Source: Altererythrobacter sp. (GTDB lineage Bacteria; Pseudomonadota; Alphaproteobacteria; Sphingomonadales; Sphingomonadaceae). From it: a stretch of 64,000 bases of DNA. Where the stretch lies: NCBI GenBank assembly GCA_016793865.1, contig JAEULJ010000009.1:1-64000 (forward strand), written 5' to 3'. Of this stretch, positions 1-64,000 are shown piece after piece (the stretch's first letter is position 1; each line of letters begins with the position of its first letter). The translations under genes were made by a program, and so were the position numbers. The notes under the pieces are model-generated. The model saw only the letters and a program-made list of their open reading frames with translations. It was not told where the DNA came from and searched no databases.

Positions 1-148
1 GACCGAATGGGACGCGTTCCGCGCCCTCGACCTCGACCGCGTCAGGCAACTCGCCAAGGCCCCCGTCATGGTCGACCTCAGAAACATCTACCGACCCGAA
101 GACATGAAAGCCAAAGGCTTCCTATACTCCAGCGTGGGGCGCCCCTAG
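1..148 (+). CDS. UDP-glucose 6-dehydrogenase, C-terminal fragment
   Basis: Only the last 49 codons are present, read from base 2 to the TAG at 146-148; the rest lies left of the window. The peptide contains VMVDLRNIY followed by RPEDM and ends FLYSSVGRP. This is the typical end of UDP-glucose/GDP-mannose dehydrogenases, where VDLRN(I/L)Y closes the UDP-binding domain. The enzyme oxidises UDP-glucose to UDP-glucuronate with two NAD+ for exopolysaccharide and glycolipid synthesis in the cytosol. Another nucleotide-sugar dehydrogenase of the family cannot be excluded from this piece. The next gene starts 50 bases later on the same strand and has an unrelated metabolic role. Confidence 0.85.
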
Positions 149-198
149 ACTCCGCCGCCTGCTCGGCCCTATCGCGCGATCAACGACAGGGAGAGTGC

Positions 199-2148
199 AT
201 GGCCGACCATCCCCACGACAGCGACATCGTGGCGCGCCCCGCGGGCACGCTGGACGGTACGCGCACGACTTCGGCGCAGTATGAAGCGCTTTACCGCCGC
301 AGCGTGACCGACAGTGACGGCTTCTGGGCGGAGCAGGCGGGGCGGCTGGACTGGGAACGCGCGCCCAGCCGGATAGCGAACTGGAGCTTCGATCCCGTCG
401 ATATCCGCTGGTTCGAGGACGGCCGGCTCAACCTCTGCCACAATGCGGTGGATCGCCATGTCGCCGCGGGCCGGGGCGATGATATCGCGATCGTGTTCGA
501 GCCCGACGATCCGGCCGGCGCGGTGCGGCGCATCAGCTATGCCGAGCTCCAGCGGGATGTGATCCGGATCGCCGCCACGCTGCGCGAGCTCGGCGTCCGC
601 AAGGGCGACCGCGTCACGATCTATATGCCGATGATCCCCGAAGGCGCGATGGCCATGCTCGCCTGCGCACGGATCGGCGCGGTGCATTCGGTGATCTTCG
701 GTGGCTTCTCGCCCGAGGCGATCGCGGGCCGGATCGAGGACTGTGCAAGCGACTGGATCATCACCGCCGACGAAGGGTTGCGCGGCGGCAAGCGCGTGCC
801 GCTCAAGGCCAATGTCGATGCGGCGCTGGAGAAGGTGAGCGTGAGGGCGGTGCTGGTGTTCCGCCATACCGGCGGCGCGGTCGCCATGACCAAGGGCCGC
901 GATCACTGGTTCCATGAGGCATCGCAGGGCGTTGGCGGGGAGTGCCCGTGCGAGCCGATGGGAGCGGAAGACCCGCTGTTCATCCTCTATACCAGCGGTT
1001 CGACCGGCAAGCCCAAGGGCGTGCTCCACACGACCGGCGGTTACGGCGTGTGGACCGAGACGACCTTCCGCCATGTGTTCGACTATCGGCCCGGCGAGCT
1101 GTTCTGGTGCACGGCCGACATCGGCTGGGTCACGGGGCACAGCTACATCGTCTATGGTCCGCTGCTGAGCGGCGCGAGCGTGCTGATGTTCGAAGGCGTG
1201 CCCAGCTACCCGGATCACGACCGCTTCTGGGCGGTGATCGAAAAGCACAAGGTTGCCATCTTCTACACCGCGCCGACCGCGATCCGCGCCTTGATGCGGG
1301 AGGGGGAGGACTATGTGACCCGCCACGATCTCTCCAGCCTGCGCCTGCTCGGCAGCGTGGGGGAACCGATCAATCCCGAGGCGTGGCGCTGGTATGCCGG
1401 CACCGTCGGCAAGGACGAGTTGCCCGTGGTCGATACCTGGTGGCAGACGGAGACCGGCGGGATCATGATAACCACCCTGCCGGGCGCGCACGACATGAAG
1501 CCGGGCAGCGCGGGCAAGCCGTTCTTCGGGGTCGAACCGCAGCTCGTCGATGGTGAGGGCGGTGTGCTGGAGGGTGCCGCGGAAGGCAATCTGTGCATCG
1601 CGCGCAGCTGGCCCGGACAGGCGCGCACCGTCTATGGCGATCACGAACGCTTCGTGCAGGCCTATTTCAGCACCTATCCCGGCCGCTATTTCACCGGCGA
1701 CGGCTGTCGCCGCGATACGGATGCCTACTACTGGATCACCGGCCGCGTGGACGATGTCATCAACGTATCGGGCCACCGCATGGGCACCGCCGAGGTGGAG
1801 AGCGCGCTGGTGCTGCATGCAAGCGTCGCGGAGGCGGCGGTGGTGGGCTGTCCGCACGACATCAAGGGCCAGGGCATCTACTGCTATGTGACGCTCAAGT
1901 CGGGGGAGGAGTCTTCCGGGGCGCTGGGGGCGGAGCTGAAGCAGTGGGTGCGCCACGAGATCGGCCCGATCGCCACGCCCGACCACATCCAGTTCACGAC
2001 GGCGCTGCCGAAGACCCGCAGCGGCAAGATCATGCGCCGCATCCTCCGCAAGATCGCCGAGAACGAGACCGGCGCGCTGGGCGACACCTCGACCCTCGCC
2101 GATCCGGCCGTGGTCGCTGCGCTGGTCGAAGGGCGGCTGAACCGCTGA
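199..2148 (+). CDS. acs: acetyl-CoA synthetase (AMP-forming)
   Basis: A 649-residue cytosolic enzyme that activates acetate to acetyl-CoA through acetyl-AMP, feeding acetate and fatty-acid breakdown products to central metabolism. Seen: the AMP-binding P-loop [10 protein letters not shown] at about residues 265-274, the WWQTETGG motif at 414-421, and PKTRSGK near the C-terminus, whose last lysine (about 610) is the residue acetylated by Pat-type enzymes in this family. The length matches Acs (about 650). The open frame continues upstream to base 7, but the ATG at 199 follows a GGGAGAG ribosome site, and the upstream part overlaps the previous gene. A propionyl-CoA synthetase is a less likely alternative. 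The next gene follows after two bases, so co-transcription is likely. Confidence 0.95.
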
Positions 2149-2150
2149 CC

Positions 2151-3065
2151 ATGAGCGCGCTCGCCCCGCCCCCGGCCTCCCGCACGCTGGGCGCGAGCGG
2201 CATCGCCATCTCGCCGCTGGCCTGGGGGATGTGGCGGCTGGCCGAGAACGGTCGCGGCGCGGGCGATGCGGCGCGGCTCGTCCATGCCGCGCTCGATGCC
2301 GGCATAACCCTGCTCGATACCGCCGACATCTACGGCTTCGACGGCACGCGCGGGTTCGGCGATGCCGAGGCCTTGCTGGGCGAGGTGCTGGCATCGCAGC
2401 CCGGCTTGCGCGGGCGCATGGTGCTGGCGACGAAGGGCGGGATCAGGCCGCCGCTGCCCTATGACCAGTCGCCCGGCTATCTGCGAAGCGCGATCGAGGC
2501 ATCGCTGCGGCGCCTGCGCACCGATACCATCGACCTTTACCAGATCCACCGCCCCGACATCCTCGCCCATCCGCAGGAAGTGGCGCGGGTGCTCGACGAT
2601 GCGGTGGCGAGCGGCAAGGTGCGCGCGCTCGGCGTGTCCAATTTCAGCCCATCCCAGATCGAGGCGCTGGGCCATTTCCTCGGCCACGAGCTGGCGGCGA
2701 CCCAGCCCGAGATCAGCCCGCTCAGGATCGACTGCTTCGCCAATGGCGAGCTCGATCAGGCGCTGCGCCTTGGCCTGACGCCGCTGGCCTGGTCTCCGCT
2801 CGGCGGCGGCCGGCTCCTGGCGCCGGCCGACGGGCGCGAGCAGGCGGTGGCGGACGTGCTCGACCGCGTCGCCGGCGAGCATGGGGTGAGCCGTTCGGTG
2901 GCGGCCTATGGCTGGCTGATGGTCCATCCGGCGGGAATCGTGCCCATCGTCGGTTCGCAGGATGCCGGTCGCATCGCGGAGGCTGCCCAGGCCCTCGGGA
3001 TGCGATGGACCCGGCAGGACTGGTATGCGGTGCTGGCGGCCGCCCGCGGCGCGCCGCTGCCATGA
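2151..3065 (+). CDS. aldo/keto reductase, YdhF-like
   Basis: A 304-residue NAD(P)H-dependent aldo/keto reductase with a TIM-barrel fold. Seen: LLDTADIYGF, holding the catalytic Asp and Tyr, VLATKGG with the catalytic Lys, LYQIHRPD with the active-site His, and LGVSNFSPSQ followed by a C-terminal cofactor-binding segment with IVPIVGSQ. The order and spacing match E. coli YdhF and related oxidoreductases of unknown physiological substrate. The ATG lies two bases after the acs stop, so it is probably translated from the same message. No evidence points to a specific carbonyl substrate. Confidence 0.88.
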   Translation: MSALAPPPASRTLGASGIAISPLAWGMWRLAENGRGAGDAARLVHAALDAGITLLDTADIYGFDGTRGFGDAEALLGEVLASQPGLRGRMVLATKGGIRPPLPYDQSPGYLRSAIEASLRRLRTDTIDLYQIHRPDILAHPQEVARVLDDAVASGKVRALGVSNFSPSQIEALGHFLGHELAATQPEISPLRIDCFANGELDQALRLGLTPLAWSPLGGGRLLAPADGREQAVADVLDRVAGEHGVSRSVAAYGWLMVHPAGIVPIVGSQDAGRIAEAAQALGMRWTRQDWYAVLAAARGAPLP

Positions 3066-3135
3066 CGAGCGCGACTGTTGACAGCGGCGAATGGCCTGCA
3101 ACAGGGTGTCGCATGATCCATCACCGGCCCCGCGC

Positions 3136-3708
3136 GTGACCATTCGCATCGTCGCTATCGGCGGAACGGTGAACGCGGACAGCGCCACCGAACAGGCGTT
3201 GCGCCTGGCCACTCGCCCGGCCGCGGAGGCGGGCGCGCAGGTGAGCGTGTTCGGCGGCGACTATCTCGGTACCCTCGCCCATTATCGCGGCACCGCCTAC
3301 AGGGCCGGCAATGGCGGCGAGCTGGTGGATGCCGTGCGCGCGGCGGACGGGGTAATCATCTCCGCGCCGGGCTATCACGGGACCATTTCGGGCCTGGTCA
3401 AGAACGCACTCGATTACCTGGAGGACCTGGCCGGCGACACACGCCCCTATCTCGACGGTCGCGCGGTCGGCCTCATCACCACGGCCTTCGGCGATCAGGC
3501 GAGCATGGGCACGCTGCTGACCTTGCGGACCATAGTCCATTCCCTGCGCGGCTGGCCAACGCCGATGGGCGCGACGATCCGGACATTCCCCGGTATGTTC
3601 TCGGTGCAGGGAGAATGCCTGGACGATCGCGCCCGCGCCCAGATCGAGATGGTCGGCCGCCAGGTGCTCGACGGGGCGAGGGCGCTTTCGACGCTGGGCC
3701 AGCACTGA
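3136..3708 (+). CDS. NADPH-dependent FMN reductase family protein
   Basis: A 190-residue flavodoxin-fold protein of the NADPH-dependent FMN reductase family (SsuE/ChrR relatives). Seen: an N-terminal beta strand IRIVAIGGT leading into the phosphate-binding loop, and SAPGYHGTISGLVKNALDYL, the usual flavin-contact segment where the family has PxYxxxxxxxLKxxxD. A GLITTAFG strand and a glycine-rich segment follow. The GTG at 3136 gives the normal family N-terminus; an in-frame ATG at 3091 would add 15 residues that do not look like the fold. Neither start has a strong ribosome site. The physiological role (quinone, azo dye or flavin reduction) cannot be told from sequence. Confidence 0.8.
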   Translation: MTIRIVAIGGTVNADSATEQALRLATRPAAEAGAQVSVFGGDYLGTLAHYRGTAYRAGNGGELVDAVRAADGVIISAPGYHGTISGLVKNALDYLEDLAGDTRPYLDGRAVGLITTAFGDQASMGTLLTLRTIVHSLRGWPTPMGATIRTFPGMFSVQGECLDDRARAQIEMVGRQVLDGARALSTLGQH

Positions 3709-3718
3709 CCAGCGGGGG

Positions 3719-4120
3719 TCAGCTCGCCTTTTCGTAGGGCACGAAATCGGTCAGGAAGACCACCCCGCTGAACATGCCCGTAGAGCGATCGGCCAGAGTC
3801 ACGGTGTCGCTGCGGCACAGCCCGGACCCGCCGAACTTCTTGATGACCAGGATGTCGTTATCGTCGATGCTGGAGGGATCGGCGGTGCGGTTCACCCACA
3901 CCTTGCCGCCCGACCGGTAGACGATGGCGGTCTTGTCGATGATGGTCAGGCTGCTGCTGCTGTCGGTGCGGATGCAGCTCCGAGGCGTGCCGGCGGTGCG
4001 GCCCTCGATCAGCTTGGCGAGCTGTTGTTCGCCGGTGAGGCGCTCCCGCGCGATGGCGGGGGCGGTGGCAAGCGCGACGGCGGAAGCGGCGATGGCCAGG
4101 GTTCCTAGGAATTTGCGCAT
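3719..4120 (-). CDS. secreted hypothetical protein
   Basis: A 133-residue protein with a clear Sec signal peptide: MRKF, a hydrophobic run of about 15 residues rich in Ala and Leu, then a likely cleavage after APAIA at about residue 24. The mature part has two cysteines (SCIRT and GLCRSD) that could form a disulfide, the pattern TAIVYRSGGKVWVNR and a C-terminal hydrophobic FSGVVFLTDFVPY. I believe similar proteins are common in Sphingomonadales and have no assigned function. It is convergent with the flavin reductase gene, the stops lying 10 bases apart. Function unknown; probably periplasmic. Confidence 0.75.
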   Translation of the reverse strand: MRKFLGTLAIAASAVALATAPAIARERLTGEQQLAKLIEGRTAGTPRSCIRTDSSSSLTIIDKTAIVYRSGGKVWVNRTADPSSIDDNDILVIKKFGGSGLCRSDTVTLADRSTGMFSGVVFLTDFVPYEKAS

Positions 4121-4191
4121 GAGGGATACTCCTTCGTATGCCGCCGTCTAGCACGCGGCGGATGAATTGGCGATGAGCGAAGGCCCCGGCC

Positions 4192-5613
4192 TCAGCCCGT
4201 CCCGCCGACCGTGATTCCGTCGATCAGCAAGGTCGGCTGGCCAACACCGGCGGGAATGCCCTGGCCGCCCTTGCCGCACATGCCCACGCCCTGATCGAGC
4301 TGCATGTCGTCGCCGATCCCGATCACACGGGTCAGCACGCTGGGCCCGTCGCCGATCAGCGTGGCGCCCTTGATCGGGGCGATCACCTTGCCGTTCTCGA
4401 CCTTGTATGCCTCGGTGCAGGAGAAGACGAACTTGCCGCTGGTGATGTCGACCTGTCCGCCGCCGAAGCTGGTGGCGTAGATGCCGTCCTTCACGCGGGC
4501 GAGCAGCTCGGCTGGATCGTCGGTGCCGGCGCGCATGAAGGTGTTGGTCATCCGCGGCATCGGCGCGTGTTCATAGCTTTCGCGGCGGCCGTTGCCGGTC
4601 GGCTCCATCCCCATCAGCCGGGCGTTGAGCCGGTCCTGCATATAGCCCTTGAGGATGCCGTCCTCGATCAGCACGGTCTCGCGGGTGGACGTGCCTTCGT
4701 CGTCAATGGTGAGCGAACCCCGGCGCTGCGCGATGGCGCCGTCGTCGACCACCGTAACGCCCGGCGCCGCCACGCGCTCGCCGATGCGGCCGGAAAAGGC
4801 GCTGGTGCCCTTGCGGTTGAAATCGCCCTCCAGCCCGTGGCCGACCGCCTCGTGCAGCAGCACGCCGGGCCAGCCGGGGCCAAGCAGCACGGTGCTCGTT
4901 CCGGCCGGGGCGGGCACGCTGTCGAGATTGACCAGCGCCTGGCGCACGGCCTCGTCCACCGCATGCATCCACCGGCCCTCGTCGAACAGCTCGTCGTAGA
5001 GATAGCGGCCCCCGAAACCGTAGCTGCCGGTTTCGCGCCTCCCGTTCATCTCCGCGACGATGCTGACGTTCAGCCGCACCAGCGGGCGGATGTCGCGGGC
5101 GGTGAAGCCATCGGGGCGGACGATCTCGATAACGCTCCAGCTCGCGGTCAGGCTGGCGCTGACCTGCGCCACGCGCGGGTCCCTTGCGCGGGCCACGGCG
5201 TCGATCTTCTCCAGCAGCGCCACCTTTTCCGCGAAGGGCACGAGGTCCAGCGGGCTGTCGTCGGTATAGAGGTGGCGGTTGGTGCGCGCCGGCGGCGCGG
5301 CCTTCGCGCCCTTTGCCGGGTCGAGCAGCTGCAAAGTCTCGCCCGCGCGCGCGATGGCCGCGGCGCTGATGTCGTTGGCATGGGCGAAACCGGTCGCCTC
5401 GCCGCTCACCCCGCGCAGGCCGAAGCCGCTGTCGCGCGCATAATCCGCAGCCTTGAGCCGCCCGTCATCGAAGGCGAAGCTCTCGCTGGCGATGAACTGG
5501 AGGTAGAGCTCGCCATCGTCGCAGGACGACAGCAGCCGCGTGGTCAGCGCCTGCGCCTCGGCGGGGCTGAGCTTGTCGGAATAGATCAGGCTGGCGGGAT
5601 CGGAAGTCGTCAT
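4192..5613 (-). CDS. tldD: metalloprotease TldD
   Basis: A 473-residue TldD of the TldD/TldE (PmbA) pair, a cytosolic metalloprotease that in other bacteria trims modified peptides such as microcin B17 and degrades the CcdA antitoxin. Seen: HEAVGHGLEGDF, the HExxxH zinc motif of TldD, followed by the glycine-rich C-terminal region (GMCGKGGQGIPAGVG) that holds the third zinc ligand. The length agrees with the family (about 475-480). Two starts compete: the ATG at 5613, and a TTG at 5622 (three codons earlier) that is better spaced from GAGGAAG. The partner pmbA is not in this window. Confidence 0.93.
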   Translation of the reverse strand: MTTSDPASLIYSDKLSPAEAQALTTRLLSSCDDGELYLQFIASESFAFDDGRLKAADYARDSGFGLRGVSGEATGFAHANDISAAAIARAGETLQLLDPAKGAKAAPPARTNRHLYTDDSPLDLVPFAEKVALLEKIDAVARARDPRVAQVSASLTASWSVIEIVRPDGFTARDIRPLVRLNVSIVAEMNGRRETGSYGFGGRYLYDELFDEGRWMHAVDEAVRQALVNLDSVPAPAGTSTVLLGPGWPGVLLHEAVGHGLEGDFNRKGTSAFSGRIGERVAAPGVTVVDDGAIAQRRGSLTIDDEGTSTRETVLIEDGILKGYMQDRLNARLMGMEPTGNGRRESYEHAPMPRMTNTFMRAGTDDPAELLARVKDGIYATSFGGGQVDITSGKFVFSCTEAYKVENGKVIAPIKGATLIGDGPSVLTRVIGIGDDMQLDQGVGMCGKGGQGIPAGVGQPTLLIDGITVGGTG

Positions 5614-5689
5614 GGCGCCCAATGTAGGCTCTTCCTCGCCCGGGTGAAAGGCGGCGGCTCCTCAATGGAGCGAGGCCGACGGCCGGGCG

Positions 5690-5950
5690 TCAGGCGTGTC
5701 CGGGGTCGCCGCCTTCGGAGATATCCGCAAGGCTTGCCTGGTCCACGCCTTCTGCCGGGCCGCCCCTGAGGATGAAGCGGCGGTCGCAATAGCCGCAATC
5801 GACATAGCCGTGCTCGTCGATCTCGAGGAACACCTTGGGGTGGCCCAGGGCGGCCGGGCGATATCGCGCGCCGGAGCGGATGTCGGTCGAACCGTCGCAC
5901 CATACGCGGTGGGCTTCGACCAGGGTGACTTCGGGCGGGGGGGTATTCAT
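5690..5950 (-). CDS. zinc-finger (zf-CHCC) domain protein
   Basis: An 86-residue protein with the CHCC zinc finger found in mitochondrial complex I subunit NDUFS6 and in short alphaproteobacterial proteins. Seen: VWCDG (Cys18), GHPKVFLEI (His37) and VDCGYCD (Cys52, Cys55), with the usual spacing HP(x)VxLxI then (x)CPYC. The role of the free-standing bacterial form is not settled; a link to respiratory complex assembly is inference from the NDUFS6 relation. The ATG at 5950 was chosen because upstream in-frame residues are not part of the family. It shares an upstream region with the divergent ABC ATPase gene starting at 6004. Confidence 0.85.
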   Translation of the reverse strand: MNTPPPEVTLVEAHRVWCDGSTDIRSGARYRPAALGHPKVFLEIDEHGYVDCGYCDRRFILRGGPAEGVDQASLADISEGGDPGHA

Positions 5951-6003
5951 GGGCGCGGCGATAATGGCTTGGGCCGCGCGCCGCAACGGCCTAGGGGCCG
6001 GTC

Positions 6004-6948
6004 ATGGCCACTCCACCCGCGATCCGCATCGACAATCTCGTCAAGCGCTACGCCCCGCCGCCCAAGGCGCGGGCGCAGGAGGGCAAGCTGGCGCTCAAGG
6101 GAATCAGCCTGGAGGTGCCGCAGGGCGGCATCTTCGGTCTGCTCGGCCCCAATGGCGCGGGCAAGTCCACGCTCATCAACATCCTTGCCGGCCTGGTGAT
6201 GAAGACCTCGGGCAGCGCGGAGATCTGGGGTTTCGACATCGACGCGCAGCCGCGCAACGCCAAGCGCTCGATCGGGATCGTGCCCCAGGAAATCGTCTTC
6301 GATCCCTTCTTCACCCCTTTCGAGGTGCTGGAGAACCAGGGCGGATTCTACGGCGTGAGGAAGGGCCAGCGCCGCAGCGAGGAGCTGCTGAAGGCGGTGC
6401 ATCTGTGGGACAAGCGCGATGCCTATGCCCGCACGCTGTCGGGCGGGATGAAGCGGCGGCTGCTGGTGGCCAAGGCGATGGTCCATTCGCCGCCGATCCT
6501 GGTGCTCGACGAGCCGACCGCCGGCGTCGACGTTGAGCTGCGCCGCCAGCTTTGGGAACTGGTGACCGGGCTCAACCGCGAAGGGGTGACGGTCGTGCTG
6601 ACCACCCACTACCTTGAGGAAGCCGAGCAATTGTGCGACCGGATCGCGATCATCAATCATGGCGAGCTGATCGCCGACAAGCCGACCCGCGAACTGGTGG
6701 GCATGGCGCGCGAGAAGATCGTCTCCGTGGCCGTGGACAAGGACATCGCCGGCCCGCCGATGGAGCCCGCCTTCCTCAAGGCCGATGTGGTCGAGCCGCG
6801 CCGCATCGACATCACCTATGATCGCGACGCCACCAGCGCCGGCCAGGTGCTCGCGCTGCTCCAGCAGCATGGCTATGCGATCGAGGACGTCACCACGCGC
6901 GAGGCGGACCTGGAGGATGTCTTCGTGCAACTGACGGCGGGCGGCTGA
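6004..6948 (+). CDS. ABC-2 type transporter ATP-binding protein
   Basis: A 314-residue ATPase subunit of an ABC-2 type exporter, resembling E. coli YadG and the drug-export ATPases. Seen: Walker A GPNGAGKST at 48-56, signature LSGGMKRRL at 145-153, Walker B ILVLDEP at 165-171 followed by TAGVD, and the switch His in TTHYLEEAEQLC. The last 80 or so residues form the C-terminal extension usual for the DrrA/YadG group. It would sit on the inner face of the membrane with a permease partner. No ABC-2 permease lies on either side, so the partner must be encoded elsewhere. Confidence 0.9.
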   Translation: MATPPAIRIDNLVKRYAPPPKARAQEGKLALKGISLEVPQGGIFGLLGPNGAGKSTLINILAGLVMKTSGSAEIWGFDIDAQPRNAKRSIGIVPQEIVFDPFFTPFEVLENQGGFYGVRKGQRRSEELLKAVHLWDKRDAYARTLSGGMKRRLLVAKAMVHSPPILVLDEPTAGVDVELRRQLWELVTGLNREGVTVVLTTHYLEEAEQLCDRIAIINHGELIADKPTRELVGMAREKIVSVAVDKDIAGPPMEPAFLKADVVEPRRIDITYDRDATSAGQVLALLQQHGYAIEDVTTREADLEDVFVQLTAGG

Positions 6949-6973
6949 ATCGTTCCGGCGTCGTCGCGCGGCG

Positions 6974-7162
6974 CTAGGGGAAGTGTCGCCGCCCCAGGCC
7001 CGCATCGCGGACACGCTGCACCTCCCAGACGTGCGGCGTGACCTCCTCCATCGGCAGATTGCAATGCAGGCAGCGGCTGACCTGCGAACCGTGGATGCGG
7101 CGAACCTTGCCGGGATCGAGGCGATGCCTGCCGAACGCGCATGCGAATTGAGCGAGTTTCAT
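6974..7162 (-). CDS. small CxxC hypothetical protein
   Basis: A 62-residue basic protein starting MKLAQFACAFGRHR and carrying a CLHC pair (Cys31, Cys34) that may belong to a half zinc ribbon, plus several Arg/His residues. Similar short proteins with the MKxxxFxCxFGRH start seem to occur in sphingomonads (recall, not searched). The ATG at 7162 was preferred over a longer in-frame opening at 7255 because the upstream residues have no similar character. It ends 25 bases from the convergent ABC ATPase gene. No function can be assigned. Confidence 0.55.
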   Translation of the reverse strand: MKLAQFACAFGRHRLDPGKVRRIHGSQVSRCLHCNLPMEEVTPHVWEVQRVRDAGLGRRHFP

Positions 7163-7294
7163 GTGATCCCGCGACCTCCCGTACTCATCCCCTGCGAGGG
7201 CAGGGGCTAGACGGCGCTGCGGGATGGTAAATGCCGACGCGGCGAGCCGCCCCAATCCTGCGGGATTCGGAGCGGCGCGCCCGCCGATGCCGGC

Positions 7295-9196
7295 CTAGAT
7301 GCGAAGCTGGCTGCCGACCTCCACCACCCGCCCGGTGGGCAACCTGAAGAAATCCATCGCCGATTCGCTGGCCTTCATCATCCAGGCGAAGAGATGTTCG
7401 CGCCACAGCGCCATGCCGCGCCGGTCGTGCGCGGCGATCAGCTTCTGCCGGCCGAGGAAGAAGCTGGTCTGCATCATGTCGAACGCGCCGCCGCAAACCT
7501 CCACCCGCGCCAGCTCCGCGGGAAGATCGACTTCCTCCATGAAGCCGAAATGGAGCACGATGCGCCAGAACCCCTCGCCCTGCGGCACGATCTCGGCGCG
7601 GCGCACGGCGTCCACCACCGGCACGTCCTCCACCTGCACGGTCAGGATCACCACGCGTTCGTGCAGCACCTTGTTGTGCTTGAGATTGTGGAGCAGCGCG
7701 GCCGGCACCCCGCCGTTGTCGGCGGCCAGGAAGATCGCGGTGCCCTTGACCCTCTGCACCGAGCCGGCGGTGGACTTGATGAACAGGGGCAGGGGCATGG
7801 CGGTCGCGCTCATCTCCTCGCGCATCAGACGGCGCCCCTTCGCCCAGGTGGTCAGCACCGTGAAGATCGCCGCGGCCACGACCAGCGGAAACCAGCCGCC
7901 ATCCGCAACCTTGGTGATGTTCGAGGCGAAGAAGGAGCCATCGACCAGCAGGAACAGCCCGATCGTCAGGGCCACCGCGGGGCGGCTCCAGTGCCACACC
8001 CGGCGCAGCAGAACGGCCAGCATGGCGGTGGTGATGAGCATCGTGCCCACCACCGAGATGCCGTAAGCGGCCGCAAGCTCGGTGGATTCGCCGAAGCCCC
8101 AGACCAGTCCCAGCACCATGACCAGCAGCGCCCAGTTAACCGAGGGGATGTAGATCTGCCCGACGGCCTTCTCGCTGGTGTGGCGCGTCCTCAGCCGCGG
8201 CAGGAAGCCGAGCTGGACGGCCTGATGCGTGACCGAGAAGGCGCCGGTAATCACCGCCTGGCTGGCGATGATGGTCGCCAGCGTGGCAAGGATGACCAGC
8301 GGCAGGCGATAGGCTTCCGGAGCCATCAGGTAGAACGGGTTCTCCACTGCGGCGGGATTGCCCAGCAGCAGCGCGCCTTGCCCCATGTAGTTGAGCATCA
8401 GGCAGGGATAGGCGAGCGCAAGCCAGCCGATACCCACCGCCTTGCGCCCGAAATGGCCCATGTCGGCATAAAGCGTCTCCGCCCCGGTCACGGCCAGGAA
8501 CACCGAACCCATCGCCAGGAAGGCGAGCCGGGGATCATAGGCGAAGAAGGTGAAGGCGTGCCGCGGGTTCACGATGCCGAGGATTTCGGGCCGCTGCGCG
8601 ATCTGGATGATACCCAGCCCGGCCAGGACGAGGAAATAGACCAGCACGATAGGACCGAACACCGCCCCCATCCGGGCGGTGCCGCGCTTCTGCACCGCGA
8701 ACAGCGCAACCAGGATCACGCTCGCCAGCGGCAGCACCAGCGGCTGGAGCCGGGCTTCCACGATCGTCAGCCCCTCCACCGCCGAGAGAACCGATATCGC
8801 CGGCGTGATCATCGCATCGCCATAGAACAGCGCGGTGGCGAGTACGCCGAGCATGACCAGCCCGGCGCTCCAGCGATGTTCCCCAAGATGGCGGCTGATC
8901 AGCGCGAGCAGCGCGAACGAGCCGCCCTCGCCACGGTTGTCGGCGCGCATGGCGACGAAGACGTATTTCACCGTCACCACCAGCATCAGCGACCAGAACA
9001 CCAGGCTGATGACGCCGAAGATGTGCAGCCGGTCCACCGCCAGCGGGTGCGGTCCGATGAAGCTTTCCTTCATGGCATAGAGCGGAGAAGTGCCGATGTC
9101 GCCGAACACGACGCCGATCGCGCCGAGGACGAGAAGCGGCAGCGGTTGCGCCCCGGCGCCCTGCGCCGTGGCGGTTTCCATCGATTTGTGGGGCAT
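7295..9196 (-). CDS. kup: low-affinity potassium transporter Kup
   Basis: A 633-residue inner-membrane K+/H+ symporter of the KUP/HAK/KT family. Seen: the N-terminal family signature GAIGVVFGDIGTSPLYA, about twelve hydrophobic segments across residues 20-460 and a hydrophilic cytosolic C-terminal domain of about 170 residues ending RVVEVGSQLRI. The length matches bacterial Kup (620-640). The start is the ATG at 9196; a second ATG at 9181 is possible. It is divergent from nadB across a 205-base region that must hold both promoters. No c-di-AMP riboswitch is visible upstream. Confidence 0.95.
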   Translation of the reverse strand: MPHKSMETATAQGAGAQPLPLLVLGAIGVVFGDIGTSPLYAMKESFIGPHPLAVDRLHIFGVISLVFWSLMLVVTVKYVFVAMRADNRGEGGSFALLALISRHLGEHRWSAGLVMLGVLATALFYGDAMITPAISVLSAVEGLTIVEARLQPLVLPLASVILVALFAVQKRGTARMGAVFGPIVLVYFLVLAGLGIIQIAQRPEILGIVNPRHAFTFFAYDPRLAFLAMGSVFLAVTGAETLYADMGHFGRKAVGIGWLALAYPCLMLNYMGQGALLLGNPAAVENPFYLMAPEAYRLPLVILATLATIIASQAVITGAFSVTHQAVQLGFLPRLRTRHTSEKAVGQIYIPSVNWALLVMVLGLVWGFGESTELAAAYGISVVGTMLITTAMLAVLLRRVWHWSRPAVALTIGLFLLVDGSFFASNITKVADGGWFPLVVAAAIFTVLTTWAKGRRLMREEMSATAMPLPLFIKSTAGSVQRVKGTAIFLAADNGGVPAALLHNLKHNKVLHERVVILTVQVEDVPVVDAVRRAEIVPQGEGFWRIVLHFGFMEEVDLPAELARVEVCGGAFDMMQTSFFLGRQKLIAAHDRRGMALWREHLFAWMMKASESAMDFFRLPTGRVVEVGSQLRI

Positions 9197-9401
9197 GCGC
9201 TCGAGATAACCTTCGCGAAGCGAGGTCGTCGACTATTCGGCGGCCAGGGGCCCGTGGTCAGGCCAGGACGCGGGGAGATACGCCCGCTGATTGTGCAGTG
9301 CAACACGAGTTGTGTGCAATGGCCGTTGCGCCTGATGCACGCGCCACCCGGAGTTCTCAGTCACCGCTTGCCGCACGCGATCCCCGGTTTATGACGCGCG
9401 C

Positions 9402-10988
9402 ATGACGCAGCAGCTTCACGACGTTCTCGTAATCGGCTCCGGCGCGGCGGGTCTCACCGCGGCGCTCGCGCTGGCGCAGACCAAGCGCGTGCTGGTGCTG
9501 GCCAAGGGCGGGCTCAGCGAAGGCGCCACCGCCTGGGCGCAGGGCGGGATCGCGGCAGTGCTCGAGGCGGGCGACACTTTCGAGAACCATGTCCGCGACA
9601 CGATGGTCGCGGGCGCGGGCCTCAACGACCGCGAGGTCGTGGAATTCGTCGTCAGCCAGGCACCCGCCTCGATCGAACGGTTGCAGGCGCTGGGCGTGCC
9701 TTTCAACACCGCCAGCGGGGACCTTCACCTTACCCGCGAGGGCGGCCATTCGCACCGCCGCATCGTGCATGTGAACGATGCCACCGGCTGGGCGGTGCAG
9801 GAAGCGCTGCTCAAGGCGGCGAGGGCAAATCCCAACATCACCCTGCTGCCGGGGCAGAGCTGCATCGACCTCGTCACCGGCCGTCACCAGGAGCGTTTCA
9901 GCGGCTCGGGCCGGGTGTGGGGTGCCTATGCGCTGGACGAGGCGAGCGGCAAGGTGGTGGCTCATGTCGCTCGCGCCACCGTGCTGGCCACGGGCGGAGC
10001 GGGGCGCGTCTACCTGTTCAGCACCGCCCCGCGCGGGGCGACGGGCGACGGGATCGCGATGGCCTGGCGCGCCGGGACGCGCGTCTCCAACATGGAGATG
10101 ATGCAGTTCCACCCGACCTGCCTCTACAACCTGGAGGTCAAGAACTTCCTCATAACCGAGGCCGTGCGGGGCGAGGGTGGGCGGCTCATCAACCCGGTGA
10201 CCGGCGAACGCTACATGAGCCGCTACGATCCCGAGCGCATGGAACTGGCCCCGCGCGACGTGGTGGCCCGCGCCAACGACGACCAGATCAAGCGCCACGG
10301 CCTGGATTACGTCCACCTCGACATCAGCCACCAGCCGCCCGCTTTCGTGAAGGAGCATTTCCCGACCATACACGAGAAGCTGCTGGGGCTGGGGATCGAC
10401 ATGACCAAGGAGCCGATCCCGGTGGTGCCCGCGCAGCACTATACCTGCGGGGGCGTGGTGATCGACATGGCCGCGCGCACCGATCTGCCGGGGCTGTGGG
10501 CGGCGGGCGAATGCACCGAGAGCGGGCTGCATGGCGCCAATCGCCTCGCCTCCAACTCGCTGCTGGAATGTTTCGTGTTCGGCGAGGCGGCGGCGCGCGA
10601 CATTCTGGCGGGATGGGACGACCTCGATCCCCCGCCCCCGATCCGCCCGTGGGACGAAAGCCGCGTGACCGATTCCGACGAGGAGGTCGTCATCAAGCAG
10701 AACTGGACCGAGATCAGGCGGTTCATGTGGAACTATGTCGGCATCGTGCGGACCACCAAGCGCCTGCAGCGCGCGGCGCACCGCATCGAGACCCTGGGCC
10801 GCGAGATCGAGGAGTATTACAGCGCCTTTCGCGTCACCACCGATCTGATCGAGCTTCGCAATCTGCACCAGGCCGCCGATCTCATCGTCAGGTCGGCGCT
10901 GAAGCGGCACGAAAGCCGCGGCCTGCACTATACGCTGGATTATCCGCAGACCGACAGCGAAGCGAAGGATACGGTGCTGGCGCCCTGA
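9402..10988 (+). CDS. nadB: L-aspartate oxidase
   Basis: A 528-residue FAD enzyme that oxidises L-aspartate to iminoaspartate, the first step of de novo NAD synthesis with NadA. Seen: the dinucleotide-binding VIGSGAAGLTAAL at about 9-21, WAQGGIA near residue 45, HSHRRIVHV with an active-site His, QFHPTCL at about residue 239, and AAGECTESGLHGANRLASNSLLE, the NadB/SdhA family signature. The size and segments fit NadB rather than SdhA or fumarate reductase, because the SdhA-type FAD-His motif is absent. nadA and nadC are not next to it, so the pathway genes are dispersed here. Confidence 0.95.
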   Translation: MTQQLHDVLVIGSGAAGLTAALALAQTKRVLVLAKGGLSEGATAWAQGGIAAVLEAGDTFENHVRDTMVAGAGLNDREVVEFVVSQAPASIERLQALGVPFNTASGDLHLTREGGHSHRRIVHVNDATGWAVQEALLKAARANPNITLLPGQSCIDLVTGRHQERFSGSGRVWGAYALDEASGKVVAHVARATVLATGGAGRVYLFSTAPRGATGDGIAMAWRAGTRVSNMEMMQFHPTCLYNLEVKNFLITEAVRGEGGRLINPVTGERYMSRYDPERMELAPRDVVARANDDQIKRHGLDYVHLDISHQPPAFVKEHFPTIHEKLLGLGIDMTKEPIPVVPAQHYTCGGVVIDMAARTDLPGLWAAGECTESGLHGANRLASNSLLECFVFGEAAARDILAGWDDLDPPPPIRPWDESRVTDSDEEVVIKQNWTEIRRFMWNYVGIVRTTKRLQRAAHRIETLGREIEEYYSAFRVTTDLIELRNLHQAADLIVRSALKRHESRGLHYTLDYPQTDSEAKDTVLAP

Positions 10989-11000
10989 GCGGCGCCGGGG

Positions 11001-11360
11001 TCAGGCCGCGCGCTTGCCCAGGCGGTCGGGAAGCAGCCGGCCGAAACGGTCGCGCAGGCCCGCGTCATGCAGCATACGCTCGTCAACCGCCGCCAGATGG
11101 CGGAGCGTGGCGATGTCGATTTCGCCCCGGAAGGCCAGGCCGACATGGCCCTGGCGCGCCCAGATCACCCGCGCGCTAACGACAATGCCCTCGCGCAGCT
11201 CGATCTCGATGTCCTCGCCGGTCGTCGCGGCCAGGCCTTCGTCGGCGATCATGCAGCCCAGGCGCGAGATGTTGCGGCAAGGATGCATTCGGCGCTCGCC
11301 GTGCTTTAGCGAGTGAATCTCCGCGTCGCTGGTCAGCCGTCTTGTATTGCGCTCGTCCAT
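11001..11360 (-). CDS. PilZ domain protein
   Basis: A 119-residue stand-alone PilZ protein, a likely c-di-GMP receptor or a degenerate relative. Seen: a basic stretch HGERRMHPCRNISRLGCMI, where an Arg-rich region is followed by NISRLG, the (D/N)xSxxG motif, then alternating beta strands IEIELREGIVVSARVIWARQGHVGLAF. The canonical RxxxR is not perfect, so nucleotide binding is uncertain. The start MDERNTRRL at 11360 was chosen over a longer frame because that fits PilZ proteins. It is convergent with nadB (12 bases apart) and divergent from the hydrolase gene. Confidence 0.75.
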   Translation of the reverse strand: MDERNTRRLTSDAEIHSLKHGERRMHPCRNISRLGCMIADEGLAATTGEDIEIELREGIVVSARVIWARQGHVGLAFRGEIDIATLRHLAAVDERMLHDAGLRDRFGRLLPDRLGKRAA

Positions 11361-11491
11361 ATCCACCGTCCCGATGCCGTCCCCCGCGGCATGATCACCG
11401 CCGGCGCCCGGCCTTGCGGCGGGGTGCCCGCGCGCTACAGTCTCGGTCAGGACCACCTAAGGAATGGTGAATATCCACAGGGGAGCGGGCG

Positions 11492-12397
11492 ATGCCGCAG
11501 ATCGAGGCGAATGGAATTGCCCTGGAATACGAGGATTACGGCGATCCGGCCGCTCCGCCGCTGCTGCTCGTCATGGGGCTGGGCGCGCAGCTGACGCTGT
11601 GGCCGATCGAACTGGTCGAGGCGCTGGCGGCCCGGGGGTTCCGCGTCATCCGCTACGACAACCGCGACATCGGTCTCAGCCACAAGATGGAGGGCGCGCG
11701 GGCGCCCGGGATGATCCGCCACACGCTGATGAAGCGTCTCGGCTTCAATCCGCGCGTGCCCTACACCCTGGCCGACATGGCGGCCGACGCGGTGGGCCTG
11801 CTCGATTCCCTGGGGATCGCCCGCGCCCATGTGGTGGGCGCCAGCATGGGCGGGATGATCGCGCAGCACGCCGCCTTCTCCCATCCCGACCGGGTGCTCA
11901 GCCTCACCTCGATCATGTCCACCACCGGCCATCCGGGCCTGCCGCCGGCACAGAAACAGGCGATCGCGGTGCTGACCCGGCGGCCCGCGAGCATGGAGGA
12001 GGCCGTGCTGGTGGAGCACGGGGTGCTGATCGGCCGCACCATCGGCTCACCCGGCTATCCGCCCGACGAGGCGCGGCTGCGCTCCAACACCACCGCCAAT
12101 GTCCGCCGCTCGATCTATCCCGCGGGAATGCCGCGCCAGCTCGCCGCGATCATCGCCGATGGCAGCCGCCGCGGGCGGCTGGCGCGGGTCAGCGCGCCCA
12201 CGCTGGTGATTCACGGCGATGGCGATCCGCTGGTGCCGGTGGACGGGGGGCGCGATACCGCCGCGCACATTCCCGGCGCGCGGCTCAAGATCATTCCCGG
12301 CATGGGCCACGATCTTCCGCTGGCACTGGTGGATGAGATGGCGGATGCCATCGCCGATCATGCCCGCGCGGCGGCTGCCGCAGGCGCGGCCGGGTAG
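11492..12397 (+). CDS. alpha/beta-fold hydrolase
   Basis: A 301-residue alpha/beta hydrolase. Seen: the oxyanion-side segment LLLVMGLGAQ, the nucleophile elbow GASMGG, VIHGDGDPLVP carrying the acid, and PGMGHDLP with the catalytic His near the C-terminus. A cap of about 80 residues lies between the elbow and the acid. The family includes esterases, haloalkane dehalogenase relatives and proline iminopeptidases; the substrate cannot be read from the sequence. An open frame ahead of it has a start at 11464 in another frame. This gene begins MPQIEANGIALEYE after GGGGAGCGGGCG, a good ribosome site. Confidence 0.88.
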   Translation: MPQIEANGIALEYEDYGDPAAPPLLLVMGLGAQLTLWPIELVEALAARGFRVIRYDNRDIGLSHKMEGARAPGMIRHTLMKRLGFNPRVPYTLADMAADAVGLLDSLGIARAHVVGASMGGMIAQHAAFSHPDRVLSLTSIMSTTGHPGLPPAQKQAIAVLTRRPASMEEAVLVEHGVLIGRTIGSPGYPPDEARLRSNTTANVRRSIYPAGMPRQLAAIIADGSRRGRLARVSAPTLVIHGDGDPLVPVDGGRDTAAHIPGARLKIIPGMGHDLPLALVDEMADAIADHARAAAAAGAAG

Positions 12398-12878
12398 CGC
12401 TTCGGGCTGCTCTCGGCAGCGTGCAACGACCACTTGCGAGCAAGCTTTTTGCGCGCCGCGATTCGATTGATTCAAAGCCCTCGCGGATGGGTTGTGCCCG
12501 CAAAAATTTTTTCACGGATTCGTTTTCCCGCTTGCCTTTGCCCAAGGTCCAGCAATTCCGGCGCGTCGCGGTGTTTGAGATGGGCAATACAGCTTGTCTC
12601 GCTGACCCGAAATAGTGCTGGGGGGCAATCCAGCCCCTTGCGCCGCAAGCGGTGCTGATTCATCATCTAGTGGTTGGTCGCGGGGGGTGATCCACAAGAC
12701 CTAGAGTTTTCGGTCGCGCATCCCCATATTCGGGATGTCCGCGCAACCGGGCGCTCTGTGGGCAAAGGCGGGAAAAGTTTTCGCCAATGCCGGTGCGCCG
12801 AGTGGTAAGGCGGGGTGGCTCGCCGAGTCGAACACATGCGGAACATGGCTTCCGCGAGACAGGGGACGGGCGGGCTCG
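12398..12878. other. 481-base regulatory region upstream of nrdA
   Basis: No gene is supported here. The region contains an AT-richer segment (about 12440-12530) unusual for this GC-rich chromosome, five GANTC sites (12460, 12469, 12517, 12657, 12825), and two candidate NrdR boxes at 12658-12673 and 12692-12707. The stretch 12735-12878 is open in the nrdA frame, but it has no coding character and precedes the better start at 12879. Part of it (about 12790-12835) superficially resembles a serine-tRNA D-arm but forms no tRNA. Confidence 0.6.
12658..12707 (+). promoter_or_regulatory. candidate tandem NrdR boxes upstream of nrdA
   Basis: Two 16-base elements, ATTCATCATCTAGTGG (12658-12673) and CCACAAGACCTAGAGT (12692-12707), match the NrdR consensus ACACWATATATWGTGT at 10 and 11 of 16 positions by my count and share CTAG at positions 10-13. 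NrdR represses ribonucleotide reductase genes when bound to dATP/ATP. The start-to-start distance is 34, slightly off the usual 31-32, which lowers confidence. Confidence 0.5.
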
Positions 12879-14897
12879 ATGATGGATTTCAGGAACGGGG
12901 ACGATGCGGCAATGGAGCTCGAGCTGGAAAGCGGTGCCGAAGCGGCCGAGGCGTCCCGGAAGGCGGTGGCGATGACGGTGCAGGACAAGGGCAGCGATGT
13001 TCTGGCGGATGCCGCCGCGGCGAGCATGGCGCAGGCTGCCAAGGCAATCGCCGGCGCCGCCGCGCGCGGAGACGATTCCGACAGCAAGAAGGTCATGGAC
13101 CGGCGCTTCGCCGTGGCCACCGATCCGGCGCGTGACGCGCTGCTCACCGAATTCGGCAAGGAGACGCTGACCGACCGTTATCTCCTGCCCGGCGAAAGCT
13201 ACCAGGATCTCTTCGCCCGTGTCGCCGATGCCTATGCGGACGATCAGGATCACGCCCAGCGGCTTTACGATTATGTTTCGAAGCTGTGGTTCATGCCGGC
13301 GACCCCGGTGCTGTCCAACGGCGGCACCAATCGCGGCCTCCCGATCTCATGCTATCTCAATTCGGTGTCGGACAGCCTCGACGGCATCGTCGGCACCTGG
13401 AACGAGAATGTGTGGCTGGCCAGCAAGGGCGGCGGCATCGGCACCTATTGGGGCAATGTGCGCGGCATCGGCGAGCCGGTGGGCCTCAACGGCAAGACCA
13501 GCGGCATCATTCCCTTCGTGCGGGTGATGGATTCGCTGACGCTGGCGATCAGCCAGGGCTCGCTGCGGCGCGGTTCGGCGGCCTGCTACCTCGACATCAC
13601 CCACCCCGAGATCGAGGAGTTCCTCGAGATCAGGAAGCCGAGCGGCGATTTCAACCGCAAGGCGCTGAACCTGCACCACGGCGTGCTGGTCACCGATGCC
13701 TTCATGGAGGCGGTCCGCAGCGGAGGCGAGTTCGACCTCCTTTCCCCGCGCGACGGGTCGGTCCGCAAGACGGTGGACGCGCGCAGCCTGTTCCAGAAGC
13801 TGGTCGAGACCCGGCTGGCGACCGGCGAGCCCTATATCGTCTTCTCCGACACGGTGAACCGGACGATGCCCAAGCATCACCGCGAGCTGGGCCTCAAGGT
13901 TTCCACCTCGAACCTGTGCGCCGAAATCACCCTGCCGACCGGCATCGACCACCTCGGCAACGATCGTACCGCGGTGTGCTGTCTCTCCTCGCTCAATCTG
14001 GAAAAGTGGGACGAGTGGGCGGAGGACAAGACCTTCATCGAGGATGTGATGCGCTTCCTCGATAATGTCCTCCAGGACTACATCGACCGCGCACCCGACG
14101 AGATGGCGCGGGCGAAGTACTCCGCCGAGCGCGAGCGTTCGGTCGGCATGGGCGTGATGGGCTTCCATTCCTTCCTCCAGATGAAGGGCATCGGTTTCGA
14201 GAGCCCGATGGCGAAGGTGTGGAACCTGAAGATGTTCAAGCACATTTCCGCCAAGGCCGAGGAAGCTTCGCTGCTTCTCGCACAGGAGCGCGGGCCATGC
14301 CCCGACGCCGCCGAGACGGGCGCGATGGAGCGGTTCTCCTGCAAGATGGCGATCGCGCCGACCGCCAGCATCTCGATCATCTGCGGCGGCACCAGCGCCT
14401 GCATCGAGCCGATCCCGGCCAATATCTACACCCACAAGACGCTGTCGGGCAGCTTCGTGGTCAAGAACCCCTATCTGGAGAAGCTGCTCGAGAAGAAGAG
14501 CAAGAACTCCACCAATGTGTGGAACTCGATCCTGGAGAAGGACGGCAGCGTCCAGCACCTCGACTTCCTCAGCGCCGAGGAGAAGGCGGTCTACAAGACC
14601 AGCTTCGAGATCGACCAGCGCTGGCTGCTGGAGTTCGCGGGCGACCGCGCGCCCTTCATCGACCAGGCGCAGAGCCTCAACCTGTTCATCCCCGCCGATG
14701 TCGACAAGTGGGACCTGATGATGCTGCACTTCCAGGCGTGGGAGAAGGGCATCAAGTCGCTCTACTACCTGCGCTCCAAGAGCGTGCAGCGCGCGGGCTT
14801 CGCCGGCGGGGTGGAAGCGGACAACACCGCCGACGCGCCGGTGATGGAGCTCAGCGCGGCCGAGACCGACTATGAGGAATGCCTGGCCTGCCAGTGA
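12879..14897 (+). CDS. nrdA: ribonucleotide reductase class I, alpha subunit
   Basis: A 672-residue catalytic subunit that reduces ribonucleoside diphosphates to deoxy forms with NrdB. Seen: active-site Cys158 in PISCYLNS, the SNLCAEIT segment giving Asn345, Cys347 (thiyl radical) and Glu349, the CCLSSLNL cysteines at 367-368, and the swinging-arm pair at the C-terminus, ECLACQ (Cys668, Cys671). The N-terminus is a low-complexity Ala/Glu/Asp stretch of about 75 residues, not the 90-residue ATP-cone of E. coli NrdA, so dATP overall inhibition through a cone is not expected. The ATG at 12879 follows GGGGACGGG. nrdB is 640 bases downstream, separated by a terminator and a minus-strand gene. Confidence 0.95.
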   Translation: MMDFRNGDDAAMELELESGAEAAEASRKAVAMTVQDKGSDVLADAAAASMAQAAKAIAGAAARGDDSDSKKVMDRRFAVATDPARDALLTEFGKETLTDRYLLPGESYQDLFARVADAYADDQDHAQRLYDYVSKLWFMPATPVLSNGGTNRGLPISCYLNSVSDSLDGIVGTWNENVWLASKGGGIGTYWGNVRGIGEPVGLNGKTSGIIPFVRVMDSLTLAISQGSLRRGSAACYLDITHPEIEEFLEIRKPSGDFNRKALNLHHGVLVTDAFMEAVRSGGEFDLLSPRDGSVRKTVDARSLFQKLVETRLATGEPYIVFSDTVNRTMPKHHRELGLKVSTSNLCAEITLPTGIDHLGNDRTAVCCLSSLNLEKWDEWAEDKTFIEDVMRFLDNVLQDYIDRAPDEMARAKYSAERERSVGMGVMGFHSFLQMKGIGFESPMAKVWNLKMFKHISAKAEEASLLLAQERGPCPDAAETGAMERFSCKMAIAPTASISIICGGTSACIEPIPANIYTHKTLSGSFVVKNPYLEKLLEKKSKNSTNVWNSILEKDGSVQHLDFLSAEEKAVYKTSFEIDQRWLLEFAGDRAPFIDQAQSLNLFIPADVDKWDLMMLHFQAWEKGIKSLYYLRSKSVQRAGFAGGVEADNTADAPVMELSAAETDYEECLACQ

Positions 14898-14920
14898 GGC
14901 ACGGGCGGACCAGGCAATAG

Positions 14921-14959
14921 AAGCCCCGGCATCGCGACAGCGGCGCCGGGGCTTTCTCT
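14921..14959 (+). terminator. rho-independent terminator after nrdA
   Basis: A perfect 10-base stem, AAGCCCCGGC (14921-14930) with GCCGGGGCTT (14945-14954), has a 14-base loop and is followed by TTTCTCT. It lies 24 bases after the nrdA stop and before the convergent DUF2171 gene, so it should end the nrdA transcript and may also serve the opposite strand. Confidence 0.85.
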
Positions 14960-14977
14960 ATTGCGGCGCCTCGCGGC

Positions 14978-15244
14978 CTACTCGCCCTCCTCTTCCTCGA
15001 ACATCACCGCGTTGGCGCCCGTGGCGCTGAGGCGGACCTTGTCGCCTTCCACCCCGGCGATCAGGCCAACCGAGATATAATGGTGGTGGCCCTGGTGGCG
15101 GCCGGTCGCGCCCTCGATGTCGGCCGAGGAATCCTTCTTCGTCAGCTTGATGCGCTGGCCATCGACATGGTCGACGGTGCCGACATGGACGCCGTCGGCG
15201 CCGATCACTTCCATGTGCTCGCGGATCTGGCTGGTGTCGGTCAT
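14978..15244 (-). CDS. DUF2171 domain protein
   Basis: An 88-residue protein of the DUF2171 family, built on a PRC-barrel-like beta fold. Seen: the N-terminus MTDTSQIREHMEVIGADG, then VGTVDHVDGQRIKLTKKDS, a His-rich HQGHHHYISV and a C-terminal acidic EEEEGE. Members are found in Alphaproteobacteria, often near stress functions; the molecular role is unknown. The start at 15244 is preceded on its strand by CAGGAGATTGCC, a good ribosome site, which rules against the longer frame reaching 15400. It lies between nrdA and nrdB on the opposite strand. Confidence 0.85.
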   Translation of the reverse strand: MTDTSQIREHMEVIGADGVHVGTVDHVDGQRIKLTKKDSSADIEGATGRHQGHHHYISVGLIAGVEGDKVRLSATGANAVMFEEEEGE

Positions 15245-15470
15245 GGCAATCTCCTGCTGAAGTTCATCGGGGAAACGGTGCGAAGGAGGATTTGCTCCCG
15301 CCACCAGTCCTTGTCCAGCCAGCACAAGCGGGCGGGCGAAGCATCCCTGGCCGGTGAGAGAGGGCGTGCCGCGATCGGGCACGGGCTTATCCCCGCCCAA
15401 TAGCGCTCGCCCCGCTTCGCATCGGCCCCTTCGATGGCCTATACGAGTCGTTCGCGCGGGGGCGATCGGA

Positions 15471-15518
15471 ACACCCGATTTTGTTGCCCGAGACCGCCAG
15501 ACCGACTATATCTAGTTA
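15471..15518 (+). promoter_or_regulatory. candidate tandem NrdR boxes upstream of nrdB
   Basis: ACACCCGATTTTGTTG (15471-15486) and CGACTATATCTAGTTA (15503-15518) match the NrdR consensus at 10 and 11 of 16 positions by my count. Their starts are 32 bases apart, the canonical three-turn spacing for cooperative NrdR binding. They lie 22-69 bases ahead of the nrdB ATG, where a repressor would cover the promoter or early leader. Confidence 0.6.
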
Positions 15519-15539
15519 TCCGCCCAGCCGGAGTGCGCC

Positions 15540-16637
15540 ATGTCCCTTCTCGAAGCCCGCAAGACCTACAAGCCTTTCGAATATCCCTGGGCCTATGAGT
15601 TCTGGAAGCGCCAGCAGCAGATCCACTGGATGCCGGAAGAGGTGCCGCTGGGCGAGGATTGCCGCGACTGGGCGCAGAAGATCACCGAGAGCGAGAAGAA
15701 CCTCCTCACCCAGATATTCCGCTTCTTCACCCAGGCCGATGTCGAGGTGCAGAACTGCTATCACGAACAATACGGTCGGGTGTTCAAGCCGACCGAGATC
15801 AAGATGATGCTGGCCGCCTTCTCCAACATGGAGACGGTGCACATCGCGGCCTATTCGCACCTGCTCGACACCATCGGCATGCCCGAGACCGAATACAGCG
15901 CCTTCCTCGAATACGAGGAGATGAAGGACAAGCACGATTTCCTGCAGCAGTTCGGCGTGGATACGGACGAGGATATCGCCCGCACGCTGGCGGTGTTCGG
16001 CGGCTTCACCGAAGGGCTCCAGCTCTTCGCCAGCTTCGCCATGCTGATGAACTTCCCGCGCTTCAACAAGATGAAGGGCATGGGCCAGATCGTGAGCTGG
16101 TCCGTGCGCGACGAGAGCCTGCACTGCGAGGGCATTGTGCGGCTGTTCCACGAATTCGTGCGCGAGCGCGACTGCATGAACAAGGCGCTGCGCGAGGACA
16201 TCACCGACATCTGCCAGAAGACGGTGCGGCTGGAGGACAATTTCATCGACCTCGCCTTCGAGATGGGGCCGGTGCCGGGGATGACGGCGAAGGAGATCAA
16301 GCGCTACATCCGCTACATCGCCGACTGGCGGCTGGGCCAGCTCGGCCTTTCGCCGATCTACATGGTGGAGGACCACCCGCTGCCGTGGCTCGCCCCGCTG
16401 CTCAACGGGGTGGAGCACGCCAATTTCTTCGAAACCCGCGCGACGGAATATTCGAAGGGCGCCACCCGCGGCAACTGGAACGACGTGTGGTCGAGCTTCG
16501 ACAAGCGCCAGGGCGCGAAGGCGAAGGCCGAGGCGGCGAACGAGGCCGGCGGCGCGGGTGACGGCGCGGATGCGGACGTGGGGCCGGGGTTGTTTGACGC
16601 TGGCGGTGCGGGCGCGGGGAGCGTGGCGGCGGAGTGA
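15540..16637 (+). CDS. nrdB: ribonucleotide reductase class I, beta subunit
   Basis: A 365-residue radical-generating subunit. Seen: diiron ligands Asp67 (FTQADVE), Glu98 and His101 (METVHIAAY), Glu158 (FTEGLQL), Glu192 and His195 (DESLHCEG), and the radical Tyr105 four residues after His101. The start MSLLEARKTYKPFEYPW is at 15540 after a CCGGAG ribosome site. There is no N-terminal ATP-cone. The last 40 or so residues are an Ala/Gly/Asp-rich tail containing PGLFDAGG, which replaces the usual NrdA-binding C-terminus seen in enterobacteria. The lower-GC islet begins 3 bases after its stop. Confidence 0.95.
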   Translation: MSLLEARKTYKPFEYPWAYEFWKRQQQIHWMPEEVPLGEDCRDWAQKITESEKNLLTQIFRFFTQADVEVQNCYHEQYGRVFKPTEIKMMLAAFSNMETVHIAAYSHLLDTIGMPETEYSAFLEYEEMKDKHDFLQQFGVDTDEDIARTLAVFGGFTEGLQLFASFAMLMNFPRFNKMKGMGQIVSWSVRDESLHCEGIVRLFHEFVRERDCMNKALREDITDICQKTVRLEDNFIDLAFEMGPVPGMTAKEIKRYIRYIADWRLGQLGLSPIYMVEDHPLPWLAPLLNGVEHANFFETRATEYSKGATRGNWNDVWSSFDKRQGAKAKAEAANEAGGAGDGADADVGPGLFDAGGAGAGSVAAE

Positions 16638-16640
16638 TCC

Positions 16641-17189
16641 TCAGAGCGACAAATTTAGCACCCTATTGGTGAATGCAGCTGCGCTGACACCAAATAGCTT
16701 CGATAGATTAGCAATCAACCCGTCGTCCTCAAGATCCAATGAATCTGGACAGACGCTTCTCATGAGGTCCTCGGGCATTAACACGCAGGCGGCGAACGCA
16801 TTTGCGGATATTTCGACCTTATCGAAACCTCCGGCCGAGATATTGTCTCTTCGAAGCACACCCTTGTCCACGTGGACCGACTTCTTTAACATCGACTGGT
16901 GCATTACATGATGGCCTAACTCATGGGCTATCGTAAATCTTTGTCGATTTGGATGATGCGCCGCGTTGTACACGATGAATTTTGCGCCTTCCTTTATGAA
17001 GGCCATGCCCGACAGATCATCTTCTAATATGGTCGATCTAACTTGGCACCCGTTCAGTGTTGCAAGCTCCTTGATTGGAACAGGCATTGCGGTTTTCGGC
17101 CAACGCTGAAGCACTTCTCGAGCGGCCCGTTCACCGGTCCGACGAGCATTGGAAATTTCCCCAGCACTCATCTCAGGCGCTTTCGACAA
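16641..17189 (-). CDS. ImmA/IrrE family metallo-endopeptidase
   Basis: A 182-residue zinc peptidase of the ImmA/IrrE family. Seen: FTIAHELGHHVMH, the HExxH motif at about 89-93, and VEISANAFAACVLMP with a candidate third ligand Glu126 in the family's ExxANxFA(A)xLLMP block. Family members cleave XRE-type repressors in mobile elements (ImmA/ImmR of ICEBs1) or the DdrO repressor in Deinococcus. The coding sequence overlaps the upstream XRE gene by 17 bases, so the two are translated together. Base composition is near 50% GC, far below neighbours, which points to transfer. Target cleavage of the adjacent XRE protein is inference. Confidence 0.88.
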   Translation of the reverse strand: MSKAPEMSAGEISNARRTGERAAREVLQRWPKTAMPVPIKELATLNGCQVRSTILEDDLSGMAFIKEGAKFIVYNAAHHPNRQRFTIAHELGHHVMHQSMLKKSVHVDKGVLRRDNISAGGFDKVEISANAFAACVLMPEDLMRSVCPDSLDLEDDGLIANLSKLFGVSAAAFTNRVLNLSL

Positions 17190-17544
17190 GTCTGGATAGC
17201 GAATCCATCTCAGTAGAAGTTAGCGTTGAGCCGTGGAAACGAATCTCATTCATCGGACCCTGACGGGAATTTGGTCGAATATCGATCATGAAGAAGTCGC
17301 CCGGCGCACGGACTTCGAGGGCCTGCGCGAGCGCGATGACCTGATGAAGCAGCACGCGCTGTCGCCCCGCCTCGATGTTTGCGATTGATGCCCGGCTAAG
17401 GCCAACGCGCTGTGCCAACGCGTCTTGGCTCAATCCAAGCGAATTACGCTCGGCCACAACGCGTTGTCCGAAAATTTTGTAGATGTTTGCCGGAACCACG
17501 GTGCGAACTAGCGCTCCGAAAAGTTGAATGTCAAGAATCGCCAT
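17173..17544 (-). CDS. XRE family transcriptional regulator
   Basis: A 123-residue protein with a helix-turn-helix of the Cro/cI type at about residues 27-85, including LGLSQDALAQRVGLSRASI and IEAGRQ. The remaining 40 residues have no domain I recognise. It is immediately upstream of and overlaps the ImmA/IrrE gene, the classic repressor-peptidase pair. There is no ribosome site ahead of the ATG at 17544; a promoter that would place the start of transcription on the ATG suggests a leaderless message. A perfect palindrome covers this promoter, consistent with autorepression. Low GC relative to the flanks. Confidence 0.85.
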   Translation of the reverse strand: MAILDIQLFGALVRTVVPANIYKIFGQRVVAERNSLGLSQDALAQRVGLSRASIANIEAGRQRVLLHQVIALAQALEVRAPGDFFMIDIRPNSRQGPMNEIRFHGSTLTSTEMDSLSRLVESA

Positions 17545-17547
17545 TGC

Positions 17548-17585
17548 GTTTGTAATACAAACATATTCTCAATATGCAAACATAT
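17548..17585 (-). promoter_or_regulatory. palindromic operator and promoter of the XRE gene
   Basis: GTTTGTAATACAAAC (17548-17562) is a perfect 7-1-7 palindrome, followed by a second inverted repeat ATATT-CTC-AATAT (17563-17575) and a direct repeat CAAACATAT at 17558 and 17577. On the minus strand TTGCAT (17579-17574) and TATTAC (17557-17552), 16 bases apart, form a plausible promoter ending 7 bases before the ATG. On the plus strand TTGTAA (17550) and TATGCA (17573) are 17 apart, so the operator may control both directions. Confidence 0.6.
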
Positions 17586-17655
17586 AGCTTGCAGGAACAC
17601 CAAGATGGGGCCATTGCTGACGAGCCGATTCGACCGGCTGACGGAGGTGATTGCA

Positions 17656-17796
17656 GTGACCAGAGAAACCAAATCGTTCCCCATCGGCCGCAATGCCAAA
17701 ACGGGGTTTCTTACGACCGTGAAGTACGCGCAGAGCCACCCTAAGACCCACGTGGTCGAGCGGATGCCCAAGCCCGGACGCGGCGATTCAAAGTGA
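17656..17796 (+). CDS. 46-residue basic conserved hypothetical protein
   Basis: A small basic protein, beginning MTRETKSFPIGRNAKTGF, with VKYAQSHPKTHVVERMPK toward the end. The GTG start at 17656 is set by the strong GGAGGTGAT ribosome site at 17643-17651. I recall a family of short alphaproteobacterial proteins with the pattern SFPIGRDAKTGxFIPVKEAxRRPxTxxVExxxK, often on phages and plasmids, with no known function. It faces away from the XRE gene, sharing the operator region, and is followed by a perfect hairpin. It could be a DNA- or RNA-binding accessory, but nothing in the sequence proves it. Confidence 0.65.
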   Translation: MTRETKSFPIGRNAKTGFLTTVKYAQSHPKTHVVERMPKPGRGDSK

Positions 17797-17800
17797 TCAA

Positions 17801-17822
17801 GGGGCTGACTTAGGTCAGCCCC
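17801..17822. terminator. perfect hairpin between small genes
   Basis: GGGGCTGAC (17801-17809) and GTCAGCCCC (17814-17822) form a 9-base perfect stem with a TTAG loop, starting 4 bases after the stop of the 46-residue protein. There is no clear U-run on the plus strand (CAACATT follows), so it may be a weak terminator, an mRNA end-protecting structure, or a bidirectional element. Confidence 0.5.
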
Positions 17823-17841
17823 CAACATTGGAGTGATGCTG

Positions 17842-18054
17842 ATGCCTTATTTCATCGTGAACACGAATGCCCAAGCCAACGGCGACCACGAGGTGCATAA
17901 CACCACAACCGGCTGCGGGCACATGCCCTACTCTTCGAACCAGCAGAACCTAGGCTACCACGCCAGCTGTAGCGGTGCTTTGCAGGAAGCGAAGAAGACG
18001 TATTCGCAGTCGAACGGGTGCTACTACTGCTGCAACCCGTGCCACACGAGCTAG
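17842..18054 (+). CDS. cysteine-rich conserved hypothetical protein
   Basis: A 70-residue protein beginning MPYFIVNTNAQANGDHEVH and ending YYCCNPCHTS. It holds Cys25, Cys43, Cys60, Cys63, Cys64 and Cys67 plus several His residues, a pattern that could bind one zinc ion. I recall a widespread family with (Y/F)xVNxNAQxNGDHEVH at the start and NGCYYCxxxCHT at the end, lacking a named function. The ATG at 17842 is 9 bases after GGAG (17830); ATG at 17836 and GTG at 17833 are alternatives. It lies in the low-GC islet and just after the hairpin, so it may have its own promoter. Confidence 0.75.
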   Translation: MPYFIVNTNAQANGDHEVHNTTTGCGHMPYSSNQQNLGYHASCSGALQEAKKTYSQSNGCYYCCNPCHTS

Positions 18055-18074
18055 CCCAAGGACTGAAAGTCCAG

Positions 18075-18236
18075 ATGCTTTGCGGCACCTGCGGCTCTAC
18101 CGATGTCTCGCGCGATGCGTGGGGCGATTGGGATGTCGCGACACAGGCGTGGGTGCTGCGGGCCGTGTTCGACTATGCCCATTGCCACGCCTGCGATGGC
18201 GAGACCCGGCTCGTTGAGTCGGTGATGTCAGATTGA
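18075..18236 (+). CDS. small zinc-ribbon protein
   Basis: A 53-residue protein with two CxxC pairs, LCGTCGSTDV (Cys3, Cys6) and HCHACDG (Cys37, Cys40), enclosing a WDVATQAWVL core: a compact zinc ribbon. Related small proteins seem common on alphaproteobacterial plasmids and genomic islands (recall). The ATG at 18075 is preceded by GGACT-GAA-AGTCC, a 5-base hairpin (18060-18072) overlapping the weak ribosome site AAGGA, which may dampen translation. It is 20 bases downstream of the cysteine-rich gene and probably shares its transcript. No function can be assigned. Confidence 0.65.
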   Translation: MLCGTCGSTDVSRDAWGDWDVATQAWVLRAVFDYAHCHACDGETRLVESVMSD

Positions 18237-18248
18237 ACGGACCTCTTC

Positions 18249-18527
18249 GTGTCTTCGTGTAAGATTAAACTCGTCGGTATCGAGCCCGTTGGCCCGCGCG
18301 CACTGCGGCTGTTGTTCAGCGACGGCAGCCACGGCGAGTGGTCCGCCGCTCCGATCCTTGCACGCCATACGGTAATGACCCGCCCGCTCGAAGACCCGGC
18401 TTTCTTCCGCCGCGCCTTTATCGAAGCGGGCGCGCTGGCTTGGCCGAACGGGCTCGACTTCTCCGGTCGCACGCTGCGCGAGGAGCTTGAAAACCAGGGC
18501 AGGCTGCTTCGCGCGCAGGCTGCCTGA
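18249..18527 (+). CDS. DUF2442 domain protein
   Basis: A 92-residue protein of the DUF2442 family. Seen: IKLVGIEPVGPRALRLLFSD, then a DGSHGEWSAAP turn, PLEDPAFFRRAFIEAG and ALAWPNGLDFSGRTLREEL, the conserved family core. DUF2442 proteins often pair with DUF4160 proteins in toxin-antitoxin-like loci, but no DUF4160 gene is present here. It starts 12 bases after the zinc-ribbon gene and on the same strand. Base composition is closer to the host than that of the XRE/ImmA pair. Confidence 0.8.
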   Translation: MSSCKIKLVGIEPVGPRALRLLFSDGSHGEWSAAPILARHTVMTRPLEDPAFFRRAFIEAGALAWPNGLDFSGRTLREELENQGRLLRAQAA

Positions 18528-18648
18528 CCGTTTCCGACGACCCCGGAGGCCATCACGCCACCCCCAGAATGATTTTCCCCTCGGCAACTCCTACACCGGG
18601 GTAGAAATCGCTTTCCTACACCCGGCGCGCGGGTGCAGCCTGGCGCGC

Positions 18649-19128
18649 ATGAAGCGCTATCCTCCCCGCCCCCCTCGCTCCGCCCGCACCGCGCGCCGCC
18701 CGCGCCGCCGCATTCCCGCCTTCCACCCGGTGCCCGTGGGCAAGCGGCATGACGGGTGGACGCCCGCGCGGCAGATGGCCTTCATCGGGATGCTCTATGA
18801 AACGCGCAGCGTGGTGGCGGCGGCGAAGGCGGTGGGGATGGGGCGGGAGAGCGCCTATCGGCTGCGCAAGCGCGCCGGCGCGGCGGGCTTCGCGGCGGCG
18901 TGGGATGCGGCGATGGGGTTTGCTGTGGCCCCGGTCAGGCTGGACCAGGCGAAGTCCACAGGTCTGCCCGCGCATTACCGGATGCGCGCGGGGCTGATGC
19001 AGGTGCTGGTCCACAAGGGATGCTTCGCCGGCCTGCTGACAAAGCCCGATAATTCAGCGCTTCTCCAGCATATCGCCCAGCTCGACCGGCATCTCGCGGC
19101 GGAGCGGATGGAAGCGTGGGGGGGATGA
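18649..19128 (+). CDS. hypothetical protein with HTH-like segment
   Basis: A 159-residue basic protein. The first 40 residues are Arg/Pro-rich and look disordered. The central part, GWTPARQMAFIGMLYETRSV followed by AAAKAVGMGRESAYRLRKRA, reads as a helix-turn-helix of the kind in small Sphingomonadales proteins I recall as unannotated. The C-terminal 60 residues include GLPAHYRMRAGLMQVLVHKG. The start MKRYPPRPP at 18649 fits these relatives. DNA binding is inference; no partner domain is visible. A direct repeat CCTACACC lies upstream (18590 and 18615). Confidence 0.6.
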   Translation: MKRYPPRPPRSARTARRPRRRIPAFHPVPVGKRHDGWTPARQMAFIGMLYETRSVVAAAKAVGMGRESAYRLRKRAGAAGFAAAWDAAMGFAVAPVRLDQAKSTGLPAHYRMRAGLMQVLVHKGCFAGLLTKPDNSALLQHIAQLDRHLAAERMEAWGG

Positions 19129-19224
19129 AAGTCACAGTTTTCAAAACGCGATACTGCGGTCCATGCCCCGGCCCCTCGCCCGGCGATCGGGGGGTGATCG
19201 GGGGCCGATCGCGCGCGGATCGCC

Positions 19225-19866
19225 TCAGTCGTGACCCCAGGGCGCGGGCGGCGGTGCGATCGGGCGGGTAAGGTCGAAGGCGACGCGGAAATCGCGCGCG
19301 TTCGGCGGCTCGCGGTGGAGGCGATAGGCGAAGGCGGCGCCCGGCGTGCCCGGCGGATCGACCGCCACGCGCCAGACATTGGTGAGCGAGACTTCGCGCC
19401 CCTCGCGGCGGAACAGGGCCTTGCTCTCCTCGTCCACGGGGAAGCTCTGCTCGCGCGCGGTGCCGGGGCTGGCGGTGTCGCCGCCGTACATCGTCATGGT
19501 GTCGGGGCTGCCGTCCTCGTGCCGGTGATCGTGCTTGAGGCGCAGCCCGGCGGAGGGGCCTGTGCCTGTGCCTGTGCGGGTGAATATCCAGGTGCGGCTG
19601 CGGTCCCAGCTCCCGTCCGCCCGCTGGACGTGGAACGGCACCTCGATCCGGGTGGCCGAGCACTTGCGGACGTGCATCGCCATCGCCGCGCCGCGCATAT
19701 CGGCATCGGCCGCCTCGTCGCTGGCCATGCGGCCGGCATAGGCCTTGCCGCAATGGGCGAAGAGCGCCTGCCAGAAGCGATCCTGCGGGGTGGCGCGGGG
19801 CGCGGGCACCGAGGCGCAGGCGGCGAGGAGGGGCATCAGGGCGAGCGCGGCGATGTGGCGGGTCAT
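19225..19866 (-). CDS. hypothetical lipoprotein
   Basis: A 213-residue predicted lipoprotein. It starts MTRHIAALALMPLLAACASV, with the lipobox LAAC putting Cys17 as the first mature residue. The mature protein has DRFWQALFAHCGKAYAGR, a TRTWIF-like core and a C-terminal FRVAFDLTRPI; two more Cys (HC, KC) may pair. The family is one of the sphingomonad periplasmic proteins of unknown function (recall). The ATG at 19866 was chosen because it begins the signal sequence. It is divergent from argB. Confidence 0.7.
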   Translation of the reverse strand: MTRHIAALALMPLLAACASVPAPRATPQDRFWQALFAHCGKAYAGRMASDEAADADMRGAAMAMHVRKCSATRIEVPFHVQRADGSWDRSRTWIFTRTGTGTGPSAGLRLKHDHRHEDGSPDTMTMYGGDTASPGTAREQSFPVDEESKALFRREGREVSLTNVWRVAVDPPGTPGAAFAYRLHREPPNARDFRVAFDLTRPIAPPPAPWGHD

Positions 19867-19966
19867 GCGGCGCAGGCTGCCAGCGGATCGGCCGCGATGC
19901 AACCGGCGGCCGGCGCGGGGTTAGCGCCCGCTTTCCACGCCGCCTCCGCTCCGCTAACGCGCGCGC

Positions 19967-20893
19967 ATGACCGGAACCCACTCGCGCGAGGACATGGCCG
20001 CCATCCGCGCCAAGGCGGAGACGCTGATAGAGGCGCTGCCCTATCTGCAGCGCTATGCCGGGCGCACTTTCGTGGTGAAATACGGCGGCCATGCGATGGG
20101 CGACGAGACCGCCGCGCAGGAGTTCGCCGCCGATGTCGTGCTGCTCAAGGCGGTGGGCATCAACCCCGTGGTGGTCCACGGCGGCGGGCCGCAGATCGGC
20201 GCCATGCTCAAGAAGCTGGGGGTGGAAAGCACCTTCGTCGACGGGCTGCGCGTCACCGACAAGGCCACCGCCGAGGTCGCCGAGATGGTGCTGTGCGGAG
20301 CCATCAACAAGCAGCTCGTGGGCTGGATCGCGCGTGCCGGCGGGCGGGCGCTGGGCATCAGCGGCAAGGACGGCGGGCTGGTCACCGCCACCAAGGTCAA
20401 GCGCACGCGCAAGGATCCCGAGAGCATGATCGAGCAGGCGCTCGACCTCGGCTTCGTGGGCGAGCCCACGCAAGTCGACACCCGCATGATCGATACCGCC
20501 GTCGCCGCCGGGATGATCCCCGTGGTCGCGCCGATCGGCGCCGGCGAGGACGGCCATACCTACAACATCAACGCAGACACGATGGCCGGCGCGCTGGCGG
20601 GGGCGCTGGGCGCGGCGCGGCTGCTGCTGCTGACGGATGTGCCGGGCGTGCTCGACAAGGCGGGCACCCTGCTGACCGACCTGACCCCGCGCGCCATCGC
20701 CGGGCTGCGGGCCGATGGCACCATCACCGGGGGCATGATCCCCAAGCTGGAGACCTGCGTCGCCGCAGTGGAGGCCGGGTGCGAGGCGGCGGTGGTGCTG
20801 GACGGGCGGGTGCCGCACGCCATGCTGCTCGAGTTCTTCACCGCCCGCGGCGCCGGCACGCTGATCCGCGCAGAGGGCACCCCCGCCGAATGA
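19967..20893 (+). CDS. argB: acetylglutamate kinase
   Basis: A 308-residue enzyme that phosphorylates N-acetyl-L-glutamate, the second step of arginine synthesis, in the cytosol. Seen: the nucleotide-binding [12 protein letters not shown] near residues 33-44, [10 protein letters not shown] at about 68-77, a GKDGGL loop, and the C-terminal [10 protein letters not shown]. The length and the N-terminal helix before the kinase core fit the arginine-inhibitable hexameric form. The start MTGTHSRED is at 19967. YggT and folD follow on the same strand. Confidence 0.96.
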
Positions 20894-20952
20894 GGCTGGC
20901 CCCGCGCGCAGCGGCTTTGTAGGACGGCGTGGCAGCTACAACGGACGGACAG

Positions 20953-21243
20953 ATGCAGGCGCTCTACATCATCTACGAGATACTCTCGATGGTCACCAAT
21001 GTGCTGGTGATGCTCATCATCATCCAGTTCATTATCGGGCTGCTGTTCGCCTTCAACGTCATCAACAGCTCCAACCAGTTCCTCGCCGCCTTCTACGATG
21101 CGATCAACCGCCTGCTCGAGCCGGTCTATCGCCCGATCCGCCGCGTGTTGCCCGCAACCGGGGCGATCGACTTCTCGCCACTCGTGCTCGTGATCCTGCT
21201 CAATGTGGTGCTGATCGTGCTCAAGGGGATCATGGTGGCCTGA
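20953..21243 (+). CDS. YggT family membrane protein
   Basis: A 96-residue integral membrane protein of the YggT family with two hydrophobic blocks. The first spans [19 protein letters not shown] and on to residue 40; the second is the C-terminal [18 protein letters not shown]. Between them lies [15 protein letters not shown], the conserved family motif. YggT proteins have been linked to cell-division and osmotic functions but are not well defined. A GTG at 20929 would add eight residues; the ATG gives the usual length. The stop overlaps the folD start (TGATG). Confidence 0.85.
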
Positions 21244-22139
21244 TGGTGGCAGATATCATCGACGGGAAGGCCTTCGCGGGCCGCCTGCGCGAGCGGGTGG
21301 CGACGGTGGCCGCGCGGTTCGAGCGCGCTGCGGGGCGCAAGCCGGGTCTCGCGGTGGTGCTGGTGGGCGAGGATGCGGCGAGCCGCGTCTATGTAGCCGC
21401 CAAGGGCAAGGCCACGATCGAGGCCGGGATGGCCAGCTTCGAGCACCGCCTTCCCGCCGATGCGCCACAGGGCGAGCTGCTGGCGCTGGTCGCGCGTCTC
21501 AACGCCGATCCGGCGGTGGACGGCATCTTGGTCCAGCTTCCGCTGCCGCCGCAGATGGACGAGGCGGCGGTCATCGCCGCGATCGCCCCCGCCAAGGATG
21601 TCGACGGCTTCACGGTCGAGAACGCGGGCCGGCTCGCTACGGGACTGCCCGGCTTCGTGCCCTGCACGCCGCTCGGATGCCTGATGCTGCTCAAGGACCG
21701 CCTCGGCGATCTGTCCGGGCTGGAGGCGGTGGTGATCGGCCGCTCGAATATCGTCGGCAAGCCGATGGCGCAGCTGCTGACGCAGGCGAGCTGCACCGTC
21801 ACGCTCGCCCACAGCCGCACGCGCGACCTGCCCGCCGTGGTGCGCCGCGCCGACATCGTGGTCGCCGCCGTCGGCCGGCCCGAGATGATCGCGGCGGACT
21901 GGCTCAAGCCCGGCGCCACGGTGATCGACGTGGGCATCAACCGGCTTCCGCCGGCAGAAGGGGAAAGCAGGGGCCGGCTCGTGGGCGACGTCGACTTCGC
22001 CGGCGCATCCGCGGTCGCGGGGGCGATAACTCCCGTGCCCGGCGGGGTGGGCCCGATGACCATCGCCGTGCTGCTGCGGAACACCGCGGTTGCCGCATAC
22101 CGCAACGCCGGGATCGCCCTGGACGAAAACGCGCTGTGA
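21243..22139 (+). CDS. folD: methylenetetrahydrofolate dehydrogenase/cyclohydrolase
   Basis: A 298-residue bifunctional cytosolic enzyme interconverting methylene-, methenyl- and 10-formyl-tetrahydrofolate. Seen: [11 protein letters not shown] with the catalytic Tyr and Lys of the YxxxK motif, [24 protein letters not shown], and [14 protein letters not shown], all family blocks. The ATG overlaps the YggT stop by one base, so translation is coupled. The stop overlaps the GTG of the next gene in GTGA. Length and motifs leave no doubt. Confidence 0.97.
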
Positions 22140-22891
22140 GGGTTTTGGCCCTCGGCCTGGTGATCGCCCTCGCGGCCTGCGCGTCCAGCCCGCGCCCGAA
22201 CGATCGCCAGCGCGCATTCCTTGGCGAAGCGGCCGAGCCGAGTGCAGTGATCGCCACCGATCTGGCCTTTGCCCGCGGGGCGAGAGAGGACGGTCAATGG
22301 ACCGCGTTCGGTAGCTTCGCGGCCGAAGGAGCGCTCATCCATGAAATGGCGGGGCCCGTCGCCGCCGCCCCGTGGCTGGCCGGGCGGGCGAATCCCAAGC
22401 CTCCTGTCCAGTGGACACCCACCGCCGTATGGTCCAGCTGCGACGGCCAGACGACCGTAACCTATGGGACATCGCGCGAGCCGGACGGTACGTGGGGCTA
22501 TTACGCGACCGTCTGGGAGCGGCAGAAGGGTCGCGCCTTCCGGTGGGTCTATCGCATCGCCGCGCCCAACCTCGCCCTGACCGAGCGCGTGGCGCGCCGT
22601 CCCGAACCCGTCGAACAGGATGACGGGGCGATCGTGGTCAGCGCTTACAGCGACATCCGGGCCGAGGTGGCGCAATGCGGCATACGCGGCGATCCGCCTG
22701 CTCCGCGGGCAGCGAGCCTGCCCGATGGCGCAAGAAGCGCGACGCGCTACGCCAGCGACCGGACCTTGTTGTGGCGCTGGGAGCATCGGGCCGACGGCAC
22801 CCGGCGGCTGACCGTCGACATCGTCCAGCAGGGCGCCTGGATCGAAGCGCTCGCCTTCGAAGTCTCTCCGGCGAATCAGGTGGTTCGATGA
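22136..22891 (+). CDS. hypothetical lipoprotein
   Basis: A 251-residue predicted lipoprotein. The start is the GTG at 22136, overlapping the folD stop in GTGA. It begins [19 protein letters not shown], with lipobox ALAAC and Cys15 as the lipidation site. The mature part includes [39 protein letters not shown] and [14 protein letters not shown], a pattern resembling a DUF4440/SnoaL-like small alpha+beta fold, though I am not certain of that. It is overlapped at its end by the marC start (ATGA). Function unknown; location likely the inner or outer membrane, periplasmic side. Confidence 0.75.
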
Positions 22892-23511
22892 CCGAGCTGT
22901 TCCTGTCCGCCTTCATCACCCTGTTCGTGGTGATCGACCCGCCCGGCTGCGCGCCGATCTATGCCGGGCTGACCAAGGGCGCCAGCACCGCCCAGCGCCG
23001 CAACATGGCGATCCGCGCCACGGTGATCGCGGGTGCGATCCTGCTGGTCTTCGCGCTGTTCGGCGAGGCCCTGCTGGGCGCGCTTCATATCGAACTCGAC
23101 AGCTTCCGCATCGCGGGAGGGTTGATGCTGTTCCTGATCGCGCTCGACATGGTGTTCGAGAAGCGTACCCAGCGCCGCGAGGAACGCGCCGAAAAGGTCG
23201 CCGCCACCCCGGAGGTGGAGGATGTCGCCGTGTTCCCGATGGCGATGCCGATGCTCGCCGGGCCGGGTGCGATCGCATCGGTCATGCTGCTCATGTCGAA
23301 GTCGCAGGGCACCGAAGGGACGCTGGTGGTGCTTGCCGCGCTGCTCGCGGTGCTGCTGCTGACCATGGCGGCGCTGATCGCGGCGGGCCCGCTGATGAAG
23401 CTGTTCGGCGACCGGGTGGAAGCGGTCATCACCCGCCTGCTCGGCGTGCTCCTGGCCGCGCTCGCCGCGCAATACATCATCGACGGGCTGAAGAGCACTT
23501 TCGGTATTTGA
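22888..23511 (+). CDS. MarC family integral membrane protein
   Basis: A 207-residue polytopic protein of the MarC/UPF0056 family. Seen: the N-terminal FITLFVVIDPPGCAPIYAGL, whose IDPxGxxPIF element is the family hallmark, a second half with VFPMAMPMLAGPGAIASVM repeating the same fold, and six predicted membrane spans in an inverted-repeat layout. The family was once linked to antibiotic resistance, but that was withdrawn; the substrate is unknown. The ATG overlaps the upstream lipoprotein stop, giving a translationally coupled folD-lipoprotein-marC run. Confidence 0.92.
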   Translation: MTELFLSAFITLFVVIDPPGCAPIYAGLTKGASTAQRRNMAIRATVIAGAILLVFALFGEALLGALHIELDSFRIAGGLMLFLIALDMVFEKRTQRREERAEKVAATPEVEDVAVFPMAMPMLAGPGAIASVMLLMSKSQGTEGTLVVLAALLAVLLLTMAALIAAGPLMKLFGDRVEAVITRLLGVLLAALAAQYIIDGLKSTFGI

Positions 23512-23517
23512 GGGGGC

Positions 23518-24069
23518 ATGATGCAGGTGGACGAAGCGCAGAGAGAGATCCGCGTAGCATTCATGGGAGGCGGTCCCGGCGCGATCGTCTCCGCGCTGGT
23601 CTGGGTGGTGGCTGCGCTCTTTCATTCGACAAGCGGAACGCAGGCGGCTTTCGTAGCCTTGTTCTTTGGCGGCTGGCTCATCTTCCCGCTCAGCGTGGTG
23701 GTGTGCCGTCTGGTGTTCACGCGGAGCGCCTCGGTCGCGGGAAACCCGTTGGGCCTGCTCTGCCTGGAGAGCACTATCGCGATGATCGCCTGCCTGCTCG
23801 CGGCGTGGCTGCTACTTCCGGCCCGCGCAGACATCGTGTTCCCGATCGCAGCGCTCGCCGTCGGTACGCACTACTTCGCCTTCAAGACTGCCTATGGCGA
23901 CCGAACCTACTGGCTATTGGCCGCGATCATCACCGGCCTGGGGCTGGCCGGCCTGTTCTGGCTGCCCGGACAGTCGCTGCCGCTGATCCTTGCCGTGGCA
24001 GCGGTGGAATTCGTGTTCGGCATCGCGCTGGTGATGGGCAACCGGGCGTCCGAACCTACTGTAGCGTGA
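23518..24069 (+). CDS. DUF7010-like membrane protein
   Basis: A 183-residue membrane protein with about six hydrophobic segments. It starts MQVDEAQREIRVAF after a second Met and continues MGGGPGAIVSALVW, the conserved N-terminal GGGPGxxVSGxVW pattern I associate with DUF7010. HYFAFKTAYGD and the final span EFVFGIALVM complete the core. The 3' end overlaps the convergent LonN-like gene by 14 bases. Function unknown. It lies 6 bases after marC, so it may belong to the same operon. Confidence 0.75.
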   Translation: MMQVDEAQREIRVAFMGGGPGAIVSALVWVVAALFHSTSGTQAAFVALFFGGWLIFPLSVVVCRLVFTRSASVAGNPLGLLCLESTIAMIACLLAAWLLLPARADIVFPIAALAVGTHYFAFKTAYGDRTYWLLAAIITGLGLAGLFWLPGQSLPLILAVAAVEFVFGIALVMGNRASEPTVA

Positions 24070-24661
24070 CCCGCTCGCCGTCGTCGTCACGCAGGGCGAA
24101 GAACTGCATCAACTGGATCAGCAGCTCGCAGCGGGCCGAGAGGTCGGGCGCTTCGAGAAGCGCCTGCTTGGCGGCGAAATCGAAGGGCGCGATCTGCGAA
24201 ACGCCGTTGATGAGCGTCTGGTCATCGAGCCGGCTGACCGAATCCCAGTCCACGCTGTAACCCTGCGCATCCGCGAACAGCCGGGCCTCCTGCTCGAAGC
24301 CGGCGCGCTCCACGGCGGCGAGCACCTCCATGTCCTCGTCCTCGATGGCTTCGGCCTCGACCTGGCGAAAGGGCGTGGCGACCTCCAGCTCGCGCAGCAC
24401 GCGGAACCGCGTTTCGCCTTCGAGGATCAGGTTGAAGCGGCCGTCCTCATGCGCCTCGACCTCGCCGATGCGGCCCACGCAGCCGACCGCGAACAGCGGC
24501 GCGCCTTCCTCGCTGCGCTGCGGCTGGATCATGGCGATGCGGCGGTCGCGGGCGAGTGCATCGCTGGTAAGCGCGCGGTAGCGCGGCTCGAAGATGTGGA
24601 GCGGCAGGGCGAGGCCCGGAAACAGGATCGCGCCGGGCAGGGGAAAGATCGACAGCCGCAC
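24056..24661 (-). CDS. LON peptidase N-terminal domain protein
   Basis: A 201-residue protein made only of the Lon N-terminal (substrate-binding, PUA-like) domain. Seen: IFPLPGAILFPGLALPLHIF then EPRYRAL, the LonN signature, VGCVGRIGE and an alpha-helical C-terminal part ending in a Leu-rich helix. No ATPase or protease domain follows, so it is not a protease. The GTG at 24661 is 11 bases after the stop of the thioredoxin gene; the longer frame upstream overlaps that gene. The pairing with a CnoX-type protein is common in Alphaproteobacteria and suggests a protein quality-control role (inference). Confidence 0.85.
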   Translation of the reverse strand: MRLSIFPLPGAILFPGLALPLHIFEPRYRALTSDALARDRRIAMIQPQRSEEGAPLFAVGCVGRIGEVEAHEDGRFNLILEGETRFRVLRELEVATPFRQVEAEAIEDEDMEVLAAVERAGFEQEARLFADAQGYSVDWDSVSRLDDQTLINGVSQIAPFDFAAKQALLEAPDLSARCELLIQLMQFFALRDDDGERVTLQ

Positions 24662-24672
24662 GCCGCGAACGC

Positions 24673-25584
24673 TCAGCCGAACAGCAACCGAGAGAGGCGG
24701 CGGCGGGTGGCGACGACCCAAGGATCTTCCAGCCCGACCGCCTCGAAGATCTGCACCAGCTTGGCGCGCGCTGCGCCTTCGCTCCATTCCCGATCGGCCT
24801 CGATCATGGCCAGCAGTTCGTCCGCCGCGGCATCACGCTGGCCTGCGGCGAAGGCGGCCTCGGCATAGGCGAGGCGCGCGGTCATGTCGCCCGAAGCGGC
24901 GGTGTCGCGCAGCACCGTCAGCTCGCCATCGTCGGGCCGCTCGGCCAGCAATTCCACCGCGCTGCGCGCCTGGGCCAGCGCGCCATCGCCGGCCACCGCC
25001 GGGATCGCCTCGGCGGCGGCGAGCGCGGCCTGCGCCTCGTCCGCACGGCCCGCCTGCGCGAGTGCGCGGATCAGCCCGGCATGAGCCGGTGCTTCCTCCG
25101 GCGCCATCTCCACGACCTGCGAGAAGATGCCCGCCGCACGCTCGGGATCGCCCTCGGCCAGCACCTCCTCGCCCATGGCGATGAACTGCGCGATCTCGGC
25201 CTTGGCCTCTCCCGCCGCGCCGCCGATCGGCAACTGGCCGAGGAGCTGGTCGAGAACCTCCTTGAGCTGGCTCTCGCTGCGCGAATTGGTGAGGTCGGCC
25301 ACCGGCTGGCCCTGGAACATGGCATAGACGGTCGGGATCGAACGGACCTGGAACTGCGAAGCGATGAACTTCTCCTCGTCCACGTTCACCTTGGCCAGCA
25401 CCACGCCCTTCTCGGCGTAGTCCGCGGCGACCTTTTCGAGCACTGGCGTGAGCGCCTTGCACGGCCCGCACCACTCCGCCCAGAAATCCAGGATCACGAG
25501 GCTGGTCATCGAGGGTTCGACGACATCCTTGCGGAAGCGGTCGACCGCCTTCTGTTCATCGAGATTGAGGCCGAGGCTCGCCAC
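24673..25584 (-). CDS. thioredoxin/TPR protein, CnoX (YbbN) type
   Basis: A 303-residue protein joining an N-terminal thioredoxin domain (about residues 10-120) and C-terminal TPR-like repeats (about 140-300). Seen: FWAEWCGPCK at 34-43 with both redox cysteines, unlike E. coli YbbN, which lacks the CGPC pair; SIPTVYAMFQG with the cis-proline; and EVLAEGDPERAAGIF as the first repeat. CnoX proteins act as holdases and protect chaperone clients from oxidation. The GTG at 25584 follows AAGGACAG at useful distance. An upstream in-frame ATG would add unrelated residues. Confidence 0.88.
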   Translation of the reverse strand: MASLGLNLDEQKAVDRFRKDVVEPSMTSLVILDFWAEWCGPCKALTPVLEKVAADYAEKGVVLAKVNVDEEKFIASQFQVRSIPTVYAMFQGQPVADLTNSRSESQLKEVLDQLLGQLPIGGAAGEAKAEIAQFIAMGEEVLAEGDPERAAGIFSQVVEMAPEEAPAHAGLIRALAQAGRADEAQAALAAAEAIPAVAGDGALAQARSAVELLAERPDDGELTVLRDTAASGDMTARLAYAEAAFAAGQRDAAADELLAMIEADREWSEGAARAKLVQIFEAVGLEDPWVVATRRRLSRLLFG

Positions 25585-25696
25585 GGTGGGTACTGTCCTT
25601 GCTGTTGCGGATTGGCCCCATGTGGGCGCACCGCGAGCACTTGTGAAGGGCATTCGCGCCTGCGTCCGCTCGCGCCGGCCATGCCGCGATAGGGGG

Positions 25697-25725
25697 TTGA
25701 TAAGCGAAAATGCCGCTGCTAATCG
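25697..25725 (+). promoter_or_regulatory. possible promoter of tRNA-Gly
   Basis: TTGATA (25697-25702) and TAATCG (25720-25725) with 17 bases between them lie about 55 bases before the mature tRNA start. The fit to sigma-70 is moderate and no other evidence supports it. Confidence 0.3.
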
Positions 25726-25779
25726 CCCGCCTCCCCGGCCGACGTCAGGATTTTCCTCGAACGTTCGGCCCACGCCAGA

Positions 25780-25854
25780 GCGGGCGTAGCTCAGGGGTAG
25801 AGCACAACCTTGCCAAGGTTGGGGTCGAGGGTTCGAATCCCTTCGCCCGCTCCA
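25780..25854 (+). tRNA. tRNA-Gly(GCC)
   Basis: A 75-base tRNA with encoded CCA. Acceptor stem GCGGGCG pairs with CGCCCGC; D-arm GCTC/GAGC; anticodon stem CAACC/GGTTG with loop TTGCCAA and anticodon GCC; T-arm GAGGG/CCCTT with loop TTCGAAT. It reads glycine codons GGC/GGT, the main glycine codons in this GC-rich genome. No mobile element is attached to it. Confidence 0.98.
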
Positions 25855-25895
25855 GTTTCCGTCGCCAGAACGATTCGCCCACCTGCGCCGAAGGT

Positions 25896-26423
25896 TCAGG
25901 TGCGCGGATCGCCGTCAGTGCGGTCGGCGACCGTGCGGCGCCGGCTGAAGAAGCCGGTGCGCTCGGTCACCGTCCGGTCTTGCTCGATCGCATCGGCGCG
26001 GGCTTCTGCCCGAGCTGCGGCAACTTCGGCGGTGTGGCGGCGGTCGCGCTCCTTCCAGGTGCTGATCCGCCAGCTCACCTGGCCATAGGCGAACACCATC
26101 AGCAGCCCGCCGAACACCGCGAGGTTCTTGAGCGCGGTCTGGGCCTGCATCGGGTCGGTGACCTGATAGTGGAACAGCAGCGTGGCAAGCGCCACGAAGC
26201 CGGCCAGCACGATCGCGACGAGGCGGGTCATGAAACCCAGTGCCAGCAGGAGGCCGGCGACGATCTCGAAGATTCCCGTCGGCACGGCCAGCGTGCCCGG
26301 GAGGGTGGTGTTCGAAGTTATGAACTGCGCTGTTCCGGCCGGATCGGTCAGCTTTCCGACGCCCGCGACCACGAACAGGACTGCGATGCACAGCCGTCCC
26401 ACGATTGCTGCAATCCATGCCAT
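25896..26423 (-). CDS. DoxX family membrane protein
   Basis: A 175-residue membrane protein of the DoxX family. Seen: four hydrophobic segments in residues 5-120 and the family elements GRLCIAVLFVVAGVGKLTDP and GLLLALGFMTRLVAIVLAGF. A charged C-terminal tail of about 50 residues (ERDRRHTAEVAAARAEARA) is cytosolic and helical and is longer than in most members. DoxX relatives take part in sulfur oxidation in archaea and in redox defence with SodA and SseA in mycobacteria; here the role is unknown. It follows the tRNA on the opposite strand. Confidence 0.85.
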   Translation of the reverse strand: MAWIAAIVGRLCIAVLFVVAGVGKLTDPAGTAQFITSNTTLPGTLAVPTGIFEIVAGLLLALGFMTRLVAIVLAGFVALATLLFHYQVTDPMQAQTALKNLAVFGGLLMVFAYGQVSWRISTWKERDRRHTAEVAAARAEARADAIEQDRTVTERTGFFSRRRTVADRTDGDPRT

Positions 26424-26476
26424 CGCTCATCTCCCCATGCTGATCAGGAAACGGAGGTGGGAGCTAGCGGTTCCAC

Positions 26477-27664
26477 TCAGCCCTCGGGCGCGAAGGCGAT
26501 CTCGGCGCGGGCGCGCAGGCGCTCCACCAGCGCCTCGCCGAGCAGCGATCCCGGGGTGCCGATGCCGCCCGGCGCCTTGCTGTCCAGCAGCGCCATCCCG
26601 GTTTCGGCCAGCATCCTGCTGGTCGAGCCATAGCCGGGATCATAGCGGCCCTTCACGCCATAGCTCAGCGAGCGGCCATCCGGGTATTCGCCGCGGAAGA
26701 CGATATCGTAGTGGCCGTTCTGGCGCTCCTCCGCGCTGGGCCCTTCGCCCGGCTTGGGCGGCTTCGCGCCGAACGGGTTCCTGAGCAGGCCCGCCACCGC
26801 CTCGGCCGCCGCCTTGCCGGCCTCGCCGGGGCTGGTGAGCATCATCTCATCGTATCGAAAGTCCTCGCCGTAGGGAAAGCCGGACAGGAAATTGGTGCGG
26901 TGGACGTTCTTGGTGTTGATCGTCGCCATGACGAAGGGTGCGGCCCATTTGCCGAACTCCTCCTCGTAATGCGGCATGAGGCCGGAGGGCTGATTCGGTC
27001 CCTCGAAGCCGGGGGTGAGGCCGAAGGGGCTCTGCATCACCTTGAGCAGCGCGTGATCGGCGGCGACGGCCTTCACCGTGGCGGTCAGGCTGGCGGCGGT
27101 TCCGCCCGAGAACGTCCCCTTCATGGCCCGCACCCGGCCCTTCACGCGCGGAGCGGGCGCACCAAAGCGCGCCGCCGCCTCCTTTTGCAGCATCAGCACG
27201 CCGAGATCGAAGGGGATCGAATCGAAGCCGGAGGAAAAGCATATGCGCGCGCCGCTCGCCTTCGCGCTCTCGTCATGGGCGTCGATCATCTGCCGCATCC
27301 AGGTCGGCTCGCCGCACAGATCGGCATAGTCGGTCCCGGTGCGCGCGCAGGCGGCCACTAGCTCGCTGCCATAGAGCTGATAGGGGCCGACCGTGGTCAG
27401 CACCACGCGGGCGCGGGCGCACAATGCGTCGAGGCTGGCGGCATCGGCGGCATCGGCCAATGCCAGCGGCGTTTGCGGCGGCGCGCCGATCAGCGCGCGC
27501 ACCTCCTCCAGCTTGCCCTGGCTGCGGCCGGCCATCGCCCATCCGGGAGAGTCCGACTTGCCGCCGTATTCGCGCAGGAAATGCTCGGCCACCAGGCGCC
27601 CGGTGTATCCGGTGGCGCCATAGATCACGATGTCGAATTCCCGATTGCCCTTGTCGCTCGCCAT
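26477..27664 (-). CDS. saccharopine dehydrogenase-like NADP-binding protein
   Basis: A 395-residue protein with the N-terminal Rossmann fold of the saccharopine dehydrogenase/trans-acting enoyl reductase group. Seen: FDIVIYGATGYTGRLVAEHF at residues 9-28 (GxxGxxG variant), VVLTTVGPYQLYG, and YADLCGEPTWMRQMID, the conserved family elements. Mycobacterial members reduce polyketide-lipid double bonds in trans; others are of unknown activity. The length (about 390-420) fits. No lipid-synthesis gene is adjacent, so a role in membrane-lipid modification is only a guess. It is 49 bases upstream of dcd on the same strand. Confidence 0.85.
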   Translation of the reverse strand: MASDKGNREFDIVIYGATGYTGRLVAEHFLREYGGKSDSPGWAMAGRSQGKLEEVRALIGAPPQTPLALADAADAASLDALCARARVVLTTVGPYQLYGSELVAACARTGTDYADLCGEPTWMRQMIDAHDESAKASGARICFSSGFDSIPFDLGVLMLQKEAAARFGAPAPRVKGRVRAMKGTFSGGTAASLTATVKAVAADHALLKVMQSPFGLTPGFEGPNQPSGLMPHYEEEFGKWAAPFVMATINTKNVHRTNFLSGFPYGEDFRYDEMMLTSPGEAGKAAAEAVAGLLRNPFGAKPPKPGEGPSAEERQNGHYDIVFRGEYPDGRSLSYGVKGRYDPGYGSTSRMLAETGMALLDSKAPGGIGTPGSLLGEALVERLRARAEIAFAPEG

Positions 27665-27713
27665 TGCAGCTCTCCCCGATAGGAGGCGAGCTTAGGCGGC
27701 GCGGCCGGTCAAA

Positions 27714-28268
<555 letters not shown>

Positions 28269-28321
28269 TGTGCCAGGATTGCGGAGGGCAGTGTCCCCGG
28301 CAAGGGGGCGGCGGAGTTATC

Positions 28322-28852
28322 CTAGCCGAACTTGCGCGCGTTCACCTGCGGGTTGAGATCGCCGATGTGATTGAGCCATTGACGGGGCTTGCGCATCATC
28401 GCTGGCGGGTAATCCACCTTGAGCCCGATCAGCTCCGCCATACGCCCCACGAAATGGATGCAGTTGCGCTCCTCAAGGCTGTAGTATTTGCCGGGATGCG
28501 CGCGGTAAGCCTCCACCTCGGCGCGCAGCGTGCGGTATTGGGCATCGGTCAGCGGAACGGTGAAATGGCGGTTGGTCTTGGACAGCCAGGCGTCCTTCTC
28601 GACCAGCACCATGCCATAGACCGGGCCGCGCAGGATGGCGGGCGAGATGTTCCTGGCCGACCAGCCGAAGTTCTCCTTCACCGGCTCGCCCGTCGCCTCG
28701 AGCGTGCCCGAGAACGACACGAAGGCATGGGGAAAGCGCCCGAACGGCATCGCGCCGTTGAAGCTGTGGAAGGTGACCCGCACCTCGGCCGTGGCGGCAC
28801 CGGCGGCGACCAGCGCCAACAGCGCGGCGAAAAGGCGGAACAGGCGGATCAT
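28322..28852 (-). CDS. secreted protein, candidate permuted NlpC/P60-like fold
   Basis: A 176-residue protein with an N-terminal signal peptide (MIRLFRLFAALLALVAAG, cleavage near residue 22). The mature part has PHAFVSFSGTL (His42), FGWSARNIS (Trp64), SLEERNCIHFVGRMAEL (Cys131) and a C-terminal RQWLNHIGDLNP. The order His first, Cys later within NCxxFV is the layout of circularly permuted NlpC/P60-type cysteine peptidases or acyltransferases. I do not know a name for the family. It is 43 bases after putA on the same strand. An envelope location is likely. Confidence 0.65.
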   Translation of the reverse strand: MIRLFRLFAALLALVAAGAATAEVRVTFHSFNGAMPFGRFPHAFVSFSGTLEATGEPVKENFGWSARNISPAILRGPVYGMVLVEKDAWLSKTNRHFTVPLTDAQYRTLRAEVEAYRAHPGKYYSLEERNCIHFVGRMAELIGLKVDYPPAMMRKPRQWLNHIGDLNPQVNARKFG

Positions 28853-28895
28853 GGGCGTGGCTCTATCCCGGTGGCGGTTGAATGGGCGATGAAAC

Positions 28896-31800
28896 TCAGC
28901 TCGCCAGCAGCGTCGCGTTCCCGCCCGCCGCGGTGGTGTCGATGGTGACCACGCGCTCGGTCGCGAAGCGCGCGACATAGTGCGGGCCGCCGGCCTTGGG
29001 CCCGGTGCCCGACAGCCCCTCGCCGCCGAAGGGCTGGCTTTCGACCACCGCGCCGATCTGGTTGCGGTTGACGTAGAGATTGCCGACCCGCGCCCGCTCC
29101 TCGACCAGCCGCCGGGTGGCGTCGATGCGGCTGTGCAGGCCCAGGGTAAGGCCATAGCCGGTGGCGTTGATGTCCTCGATCGCGGCTTCCAGATCGGGCC
29201 CGGCGAAGCGCGCGACATGGAGCACGGGGCCGAAGTTTTCCTGCTGGAGGTCGCGGATCGAGGCGATCTCCACGATGGCTGGGGCGACGAAGCTGCCCGC
29301 CGCGGCCGATTGGGGCAGCGCGCGTTCCCACACGCGCCGGCCCGCAGCCTTCATCGCCGCGACGTGGGCGTCCAGCGAAGTCTTGGCTTCCGTATCGATC
29401 ACCGGACCGACATCGGTGGCCAGCACCCCCGGATCCCCGATCTCCAGCGCCTCGAACGCGCCGCGGATCATCGCCAGCATCCCGTCGGCCACATCCTCCT
29501 GGAGATAGAGCACCCGCAGCGCCGAGCATCGCTGGCCCGCGCTCTGGAAGGCGGAATTTACGACATCGCGGGTCACCTGCTCGGGCAGGGCGGAGGAATC
29601 GACGATCATCGCGTTCTGCCCGCCGGTCTCGGCGATGAGGATGCCCAGCGGCCCCTCGCGCGCGGCGAGGCTGCGGTTGATCGCCTGCGCCGTCGCGGTC
29701 GATCCGGTGAAGGCCACGCCGGCTATGCGCGGGTCCGAGGTGATGGCCTGGCCAACTTCGCCCGCGCCGGGCAGAAGCTGGAGCACTTTGCGCGGGATGC
29801 CGGCCCGGTGGCACAGCTCGATGGCCAGCGCGGCGATCAGCGGGGTCTGTTCCGCCGGCTTGGCGACGACGCTGTTCCCGGCGGCGAGCGCGGCGGCGGC
29901 GGGGCCGATGAAGATCGCCAGCGGGAAGTTCCACGGGCTGATGGTGGCCCATACCCCGCGCCCGGCCATCACCAGCCGGTTCTCCTCGCCGGTCGGGCCG
30001 GGTAGGCGGAAGCCATCGGGATCGAACAGGGCGCGCGCCTCGACCGCATAATAGCGCAGGAAATCGACCGCCTCGCGCAGCTCGAGCACGGCATCGACCA
30101 AAGTCTTGCCCGCCTCGCGCCGGCACAGGCTGAGGAACTCGTCGGTGTGCGCCTCGAAGGCGTCGGCCGCCTTCTCCAGCAGCGCCGCGCGCGCCTCGCC
30201 GCCGATCGCGTTCCACGCCGGCTGCGCGGCCTCGGCCCGGGCGATGGCGTCTGCAACCTCGGCGGGGGTCGCGGCGCGCATGGTGCCGATATTTCGCGCG
30301 CGATCCTGCGGCGAGGTAACCGCCACCGTGCTCCCGCCATCGCTCGAAAAGGTCGGGGCCGCCTCCCAAACCCTGCTTTCCAGCGCCGCCAGCCGCTCCA
30401 TCAGCGGCTCGCGCACCAGCGGGTCGGCAAGGTCGACGCCGGCGCTGTTGGTGCGATTGCGGAATATGTCGCGCGGCAGGGGGATCGCCGGATTGCGCTT
30501 CGGCTCCAGCGCGGCAAGCTCCGTCACGGGATCGCCCGCAAGCTCGGCTGCCGGCACGTCGGCATCGGCCATGCGGTTGACGAAGCTGGAATTCGCCCCG
30601 TTCTCCAGCAACCGGCGCACGAGATAGGCAAGCAGATCCTTGTGGCTGCCCACCGGGGCATAGACACGTACTCGTGTGGGCCGGTCGCCCTCGATCCGCG
30701 CCAGCGTTTCGTACACGTCCTCGCCCATGCCGTGCAGGCGTTGATATTCGAACTGACCCGCCATGCCGTGCCTGTCGGCCAGTGCCTTCACCGCGCCCAC
30801 GGTGTAGGCGTTGTGCGTGGCGAAGGCGGGGTAGAGGCAATCTCCGGCCCCCAGCAGCACGTCGGCGCAGGCGAGATAGCTGACGTCGGTCGCCAGCTTG
30901 CGGGTGAACACGGGAAAATCGGGATAGCCGCCCACCTGGCTCAGCTTGATCTCGGTGTCCCAATAGGCGCCCTTGACCAGCCGCACGAACAGCCGGCGGC
31001 CATGCTTGCGGGCAAGCTGCGTCACCCAGCGGCACAGCGGCACGGCGCGCTTCTGATAGGCCTGGAGCGCCAGGCCGAAGCCGGTCCAGCCTTCGGGCGT
31101 GCCGTTCGCGAACAGGCTGTCGTCCGCCACCAGCTCCTCGATGATGTCCATCGACAGCTCGAGCCGTTCGGCCTCCTCCGCGTCCACGGTGAAATGGATG
31201 TCGGCATCGCGCGCCTTGACGGCGAGCTCGCGGATCGTCGGGACCAGCGCGGCGACGGCGGCATCGCGGTGCAGGAAATCATATCGCGGATAGAGCGCCG
31301 AAAGCTTGACCGAGATGCCCGGAGACTGGCGCACGCCCGCGCCCGCCTCTCGGGCCAGCCGCTCGACGGCGCGTTCGTAGCTCAGGCGATAGCGCTCGGC
31401 ATCCTCGAACGTCAGCGCGCCTTCGCCCAGCATGTCGAAACTGTGGCCGAGGCCGCGGGCGCGCTCGGGCGCGGCGCGTTTCAGCGCCTCGTCCATCGTC
31501 CGCCCGAACACGAACTGGCCGCCCAGGATACGCATGGCCTGAAGCGTTGCCTTGCGGATCACCGGCTCGCCCAGCCGGCCGATTGTGCGCTTGAGCGTCG
31601 CGCCCATGCCACGCTCGGCCTGCTGCGGCTGGTCGAGCACCTCGCCAGTCAACATCAGCGAGAAGGTGGCGGCGTTAACGAAGGTGGAGCTGCTCTCGCC
31701 CAGATGCTCGGACCAGTCTATCTCGCCGATGGTGTCGCGGATCAGCGCATCGGCGGTGCGCGCATCGGGCACCCGCAGCAAGGCCTCGGCCAGACACATC

Positions 31801-32027
31801 AGCGCGATGCCCTCCTGCGTATCGAGCCCGAACTGCTGGAGGAAGGCGTCTAGACCGCTGGCCTTGCGGCCCCTTGCGCCCTCGATCAGCCGGATCGCCA
31901 GCGCGCTGGCCTCGCCATGAACGGCGGAGGCGGGGGCGGCCTGGGTCAGTCGCTCTGCCGCACAGGCGCCCTCTTCCATGCGATATGCCTGGCGCAGAGC
32001 GGAGCGGTCGAGCGTGGGGGCGTTCAT
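28896..32027 (-). CDS. putA: bifunctional proline dehydrogenase/P5C dehydrogenase PutA
   Basis: A 1043-residue enzyme that oxidises proline to glutamate: the FAD proline dehydrogenase domain (about residues 90-450) followed by an NAD aldehyde dehydrogenase domain (about 520-1000). Seen: VRLVKGAYWD and EYQRLHGMGED in the first; PWNFPLAIFIGP, IAETGGQNAM and FQSAGQRCSALRVLYL (catalytic Cys) in the second; GLHSRI near the end. It lacks the ribbon-helix-helix DNA-binding domain of E. coli PutA (1320 residues), so it cannot repress its own gene. It is followed by the secreted protein gene. Confidence 0.96.
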   Translation of the reverse strand: MNAPTLDRSALRQAYRMEEGACAAERLTQAAPASAVHGEASALAIRLIEGARGRKASGLDAFLQQFGLDTQEGIALMCLAEALLRVPDARTADALIRDTIGEIDWSEHLGESSSTFVNAATFSLMLTGEVLDQPQQAERGMGATLKRTIGRLGEPVIRKATLQAMRILGGQFVFGRTMDEALKRAAPERARGLGHSFDMLGEGALTFEDAERYRLSYERAVERLAREAGAGVRQSPGISVKLSALYPRYDFLHRDAAVAALVPTIRELAVKARDADIHFTVDAEEAERLELSMDIIEELVADDSLFANGTPEGWTGFGLALQAYQKRAVPLCRWVTQLARKHGRRLFVRLVKGAYWDTEIKLSQVGGYPDFPVFTRKLATDVSYLACADVLLGAGDCLYPAFATHNAYTVGAVKALADRHGMAGQFEYQRLHGMGEDVYETLARIEGDRPTRVRVYAPVGSHKDLLAYLVRRLLENGANSSFVNRMADADVPAAELAGDPVTELAALEPKRNPAIPLPRDIFRNRTNSAGVDLADPLVREPLMERLAALESRVWEAAPTFSSDGGSTVAVTSPQDRARNIGTMRAATPAEVADAIARAEAAQPAWNAIGGEARAALLEKAADAFEAHTDEFLSLCRREAGKTLVDAVLELREAVDFLRYYAVEARALFDPDGFRLPGPTGEENRLVMAGRGVWATISPWNFPLAIFIGPAAAALAAGNSVVAKPAEQTPLIAALAIELCHRAGIPRKVLQLLPGAGEVGQAITSDPRIAGVAFTGSTATAQAINRSLAAREGPLGILIAETGGQNAMIVDSSALPEQVTRDVVNSAFQSAGQRCSALRVLYLQEDVADGMLAMIRGAFEALEIGDPGVLATDVGPVIDTEAKTSLDAHVAAMKAAGRRVWERALPQSAAAGSFVAPAIVEIASIRDLQQENFGPVLHVARFAGPDLEAAIEDINATGYGLTLGLHSRIDATRRLVEERARVGNLYVNRNQIGAVVESQPFGGEGLSGTGPKAGGPHYVARFATERVVTIDTTAAGGNATLLAS

Positions 32028-32058
32028 TTCGCGCCCTTGGACCCAGTGTGCCGGCCAA

Positions 32059-33567
32059 TCAAGCGGGCGGGCGATCCGCGAACCAGCGCTCCACCGACCT
32101 CACGGAATCGGCGCGAAGATGCAGCCCAAGCTTGCTGCGGCGCCACAGCACGTCATCGGCGGTGCGGGCGAATTCCCGTGTCGCCAGATAGCGAAGCTCG
32201 GCCTCGTGGAGTGTCCCGCCGAAATGCGCGCCCATGCCGGCCAGGCTTGCCGCATCCCCGATCACATCCACCAGCCGGGTGCCATAGGCGCGTCCCAGCC
32301 GCTGGAGCATCTCGGGCGGGAGCCAGGGGTAACGCTCGCTCATGGCCCACAGGAAGCGCGCGAAATCCGCCATCTCCCCGCCCGGCAGCGGCGCGGCGGC
32401 GGTCCAGGCCGGCCGCATCGGAAGATAGCTGGCCAGCCGCTCCAGCGCGTGTTCGGAAAGCCGCCGGAAGGTGGTGATCTTGCCGCCATAGACCGACAGC
32501 AGGGGCGCTCCGCCTTCGGTATTGAGCGCGAAGGCATAGTCGCGCGTCACCGCCGCCTCGCTGGCCGCCGCATCCTCGTGCAGGGGGCGCACCCCGGAAT
32601 AGCTCCACACGACCTCGTCGCGCGTCACCCCGCTGCGGAACACGCGGTTCACCGCCGCGAGCAGATAGGCGATCTCCTCGTCCGATATGGCCGCGCCGCC
32701 GGGATCGCCGGAGAAGGGTTCGTCGGTGGTGCCGATCAGGGTGAAGTCGCGCTCGTAGGGAATGGCGAAGACGATCCTGCCGTCGGGCTGCTGGAGGATA
32801 TAGGCGTGCTCGCCGGGGAAGCTGCGCGGCACCACGATGTGGCTGCCCTTCACCAGCCGCAGGTGCCGCCCGGCGCTTTCCCCCAGCGCCAGCGCGGCGA
32901 CGGAATCCACCCACGGGCCGGCCGCGTTGACCACGGCCCGCGCTGTCACGATCCGGTCTCCCGCCGCATCGCGCAGGGTTGCGCCCCAGCGATCCGGCCC
33001 GCGCTCCAGCGCGACGCATCGCGTGCGGGTTGCGATCGTGGCGCCGCGCTCCGCCGCATCCATCGCCGCCAGCACCACCAGCCGCGCATCGTCCACCCAG
33101 CAGTCGGAATATTCGAAGCCGCGCGTCAGGCGGTCCTGAAGGATCGCGCGGTGCGGCGGCTGGTCGAGCCGGATGGGCCGGCTGCGGGGCAGGGTGCGTG
33201 CCCGCCCGCCCAGCGCGTCATAGAGCAGCAGTGCCGCGCGCAGCATCCAGCGTGGCCGCATCGCGCGCTCGTGCGGCAGCACGAAGCGCAGCGGCCAGAC
33301 GATATGCGGTGCGGCGCGCAGCAGAACCTCGCGCTCGCGCAGCGATTCGGCGACCAGCCGGAACTCGAACTGTTCCAGATAGCGCAGGCCGCCGTGGATC
33401 AGCTTGGTGCTGGCCGACGAGGTATGGGCGGCGAGATCGTCCTTCTCGCACAGGATGACGGACAAGCCGCGCCCGGCGGCATCGCGCGCGATACCGGCGC
33501 CGTTGATGCCGCCACCGATGACGAGAAGATCGGCGAAGGGCGATTCGCGGGTCTCAGTGGCGGCCAA
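32059..33567 (-). CDS. glpD: aerobic glycerol-3-phosphate dehydrogenase
   Basis: A 502-residue membrane-associated FAD enzyme passing electrons from glycerol-3-phosphate to quinones. Seen: DLLVIGGGINGAGIARDAAG at the N-terminus (dinucleotide motif), SSASTKLIHGGLRYLEQF, the DAO-superfamily segment with HGGLRY, and VVNAAGPWVDSV. The length fits GlpD (about 500). Its 5' end overlaps the 3' end of mtnP by 14 bases. No glpK or glpF is nearby. Confidence 0.94.
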   Translation of the reverse strand: MAATETRESPFADLLVIGGGINGAGIARDAAGRGLSVILCEKDDLAAHTSSASTKLIHGGLRYLEQFEFRLVAESLREREVLLRAAPHIVWPLRFVLPHERAMRPRWMLRAALLLYDALGGRARTLPRSRPIRLDQPPHRAILQDRLTRGFEYSDCWVDDARLVVLAAMDAAERGATIATRTRCVALERGPDRWGATLRDAAGDRIVTARAVVNAAGPWVDSVAALALGESAGRHLRLVKGSHIVVPRSFPGEHAYILQQPDGRIVFAIPYERDFTLIGTTDEPFSGDPGGAAISDEEIAYLLAAVNRVFRSGVTRDEVVWSYSGVRPLHEDAAASEAAVTRDYAFALNTEGGAPLLSVYGGKITTFRRLSEHALERLASYLPMRPAWTAAAPLPGGEMADFARFLWAMSERYPWLPPEMLQRLGRAYGTRLVDVIGDAASLAGMGAHFGGTLHEAELRYLATREFARTADDVLWRRSKLGLHLRADSVRSVERWFADRPPA

Positions 33568-34441
33568 GCAGCCTCCCCGCCACGGCGTCGAGCCTGGCCA
33601 GCACCTGCCGGTCGAACTTGTCGGGCGTGGTTATAACCGCATCGTCGAGCGTGCGGTCGATCGGGCTGGGCTCTCGCGTCGGCGGCAGCGAGGTGACGAG
33701 GGCGGTCACGGCGCGGCGCGCCAGGGCGGCGTTGTCGTTCATTCGCGCCACCACCTGTTCCACGCTGGCGCCGGACTCGCCGTCGCGCCAGGCGTCGAAA
33801 TCGGTCACCATCGCCAGCAGCGCATAGGGCAGCTCCGCCTCGCGGGCGAGCTTGGCCTCGGGCATGGCGGTCATGCCGATCACGCCGCGCGCATCCGGGC
33901 CGACCCACTGGCGATAGAGCCGGCTCTCGGCGCGGGTCGAGAAGGCGGGCCCCTCGATCGCCACATAGGTCGCGCCCTCGGCTACCGTGCCCGTCGCCTC
34001 GCGCATCGCGGCTGCGGCCAGGGCGGACAGGCGCGGGCACACCGGATCCGCGAAGCCGACATGCGCCACCACACCGCCGTCGAAGAAGCTGGCGGGTCGC
34101 GTGCGGGTGGTGTCGATGAACTGGTCGACCGTCACGAACTGGCCGGGTGCAAGCTCCTCGCTCAGCGAACCCACGGCCGAGATCGCCAGCACATCGGTGC
34201 AGCCCGCGCGTTTGAGCGCATCGATATTGGCGCGGGCGTTCACGCCGCCCGGCGCCAGGCGATGGCCGCGGCCGTGGCGTGGCAGGAAGCGGACCTGCAC
34301 CCCGCCGATGCGCCCGCACAGCATCTCGTCGGACGGTTCGCCGAAGGAGGATTTGACCGCGATCCACTGCGCATCCTCCAGCGCATCGATGGCGTAAAGC
34401 CCCGATCCGCCGATGATGCCGATGACCCATTCCGTGCTCAT
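33554..34441 (-). CDS. mtnP: S-methyl-5'-thioadenosine phosphorylase
   Basis: A 295-residue cytosolic enzyme that splits methylthioadenosine from polyamine and AHL synthesis into adenine and methylthioribose-1-phosphate. Seen: IGGSGLYAIDAL, RHGRGHRLAPGGVNARANI, a phosphate-binding ISAVGSLSEELAPGQFV, and GVIGMTAMPEAKLAREAE, the MTAP signatures. The longer C-terminal segment after residue 230 is common in the bacterial type. It starts divergently from the plus-strand lipoprotein gene, leaving about 95 bases for both promoters. Confidence 0.94.
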   Translation of the reverse strand: MSTEWVIGIIGGSGLYAIDALEDAQWIAVKSSFGEPSDEMLCGRIGGVQVRFLPRHGRGHRLAPGGVNARANIDALKRAGCTDVLAISAVGSLSEELAPGQFVTVDQFIDTTRTRPASFFDGGVVAHVGFADPVCPRLSALAAAAMREATGTVAEGATYVAIEGPAFSTRAESRLYRQWVGPDARGVIGMTAMPEAKLAREAELPYALLAMVTDFDAWRDGESGASVEQVVARMNDNAALARRAVTALVTSLPPTREPSPIDRTLDDAVITTPDKFDRQVLARLDAVAGRLLGRH

Positions 34442-34535
34442 GTCCGCTCCCTAGGCTGCCCGGCCGCGCCGTCCAAGCCCAAGCGCAGCGCGGACCCCCA
34501 ACGGGGATCGTGCGTTGGGGGAACACGCAGCCGGA

Positions 34536-35000
34536 GTGACAATCTTGCGTCTTATCTTTCCCATGCTGGCGGCACTGCCGCTCGTCGCCTGTTCCCAGTC
34601 CGATCCCGCACCTACGGAAAGCGCCGTTCCCGAAATGGCCGCCGTTCCCGCGCCTGCCGACACCCCTTCGCCCGTGCCGGCCGCGCCCGAACGGATCGCC
34701 CAGGTGCCCGAGCGCTTCCAGGGCATCTGGGACAGCACTCCGGGCGGCTGCGATGCGGACTCGGCATCCCGCGTCGAGATCGCGGAGCGCGGCATCACCT
34801 TTGCCCGATCGCATGGCGCGGTTACCGGCGTTGCGGTGGAAGGCGCCGATGCGGTCGCGGTGGAGCTTGCCATGACGGAAGGCGAGGAATCGGGAACCGC
34901 GCGCCACCGCCTGACGCTGGGCGATGGCGGCCGCACGCTGATGGTGGCACCGGTGGACGGCGCGCCCGCCACCCCCGCGCCGCTCGGACGCTGCGCATGA
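34536..35000 (+). CDS. hypothetical lipoprotein
   Basis: A predicted 154-residue lipoprotein. From the GTG at 34536 it reads MTILRLIFPMLAALPLVACS, with lipobox LVAC and Cys19 as the lipidation site. A Pro/Ala-rich linker follows (APTESAVPEMAAVPAPAD), then FQGIWDSTPGGCDADSASRV and a beta-rich C-terminal half ending PLGRCA, where two Cys may form a disulfide. Starts at TTG 34545 and GTG 34536 both fit; TTG 34515 gives a longer, less typical signal. The C-terminal domain resembles other small periplasmic sphingomonad proteins of unknown role. Its stop overlaps a 23-codon frame. Confidence 0.7.
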   Translation: MTILRLIFPMLAALPLVACSQSDPAPTESAVPEMAAVPAPADTPSPVPAAPERIAQVPERFQGIWDSTPGGCDADSASRVEIAERGITFARSHGAVTGVAVEGADAVAVELAMTEGEESGTARHRLTLGDGGRTLMVAPVDGAPATPAPLGRCA

Positions 35001-35068
35001 CCGATCCGACCCGCCGCGCCGAATGGAAGGTGGAAATCGAACCCGAGGCGTTTATGGCGGCGCGATGA
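34997..35068 (+). CDS. 23-residue translationally coupled open frame
   Basis: The ATG at 34997 overlaps the lipoprotein stop (ATGA), and its TGA at 35066-35068 overlaps the ATG of the acyl-CoA dehydrogenase gene (ATGA), so it bridges two genes with no untranslated base. The peptide begins MTDPTRRAEWKVEIEPE and ends FMAAR. It may be a genuine small protein, a translation-coupling cistron, or a remnant. There is no similarity I recognise. Confidence 0.4.
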   Translation: MTDPTRRAEWKVEIEPEAFMAAR

Positions 35069-36210
35069 GCGGACAATTCCAGCTGACGGAGGAACAGCGC
35101 GCGATCCAGGAGATGGCGCAGCGTTTCACCGCCGATTCGATCACCCCTTTCGCCGCGGAATGGGACGAGACGCACCATTTCCCGCGCGATGTCATCAAGG
35201 CCAGCGCCGAACTCGGCTTCGGCGCGATCTATGTCAGCGAGGAATCGGGCGGGATCGGGCTGGGCCGGCTGGAGGCCGCGCTCATCATGGAGGCGATGGC
35301 CTATGGCTGCCCCGCCACATCCGCCTATGTCTCTATCCACAACATGGCCGCCTGGATGATCGACAGCTTCGGCGGGGCGGAGGTGAAGGCGAAATACCTG
35401 CCCGATCTGGTCACGATGGAGAAGATCGCCAGCTACGCCCTGACCGAGCCGGGCAGCGGGTCCGATGCGGCGGGGCTCAAGACCTCCGCCCGTCTCGATG
35501 GCGATCACTACGTCCTGAACGGCACCAAGCAGTTCATTTCCGGCGGCGGCTTCAACGACGTCTATGTCACGATGGTCCGCACCTCCGAGGACAAGACCAG
35601 GGGCATCACCTGCCTCGTCATCGACAAGGATACCCCCGGCCTAAGCTTCGGGGTTCCGGAAAGGAAGCTCGGCTGGAACGCCAGCCCGACCGCGCAGATG
35701 ATCTTCGAGGATGCGCGCGTGCCTGTCGCCAACCGCGTGGGCGATGAAGGGCATGGCTTCCGCTTCGCCATGATGGGGCTCGACGGCGGGCGGCTGAACA
35801 TCGGCGCCTGCTCGCTGGGCGGGGCGCAGCGCTGCCTCGACGAGGCGGTGAAATACACCCGCGAGCGCCAGCAGTTCGGCGCGCCCATCGCCGATTTCCA
35901 GAACACCCAGTTCATGCTCGCCGACATGGCTACCGATCTGGAGGCGGCGCGTGCGCTCCTCTATCTCGCCGCCGCCAAGGTGACCGACGGTTCGCCCGAC
36001 AAGAGCCGGTTCTCCGCGATGGCCAAGCGGCTCGCCACCGACAGCGGCAGCAGGATCGTCAACGATGCGCTGCAGCTCTTCGGCGGCTACGGCTATCTGA
36101 AGGACTATCCGATCGAACGCTTCTGGCGCGACCTCAGGGTCCATTCGATACTCGAGGGCACCAACCAGGTCATGCGGATGATCGTGGGCCGGGATCTGCT
36201 GCGGCAATGA
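35065..36210 (+). CDS. acyl-CoA dehydrogenase, isobutyryl-CoA type
   Basis: A 381-residue FAD acyl-CoA dehydrogenase. Seen: ASYALTEPGSGSDAAGLKT (FAD and substrate strand), GGGFNDVYVTMVRT, the FGAPIADFQNTQF segment, and the C-terminal RVHSILEGTNQVMRMIVGRD, where ILEGTN carries the catalytic Glu of short-chain enzymes. The context with 3-hydroxyisobutyryl-CoA hydrolase and 3-hydroxyisobutyrate dehydrogenase makes isobutyryl-CoA the probable substrate, a step in valine breakdown (inference). The ATG at 35065 (MSGQFQLTEEQ) fits family N-termini and overlaps the 23-codon frame. Confidence 0.9.
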   Translation: MSGQFQLTEEQRAIQEMAQRFTADSITPFAAEWDETHHFPRDVIKASAELGFGAIYVSEESGGIGLGRLEAALIMEAMAYGCPATSAYVSIHNMAAWMIDSFGGAEVKAKYLPDLVTMEKIASYALTEPGSGSDAAGLKTSARLDGDHYVLNGTKQFISGGGFNDVYVTMVRTSEDKTRGITCLVIDKDTPGLSFGVPERKLGWNASPTAQMIFEDARVPVANRVGDEGHGFRFAMMGLDGGRLNIGACSLGGAQRCLDEAVKYTRERQQFGAPIADFQNTQFMLADMATDLEAARALLYLAAAKVTDGSPDKSRFSAMAKRLATDSGSRIVNDALQLFGGYGYLKDYPIERFWRDLRVHSILEGTNQVMRMIVGRDLLRQ

Positions 36211-36226
36211 TTGCCGCGACAACAAT

Positions 36227-36354
36227 CCTCCCCGAAACGGGGAGGGGGACCATGCGAAGCGTGGTGGAGGGGACTCTCCCCGAGCGCCGAGTCAGCGGTG
36301 AATCCCCTCCGTCACGCGCCTCCGTCACGCGCCGCTTCCCCGTTACGGGGAGGG
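36227..36354. repeat. palindromic interspersed repeat
   Basis: An imperfect inverted repeat of about 128 bases. The left arm has CCTCCCCGAAACGGGGAGG with GGACCATGCGAAGC; the right arm has CCCCGTTACGGGGAGG. Each arm is itself a small hairpin (CCCCGNNACGGGG). Two tandem copies of TCCGTCACGCGCC (36308-36320 and 36321-36333) lie in the centre. It resembles the CCTCCCCG...GGGGAGGGGGACCATGCG elements I know between genes in Sphingomonadales. It has no transposase and sits between two genes of one pathway. Confidence 0.8.
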
Positions 36355-36358
36355 TTCT

Positions 36359-37417
36359 GTGAGTACCGATGTCCTGATCCACCGCCACGGGCTCGTGGGC
36401 CATGTCTCGCTCAACCGCCCCAAGGCGCTCCACGCGCTGACGCTGGAGATGTGCCACGCGATCAGCGCGGCGCTGAGCGAATGGGAAGCCGACGATGCCG
36501 TGGAAGCCGTCATCATCGACCATGCCGAAGGGCGCGGCTTCTGCGCCGGCGGGGATATCGCCTTCCTGCGTAATTCCGCGCTGAACGACGGCGGGGTCTC
36601 GGGCCGCAAGTTCTTCCACGATGAATACCGGCTCAATCACCAGCTCTTCACTTTTCCCAAGCCGGTTGTCGCCTTCATGGACGGCATCACGATGGGCGGC
36701 GGGGTGGGCCTGGCCATGCCGGCGAAATACCGCGTCGCGACCGAGAACACCCGGCTGGCCATGCCGGAAACCGGGATCGGGCTGTTCCCCGACGTCGGCG
36801 GCGGGTGGTACCTGTCGCGGCTGCCGGGCCGGATCGGGCAGTTCCTCGCGCTTACCGGCGCGCGGCTCGACGGGGCGGAGTGTCTGTGGGCGGGGCTGGT
36901 CACGAATTATCTCCCTTCGGAAAAGCTGGGCGAGGCCAAGGCGCGCATCATCGAACATCCCGGCCGCATCGCCGGCATCCTGTCGGAGCTTTCGGAATCC
37001 CCGCCCGAAGCGCGGATCGCCGGCAATGCCGAGCGGATCGCCCGGCATTTCGCTTCCGACCGCTTCGAGGACATCCTGGCCAGCCTGGCGGCGGATGCCG
37101 AGACACCGGGGGGCGAGTGGGCGGCGAAGGAACTCGCCACGCTGCGGACCAAGAGCCCGCAGACCTGCAAGGTCGCGCTGCGCCAGTTGGCGGTGAGCGC
37201 GGGCCTGGCCGATTTCGCCGACAACATGGCGATGGAATACCGTATCGCCAGCCGGGTGCTCACCCGGCCGGATTTCGCGGAAGGGGTGCGCGCCGTGATC
37301 GTGGACAAGACCAACGATCCGCAATGGAACCCCGCCACGCCCGAGGATGTGACCGAGGTGCTGCTGGACGAAATCTTCGCCCCGCTGCCCGGGGCCGAGG
37401 AGTGGACGCCGCTATGA
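36359..37417 (+). CDS. 3-hydroxyisobutyryl-CoA hydrolase
   Basis: A 352-residue crotonase-fold hydrolase that releases 3-hydroxyisobutyrate in valine degradation. Seen: HVSLNRPKALHALT, GFCAGGDIAFLRN (the oxyanion-hole half), a second oxyanion element MDGITMGGGVGLAM, and MPETGIGLFPDVGGGWYLS with the catalytic Glu of HIBCH. The C-terminal extension of about 100 residues is the HIBCH hallmark compared with plain enoyl-CoA hydratases. The GTG at 36359 begins 4 bases after a GGGGAGGG run that is part of the repeat, so the repeat supplies the ribosome site. Confidence 0.9.
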   Translation: MSTDVLIHRHGLVGHVSLNRPKALHALTLEMCHAISAALSEWEADDAVEAVIIDHAEGRGFCAGGDIAFLRNSALNDGGVSGRKFFHDEYRLNHQLFTFPKPVVAFMDGITMGGGVGLAMPAKYRVATENTRLAMPETGIGLFPDVGGGWYLSRLPGRIGQFLALTGARLDGAECLWAGLVTNYLPSEKLGEAKARIIEHPGRIAGILSELSESPPEARIAGNAERIARHFASDRFEDILASLAADAETPGGEWAAKELATLRTKSPQTCKVALRQLAVSAGLADFADNMAMEYRIASRVLTRPDFAEGVRAVIVDKTNDPQWNPATPEDVTEVLLDEIFAPLPGAEEWTPL

Positions 37418-37507
37418 GGCCTCGCGACTCGCAACTCTTCGACCTTGCTCAAATGTGCCCGATTAGCGTTACGATGTCAAGCATTTTTTACCGATAAGGT
37501 TATTTCA

Positions 37508-38290
37508 ATGGCTTACGAAACCATCCTCGTCGAACAGCGCGATGCGGTCACGCTGGTCACGCTCAACCGACCGCAGGCCCTGAATGCGCTCAATTCCCGC
37601 GTGCTGGAGGATCTCATCGGCGCTTTCGCCGCCTATGAGGCCGACACCGCCCAGCGCTGCGCGGTTTTGACCGGCAGCGGGGACAAGGCCTTCGCCGCCG
37701 GGGCCGACATCAAGGAGATGAGCGAGAAGCCCGCGGCCGAATTCTACCTGGAGGATTTCTTCGCCCGCTGGACCAGCCATCTGGTCAAGGCCACCCGCAA
37801 GCCCTGGCTGGCGGCGGTCAACGGCTTCGCGCTGGGCGGCGGGTGCGAACTGGCGATGATGGCCGATTTTATCATCGCCAGCGACAAGGCGAAGTTCGGC
37901 CAGCCCGAGATCAAGCTGGGTGTAGCCCCCGGCATGGGCGGCAGCCAGCGCCTGACCCGCGCGGTCGGCAAGGCCAAGGCGATGGAGATGTGCCTGACCG
38001 GCCGGATGATGGACGCCGCGGAGGCCGAGCGCAGCGGGTTGGTGGCGCGCGTGGTGCCGCACGACAGCCTGCTCGAGGAGGCGCTCAAGACCGCCGCCGC
38101 GATAGCCGCGATGCCGCCGATGGCCGCGGTGGCGAACAAGGAGATGGTCAACGCCGCCTTCGAAACCGGCCTCGACCAGGGCCTGATCGTCGAGCGCCGC
38201 ATCTTCCAGATCCTCGCCGCCAGCGAGGACAAGGCCGAGGGCATGGCCGCCTTCATCGAGAAGCGCGAAGGCGCGTGGAAGGGCCGGTGA
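37508..38290 (+). CDS. enoyl-CoA hydratase
   Basis: A 260-residue crotonase. Seen: [40 protein letters not shown] with the first catalytic Glu, and [19 protein letters not shown] with the second Glu. The C-terminal helices end [12 protein letters not shown]. It would hydrate methacrylyl-CoA or short-chain enoyl-CoA in the valine route (inference from neighbours). The ATG at 37508 ([12 protein letters not shown]) follows AAGG; an AT-richer segment from 37440 may hold its own promoter (TTGCTC...TTACGA), weakly supported. Confidence 0.93.
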
Positions 38291-38291
38291 C

Positions 38292-39161
38292 ATGAAAATC
38301 GCTTTCATAGGGCTGGGCAATATGGGCGGCGGGATGGCCGCCAACCTTGCCAGGGCCGGGCACGATGTCCGTGCCTTCGATCTCAGCGCGGACGCGCTGG
38401 CACAGGCCCGGGGAAACGGCTGTGAAACTTTCACAGATGCCGGCGAAGCGGTCGATGGCGTCGAAGCGGTGGTGACGATGCTGCCAAACGGCGGAATCGT
38501 GAAGTCGGTCTATCAGGGCAGCGTCTTCGGTAAGGCACCGGCGGGTGCGGTCCTACTCGACTGCTCGACCATCGATGTCGCGACCGCAAAGGCGGTGATC
38601 GCCGAGGCGGAAGCGGCCGGTTACCCTATGGTCGATGCGCCGGTCAGCGGTGGGATCGCGGCGGCGAACGGCGGCACGCTGACCTTCATGGTCGGCGGCT
38701 CGGACGAGGCGTTCGAGCGCGCGGAAGCTGTCCTCAAATCGATGGGCAAGGCGGTGATCCACGCCGGCGCGGCGGGCGCGGGGCAGACCGCCAAGATCTG
38801 CAACAACATGCTGCTCGCCATCACCATGATCGGCACCGCCGAGGCGATGAAGATGGCGGAGAAGCTCGGGCTCGATCCGCAAAAGTTCTACGAGATCTCG
38901 AGCGTGTCGAGCGGGTTCAACTGGTCGCTCAACAACTACACCCCGCTGCCCGGTGTCGGCGTCGCCAGCCCGGCCGACAACGATTACCAGGGTGGTTTCG
39001 CGACCGCCCTGATGCTCAAAGACCTGCGCCTCGCGATGGAGGCCGCGCAAGGTGCCGACGCGGCGGTCCCGCTCGGCAGCCGGGCGGCCGCGCTCTACGA
39101 GAGCTTCGCGGGGGCCGGCAACGGCGGCCGCGATTTTTCCGCGATCATCACGACCTATTAA
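38292..39161 (+). CDS. mmsB: 3-hydroxyisobutyrate dehydrogenase
   Basis: A 289-residue NAD enzyme that oxidises 3-hydroxyisobutyrate to methylmalonate semialdehyde in valine catabolism. Seen: FIGLGNMGGGMAANLARAG (Rossmann motif), DAPVSGGIAAANGGTLTFMV, the substrate-binding segment, and GQTAKICNNMLLAI with the catalytic Lys. The gene begins one base after the hydratase stop. It completes a four-enzyme isobutyryl-CoA to methylmalonate-semialdehyde route; the next enzyme, MmsA, is not in the window. Confidence 0.95.
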   Translation: MKIAFIGLGNMGGGMAANLARAGHDVRAFDLSADALAQARGNGCETFTDAGEAVDGVEAVVTMLPNGGIVKSVYQGSVFGKAPAGAVLLDCSTIDVATAKAVIAEAEAAGYPMVDAPVSGGIAAANGGTLTFMVGGSDEAFERAEAVLKSMGKAVIHAGAAGAGQTAKICNNMLLAITMIGTAEAMKMAEKLGLDPQKFYEISSVSSGFNWSLNNYTPLPGVGVASPADNDYQGGFATALMLKDLRLAMEAAQGADAAVPLGSRAAALYESFAGAGNGGRDFSAIITTY

Positions 39162-39271
39162 ACTCCTCCCGTTTAGGGCATTGTCCCTATGCGCGCCTCA
39201 GCGCGTTGGCAGTGCTTTGTCGGCATGGATGATCGGGGTTGATGGTCCGTAGGCTGAAAGAGGACAAGAAG

Positions 39272-39898
39272 ATGGGCATCCCGGCAGGTGGGGAGCTGAG
39301 CGCCGATCACGATGCCGCCGCCGTCGAGCAGCGCGCGGCCCCGCGCTTTACCGCCCTGATCCGCTCGGCCAAGCTGGTCTGCGGCCTCGGCGAATTCATC
39401 TGCGTGGTCCGGGATGTTTCCAGCAGCGGCGTCCGCCTGCGCTGCTTCCACGATGTTCCCCGGGATCCCGACATGGCGCTGGTGCTTCCCAACGGGGAAT
39501 CCTTCGCGATCGAGCCGGTGCGCGGCGAGGGCGCGGAGGCGAGTTTCCGTTTCCTGAACGAAGTCCCGATCGAGGCGCTGCTCCACGAAAGCAAGGCCTA
39601 TCCCCGCCGCCCGCTGCGGCTCAATCTGGCGCTTCCGGTGACGCTGCGCACCCTCGCGGGGCCGGCCGCCGCGGTAACCCGCAACATCTCGCAGCAGGGT
39701 TGCTGTGTGGAATCGCCCCTTCCCCTGGCATTGGCCCAGCAAGTGATCGTGGAAAGCCCGCGCCTGCCCGGCATCCGCGCCAAGGTGCAGTGGCGGCAGG
39801 CGGGGACCTTCGGGCTGGTGTTCGACGACACCTTCTCGCTCAGGGATTTCGCGATCCACGTCGCCCGGCTGCAGAGCCCCGCGCTCGTCTCCGGCTGA
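39272..39898 (+). CDS. double PilZ domain protein
   Basis: A 208-residue protein with two PilZ-like halves. The first (about residues 20-100) has QRAAPRFTALIRSAK, then CVVRDVSSSGVRLRCF; the second (about 110-200) has YPRRPLRLNLALPV then AAVTRNISQQGCCVES. Both contain the (D/N)xSxxG motif and an Arg-rich element before it. The layout suggests a c-di-GMP receptor, with degenerate RxxxR in the first half. The ATG at 39272 follows AGAGGACAAGAAG; upstream ATG 39242 is an alternative. It shows no link with either neighbour. Confidence 0.75.
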   Translation: MGIPAGGELSADHDAAAVEQRAAPRFTALIRSAKLVCGLGEFICVVRDVSSSGVRLRCFHDVPRDPDMALVLPNGESFAIEPVRGEGAEASFRFLNEVPIEALLHESKAYPRRPLRLNLALPVTLRTLAGPAAAVTRNISQQGCCVESPLPLALAQQVIVESPRLPGIRAKVQWRQAGTFGLVFDDTFSLRDFAIHVARLQSPALVSG

Positions 39899-39919
39899 GC
39901 GGAGCACTGCCTGCGCCGG

Positions 39920-39935
39920 CCCGCCCATCGGCGGG
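39920..39935 (+). terminator. possible terminator after the PilZ gene
   Basis: CCCGCC-CATC-GGCGGG forms a 6-base stem (39920-39935) 22 bases after the PilZ stop. There is no good T-run, so termination would be weak. Confidence 0.3.
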
Positions 39936-40027
39936 TCTGCCGGCGAAGAAAACCGCCCGCCATTTAACCGCTCGCTAACCAGTTTCCTTCATTCCGGCTC
40001 CCATATCCAGTGGGGGCATACCAGGAC

Positions 40028-41605
40028 ATGGCCGGAACGACCAAGGAACTGACCGTCGACGTCGCGATCATCGGCGCCGGACCGGCAGGGCTGACAGCGG
40101 GCTATCTGCTGACCAGGCAGGGCAAGAGCGTCGCGATCATCGAGAAGGATGGCACCTACGTCGGCGGGATCAGCCGCACGGTGGAGCATGATGGCTACCG
40201 CTTCGACATCGGCGGCCACCGTTTCTTTTCCAAGAGCCAGCAGGTCGTGGACCTGTGGAACGAGATCCTGCCCGACGATTTCATCCAGCGCCCCCGGATG
40301 AGCCGCATCTATTACGAGGGAAAGTTCTACAGCTATCCCCTGCGCGCCTTCGAGGCGCTGACCAATCTGGGCGTGCTGCGCTCCACCGCCTGCATGGTGA
40401 GCTATGGCTGGTCCAAGCTGTTCCCGGTCAAGGATGTCAGGAGCTTCGAGGACTGGACCAGCAACCAGTTCGGCAAGAAGCTGTATTCGATCTTCTTCAA
40501 GACCTACACCGAGAAGGTGTGGGGTATGCCCTGCAACGAGATGAGCGCCGACTGGGCCGCCCAGCGCATCAAGGGCCTTTCGCTCTGGGGTGCGGTGGTC
40601 GATGGGCTTAAGCGTTCGCTCGGCCTGAACAAGCGCCCCAACGACGGCCAGGCGGTCAAGACACTGCTCGAGACCTTCCGCTACCCGCGCCTCGGGCCGG
40701 GCATGATGTGGGATGCCGCGCGCGACAAGATCGTCGCCACAGGCAAGGGCCAGGTGCTGATGGGTCATGCGCTCAGGCAGCTCGCCAGCGACGGAGCGGG
40801 CGGCTGGCGGCTTTCGGCCAGCGGTCCGCAGGGCGATATCGTCATCAAGGCCGCCAACGCGATCAGCTCGGCGCCGATGCGCGAGCTTGCCGCGCGGCTC
40901 CATCCGCTGCCGGCGACGACGCTGCAGGCGAACAATCTCAAATACCGCGACTTCCTGACCGTCGCGCTGATGGTCGAGGGCGAGGACCTGTTCCCCGACA
41001 ACTGGATCTATATCCACGACAGCAAGGTGAAGGTTGGCCGGGTGCAGAACTTCCGCTCGTGGAGCCCGGAAATGGTGCCCGATGAAAGCATGGCCTGCGT
41101 CGGCCTCGAATACTTCTGCTTCGAGGGCGATGGGTTGTGGTCGATGGCGGACGAGAAGCTTGTCGCCCTGGCCACCGCCGAGATGAACACGCTCGGCCTG
41201 CTCGATCCGGCAAAGGTCAAGGGCGGCGCCGTGGTGCGGCAGGAAAAGGCCTATCCGGTCTATGACGAGGATTATGCCGCCAATGTCGAGGCGATGCGCT
41301 GCGAGCTGGAGGACAAGCACCCCACGCTGCACCTCGTCGGCCGCAACGGCATGCACCGCTACAACAACCAGGACCACGCGATGATGACCGCCATGCTGAC
41401 GGTGGAGAACATCCTGGCCGGCGAACGCATCTATGACACCTGGTGCGTCAACGAGGACGCGGAATACCACGAGGCCGGAAACGAAGGGGCGGAGAAGGCC
41501 ATTCCCGCCCGCGAGACGCGGTCGGTCAGTCCGGACCAGGCCGCCGCGCTCGGCTCGGTGCGCGACGTGCCCACGCGCGTATCCGCCGATCGCAAGGCCG
41601 CGTGA
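40028..41605 (+). CDS. UDP-galactopyranose mutase-like FAD oxidoreductase
   Basis: A 525-residue flavoprotein of the protoporphyrinogen-oxidase/UGM-like group. Seen: VDVAIIGAGPAGLTAGYLLT near the N-terminus, FDIGGHRFFSKSQQVVDLW, then YTEKVWGMPCNEMSADWAAQ and a C-terminal GRNGMHRYNNQDHAMMTA that binds FAD. Related proteins often lie with sugar transferases and GtrA, and may use sugar-lipid substrates; true UDP-galactopyranose mutases are about 380 residues. The chosen ATG follows CAGGAC. It is 20 bases upstream of GtrA, probably one operon. Confidence 0.82.
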   Translation: MAGTTKELTVDVAIIGAGPAGLTAGYLLTRQGKSVAIIEKDGTYVGGISRTVEHDGYRFDIGGHRFFSKSQQVVDLWNEILPDDFIQRPRMSRIYYEGKFYSYPLRAFEALTNLGVLRSTACMVSYGWSKLFPVKDVRSFEDWTSNQFGKKLYSIFFKTYTEKVWGMPCNEMSADWAAQRIKGLSLWGAVVDGLKRSLGLNKRPNDGQAVKTLLETFRYPRLGPGMMWDAARDKIVATGKGQVLMGHALRQLASDGAGGWRLSASGPQGDIVIKAANAISSAPMRELAARLHPLPATTLQANNLKYRDFLTVALMVEGEDLFPDNWIYIHDSKVKVGRVQNFRSWSPEMVPDESMACVGLEYFCFEGDGLWSMADEKLVALATAEMNTLGLLDPAKVKGGAVVRQEKAYPVYDEDYAANVEAMRCELEDKHPTLHLVGRNGMHRYNNQDHAMMTAMLTVENILAGERIYDTWCVNEDAEYHEAGNEGAEKAIPARETRSVSPDQAAALGSVRDVPTRVSADRKAA

Positions 41606-41625
41606 GGCGAGGGGAGGGGGCGGAC

Positions 41626-42045
41626 ATGATCCACGATCTGCGCCGGTTCCTGCGCCACGCCGCCGAACGCCTGGTTCCCGGGCGCTATCTCGCGGCGAGC
41701 GTGGTGGCGCTGGCCTTCGACATGGGCAGCTTCCTGGTGCTGCTCGCTGCGGGTCTCCCGCCCGCGCCCGCTTCGGCGCTGTCCTATTCTCTCGGCATAG
41801 TGGTGCACTGGTTCATTTCCAGCCGCGCGGTGTTCGTGGCCGGCGTGGCCGAGCGCGGACCGGAGCGCACGCGGCAGAAGGCGCTGTTCGTCGCCTCGGC
41901 GCTGGTCGGCCTCGCGCTGACGGCGGCGGTCGTGGGCATAGGCTCGGCGCTCGGGCTCGATCCGCGCCTCGCCAAGCTCGCCGCGGTGGGGATCAGCTTC
42001 GCCGCGACCTGGCTGCTGCGAGCCCGCGTCGTCTTCGCGATGTGA
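41626..42045 (+). CDS. GtrA family membrane protein
   Basis: A 139-residue membrane protein of the GtrA family with four hydrophobic spans (about residues 20-40, 45-65, 80-102 and 112-132). Seen: RYLAASVVALAFDMGSFLVL and SYSLGIVVHWFISSRAVF, the conserved N-terminal half. GtrA proteins are thought to move polyprenyl-phosphate-linked sugars across the inner membrane, with a GT-C enzyme on the far side. The ATG at 41626 follows GGGGAGGGGGCGGAC. The gene lies between the flavoprotein and the large polytopic protein. Confidence 0.88.
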   Translation: MIHDLRRFLRHAAERLVPGRYLAASVVALAFDMGSFLVLLAAGLPPAPASALSYSLGIVVHWFISSRAVFVAGVAERGPERTRQKALFVASALVGLALTAAVVGIGSALGLDPRLAKLAAVGISFAATWLLRARVVFAM

Positions 42046-42049
42046 GCCG

Positions 42050-43870
42050 GTGACGCCTGCTCTCTCCACAGAGCCAGCGCTGGCAATTCCCGGCCGCGCG
42101 CAGGGATGGGGCGCGCGGGGACGCTGGCTGCCGCTCGTCCTGTTCGTCTGGGTGGCGATCTGCGCGCTGTTCCTGTCCATGAACGCGGCCGCCATAAGCG
42201 CCGTCGAGTTCCGCGATCCCGACGATCAGCTGCGCTTGGTGCAGGTGCGCGACCTGATCGCGGGGCAGGGCTGGTTCGACATCACCCAGCACCGCGTCGA
42301 TTCCGATGACGGCGGCGTGGCGATGCACTGGTCGCGGCTGGTCGATGTGCCGATCGCGGCTGTCATCCTGCTGCTGCGTCCGCTGTTCGGCCAGGCTGCG
42401 GCGGAGCTGGCCGCATTGCTGGCGATCCCCGCGCTTACCCTGCTGGCGATACTGGCGCTGGTCGGCTGGATGGCATCGCGGACGCTCGACAGGCAGGCGC
42501 TGTTCCCGGCGTTGCTGGCAATGGGACTGGCCGCACCGGTGATCGTGCAGGTCATGCCGCTTCGTATCGATCATCACGGCTGGCAGATCGCGCTGGCCCT
42601 CTTGGCGGTGGCCGCCTTCCTTCATCCCGATCCACGACGGGGCGGCTGGATATCCGGCGCGGCGCTGGCCACATGGATGGCGATTTCCTTCGAAGGACTG
42701 CCGTTCTCGGCCTGGTTCATCGCCGTGCTGGCGCTTTGGGCGCTGAGCGATCCCGCGATGCGGGGGCGGCTGGTGGCGACCATGCAGGCGCTCGCGGCGG
42801 CTTCGCTCGCGCTGTTCCTCGCCACGCGCGGTCTCGGCGATCTGGCGCAGCATTGCGATGCGATCGCGCCGGTCCATCTGGCGATGTTCGCCTGGGGCGC
42901 GCTGGCCATCTCGGTGCCCGCTGCGCTGCGTCCGCATTCGCGAATCGCGCTCGGCGCCGGGCTTGGCCTTGCCGCAGCGGGCGCGCTGGCGCTGGTCGGG
43001 CTCGCCGCGCCGCAATGCACCACCGGCTCGTTCGACATGCTCGACCCCGTGGTCCGCGCCTACTGGTACGACAATGTGCCGGAGGGCAAGCCGCTGTGGC
43101 AGGCGGAATGGCACCTGATGGCGCAATATCTCCTGCCCCCGCTGATCGGCCTGCACGCCGCGGCGGCGCTGGCTGGCCGGACGGAGGGGGCGGAGCGACG
43201 CTGGTGGCTGTTCTACGCGCTGGTCCTGATGGGCGCTATCGCGATCTCGCTGCTGGTCACCCGCAGCGCGGCCTACTCAGGCGCGCTCGCCGCGCTGCCA
43301 TTGGGTTGGCGGCTGGCGGGCTGGATCGGCAGGCTGCGGCGGCCTGCCAATCCCCTGCTGCGGATCGGCGAGCTGGTCGGCGTCGCCGCGCTGGTCTTCT
43401 GCGCGCTGGTCCCATCGGTGCCGGCGCTGGCCGTGGAGCGCCTGTTCGGCGACAGGGTGGCGGAGCGCGAGGACCAGGACAGCAAGCTCGCCTGCGCCGT
43501 GCCGAAAGCCCGCGACGCGCTCGATGCCCTGCCCGCCGGCGCTATTCTGGCGCCGCTCGACTTCGGCCCCAACCTCCTGCTCAACTCGCGCAAGGGCGTG
43601 CTGGCGACCGGGCATCATCGCGGCGCGACTGCCATGCGCGCGGTCATCGACGCCTTCACCGGCTCGCCTGAGCGCGCGCGAGAGGTGATGCGTCGCCACG
43701 CGCTGCGCTATGTGGTGATCTGCCCGGGCGTGCAGGAGATGAACCTCTATCGCTCGCGTGCGCCCGGTGGCTTCGCGGCGCAGATGCTGGCGGGCAAGGC
43801 CCCGGCATGGCTGCGGCCGGTGCCGATGCCGCAGGCCTCGGGCCTCAGGATGTGGGAGCTGGCGGACTAG
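42050..43870 (+). CDS. polytopic GT-C-like membrane protein
   Basis: A 606-residue membrane protein with about twelve hydrophobic segments. After the first, at residues 24-45, it has EFRDPDDQLRLVQVRDLIAG, an acidic pair in a first periplasmic loop, and DSDDGGVAMHWSRLVDVPIA, where MHWSRL is a recurring family motif. The C-terminal 150 residues form a soluble periplasmic part with LDFGPNLLL and a final MRMWELAD-like strand. The layout resembles GT-C glycosyltransferases (ArnT, Stt3) that use polyprenyl-phosphate sugars. The GTG start 5 bases after gtrA supports an operon. No sugar can be assigned. Confidence 0.65.
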   Translation: MTPALSTEPALAIPGRAQGWGARGRWLPLVLFVWVAICALFLSMNAAAISAVEFRDPDDQLRLVQVRDLIAGQGWFDITQHRVDSDDGGVAMHWSRLVDVPIAAVILLLRPLFGQAAAELAALLAIPALTLLAILALVGWMASRTLDRQALFPALLAMGLAAPVIVQVMPLRIDHHGWQIALALLAVAAFLHPDPRRGGWISGAALATWMAISFEGLPFSAWFIAVLALWALSDPAMRGRLVATMQALAAASLALFLATRGLGDLAQHCDAIAPVHLAMFAWGALAISVPAALRPHSRIALGAGLGLAAAGALALVGLAAPQCTTGSFDMLDPVVRAYWYDNVPEGKPLWQAEWHLMAQYLLPPLIGLHAAAALAGRTEGAERRWWLFYALVLMGAIAISLLVTRSAAYSGALAALPLGWRLAGWIGRLRRPANPLLRIGELVGVAALVFCALVPSVPALAVERLFGDRVAEREDQDSKLACAVPKARDALDALPAGAILAPLDFGPNLLLNSRKGVLATGHHRGATAMRAVIDAFTGSPERAREVMRRHALRYVVICPGVQEMNLYRSRAPGGFAAQMLAGKAPAWLRPVPMPQASGLRMWELAD

Positions 43871-43876
43871 CCGCCA

Positions 43877-44371
43877 TCATGCCGGGCGGAACGCCAGCGC
43901 AACGCCATTGATGCAGTGCCGCTTGCCGGTGGGCGGCGGGCCATCGTCGAAGATGTGCCCCAGGTGCCCGCCGCAATCGGCACAATGCACCTCGGTCCGC
44001 GGATAAATCAGCTTTCGATCGATCCTGGTGCCGACCGCGCCGGGGATCGATGCCCAGAAGCTGGGCCAGCCGGTTCCGCTGTCGAATTTGGTGCGCGAGG
44101 CATAGAGCGCGTTTCCGCAGCCTGCGCAGGCGAACAGGCCCTTGCGCTTCTCCTTGTCGAGCGGGCTGGAGAACGGGCGTTCGGTCGCTTCCTGGCGCAG
44201 GACCGCGAACTGCTGCGCGCTCAGGCGCTTGCGCCAGTCGGCCTCGCTGCGGGTCACGGGATAGGCTTTCGCCTGCGCGGAAGCGCCCGAGCAGGCGCTC
44301 AGCGCGGCCGCGGCCCCACCCAGTCCGAGCAAGGCCATGAATCTGCGGCGCGAAGGAACGGACGAAGGCAT
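43877..44371 (-). CDS. msrB: Tat-exported methionine-(R)-sulfoxide reductase
   Basis: A 164-residue MsrB that reduces methionine-(R)-sulfoxide. An N-terminal twin-arginine signal (PSRRRFMALLGLGG, then LSACSG) routes it across the inner membrane, possibly with lipidation at the Cys of the lipobox-like SAC. Seen: DSGTGWPSFW, the CxxC zinc pairs (FACAGCGN and VHCADCGGH), and RHCINGVAL with the catalytic Cys. The length fits MsrB with leader. It is 44 bases downstream of the P450 gene, convergent with the GT-C gene. Periplasmic repair of oxidised proteins is inference from the signal. Confidence 0.93.
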   Translation of the reverse strand: MPSSVPSRRRFMALLGLGGAAAALSACSGASAQAKAYPVTRSEADWRKRLSAQQFAVLRQEATERPFSSPLDKEKRKGLFACAGCGNALYASRTKFDSGTGWPSFWASIPGAVGTRIDRKLIYPRTEVHCADCGGHLGHIFDDGPPPTGKRHCINGVALAFRPA

Positions 44372-44415
44372 CAGCCCGAGTCCTACCCAGCCGGGGCTGA
44401 ACCCGGGCCGAACGG

Positions 44416-45750
44416 TCAGAAGCTGGTGACTTCCACCTCCAGCTTGCGGAAGCCGTGGACGAAATTGGCGCGCACCCGCTCTACATCTCCGGCGACATGG
44501 ACCCGCATTCTGCGGCTGTGCATCTCCTCCAGCAGCACGCGAAGCTGCAGTTCGGCGAGCCGCGCCCCCACGCAGCGATGGATGCCGTAACCGAAGGCGA
44601 GGTGGCGCCGGGCGTTCTCGCGCGAGATGTCGAGCGCATCGGGATTGGCGAACACCTCCTCGTCGCGATTGGCGCTGAGATACCACAGTACCAGCTTGTC
44701 GCCCTTGGCGATCCGGTGCCCGAACAGTTCGGTATCCTCGGTCGCGGTGCGGCGCATATGCGCGAGCGGGGTCTGGTAGCGGATGCATTCCTGCACCGCA
44801 TTGGGGATCAGGCCGGGATTTTCCTCGAACGCCTTGCGCTGTTCGGGGAAGCGGTCGAGCCCATGGACGATCCCGCTCATGGTGTTGCGGGTGGTGTCGT
44901 TGCCGCCCACGATCAGCAGCACCAGATTGCCCATGAACTCCTGCGGTTCCATCTGGTTCATGGCTTCGGACTGGAGCATCATGCTGATGAGATCGTCGCC
45001 GCCGGGCGCGTTGGCGCGCTCCATCCACAGCATCTGGAAATAGGCCGCCATTTCCTCGAGCATCTCGCGGCGCTGCTCGTCGAGGCCGGGGACCAGCGCG
45101 ATCTCGGTATCGCCCGCCCAGTCGGACCAGAAGGTCAACAGGTGGCGGTCCTTCCAGGGGAAGCCGAACAGGATCGCCAGCATCCCGGTGGTGAGCTCGA
45201 TGGAGACCCTCTCCACCCAGTCGAAGGTTTCGCCGCGAGGCAGGCCGTCGAGAACCTCGCCGGTGCGGCGGCGGATCTCGCCTTCCATGTCGGCCATCGC
45301 GCTGGGGGTGAACTTGGGCGCGACGGTGCGGCGCTGGCCGGTGTGCTTGGGCCGGTCCATTGCGATGAACATCGGCAGCTCGAACCGCTCGCGGCCCATC
45401 TCGGCGAGCTGCTCGTCGCTGGGCCGCGACAGGATCGTGATGCCGCCATATTCCCAGCTCGACGAGAACAGCTCCGGCAGCGCCTCGACATGGGCCACTG
45501 CCTTGTGGCTCACCACGTTCCAGTGTGCGCCAAAGGGGCTCTTCTCGACATAGTGCAGCGGACCTTCGGCGCGCATCGCGGCGAAGATCGGTTGCCAGCG
45601 GTCCTCGACATAGATGTCGCTGCGGCTGACGTCGCGGGGATCGCCATGTTCCCAGGTCACCTCGGGATGTTCGGCCAGATGGCGGGCCAGCGCCTCGTGC
45701 GCGCGGGGCTCGGTGCGGAACTGCGGCTTGTCGGTGGCAAGCGTGGCCAT
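44416..45750 (-). CDS. cytochrome P450, CYP153 family
   Basis: A 444-residue cytosolic P450. Seen: FGYGIHRCVGARLAELQ, the heme-ligand loop with Cys, GGNDTTRNTM in helix I and the ExxR-containing helix K region near PLAHMRRTA. I recognise several CYP153 elements: FIAMDRPKHTGQRRTV, LPRGETFDWVERVSIELTT and a WSDWAG segment. CYP153 enzymes hydroxylate the terminal carbon of medium-chain n-alkanes and fatty acids. Such genes usually travel with a [2Fe-2S] ferredoxin and its reductase; a reductase-like gene is 2.3 kb upstream and no ferredoxin is seen. The family call is from recall. Confidence 0.88.
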   Translation of the reverse strand: MATLATDKPQFRTEPRAHEALARHLAEHPEVTWEHGDPRDVSRSDIYVEDRWQPIFAAMRAEGPLHYVEKSPFGAHWNVVSHKAVAHVEALPELFSSSWEYGGITILSRPSDEQLAEMGRERFELPMFIAMDRPKHTGQRRTVAPKFTPSAMADMEGEIRRRTGEVLDGLPRGETFDWVERVSIELTTGMLAILFGFPWKDRHLLTFWSDWAGDTEIALVPGLDEQRREMLEEMAAYFQMLWMERANAPGGDDLISMMLQSEAMNQMEPQEFMGNLVLLIVGGNDTTRNTMSGIVHGLDRFPEQRKAFEENPGLIPNAVQECIRYQTPLAHMRRTATEDTELFGHRIAKGDKLVLWYLSANRDEEVFANPDALDISRENARRHLAFGYGIHRCVGARLAELQLRVLLEEMHSRRMRVHVAGDVERVRANFVHGFRKLEVEVTSF

Positions 45751-45809
45751 GATTCTCTCCCGACGGGCGACTCCGCTTGCCGGGCCGCCTCATTCCGGGC
45801 GATGCTGCA

Positions 45810-47042
45810 CTAACTGACAGCCGTGTCAACAGGCCGCCGGATGCGGAACCCCTTGCGCCGCGCCCGATCGCGCGCCGGACCCGATTTCATCACCCGGGCA
45901 CGGAACAGCAGCGCGCCGGTACGCACCAGCACCAGCACGCACAGCGCCTGCCAGGCGAGCGCCAGCGCATGAGGCCACAGTGCATCGGAGACCGCCGCCC
46001 GCGCCAGCATGGCGAAGGGGCTGGAAAGCGGGAAGACCGCCGCCGCCAGCTCGATCGCACCGCCCGGCGAGCCGAGCGCGTAGGCGGCCAGGAAGAACAC
46101 CAGCAGTTGCAGCATCGTTACCGGCATCGACAGCGTCTGCACCTCGCGCACGGTCGAGGCGAGCGCGCCGATCGAGAGGAACAGCGCGCCCAGAAGCAGA
46201 TAGGCCATCGCGAAGTAGGCCACGCCCAGCGCCGCGAACAGCGGCCAGCCAAGCGCGGGAACAGGCAGGGAGGCGCCCGATCCGCTGGCCAGCAGGAACA
46301 CTCCCGCCGCGGCGCCCCACACGGCGATGCCCACGAAGCTCACCCCCAGCATCGCGAACAGCTTGCCCAGGAACACCGCGTCCATCGGAATGGCGGCGGC
46401 GAGCACCTCGATGATCTTGTTGGCCTTCTCCTCGACCAGGTTGGACAGCACCATGCCCGCCAGCAGCATGGTCAGCAGGAACAGCAGCAATTGCGCCGCC
46501 TGGGCGGTGCGGATGCGATCGGTGCGCGCGGTCGCGGTCGTCTGTTCGACGGGGCTGACGGCGACAGGCGCGAAGGCGATCCGGCTGGTGCCGGCGGCCT
46601 GCGCGGCGAGCAGCCCCACCGCGCCGCTCCAGCGGTCGATCTCCGCCTGCGGGCCGGTCAGGCGCGGTGCGGCGGGCGTTCCGGAGACCACCGCTGCATA
46701 GCCCTTCCCGCGATCCGCAAGGATCACGCGCGGGTCGCCGGCTGGCACTGCGGCGAAGTTGGGAATGCTCGCCGCCAGCCGTGGCCCGGTGGCGCCGGCA
46801 GCGGCGATCATGGCGGCCGCGTCCGCCGGAGCCATCGCCAGCGCCAGCGTGTTGCTGTGTGCGGTCCGCTCGACCTGGCCGCCGATATTACCCGCCAGGC
46901 CGCCCACGGCGACCGGAAACAGCGGGCCGAGCATGAAGAACAGGAACGCCCTGCTGAAGAGCACAGCCACGAAATCGCGCCGGGCGACCACCCAGGCCGC
47001 CTGGAGCGTGCCGAGGCGCGAGGAGGCGAGGGGCTCGCTCAT
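45810..47042 (-). CDS. ABC-2 type transporter permease
   Basis: A 410-residue permease with about six membrane spans and a large periplasmic loop (about residues 50-190), the layout of NatB/YhaP-type ABC-2 permeases. Seen: ARRDFVAVLFSRAFLFFML near the N-terminus, VLSNLVEEKANKIIEVLAAA, the conserved coupling segment, and four C-terminal spans. It overlaps its ATPase gene by 4 bases and pairs with it. The exported substrate is unknown; NatAB is a sodium exporter in Bacillus. Confidence 0.88.
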   Translation of the reverse strand: MSEPLASSRLGTLQAAWVVARRDFVAVLFSRAFLFFMLGPLFPVAVGGLAGNIGGQVERTAHSNTLALAMAPADAAAMIAAAGATGPRLAASIPNFAAVPAGDPRVILADRGKGYAAVVSGTPAAPRLTGPQAEIDRWSGAVGLLAAQAAGTSRIAFAPVAVSPVEQTTATARTDRIRTAQAAQLLLFLLTMLLAGMVLSNLVEEKANKIIEVLAAAIPMDAVFLGKLFAMLGVSFVGIAVWGAAAGVFLLASGSGASLPVPALGWPLFAALGVAYFAMAYLLLGALFLSIGALASTVREVQTLSMPVTMLQLLVFFLAAYALGSPGGAIELAAAVFPLSSPFAMLARAAVSDALWPHALALAWQALCVLVLVRTGALLFRARVMKSGPARDRARRKGFRIRRPVDTAVS

Positions 47043-48037
47043 CCGCGTGTCTCCTCTTTCGTGTCCTCGAGCGCCCTGGCCGCAGCCTCGCCCGCGATGG
47101 CGACGAAGGCATCGTGGAGGCCCGCGCGCTCGATCGACAGCGACAAAACGCCGGCTTCCCCCTCGATCAGCGCGCGCAGCAGCGCCTCTGTCCCGGTCTC
47201 GGGCAAAGCAAAATACCAGAAATGGCTGCCCGCGGCCTTCGCATCGTGGCGCGCGTCAGCCGGCAGGGCGGCGCGCCAGCGGCCTTCCACGCGGGCGGTT
47301 TCCAGCCGTACCTGCGCCGGGATCCGATCGCGCGCGGTATCTACCGATCCGGCATATGGTACCTTGCCCCCCGCGATGATCGCGACATCGTCGCACAATC
47401 GCTCCGCATGGTGAATGACGTGGGTGGAGAAGATCACGGTGGCGCCATCGGCCGCCAGATCGCGGATGAGCAGTTCCAGCTTGCCCTGGTTGATCGCATC
47501 GAGCCCGCTGAACGGCTCGTCCAGCACCACCAGCCGTGGCTGATGGACCAGCGTCCCCAGAAGCTGCACGGTCTGCGCCATGCCCTTGGAAAGCTGGCGG
47601 ATCTGCCGGTCCACCGCATGGCCCATACCGTGGCGTTCCAGCAGCTCGCGCCCGCGCGCGCGCCCTTCCGCGAGCGGCAGGCCGCGCAGTGCCCCCATGA
47701 AGGCGATGGCCTCGTCGCATTTCATCGCCGGATAGAGGCCGCGTTCCTCGGGCAGATAACCCACCAGCCTGGCGATCTCGTGCGGGCGATCGTGCCCGAA
47801 CACCCGGCGCACGCCTTCATCCGGGTCGATGATGCCGAGCAGCATCCGAAGCGTGGTGGTCTTGCCCGCGCCATTGGGCCCCAGCACGCCGTAGATCGCG
47901 CCCTCGGGCACGGCGATGTCCACCCCGTCCACCGCCAGTATCCCGTCGAACCGCTTGACCAGGCCCTTGGCCTCGATGGCCATCGCACGCGCCTGGGGCA
48001 TGGCCACGGTGGAGGAGGGGACGGCGCTCATCGCCAT
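47039..48037 (-). CDS. ABC-2 transporter ATP-binding protein
   Basis: A 332-residue ATPase subunit similar to NatA/YhaQ. Seen: LGPNGAGKTTTLRMLLGII (Walker A), RQLSKGMAQTVQLLG (signature), LVVLDEPFSGLDAINQGKL (Walker B), and a switch His in STHVIHHAERLC. A C-terminal extension of about 90 residues follows the nucleotide domain. The ATG at 48037 is used; the next gene upstream on this strand starts at 49340. It works with the overlapping permease. The location next to the P450 gene may be chance. Confidence 0.92.
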   Translation of the reverse strand: MAMSAVPSSTVAMPQARAMAIEAKGLVKRFDGILAVDGVDIAVPEGAIYGVLGPNGAGKTTTLRMLLGIIDPDEGVRRVFGHDRPHEIARLVGYLPEERGLYPAMKCDEAIAFMGALRGLPLAEGRARGRELLERHGMGHAVDRQIRQLSKGMAQTVQLLGTLVHQPRLVVLDEPFSGLDAINQGKLELLIRDLAADGATVIFSTHVIHHAERLCDDVAIIAGGKVPYAGSVDTARDRIPAQVRLETARVEGRWRAALPADARHDAKAAGSHFWYFALPETGTEALLRALIEGEAGVLSLSIERAGLHDAFVAIAGEAAARALEDTKEETRG

Positions 48038-48113
48038 TGCCTTGGCAGCTGTCGATGAAGGAGGGTGGCAGCAAACAAGGTTAACCGCTCGGCAGGAAGA
48101 CCGGGCCGAGGTG

Positions 48114-49340
48114 TCAGAGCATGACCTTGAGATCGACTGCGGGGTCCGCCAGCAGCTCCGGCGCGATCTGCGCGCGCGCCTCCACCAGCTTGCGCCCCTG
48201 CGCGTAGTCGCGGGTTCGATTGACGCAATCGAGCGCGATCACCCGCCCTTCACGCAGATAGACGACGGAGAAGCTGCGCTCATCCGGCACACCCCGGATC
48301 ACTTCCGCATCGTGGCCCAGCGACAGCCCGGCTGTCTGCAGCTTCAAGTCGTACTGGTTCGACCAGAACCACGGCAGCGCCTCGTAGGGCTCGGCATCGC
48401 CCATGATCCCGCGCGCGACAACGCTTGCCATGTCATGGGCGTTCTGCACCGATTCAAGCCGGATCACCGCGCCTTGGGCATAGGAGTTGGCGTGGGCGGC
48501 GCAGTCTCCGATGGCGTAGATGTCGTCCAGAGTGGTGCGGCAGAATTCGTCCACGTCCACCCCGTTGGAACCCGATGCCCCGGCCGCGATCAGCGGGCCC
48601 ACGGCCGCGACGATCCCGATCCCCACGATCGCGATCTCCGCCGGGATGGTCTCGCCCGTGTCGGTAACAACGGCGGTTATCCGCCCGTTCGCCGTCTCCA
48701 GCCGTTCGACGGCGGTGCCGAGCCGGACGTCCACGCCCTGACGGCGATGCTCGTCGAGGAAGAAAGCGCTCAGCGTCTCGCCCGCAACGCGGCCGAGCAG
48801 GCGCGGCTGAACCTCGAGCACCGTGACCGCGCAGCCCTGTTTACGCAGAGCCGAGGCCGCTTCCAGCCCGATGTAGCCGCCACCGATCACCACGGCGTTG
48901 CGGGCGCCCGCCGCCAGCTCGGCGCGCAGCGCGTCCACGTCGGAGCGCTGGCGCACGGTGTGCACGCCCTCGCACTCGCCACCGGGGCAGGACAGGCGGC
49001 GCGCATCGCCGCCACCCGCCCAGATGAGCTTGCGATAGCCGATGATCTCTCCGGTGCCGGTGGTGATCGTATGTGCCGCTGCGTCAACCTCGGCCACATT
49101 GGTGCCCAGCCGTAACGTCACGCCGCGTTCCGGCCAGAACGTCTCCGGGCGGATCAGTATGCGTTCCAGCGGCTTGTCGCCGCCGAGATATTCCTTGGAG
49201 AGCGGCGGCCGCTCGTAGGGCGGGGTGCGGTCGCGGCTGAGCATCGCGATGGAGCCCTCGTGCCCCGCCTGGCGAAGCGCGATCGCCGCCTGGGCGCCGC
49301 CGTGGCCCGATCCCACGATCACCACGTCGAAGTTATCCAT
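48114..49340 (-). CDS. ferredoxin reductase-like FAD/NAD oxidoreductase
   Basis: A 408-residue pyridine nucleotide-disulfide oxidoreductase of the rubredoxin/ferredoxin reductase group. Seen: [20 protein letters not shown] (FAD site) at the N-terminus, [20 protein letters not shown] (NAD site) at about 150, [12 protein letters not shown] (second FAD site) and a Trp-containing C-terminal domain. It lacks redox cysteines, as expected for oxygenase-coupled reductases. The ATG at 49340 follows AGGATGG and overlaps the 3' end of the glutamate dehydrogenase gene by 8 bases. It could serve the CYP153 enzyme 2.3 kb downstream, but this is inference. Confidence 0.88.
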
Positions 49341-52300
49341 GCGAACCATCCTGACGCCCCAGCAGGGCCCGAGCAATGCTGGCGATCTGCGCCAGCATGG
49401 CCGGCGCCACGCTACCCTGCGCCTGGGCGCGTTCGATGGTGGCGCGGAATCCGCGCACACCCGTTCCCTGCTTCGCGACCCAGGCGGCGACCGCCGCGGG
49501 CATATCCTCCTTCGCTCCCTTGCGCCGCGCGAGGCGGCGGAGGAAATCGAAGCGCATCTGCTGGAAGTCGCGCGCCAGCCCGGCCACCAGCAGGCGCTCC
49601 CACACGTCCGACGGGCTCATCAGCGCCGCCGTACCCTGCGCCCAGTCGAGCCCGAGCGCGATGCCCAGGTCGATGAACCCGCGCGTCAGCGGGTCCACGT
49701 CGATGCCCGTTTCGAGCGCCAGCCTGGCGAGGCCGACCGCACCGTCCATCTCGAACAAGGTGACCACGCGCCGGGCCAGGGCTTCGGGCGCCCCGGCATC
49801 GGCGAAGTCCTGCCTTAGGCGCGTGGCGAGCTGGACACCCTCGGGGGCGAGCAGATCGTCGACCTGTCCGGCCAGCTTGGCCACCCCGGCGCGAAGCTGC
49901 TGCGCGGCCGCGGCCGCGCCCTCGCCTGCCACGCCGGAGCACAGCACATCCGCCATCTGGATCCGCATTCCCTTTGCCGCGCCATCGAGCAGGAGCAGCC
50001 GGGCCGCCTCGGGCATGGCGGCGTCGTCGATGTCGGCGAACAGCGGTTCCATGTCGAAGAGCTGCTCGGTCACGGCATAGGCCGCGGCGACATCTTCGAG
50101 CGCAGCCCCTTCCTCCTCGGCCAGTTCGAAGGGGTGAACCACGCCCAGCCGGTTGACGATGCGGTTGGCGAGCTTGGTGGCGACGAGGTTACGGCGCAAC
50201 TGATGCGCGCGAATCTCGGCCGCGAACTTCTTCTGCATGGGGGCGGGGAAGGCGCCCAGCAGCAGCGGTTCGAGCGCGGCGTCGGCGGACAGCGCGCTCT
50301 TCTCGATCGCATCCTGCAACGCCAGCTTGACCGAGGACAGCAGCACGGCCAGCTCAGGACGGGTGAGACCCAGTCCGTCGCGGGCGCGGCGTGCCAGCGT
50401 CTCGTTGTCCGCCAGACCCTCGGTGCGGCGATCGAGCTCGCCCCGCTCCTCCAGCGAATCCATCAGACGTAGCTGGGCTTCGGTCACGCGTGCCCCGCCG
50501 CTCTGGGCCACCGAAAGCGCCAGCGCCTGGAGGCGGTTGTCGTCGAGCACGATCCGCGCCACGTCGTCGGTCATCTCGGCGAGCAGCTTCACCCGCTTGG
50601 GTTCGCTGAGCTTGCCGGCGCGCATTGCCGCGGCGAGCGCGATCTTGATGTTCACCTCATTGTCGGAACAGTCGACGCCGGCGGAATTGTCGATGAAATC
50701 GGTGTTGATGCGCCCACCGCCGAGCGCAAACTCGATCCGCCCGGCCTGGGTGACGCCCAGGTTGGCGCCTTCGCCGATCACCCTGGCGCGAATCTCCGCG
50801 CCGTCCACCCGCAGGGCATCGTTGGTCGGGTCGCCGACCTGCGCGTTGTTCTCGGCGCTTGCTTTCACATAGGTGCCGATGCCGCCGAACCACAGCAGGT
50901 CCACCGGCGCCTTGAGTATGGCGGAGATAACCGCCTCGGGTTCCATCTCGCTGGCGGTCACGCCGAGCGCGGCCTGCGCCTGCCTGGACAGCTTGATGCT
51001 CTTGGAATCGCGCGGCCACACGCCGCCGCCCTTGCTGACGAGCGCCTTGTCGTAATCGGCCCAGCTCGATCGCGGCAGCTCGAACATCCGCTTGCGCTCG
51101 GTCCAGCTACGCGCGGGATCGGGATCGGGATCGATGAAGATGTGCCGGTGGTCGAAGGCGGCCACCAGCTTGATGGCCTTGGACAGCAACATGCCATTGC
51201 CGAACACGTCGCCCGACATGTCGCCGCAGCCCGCCACCCGCACGGTCTGCGTCTGCACATCGACACCCAGCTCCAGGAAATGGCGCTGGACGGAGACCCA
51301 GGCACCCTTGGCGGTGATGCCCATTGCCTTGTGGTCGTACCCCTTGGAGCCGCCGCTGGCGAAGGCGTCGCCCAGCCAGAAATTCCGCGATTGCGCGATG
51401 GCGTTGGCCACGTCGGAGAACTTGGCGGTGCCCTTGTCCGCGGCGACCACGAAATAGGGGTCATTGCCGTCCCGCACCAACATGCCGGCGGGATGCACGA
51501 CCTTGCCGCCCACGATGTTGTCCGTGACGGACAGCAAGGCGCGGATGAACACCTCGTAGCTTGCCTGGCCCTCGGCCGCCCAGCCATCGCGGTCCTGCGT
51601 GATGTCGGGAAGCTGCTTGGGATAGAACCCGCCCTTGGCGCCGGTAGGGACGATCACCGCGTTCTTGACGCGCTGCGCCTTCATCAGGCCCAGGATTTCG
51701 GTGCGGAAATCGTCGCGCCGGTCGGACCAGCGCAGGCCTCCGCGCGCGATCGGGCCGGCGCGCAGATGGATGCCTTCCACCCGGCGCGAATAGACCCAGA
51801 TCTCGCGCCAGGGCACGGGGCGGGGAAGACCGGGCACGAGCGCGGAATCGAGCTTGAAGACGAGCGCTTCCTCCCCGCCGGCACTGAACGCGTTGGTTCG
51901 CAGGATAGCCTCGATAAGCGCCAGGTAGAGGCGCAGCAGGCGATCGTCGTTGATCGCGGCCACCCGCGCCAGGCCGCGACGCACCGCACCGCGCGCATCC
52001 TCAGCGGCCGCCTCTCTATCGCCGGCGAATGCCGGATCGTGCAGCGCCGTGAACAGGCTCACGAGCGCGCGCGTGACGGCCGGCGCGCGCGCCAGCGCAT
52101 CGACCACGGTATAGATCGTGAAGCTGATCCCGGCCTGCCGCAGATAGCGGTAGAAGGCGCGCAGCCAGTCCGCCTCGCGCGCCGAAAGCCCGACCTCGGG
52201 CACCAGCCGGTTGAAGCTGTCGTTCTCCGCCTCGCCGTTGAGCACGGCCGCGAAGGCCTGCTCGATCGCGCCTGCGCGGGCCACCAGCCCCGACGGATCG

Positions 52301-54057
52301 ACGCCGGGACGCAGCGCGAGGCGAAAATCGTGGATCGTGCCCAGCCGCCCCTCGTCCAGCTCGGTCGGCAGTTCGGTGAGCACGCGAAAACCGAAGTTCT
52401 CCAGCGCCGGGACCGCATCCGACAACGGCAGGCTGCCTTCAGCCTGGTAGAGCTTGAGGCACAGGCGGGCGGCCTCCTCGCGGCTGCACACATAGAGCCG
52501 CGCATCGCGCTCGCGCCCGGCGTCGCTATCGCCGTGGCTTCCCAGCGCACGCATCCGGGCGATGTCCAGCGCCGCCTCATGCGCGCCCGAGCGGCCGCGA
52601 AACGCGGTGGGGAAGGCATCGGCCCAGCGCAGAGCCAGCGCGGCAGCGCGCCCCGGCTCCACCAGGCCGGAAAGCTCGCCCTCGACCGCCTCGCTCCAGC
52701 CGCGCAGCAAGGTCTGCAGTTGCGCGTCGAGGATGGCCTCGTCGGGTGCGGCGCTGCCGTCGCGGATGTCGAGGACGAAGCGCAGCATGGCGAGGTTGCC
52801 GCCCTCGACCTCCACGCTCCAGTCAAGCAACTGGCCGCTTGCACCGGCTTCCAGCAGCGTCTGGATCTCGAGCCGGATCTGGGTCGAGAGCATGTCTCGC
52901 GGCAGCCACACAAAGGCGAACAGATGGCGCTTGAGCGGAGCTTCGACCAGCATCAGCCGCGGCCGCGGCCGATCGACCAGGCTCATCATGGTGGTGGCGA
53001 CACGTTCGACGTCGGCCTCGGGGAAGCCGATCACCAGATCGTGCGGAAGCGCGGTCAGCGCGTGGACCAGCGCCTTGCCGGCATGGCCGCCGGCGTCCAG
53101 GTCCAGCCGCTCCATGATGCGGCCCAGCTCGCGCCGCAGACGCGGCACCGACCGGGGCGGCGCGGCGAGGCCGGCGCTGGTCCAGACCCCCGCATGAAGC
53201 GACAACGCGACGACCTCGCCCTTTTCCCTTCGCGGCACGATCAGCAGGTCGAGCGGCACGCGGCGATGCACGCGCGAAAGGTGATTGGCCTTGACGATCA
53301 GCAGCTCGCGGCGCTCCTTGCCGCGCTCGAACCAGCGGAAGGCGCGTTCGAAGGACGTATCGGCGAGCACCGGGACACTGCCGGCGCGGCAGATGCCGAG
53401 CTGTTCGGAAAACTGCCCGTCGCGGGTCCGCACCAGATGGCCGAGCTGTGTCAGCATCCCCTCGTCGAGCCAGCGCAGCAGGGCGGAACTTTCCGCATCG
53501 GCGTTCTCGATCGCGTCGGCATCCGCGCGCATGGCTGCGCGCAACCGGTCCCAATCCGCCACGGCGGCGCGGACGTCGGCCATTGTGGCGCGCAGCGCCT
53601 CGCGCAGATCGAGCCGCTTGCGCGCATCTATGCGAGCGGTCTCGACGTAGATGAGCGAATCGTGCTGGGCCCCTTCGGTGTTCTCGTCGTCGACGATACG
53701 CAGGAGCGTGCCGTCTTCGGAGCGTTCGACCGCCACCACCGGATGGATCAGCGCGTCGATGGCCAGCCCCTCGCCGGCGATCGCGGCGGCGGCGGAATCG
53801 ACCAGGAACGGCATGTCGGGATTGGCGATCGCGATCCGCAGCAGTCGGCGCGGGGCACCGACCGATTCGATTGCCAGCCCGGCTTCCTCGCCGCGCTGCA
53901 TCGCCGCGCCGAGCACGAAGCGCGCCGCGCTGTCGAGCTGCTCCTTGTCGAATTCGGGCTCTCCCGGAAGTCGCGAGGCGCGCATCCGACTGGTCAGCTC
54001 CCTGACCAGCTTTGCGGACGGTTCGACCGGGCTCGCGGCCTGTTTGCGTGCTGCCAT
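49333..54057 (-). CDS. gdhB: NAD-dependent glutamate dehydrogenase, large type
   Basis: A 1574-residue protein of the GDH-180 type that oxidises glutamate to 2-oxoglutarate, used when glutamate, proline or arginine serve as carbon sources. Seen: the catalytic-domain element [47 protein letters not shown], and [12 protein letters not shown] near the middle, and long N-terminal ACT-like and C-terminal helical regions. The start [11 protein letters not shown] at 54057 was chosen from family fit. PutA at 29 kb feeds it. The next gene, a flavoprotein, overlaps it by 8 bases, an unusual association. Confidence 0.94.
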
Positions 54058-54136
54058 GCAAATATCCGGCGGCCAGAAGGATTGGCCGCCCGCTCCTCTC
54101 AACGACGCATAGCGCCAGCTCTCTCTGGCTCGCGCG

Positions 54137-55135
54137 TTAGGAGGCTGCGACGCCGTCCGCAAGCTGCGCCATGGCCAGCGCCAGCCCTCGCTCGCGCAGG
54201 GCGGGATCGAAGGTGGGGCCGGCGAACACGATCTCGTCGGCGCCGGTGCGGGCGATGAAGGCGCGGACTTGGTCGGCAGCTTCCGCGGCGGTGCCGATGG
54301 CGCTCGCCTGGCCGATATGCTCCAGCATCGCCCGGGCCTGCGGCGGCAGCGTGGCGCGATAGTTCTCGATCGGCGGGGGCAGCTTGCCGGGCTGCCCCGT
54401 GCGTAGCCGCACGAAGGCCTGAAGCTGCGAGCTGGCGAGATATTCCGCTTCCGCCGCGCTATCGGCCACGAACAGGTTCATCGCGGCCATCACATGGGGC
54501 CGCGCAAGCGTTGCGGAGGGGCGGAAGTCGCGGCGATAGAGTTCCAGCGCCGCATCGAGATGGTCGGGCGCGAAGTGGCTGGCGAAGGCATAAGGCAGGC
54601 CGAGCTGCGCCGCGAGCGAGGCGCCGAACAGGCTGGAACCGAGCATCCACATCTCGACAACCGCGCCATGACCGGGAGTGGCGCGGATCGCCAGCTCCGG
54701 TTCGCCGGTCAGCAGTCCCCGCAGTTCCACCACATCCTGCGGGAACATTTCGGCCGCGCGGTGGAGATCCTTGCGAAGCGCCCGCTGGAGTTCCGGCCCG
54801 GCACCGGGCGCGCGGCCCAGGCCCAGATCGACGCGGCCGGGGAACAGCGCGGCCAGCGTCCCGAACTGCTCGGCGATCTGGAACGGGGTGTGGTTGGGCA
54901 GCATTATCCCGCCCGATCCGATGCGAATGGTGCGGGTCGCGTTGCCTATGTGAGCCAGCACCACGGCGGTCGCCCCGCCGGCGATCCCGTCCATAGCATG
55001 ATGCTCCGCCACCCAGAAACGGTGGCAGCCCGCCGCCTCCGCAGCGCGGGCGAGGCTGGCGGCGGCCGTGAAGGCTTGCTCCATCGTGCCGCCCTCGCGC
55101 ACGGGAACGAGGTCGAGGATAGAGAACGCGGTCAT
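54137..55135 (-). CDS. LLM-class flavin-dependent oxidoreductase
   Basis: A 332-residue bacterial-luciferase-like protein with a TIM-barrel fold. Seen: ILDLVPVREGGTMEQAF near the N-terminus, RFWVAEHHAMDGIAGGATAV, VDLGLGRAPGAGPE and VMAAMNLFVADSA, typical of the MsnO8/YhbW group. Flavin (FMNH2) would come from a separate reductase. The physiological substrate is unknown. The ATG overlaps the stop of the TPR gene in ATGA, so translation is coupled. Confidence 0.9.
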   Translation of the reverse strand: MTAFSILDLVPVREGGTMEQAFTAAASLARAAEAAGCHRFWVAEHHAMDGIAGGATAVVLAHIGNATRTIRIGSGGIMLPNHTPFQIAEQFGTLAALFPGRVDLGLGRAPGAGPELQRALRKDLHRAAEMFPQDVVELRGLLTGEPELAIRATPGHGAVVEMWMLGSSLFGASLAAQLGLPYAFASHFAPDHLDAALELYRRDFRPSATLARPHVMAAMNLFVADSAAEAEYLASSQLQAFVRLRTGQPGKLPPPIENYRATLPPQARAMLEHIGQASAIGTAAEAADQVRAFIARTGADEIVFAGPTFDPALRERGLALAMAQLADGVAAS

Positions 55136-55962
55136 CGCTTCAGCTGCTCCAGATATCCGCGCGCGGTTGCCGCCTGCTCGCTGTTCGGGGCGGCGGCGAT
55201 CACCGATTCGAAGCTCTGCCGCGCCGCCGCCTCGCGCCCGCTCAGCGCCGCGATCACCCCGGCTTCCAGCCCGATCGCGGGCTCGCGCGGCTCAAGCGCG
55301 GCGGCCCGCTCGATGTGCTGCTGCGCCGCGGCGAGATCGCCCTGCCGCCGCGAGAGCGTGGCGGACAGCAGCCAGGCGTTCGCATCGGCGGGGCTGAGTC
55401 CGCGCGCCTCCGTAAGCGCGGCCATCGCCTCGGATGGGCGCTTGAGCGCGACGAGCGCAATGGCGCGCTCCTGCGCGATCTCGCCGGCCAGCATCGCATC
55501 GCCGCCGGCCTCGACCCGGGCGCTATCGAGCGCGGCGAGCGCATCGCCGGGCTTGTTCTGTGCCAGCAGCGCGGTGCCGGCCAGCGCACCCATTCGCGCG
55601 CGGAAGTGGGGTTCGCTCGCATCCTCGCGTGCGGCGAGGAAGGCTGCCGAGGCGGTGGGCCAATCCCCGGCATTGCCGGCCGCCACGCCCAGGCAATGCC
55701 GACCGGTCGCGCGCTGTCCGCCCGTGGTGCGTGCGACCCATTCCTCTGCCATCGCGCGCGCCTTCGCAGGATCGTCCTGTGCGGTGGACAGGCAGGTGGC
55801 GATGGCCGGCGGCGGCTGTACTCTCCCGCTGGCGCGGGCACCGCCATCTGCGCCGCGCGGCGGGCGATTGCGCAGTTCTTCGGGGATTCCGGGGGCCTGG
55901 CCTGCAGTAGGGTCGATGCCGGCCTGCATCATTATCAGGGCCAGGCCGAGGAGGGGATTCAT
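55132..55962 (-). CDS. secreted tetratricopeptide repeat protein
   Basis: A 276-residue protein with a hydrophobic N-terminus ([15 protein letters not shown], a possible signal or anchor), a Pro-rich linker and then TPR-like helix pairs from about residue 60 to the end, including NAGDWPTASAAFLAAREDAS, NKPGDALAALDSA, and RQGDLAAAQQHIERAAALEP. TPRs mediate protein contacts. The gene overlaps the hydrolase stop upstream and the luciferase-like start downstream by ATGA-type joints, forming a three-gene coupled unit. No partner can be named. Confidence 0.8.
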   Translation of the reverse strand: MNPLLGLALIMMQAGIDPTAGQAPGIPEELRNRPPRGADGGARASGRVQPPPAIATCLSTAQDDPAKARAMAEEWVARTTGGQRATGRHCLGVAAGNAGDWPTASAAFLAAREDASEPHFRARMGALAGTALLAQNKPGDALAALDSARVEAGGDAMLAGEIAQERAIALVALKRPSEAMAALTEARGLSPADANAWLLSATLSRRQGDLAAAQQHIERAAALEPREPAIGLEAGVIAALSGREAAARQSFESVIAAAPNSEQAATARGYLEQLKR

Positions 55963-56708
55963 GGCGGGGTTTCTCCGGCAATTTCGGCCAGGGTTCGCAG
56001 CAGAAACGCGATGTCCTGGGGACGGGACAGGCGGTGGTCGCCATCCTTGACCAGCGTGACCTGTACATCGGCCGAACGCAACGCCGCGGCGAGGCGCAGG
56101 CTGATTTCGGGGGGCACGTCGGTATCGCGCTGGCCGTGAATCAGGCGCACGGGACAGTCGATCGCGATTTCCTGTCCGAGCCGCAGCAGCGCCTCGCCAT
56201 CGGCATGGAAGCCGGGATGGTGCGGGGTCGGCTCGGGACCGTAGGGGTTGGCTTCCAGAACGGTATGCCCCGCAGCAAGCCGGGCCCTGTCCTCGGTGGT
56301 CCGGCCCCACTGAGTGAAATCCGGCGCCGCCGCGATGCCGATCATGGCCCCTACCCGGCTGCCCAATACCTCAGCCACCAGCAGCATGAGCCAGCCGCCC
56401 ATCGAGGATCCGATCAGGATGACCGGCCCCTGAGCGCGCACCTCGACGAGCGCCACCACCTCGTCGCGCCAGCGGCTCAGCGTCCCGTCCGCGAAATCGC
56501 CCTCGCTCTCGCCGCAACCTGAATAGTCCAGCAACAGGCATGCGCGCCCGTCGCGCTCTGCCCAGGCGAACAGTGCGGTGGCCTTGCCGCCCGCCATGTC
56601 GGACATGTATCCGGGCAGGAACACCAGCGTCGGGCCCCGGCCCGCGAGCTGGCGAAACGCGATCCGCCGCCCATCGGGCATGGTGTGGAAGGCGGGAGCG
56701 GCGTCCAT
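55959..56708 (-). CDS. alpha/beta hydrolase
   Basis: A 249-residue alpha/beta hydrolase. Seen: [29 protein letters not shown], the nucleophile elbow [21 protein letters not shown] with the acid, and [11 protein letters not shown] with the catalytic His. The group includes palmitoyl-thioesterase-like (ABHD10) proteins of Alphaproteobacteria. The start [11 protein letters not shown] at 56708 gives the usual N-terminus. It is the first gene of the coupled minus-strand unit and lies divergent from the thrS leader region. Confidence 0.88.
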
Positions 56709-56763
56709 GCGCCGACATGTCGGCATTCGGGCGGGAAACGGCAAGGCCGGCGTTCGCGCGCTC

Positions 56764-56792
56764 TTGCTGGAACCGCACCGCACGGCTATCGC
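56764..56792 (+). promoter_or_regulatory. candidate promoter of the thrS leader
   Basis: TTGCTG (56764-56769) and TATCGC (56787-56792) are 17 bases apart. The expected transcription start, about 7 bases on, would coincide with the ATG at 56799, giving a leaderless message. The match is moderate and no experimental start is available. Confidence 0.4.
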
Positions 56793-56798
56793 CCGCGC

Positions 56799-56867
56799 AT
56801 GGCCGCGATGCAGACCTCGACTACGACCACTACCGGCTTCGCTCGGGGGCGGATGGTCGCGCGTTAG
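56799..56867 (+). CDS. threonine-rich leader peptide of thrS
   Basis: A 22-residue open frame ending in TAG at 56865-56867. The peptide is [20 protein letters not shown] then AR: six Thr in the seven residues 6-12, from codons ACC, ACT, ACG, ACC, ACT and ACC, with one Ser between. ACT is otherwise rare in this GC-rich sequence. It lies 124 bases upstream of the threonyl-tRNA synthetase gene. No ribosome site precedes it, which fits a leaderless start, as known for the trpL leader in Sinorhizobium meliloti. The likely role is sensing charged tRNA-Thr by ribosome stalling to control thrS (inference). Confidence 0.65.
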
Positions 56868-56910
56868 CCGCCGCCGCCGCTGCCCGGGATGGCGGGCGGC
56901 GCGGCGTTCC
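56845..56910 (+). promoter_or_regulatory. GC-rich alternative RNA pairings between leader and thrS
   Basis: GGCGG (56848-56852), within the last leader codons, can pair with CCGCC (56868-56872). The following GCC repeats (56870-56885) can instead pair with GGGCGGCGCGGCG (56894-56906), with an inner GCCC/GGGC stem. This is an antiterminator/terminator-like choice, but no U-run follows the second hairpin (TTCCTCC), so classic transcription attenuation is not assured. Confidence 0.35.
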
Positions 56911-56991
56911 TCCTGTCATCGGTTTTCCAACGCCGGACTTTGCGCTGCCTTGGCCCTGTGCCATGGGCGCGCCACACGAGACGGTAAGACG

Positions 56992-58989
56992 ATGACGGAC
57001 CTCTTCAAGATCAGCCTTCCCGATGGTTCGGTGCGCGAAGTGCCGCCCGGCAGCACGCCTGCAGACATCGCCACCGCGATCGGGCCGGGCCTGGCCAAAG
57101 CGGCGCTGGCGGCGCGAGTGGATGGCGAGTTGCGCGATCTCAACCGCGCCTTCGAAGGCGATGCAAGCCTCGCGCTGGTGACCAGCCGCGACGAGGCCGA
57201 CGCGCTCGAACTGGCGCGTCACGACTATGCTCATGTCCTGGCCGAGGCGGTGCAGGGCCTGTGGCCGGGCACGCAGATCACTTTCGGTCCGGCGACCGAG
57301 GACGGCTTCTACTACGACGTCATGGCGCCAGCGAGCCGGGGTCCGTTCACGCTCGACGATCTGCCCGCCATCGAGGAGCGGATGCGCGCCATCATCGTGG
57401 CGGACAAGCCGCTGACGCGCGAGGTGTGGAGCCGCCAGCAGCTCATCGACAAATGGGCTGCCGAAGGTGAGAGCTTCAAGGCCGAATGGGCCGCCGAGCT
57501 TCCCGAGGGCGAGGAGCTGACGGTCTATCGCAGCGGCGAGGACTGGCTCGACATGTGCCGCGGGCCGCACCTGCCTTCCACCGGCAAGCTCGATCCGGCG
57601 GCATTCAAGCTCATGCGCGTCGCGGGTGCATACTGGCGCGGCGACCAGAGGAACGCGCAGCTCACGCGCATCTATGGCACCGGCTGGCTGAACCGTAAGC
57701 AGCTCGACCAGCACCTCCACCGGCTCGAGGAAGCCGCCAAGCGCGACCATCGCAAGCTCGGCCGCGAGATGGACCTGTTCCATCTCCAGGAAGAAGCCCA
57801 CGGCAGCGTGTTCTGGCATCCGCAAGGCTTCAAGATCTGGCGCGAGCTGGAGGCGTATATGCGCCGGGCCATCGATGGCTCTGGCTACCGCGAGGTCAAG
57901 ACCCCGCAGGTGATGGATGCGCGCCAGTGGGAACAGTCCGGCCACTGGGGCAAGTATCGCGAGAATATGTTCGTGATCCCCGACGAGGTGCCTAACACCG
58001 AGGACCACGGGCCTATCGTCAGCGATGCCGCCGAATGGATGGCGCTCAAGCCGATGAACTGCCCGGCGCATGTCCTGATCTTCCGCCAGGGGCTGAAGAG
58101 CTACCGCGATCTGCCGCTGCGGCTTTACGAGAACGGCTGCTGCCACCGCAACGAGCCGCATGGTGCGCTCCACGGGCTGATGCGGGTGCGCCAGTTCACC
58201 CAGGACGACGCGCATATCTTCTGCCGCGAGGATCAGATCGTGGCCGAGGTGCGCGCCTTCTGCGAACTTGCCGACCGCATCTACAAGGATTTCGGCTTCA
58301 CCTATGCGGTCAAGCTGGCGTTGCGGCCGGAGCAACGCTTCGGCTCCGATGCGGATTGGGACAAGGCCGAGGCGGAACTGCGCCAGGCGGTTGTGGATGC
58401 CGGCATGGCCACGCAGGAATATGGCTGGGAAGAGCTGCCGGGCGAGGGCGCGTTCTACGCCCCCAAGCTCGAATGGCACCTGACCGACGCGATCGGGCGG
58501 ACCTGGCAGGTGGGCACGATCCAGTCCGACCGCGTGCTGCCCGAACGGCTCGACGCGAGCTATGTGGGCGAGGACGGCGAGAAGCACCGCCCGGTGATGC
58601 TCCACCGCGCGATCTTCGGCTCCTACGAACGCTTCATCGGCATACTGATCGAGCATTTCGCGGGGCGCCTGCCCGCCTGGCTTGCGCCGACCCAGGCCGT
58701 GGTGGCCACCATCGTGTCAGATGCGGACAGCTATGCGGGAGAGGTCGCGGCTCGTCTGGAGGCCGCTGGCCTCCGAGCCGAGAGCGATACCCGCAACGAG
58801 AAGATCAATTACAAGGTGCGCGAGCACAGCCTCGCCAAGGTTCCCTTCCTGCTTGTCGTGGGCAAGCGCGAGGCAGAAGAGGGTACCGTGGCGGTGCGCA
58901 TACTGGGTGAGAAGGAGCAGCAAGTGACGACCCTGAATGAAGCCATTGCCATGATCACGAAGGCGGCCACCGCGCCGGACCTGCGCTGA
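56992..58989 (+). CDS. thrS: threonyl-tRNA synthetase
   Basis: A 665-residue cytosolic class II aminoacyl-tRNA synthetase. Domains: TGS (about 1-62), the editing domain with [11 protein letters not shown] (HxxxH) and DMCRGPHLP, the catalytic core (about 260-540) with motif 2 [13 protein letters not shown] followed by [14 protein letters not shown], and motif 3 [18 protein letters not shown]; the anticodon-binding domain closes the protein. The start [12 protein letters not shown] at 56992 fits the family; in-frame sequence upstream is open to 56578 but crosses the leader region. The Thr-rich leader suggests regulation by tRNA-Thr charging. Confidence 0.97.
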
Positions 58990-59408
58990 TGCGCGCGCTT
59001 CTGGTACTCGCCGCGCCGCTGGCGTTGACCGCGTGCGACAAGCCGGCGGCAGCGCCCGAGGCCCCGGTCGGGACGCCGGCTGCAAGCGCCACAACCGTGA
59101 CCAGCGCGGCGCAGAAGGCCTATGCCGCCGTCAACGATCAGATGCATTCGGCGATGGCGGCCGTTCCGACCGATGCCGACGAGGCATTCATGCGCGGGAT
59201 GATCGCGCACCATCGCGGGGCGATGGCGATGTCCGAAGTCGAGCTGCGTTACGGCAAGGACAAGCAGGCCCGCGACCTCGCGCAACGGATCATCGACGCC
59301 CAAGGGGCGGAAATCGCCGAGATGGAAGCCTGGCTCAAGCGGCGCGATGCCCCCGCTTCACCGGCAGCCGATGCCCCGGCGACCGGATCGCAGCACGCAG
59401 GGCATTGA
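58989..59408 (+). CDS. DUF305 domain lipoprotein
   Basis: A 139-residue predicted lipoprotein: [18 protein letters not shown], with lipobox LTAC and Cys16. The mature part contains a DUF305 (ferritin-like helical) core, with DEAFMRGMIAHHRGAMAMSE, the conserved HHxxAxxM element of likely metal-binding His and Met, and RIIDAQGAEIAEMEAWL. The ATG overlaps the thrS stop by one base (TGATG), so it is probably co-translated with thrS. DUF305 proteins are often linked to copper; here the role is unproven. Confidence 0.87.
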   Translation: MRALLVLAAPLALTACDKPAAAPEAPVGTPAASATTVTSAAQKAYAAVNDQMHSAMAAVPTDADEAFMRGMIAHHRGAMAMSEVELRYGKDKQARDLAQRIIDAQGAEIAEMEAWLKRRDAPASPAADAPATGSQHAGH

Positions 59409-59423
59409 GCCCGCCGCTTCGGT

Positions 59424-59552
59424 TCAGAATGGTAGCGGCGGCCCGGCGAGGATCAGGGCCGCCGCGCATCCCGCCACGATGATCGCGCGCAGAACGTCCG
59501 CGCTGCGGTCGAGGGCTGTGAGCGTGATCGGCAGGATCCTGGTACGCGCCAT
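59424..59552 (-). CDS. 42-residue putative membrane protein
   Basis: A small open frame starting MARTRILPITLTALDRSADV and ending LAGPPLPF, with one hydrophobic stretch AIIVAGCAAALILAG (about residues 23-37) fit for a single membrane span. The ATG at 59552 is preceded by CCAGGTC. It lies 35 bases after the agmatine deiminase stop on the same strand. This is consistent with a small co-transcribed membrane protein, but it could be chance; there is no similarity I recognise. Confidence 0.4.
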   Translation of the reverse strand: MARTRILPITLTALDRSADVLRAIIVAGCAAALILAGPPLPF

Positions 59553-59587
59553 GACCTGGACACTGCGCTGCAATTCCTAACGAAAGG

Positions 59588-60580
59588 TTAACCCTGCCAT
59601 CCGGCGGAGGGCATCTGCTGGCTGGCGCAGTGGAAGCCGCCCCCGCCCGCCAGAACGGCATCGGCCGGCAATCCGACGGTCGCCCGATCCGGGAACAGCG
59701 CGGCGATGGCGGCTACCCCGTCATCGTCGTGCGGAGAGCCGAAGGTGGGCACGACCACCAGCTTCGAGGTAATCGCGAAATTGGCGTAGCTGGCCGGCTC
59801 GACGAGATCGCCTCGGGTGACGAGGCCGGGAGAGGGGATCTCGGTCACCTCCACTCCGAACGCCTCGGCCCGCGCCTTGGCGTCGGCATAGACGGCGGCG
59901 TTGGGATCGCCGGCTCCGGTTGCGCGCGGCAGGGCCAGCTTCCCCGGCGCGACGAAACGGGCGAGGTTGTCGACATGGCCATCGGTGTGGTCGTTGAGCA
60001 GCCCGTCTCCGAGCCACAGAACCCGCGCGAAGCCCAGATCGCGGCCCAGCCGCACCTCGATATCCTCGCGACCGAGCTGGGGATTGCGGTTGGGATTGAG
60101 CAGGCACTGCTCGGTGGTGACGACGAGGTTCGTCCCGTCTCCGTCGATCGCCCCGCCCTCGAGAATCCAGTCGCAGCTATCCAGCTCCAGCCCTTCGTCG
60201 TGGGCGAGTTCGGCGCCTACCGTCTGGTCACCCGGCATCAGATACTTCCCGCCCCAGCCGTTGAATCCGAAACGGCGCGCGGCGCGCTCGCCCGCGCCGT
60301 CGGTCAGCACCAGCGGGCCGGTGTCGCGAAGCCACACGTCGCCGAACTCGCGCCGTTCCAGAGCGACCGCGCCCGACACCAGCGCCCGCGCACGCGCCTC
60401 GTTGGCGGCATCGCGAACCAGCAGCCGGACGCGCTGCCCACTCTCCGCCACCGCATTGGCGAAGGCAGCGATCTGCTCCTGCGCGCGGCCCAGCACCTCG
60501 GGCCATTCCTCGGCGTCGTGCGGGAATCCTATCCACAGCCAGTCCTGCGGCGCCCATTCGGGCGGCATCTGCCAGTTCAT
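59588..60580 (-). CDS. aguA: agmatine deiminase
   Basis: A 330-residue enzyme that converts agmatine to N-carbamoylputrescine, part of arginine-derived putrescine synthesis or use. Seen: FGDVWLRDTGPLVL with an Asp of the active site, EGGAIDGDGTNLVVTTEQCLL, DHTDGHVDNLARFV with the catalytic His, and GGGGFHCASQQMP with the nucleophilic Cys near the end, the PPADalpha family pattern. The length fits. The partner N-carbamoylputrescine amidase (aguB) is not seen here. It follows the M28 peptidase by 16 bases. Confidence 0.95.
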   Translation of the reverse strand: MNWQMPPEWAPQDWLWIGFPHDAEEWPEVLGRAQEQIAAFANAVAESGQRVRLLVRDAANEARARALVSGAVALERREFGDVWLRDTGPLVLTDGAGERAARRFGFNGWGGKYLMPGDQTVGAELAHDEGLELDSCDWILEGGAIDGDGTNLVVTTEQCLLNPNRNPQLGREDIEVRLGRDLGFARVLWLGDGLLNDHTDGHVDNLARFVAPGKLALPRATGAGDPNAAVYADAKARAEAFGVEVTEIPSPGLVTRGDLVEPASYANFAITSKLVVVPTFGSPHDDDGVAAIAALFPDRATVGLPADAVLAGGGGFHCASQQMPSAGWQG

Positions 60581-60596
60581 GCCGAGGCTGGCCCGG

Positions 60597-62318
60597 TCAG
60601 CACGGTGCGTCGGGCTTGGCGCAATCCTTGTCGCGGATCGCGCGGAACTCGTCGCCCGGCATCCACTTGGGCCAGCTCGTCGTCTGCGCCAGGCTGCGGC
60701 CGATGCGGTAGAACAGCTGGAGATCCTGCATCACGCCGGCCCAGTTCCAGTTCGGATCATATTCGTCCTTCGGCCCGTGATAGCGGCTCGCGCGATAATC
60801 CGCCGCCAGCTTCTCGCCCACGGCCCGGCCTCCGGCGACCAGGTCCTCGCCGCCATCGACATAGAGCATCGGCACGCCCAGCTTGGCGAAGGCGAAATGG
60901 TCCGAGCGGTAGTAGTAGCCTGCCTCGCTGCTCGGGTCGGGCGTGATGGTGCGCCCATCGGCTGCCAGCATGGCGGACAGATAGGCGTCGAGCTCGCTTT
61001 TCCCCAAGCCGACCACCGTCACATCGCGCGACGGGCCGCCGACCAGGAAGGCATCCATGTTGATGCCGCCCACCGTGCGGTTGAGCGGGAACACCGGGTT
61101 GTTCGCATAGTAATGCGCGCCCAGCAGGCCCGATTCCTCGGCGGTGACGGCCAGGAACACCAGGCTTCGCCGCGTCGGGCCTGCCTTGGCGTGTGCTGCC
61201 CCGAGCGCTGCCAGCGCTGCGGTGCCGGTCGCATTGTCCACCGCGCCGTTGCAGATGTCGTCCCCATCGGAGGCGGGAGTGCAGCGGCCGAGATGGTCCC
61301 AATGCGCGGTATGAAGGACATATTCCTGCGGGGCGTCGCGCCCCGGCAGTATGCCGATCACGTTCTTTGACGCGAATTTGCGGATGTCGCTCTTGAAGCT
61401 GGTCGAAGCGGTGAGGCCGAGCGGTACCGGGCTGAAACCCCGCTGGCGCGCGCGCACCGTCAGATCGGCGAGGTTCTGCCCTGCGGCGGTGAGTATCCGC
61501 TCTGCGACCGCCTTCTGAACCCAACCGTTGACCTGGGTGTTCGGCGGCGGGTTTGCGCCAGGCTGCGCATAGGCCTGGGGGCCGCTCCAGCTGGATTGGA
61601 CGACATTCCAGCCATAGGCGGCCGGCGCGGTGTCGTGGATGATGATCGCCGCCGCCGCACCCTGGCGTCCGGCTTCTTCGTATTTGTAGGTCCAGCGGCC
61701 GTAATAGGTCATGGCCTTGCCGTTGAAGAGGCCACCTTCGGCCGAGCCGCCGAAATCGGGATCGTTGACCAGGATGACCGCGGTCTTCCCGCGCATGTCG
61801 ATCCCGGCATAATCGTTCCATCCCTTTTCGGGTGCGACCACGCCATAGCCCACGAAGACAAGCTCGCTGTTCGCCAGACTTGTCGCGGCATCCTCGCGAT
61901 AGGTGGCGCCCACCCAGTCCTGCCCGTAGGTGAACTCCATCGGGGTTGCGCCGGGCTTGCCCGCGATCGTCAGCGGGGCGAAATCCTTGCCGGTGATCTC
62001 CACCAGCGGCACGTCCTGAACCCAGCTACCCTTGTTGCCGGGCTGGAGCCCCGCCGCCTTGAAGCGCTCGATGATATAGGCGACGGCCTTTTCCTCGCCC
62101 GCCGTTCCCGGCGCGCGGCCTTCGAACGCGTCGGACGAGAGGACGCGGGTCATCTCCTTCATGTCCGATTCGCTGATCGTGCCGGGCGCGGCGTCGGGGA
62201 TCGACAGCCCGGCGCTCGCCGCCGGGGCATCCCCCGCGCGCGGTGTGGCGCAGGCGGAAAGCGCCAGGAGGGCGGCCCCGGTCAGGAGCATGGCAGGCAG
62301 GCGATTGGTCTTGGTCAT
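60597..62318 (-). CDS. M28 family secreted metallopeptidase
   Basis: A 573-residue secreted aminopeptidase-like enzyme of family M28. A lipoprotein-type signal starts MTKTNRLPAMLLTG and contains LLALSACATP, so Cys26 is likely lipidated. A PA insert domain occupies about residues 150-290. Seen in the M28 core: HTAHWDHLG (His and Asp), GAVDNATGTAALAALG (Asp), LAVTAEESGLLGAHYY (Glu pair), RSDHFAFAKLG (His). The zinc ligands are all visible. The length fits. It probably forms an operon with aguA. Confidence 0.93.
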   Translation of the reverse strand: MTKTNRLPAMLLTGAALLALSACATPRAGDAPAASAGLSIPDAAPGTISESDMKEMTRVLSSDAFEGRAPGTAGEEKAVAYIIERFKAAGLQPGNKGSWVQDVPLVEITGKDFAPLTIAGKPGATPMEFTYGQDWVGATYREDAATSLANSELVFVGYGVVAPEKGWNDYAGIDMRGKTAVILVNDPDFGGSAEGGLFNGKAMTYYGRWTYKYEEAGRQGAAAAIIIHDTAPAAYGWNVVQSSWSGPQAYAQPGANPPPNTQVNGWVQKAVAERILTAAGQNLADLTVRARQRGFSPVPLGLTASTSFKSDIRKFASKNVIGILPGRDAPQEYVLHTAHWDHLGRCTPASDGDDICNGAVDNATGTAALAALGAAHAKAGPTRRSLVFLAVTAEESGLLGAHYYANNPVFPLNRTVGGINMDAFLVGGPSRDVTVVGLGKSELDAYLSAMLAADGRTITPDPSSEAGYYYRSDHFAFAKLGVPMLYVDGGEDLVAGGRAVGEKLAADYRASRYHGPKDEYDPNWNWAGVMQDLQLFYRIGRSLAQTTSWPKWMPGDEFRAIRDKDCAKPDAPC

Positions 62319-62416
62319 GGCGGTGCGTCCCTGTTCCCCGTCGGGGCCGGTTCCTTGCAGAGCGCCGCCTGCGGGGCAAGCTTGCATGGCGGCGGAGCGG
62401 CGGGCAGGGGGCGGCG

Positions 62417-64000
62417 ATGACCGCCGACTGGTACGATGCGCTGCGCCGCGCGCGGGCCCATGCCCCATTCCTCGCCCGCCTGATCGAGCGGGAGGATAGC
62501 CTGCGGCCGCTGCTGGACAGCGGCGAGGGCGAGGCGGCGCTGGCTGCGGCAAGGCGTGCGGGTGAAGGCGCGGGGGACACCGGCGTGGCGCTGCGGCGCG
62601 AGCGGCGCGCGCTGGCGCTGGTGCTGGCGCTGGGCGATCTGGCCGGTGCCTTCCCCCTGGCGCGGGTCATGGCCGAGCTCAGCGAGTTTGCCGATCGCGC
62701 GATGGACGCGGCCATCATCGCCGCCATCGGCGCGCGCGTGCCCGATGCGATGCCTGCCGGCATGATCGCCATCGCGCTGGGCAAGCATGGCGCGGGGGAG
62801 CTCAACTACAGTTCCGACATCGACCCAATCCTGCTCTACGACCCCGCGACGTTGCCCCGCCGCGAGCGCGACGAGCCGGCCGAGGCCGCCCAGCGCTATG
62901 CCCGCGAGATCGTCCGTCTTCTGGGGGAGGTGACGGGGGAGGGCTATGTCTTTCGCGTCGACCTGAGGTTGCGCCCGGCTTCCGAGGTCAGCCCGCTGGC
63001 CATCTCGGTGGACGCGGCCACCACCCATTACGAAAGTTCCGCGCTGGCGTGGGAGCGGGCTGCATTCATCCGCGCCCGCGCCTGCGCCGGAGATGTGGCC
63101 GCGGGCGAGCGCTTCCTCGATTCGATCCGCCCATTCGTATGGCGCCGCAGCCTCGATTTCGGCGCGATCGAGGAAGTGCGCCGCCTCTCGCTGCGAATCC
63201 GCCAGCGCTATGCCGGTCCCCCGGAGCCCGGACCGGGCTTCAACCTCAAGCAGGGCCGCGGCGGGATTCGCGAGATCGAATTCTTCGCCCAGACGCACCA
63301 ACTCATCCACGGCGGGCGCGATGCCACTCTCCGGGCCCGCGGCACCCGTGCGGCGCTCGACGGGCTGGCGGCGGCCGGGGTGATCGCAGCCGAGGACGCG
63401 CGTGTCCTCGGCGAGGGTTACGACCGACTGCGCACGGTGGAACATCGGCTGCAGATGGTGGCCGACCAGCAGACGCATACCCTCCCGGAAGGCGCCGCGC
63501 TCGACGGGGTGGCGCACCTCGACGGGCTGGAGAGCGGCGCGGCGCTGATCGCGGAACTGCACGAGATATGCGGCGCGGTCGCCGAGCGTTATGATGCGAT
63601 GCTCGGGACCGGCGATGCCGAGCCGGTCGCGCGCGCGGAGGCGGTGCCTGACACCATTGCCGTGCGCGCCGCGGACTGGACCGATGGCCGCTATCGCGCC
63701 GTGCGTAGCGAGGCAGCAGTGGCCGCCTTCGAGGCCGTGAAGCCGCGGCTGCTCGCCGCCTTTGCCGCCGCAGCCGAGCCCGCGACGGTGCTGGCGCGGT
63801 GGGAGACCCTGCTTGAGCGGATGCCCAGCGCGATCAACGTTTTCCGCCTGCTTGAGGCGCGGCCAGGGCTGCTGGAGCTGCTGCTCGACTGCCTGACGCT
63901 GGCACCCCCGCTTGCCGACGAGCTGGCCCGCCGCCCGGAGCGGCTCGACGCGCTGATCGACCGCAGCGCGCTGGCGCTACCGGGCGATGTCGCGGAATTG
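62417..64000 (+). CDS. glnE: glutamine synthetase adenylyltransferase/deadenylyltransferase, 5' part
   Basis: The first 528 codons of GlnE run off the right edge without a stop. GlnE adenylylates and deadenylylates glutamine synthetase in response to the PII protein. Seen: the nucleotidyltransferase element LGKHGAGELNYSSDIDPILL at about residue 120, with the SDxD metal ligands, RPASEVSPLAISVDAA and FNLKQGRGGIREIEFFAQ, all of the first (deadenylylating) domain, then the central helices. The N-terminus is shorter than in E. coli GlnE; the ATG at 62417 follows GGGGGCGGCG. The second catalytic half lies outside the window. Confidence 0.93.
   Translation, partial: MTADWYDALRRARAHAPFLARLIEREDSLRPLLDSGEGEAALAAARRAGEGAGDTGVALRRERRALALVLALGDLAGAFPLARVMAELSEFADRAMDAAIIAAIGARVPDAMPAGMIAIALGKHGAGELNYSSDIDPILLYDPATLPRRERDEPAEAAQRYAREIVRLLGEVTGEGYVFRVDLRLRPASEVSPLAISVDAATTHYESSALAWERAAFIRARACAGDVAAGERFLDSIRPFVWRRSLDFGAIEEVRRLSLRIRQRYAGPPEPGPGFNLKQGRGGIREIEFFAQTHQLIHGGRDATLRARGTRAALDGLAAAGVIAAEDARVLGEGYDRLRTVEHRLQMVADQQTHTLPEGAALDGVAHLDGLESGAALIAELHEICGAVAERYDAMLGTGDAEPVARAEAVPDTIAVRAADWTDGRYRAVRSEAAVAAFEAVKPRLLAAFAAAAEPATVLARWETLLERMPSAINVFRLLEARPGLLELLLDCLTLAPPLADELARRPERLDALIDRSALALPGDVAEL

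Follow-up and report, generated by a model that had tools for sequence, protein, structure and literature searches.

The question raised by this locus is whether a short threonine-rich reading frame ahead of thrS, the gene for threonyl-tRNA synthetase, is a leader peptide that controls the gene, and by which mechanism it would do so. The window, i.e. the whole 64,000-nucleotide stretch of DNA that was analysed, carries the following elements at this place:

56799 to 56867, + strand: Thr leader ORF of 22 codons, by direct reading of the sequence
56814 to 56834, + strand: Thr sensor codons ACC TCG ACT ACG ACC ACT ACC, where Thr is kept in relatives with synonymous third-base change
56992 to 58989, + strand: thrS, threonyl-tRNA synthetase by domain content, the regulated gene in the proposed switch

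The leader reads ATG GCC GCG ATG CAG ACC TCG ACT ACG ACC ACT ACC GGC TTC GCT CGG GGG CGG ATG GTC GCG CGT TAG, with a second in-frame ATG at 56808. Our recount agreed with the preliminary description and gave a 22-codon frame with six Thr in seven positions (56799-56867), a distance of 124 nt from the leader stop codon to the thrS ATG at 56992, and a leader frame that differs from the thrS frame. The thrS product contains TGS, tRNA_SAD, class II core and anticodon-binding domains. A DUF305 gene (58987-59408) has a one-base overlap with the thrS stop codon and may share the thrS transcript.

The threonine run and its conservation

It had been claimed that the density of Thr codons, including the rare ACT, is hard to explain by chance, and both remarks were borne out. 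When the 300 nt upstream of thrS were dinucleotide-shuffled 3000 times, no shuffle reached six Thr in seven codons, the best being five, obtained once, and among all frames of 8 to 60 codons on both strands of the 64-kb window just one other frame has five Thr in seven. Five consecutive ACN codons are found at 10 places in the 2.56-Mb genome, both strands taken together, the leader being one of them; as a control, the reversed pattern turned up more often (70 and 51 versus 5 and 5). ACT accounts for 21% of the Thr codons in 91 leaders compared to 4% in the complete thrS genes of the leader-bearing loci and 3% in the window's own thrS. A chance run of Thr codons was rejected on the shuffles, the genome-wide ACN count and the covariance-model matches at thrS described below, and conservation in relatives settles that the run is real. 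Rfam families, T-box included, gave no match to the leader at the gathering threshold and only a tRNA in the window, and an Rfam search of the leader in loci L002, L006 and L011 gave no match up to E = 1.

For the comparison, thrS was located in the genus (60 genomes), in the family (119 genomes, with a match in 118) and in a set of named genomes (80 loci). A permissive scan detected frames with four or more Thr in seven codons in 99 out of 172 distinct upstream regions, including a few false ones. Most of the loci examined were chosen as best matches to the thrS of the window, which biases their leader fraction to close relatives; a further 40 upstream stretches were added to them. An earlier count of 76 leaders in 139 regions had counted the window twice and included non-homologous or decayed frames (L008, L027 and L080). 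Typical leader peptides in relatives are MTQARITTTTTTTPGFRGRAVAI and MLTTTTTTTTSVFRGRLVTR. The check named in the preliminary description, an alignment of the region upstream of thrS, has thereby been run, and a Thr-rich frame is clearly conserved there. Loci L001, L008, L027, L140, L163, L165, L157, L080 and L169 were left out before alignment, giving the 91 loci used below.

A covariance model of the leader RNA (R1) was built from alignment A3 (see below), 38 of whose 60 training rows are loci of the genus. R1 gave one match per genome in 55 of the 60 genus genomes, and the coordinates place every one of these matches immediately upstream of thrS, in a sample where many of the matched loci had also trained the model. 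Throughout the order R1 matched 67 of 246 genomes and 18 of 71 genera, all within the GTDB family of the window, which is a fairer figure than the fraction among the best thrS matches. For 37 of these 67 matches thrS coordinates were available; 36 stand just upstream of thrS and one (genome G118) about 570 nt upstream. No copy of the switch was found at another gene, each matching genome having one R1 match under strict filters by which weak matches can be lost.

The genus genomes without an R1 match differ in what they retain. G017 (L008) has lost the leader and kept b' and the proximal element described below, G029 (L152) has none of these, G021 (L140) and G036 (L330) have decayed leaders that match weakly, and the contig of G037 lacks the start of thrS. 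The decayed leaders in the genus (L027, L140 and L330) have a shortened Thr run and have lost region 1, with the downstream helices partly left. A search covering 77 of the 80 loci listed as leaderless revealed three, L044 (G118), L052 and L054, in which a gene of about 168 codons separates the leader from thrS downstream. This gene (MRYYIDTEFNGTGGQLLS...) starts shortly after b' and looks exonuclease-like by eye; the protein of the L044 copy had no Pfam match.

The arrangement of the codons was counted in 94 leaders (L157, L163 and L165 being kept here), 78 of which have the sequence RGR. Exactly three codons separate the last Thr from RGR in 73 of the 78, and exactly four lie from RGR to the stop codon in 75 of the 78. 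Thr is present in 75 of 75 at two leader positions with synonymous codon change, which argues for a constraint on the peptide. The RGR codons are near-invariant even at their third bases (CGG in 75, GGG in 73 and CGG in 74 of 75), which argues for a constraint on the RNA. The C-terminal end RGRxVAx is conserved and much of the remaining sequence drifts; the stop codon stays at the same place as TGA in 56, TAA in 21 and TAG in 14 leaders. As in an attenuator, the ORF is rich in Thr codons, which match the substrate of the synthetase it would regulate, and it bears signs of translation, the latter from comparative data only.

Promoter P1, candidate promoter P2 and helices of the leader RNA

Two elements with promoter-like spacing flank the leader RNA:

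56764 to 56792, + strand: promoter P1, with -35 TTGCTG (56764-56769), 17 nt, and -10 TATCGC (56787-56792), from the sequence and relatives
56939 to 56966, + strand: proximal element TTTGCG-N17-CATGG, candidate promoter P2 of thrS, present in 74 of 91 leader loci

In the window the leader starts 6 nt after the P1 -10 hexamer. In 88 of 91 leaders a -10-like hexamer is followed after 6 to 8 nt by a start codon in frame (7 nt in 59, 6 nt in 22 and 8 nt in 7), and the start is ATG in 85 of these 88. When the leaders were aligned on the -10, which was picked by rule, an unselected -35 appeared 17 nt upstream with frequencies of T 0.69, T 0.92, G 0.94 and A 0.82. A generic sigma-70 scan did not report P1. 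By its position, P1 should give transcripts whose 5' end coincides with the AUG or lies no more than a few bases from it, and the Thr leader is probably leaderless, since the start codon follows the promoter by 6 to 8 nt. An SD-like motif precedes 4 of 88 leaders, but it precedes just 16 of 91 thrS genes as well and is thus little informative.

The proximal element, TTnnnn-N17-CATGG about 50 nt before thrS, occurs in 74 of 91 leader loci compared to 1.6% of letter shuffles. It is also found before thrS in the leader-lacking loci L008, L047, L168 and L177 and is mostly absent from the other listed leaderless loci. The element is probably a second, basal promoter of thrS, P2, even with CATGGG as a poor -10.

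Downstream of P1 the RNA can be divided into these pairing segments:

56843 to 56852, + strand: region 1 (TCGGGGGCGG, RGR codons), 5' arm of helix 1:2, defined by the almost invariant CGG GGG CGG and by pairing
56877 to 56887, + strand: region 2 (CCGCTGCCCGG), by pairing the partner of region 1 (with one bulged G) or of region 3; in 2:3, 56878-56886 pairs with 56893-56901
56888 to 56901, + strand: region 3 / a, by pairing the 3' arm of 2:3 (56893-56901) and the 5' arm of a:a' (56888-56899)
56903 to 56908, + strand: b (GGCGTT), 5' arm of b:b' inside the loop of a:a', by pairing and covariation
56909 to 56920, + strand: a' (CCTCCTGTCATC), 3' arm of a:a', by pairing
56929 to 56934, + strand: b' (AACGCC), 3' arm of b:b', by pairing, followed by GGACTTTGCG

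Helix 1:2 excludes 2:3, region 2 being common to both, and 2:3 and a:a' exclude each other because their arms overlap in region 3 / a. The consensus pairings are CCGGG-GGCGG with CCGCC-R-CCCGG for 1:2, CCRCCCG with CGGGYGG for 2:3, and GGTTTCGGG-c-GG with CC-t-CCCGAAAYC for a:a'. Helix b:b' occurs in relatives as GGTGTC/GACACC, GGCGTC/GACGCC, GGCATC/GATGCC, CGCATC/GATGCG and AGCGTC/GACGCT.

Arms were compared within their own locus and after swapping between loci, in a design where swaps, like the shuffles below, leave shared ancestry in the statistics. A fully pairing downstream hexamer for b was present in the own sequence of 80 of 91 loci, at least two of the 80 hits (L016 and L078) looking like chance matches, compared to 50 on average and never more than 60 when the arms were swapped 1000 times; with strict Watson-Crick pairing the figures were 71 versus a mean of 31 and a maximum of 41. 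Mean duplex energies in the 91 loci were lower for own than for swapped arms in 2:3 (-17.51 versus -16.42, best swap -16.82), in a:a' (-17.57 versus -15.08, best swap -15.63) and in b:b' (-10.95 versus -9.21, best swap -9.60). For 1:2 the own arms were not clearly better (-18.76 versus -18.33, best swap -18.86), and the swap test gives this helix no support because its 5' arm is nearly fixed.

Alignment A3 consists of 60 hand-picked loci among the 81 with a placed b', near-duplicates, long inserts and doubtful b' being left out. The end of each row was set from a b' that had been picked for its complementarity, which makes b:b' 100% paired by construction; the swap tests used all 91 loci. In A3, 2:3 plus b:b' is 99.1% paired with 44 double-change cells versus 13.6 in shuffled alignments, a:a' plus b:b' is 96.3% paired with 49 versus 12.3, and 1:2 is 97.7% paired with 3 versus 0.3, i.e. 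with little covariation. Helices 2:3, a:a' and b:b' covary, and 1:2 hardly varies. Folding of a 241-nt region of the window was no better than that of shuffles (z -0.67), and the exact pattern of region 1 plus region 2 had 0 matches in the window's own genome, owing to variant letters in the window.

To the eye, b' in some rows could also pair with a CGGTG further downstream, but this pairing was dropped. L163, L165, L157 and part of L016 carry a palindromic insertion of about 100 nt (CAGCCCTCACCCCC...GGGGGTGAGGGC) between a' and b', and b' is still present after it in L163, L165 and L157.

Ribosome position, output and alternative readings

The folding test of the switch was run on the 91 loci, without a shuffled control. 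With region 1 exposed the mean expected pairs were 6.25 for 1:2, 1.45 for 2:3, 4.24 for a:a' and 2.18 for b:b', and with folding from 9 nt after the stop codon, as for a ribosome at the stop, they were 0, 5.91, 0.99 and 3.56, respectively. With region 1 exposed, a:a' exceeded 2:3 in 68 of 91 loci, the other 23 failing, and 1:2 reached 6 expected pairs in 58; in the stop-codon setting 2:3 exceeded a:a' in 83 of the 91. The copy in the window showed no switch in this test, as 2:3 formed even with region 1 exposed (8.7 pairs versus 0.3 for 1:2), and L006 likewise kept 2:3 (6.8 pairs versus 1.1). Under the folding model, switching in these two copies would need 1:2 to be formed first, during transcription.

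Given the usual footprint, a ribosome with the last Thr codon in its A site would extend about as far as the start of region 1, and one that has reached the stop codon would lie over most of region 1 and extend about to the start of region 2. The exclusive helices are thus placed for a choice by ribosome position, as in an attenuator, with the reservations that 1:2 covaries little and that the window copy fails in folding. The leader-peptide reading of the preliminary description is well supported by the conserved Thr frame in relatives and the covarying alternative helices downstream of it, and we consider it likely that the leader is a ribosome-mediated attenuator which reads the charging of tRNA-Thr and sets thrS.

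In the proposed mechanism the P1 transcript would begin at or near the leader AUG, and its translation would be that of a leaderless ORF. With Thr-tRNA in short supply the ribosome would stall within the Thr codons, its leading edge not quite reaching region 1, three codons on, so that 1:2 could pair, a would be freed for a', and RNA polymerase would continue into thrS (on). When Thr-tRNA is plentiful the ribosome would reach the stop codon, hiding region 1 and leaving region 2 free ahead of it; 2:3 would form, a would be taken, b:b' would close as an attenuating hairpin, and the transcript would end before thrS (off). A separate thrS-proximal promoter, P2, would probably give a basal level. 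The sign of the switch, suggested by geometry and folding, the ribosome positions and premature termination as the output are inferred, and the response of thrS to threonine is a prediction.

The U-tract being weak or absent, the output named here is a proposed one. A terminator scan at the leader region found none, the hairpin b:b' being present. After b' there are two or three T in the next 10 nt in 70 of the 81 loci with a placed b', the commonest 10 nt being GCTTCAAGCG (24 of 81) and GCCCTTCCGG (9 of 81), and GGACTTTGCG after b' in the window could count as no more than a vestigial U-tract. CTTTTC stands within a few nt of b' in three Sphingomonas relatives (L125, L133 and L138); L044, L052 and L054 have no U-tract after b' and the start of another gene close behind. 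Taking CTTC after b' as a U-tract was weakened by the finding that its element stands before thrS in the leader-lacking L008, L047, L168 and L177, and the CTT may belong to P2 instead. The P1 transcripts may be ended by a weak intrinsic terminator, by Rho or by degradation.

A serious possibility, which we nevertheless do not expect to be the right one, is that the same Thr sensor and helices act through Rho-dependent termination or RNA decay, with an H-type pseudoknot of a:a' and b:b' as one state. Since b lies in the loop of a:a', the two helices can on paper form such a pseudoknot together. The weak or missing U-tract, the order a, b, a', b' with covariation in both helices, and the palindromic insertions that leave b' in place all point this way, as does the thrS leader of Streptomyces lividans, reported with a hairpin and no U-rich stretch in the part of the paper available to us (PMC8079986); the CTTTTC in the three Sphingomonas relatives and the six U in the second lineage (below) speak against it. 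More speculative, and as a whole rather unlikely, is the combined proposal that a leaderless Thr ORF steers between 2:3 and a pseudoknotted a:a'/b:b' with a Rho- or decay-based output and no canonical U-tract, and that Thr-leader control of thrS arose at least twice in Alphaproteobacteria with different outputs.

In the usual textbook layout, that of trp, a stalled ribosome would cover region 1 and 2:3 would be the antiterminator. The exact front edge of the ribosome is an assumption of the attenuator model we favour, which leaves room for this polarity, but with the Thr run three codons upstream of region 1 in 73 of 78 leaders a stalled ribosome should leave region 1 free, and the second lineage works in the opposite way, so that we find it improbable. 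Even less credit is due to an action of the leader peptide or the released RNA in trans, for which peTrpL of Sinorhizobium meliloti is a precedent in the sections of the report at hand (PMC7298713) and which could account for the conserved RGRxVAx end; RGR is kept at the nucleotide level (CGG GGG CGG) and much else drifts, which speaks for a constraint on the RNA. Control by ThrRS binding to its own mRNA, known for E. coli (PMC2965389, as far as the portion available states), with an incidental Thr run, is very unlikely, as it gives the conserved Thr codons, the spacing and the exclusive helices no role.

Known leaders and a second lineage

To our knowledge the tuning of tRNA synthetases in Alphaproteobacteria is little known. 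In enterobacteria, thrLABC and pheM-pheST are attenuators whose leaders are rich in the sensed amino acid, pheST encoding a synthetase; they differ from the thrS leader in genes or amino acids and in hosts. E. coli thrS with its autogenous control and thrS genes with T-boxes respond to Thr or ThrRS status, but by protein-mRNA or direct tRNA binding and with no leader peptide.

The preliminary description had supposed that a leader-peptide switch would be new for thrS. For the gene as such this does not stand, as Streptomyces lividans TK24 has before thrS a leaderless 18-aa leader, thrL, with two Thr (MKRVRPFLETTPGFVPAR), for which attenuation was proposed (PMC8079986); for alphaproteobacterial thrS our literature search, outside which lay most subscription papers and supplements, found no report of a Thr leader. 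In the excerpts of that study at hand, leader peptides are described or proposed also at alaS, leuS and trpS, and thrL resembles the present leader in its place before thrS, in a leaderless start, probable here, and in a following hairpin, which in thrL has no U-rich stretch (PMC8079986). It differs, by its description there, in having two Thr and one hairpin and in belonging to Actinobacteria (PMC8079986), whereas here 5 to 8 Thr and a covarying four-helix switch are found in Alphaproteobacteria.

The uORFC-8-2 motif upstream of cysS in Rhodobacterales is, in the available text, a leader-peptide attenuator with proposed read-through on starvation (PMC8632094). It too joins an alphaproteobacterial synthetase gene to a short ORF with codons for its own amino acid and to downstream stems, its two Cys codons lying within the first stem and a U run standing at the 3' end (PMC8632094). 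The tandem Cys codons before cysS that define it are replaced here by Thr codons before thrS, in another bacterial order, with the sensor upstream of region 1 and a weak or absent U run. The leader RNA of trpLE(G) in S. meliloti begins, according to the passages available, at the AUG of the leader ORF (PMC7298713, PMC10117765). This RNA is alphaproteobacterial as well, and stalling leads to antitermination, but it serves a Trp biosynthesis gene and no synthetase gene (PMC7298713). SEP5 of the same organism, a further Thr-rich leader candidate in Alphaproteobacteria, contains six Thr and three Lys codons and lies before an aspartate dehydrogenase gene in the portion seen of that report (PMC10117765). 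Predicted His leaders before hisS paralogs in Bacillus likewise concern a synthetase gene and differ, from what the accessible text gives, in lying in Firmicutes and in having His and another RNA (PMC2965389). What is new here is the clade for thrS, the long Thr run upstream of region 1, the covarying four-helix switch and the weak or missing U-tract. In a group of which many strains are in culture, thrS thereby gains a mechanism that can be tested through its exact codon spacing and predicted base pairs, and the locus offers a case where attenuation seems to work, or to be kept, without a proper U-tract.

A class-wide scan took in 60 regions upstream of thrS in other families, one of them just 230 nt long, drawn from 143 genomes, and gave five that reach four Thr in seven; L254 (six) and L244 (five) look real and L235 possible, in a scan that alone proves little as A, S, R, L and others also reach four or five in seven. 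In L244 the last codons of the Thr leader pair with the 5' arm of a hairpin that is followed by TTTTTT. Of ten thrS starts in the family of L244, eight (L286 and L288-L294) have the leader and L285 has none; in L287 the contig begins too near thrS (136 nt). Seven of the eight leaders contain GGAGGGTTTTTT, and six of the eight have TTGACA-N17-GATATT 7 nt before the ATG. The eight hairpins range from -18.2 to -30.0 kcal/mol, and the pairing of the leader end with the 5' arm from -17.2 to -25.1 kcal/mol. Read from the sequence, the sign is plain in this second family, an exposed leader end meaning no terminator, and this supports the sign proposed for the window's switch. Threonine leaders at thrS in two alphaproteobacterial families with unlike RNAs, together with that of Streptomyces, hint at a repeated origin.

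L254 (G391) belongs to another family, in which 24 other loci examined had no Thr leader; its own lone leader, MRTHPVLRSTATTTTTATGGRWRMRA, lies with hairpins 241 to 322 nt before thrS.
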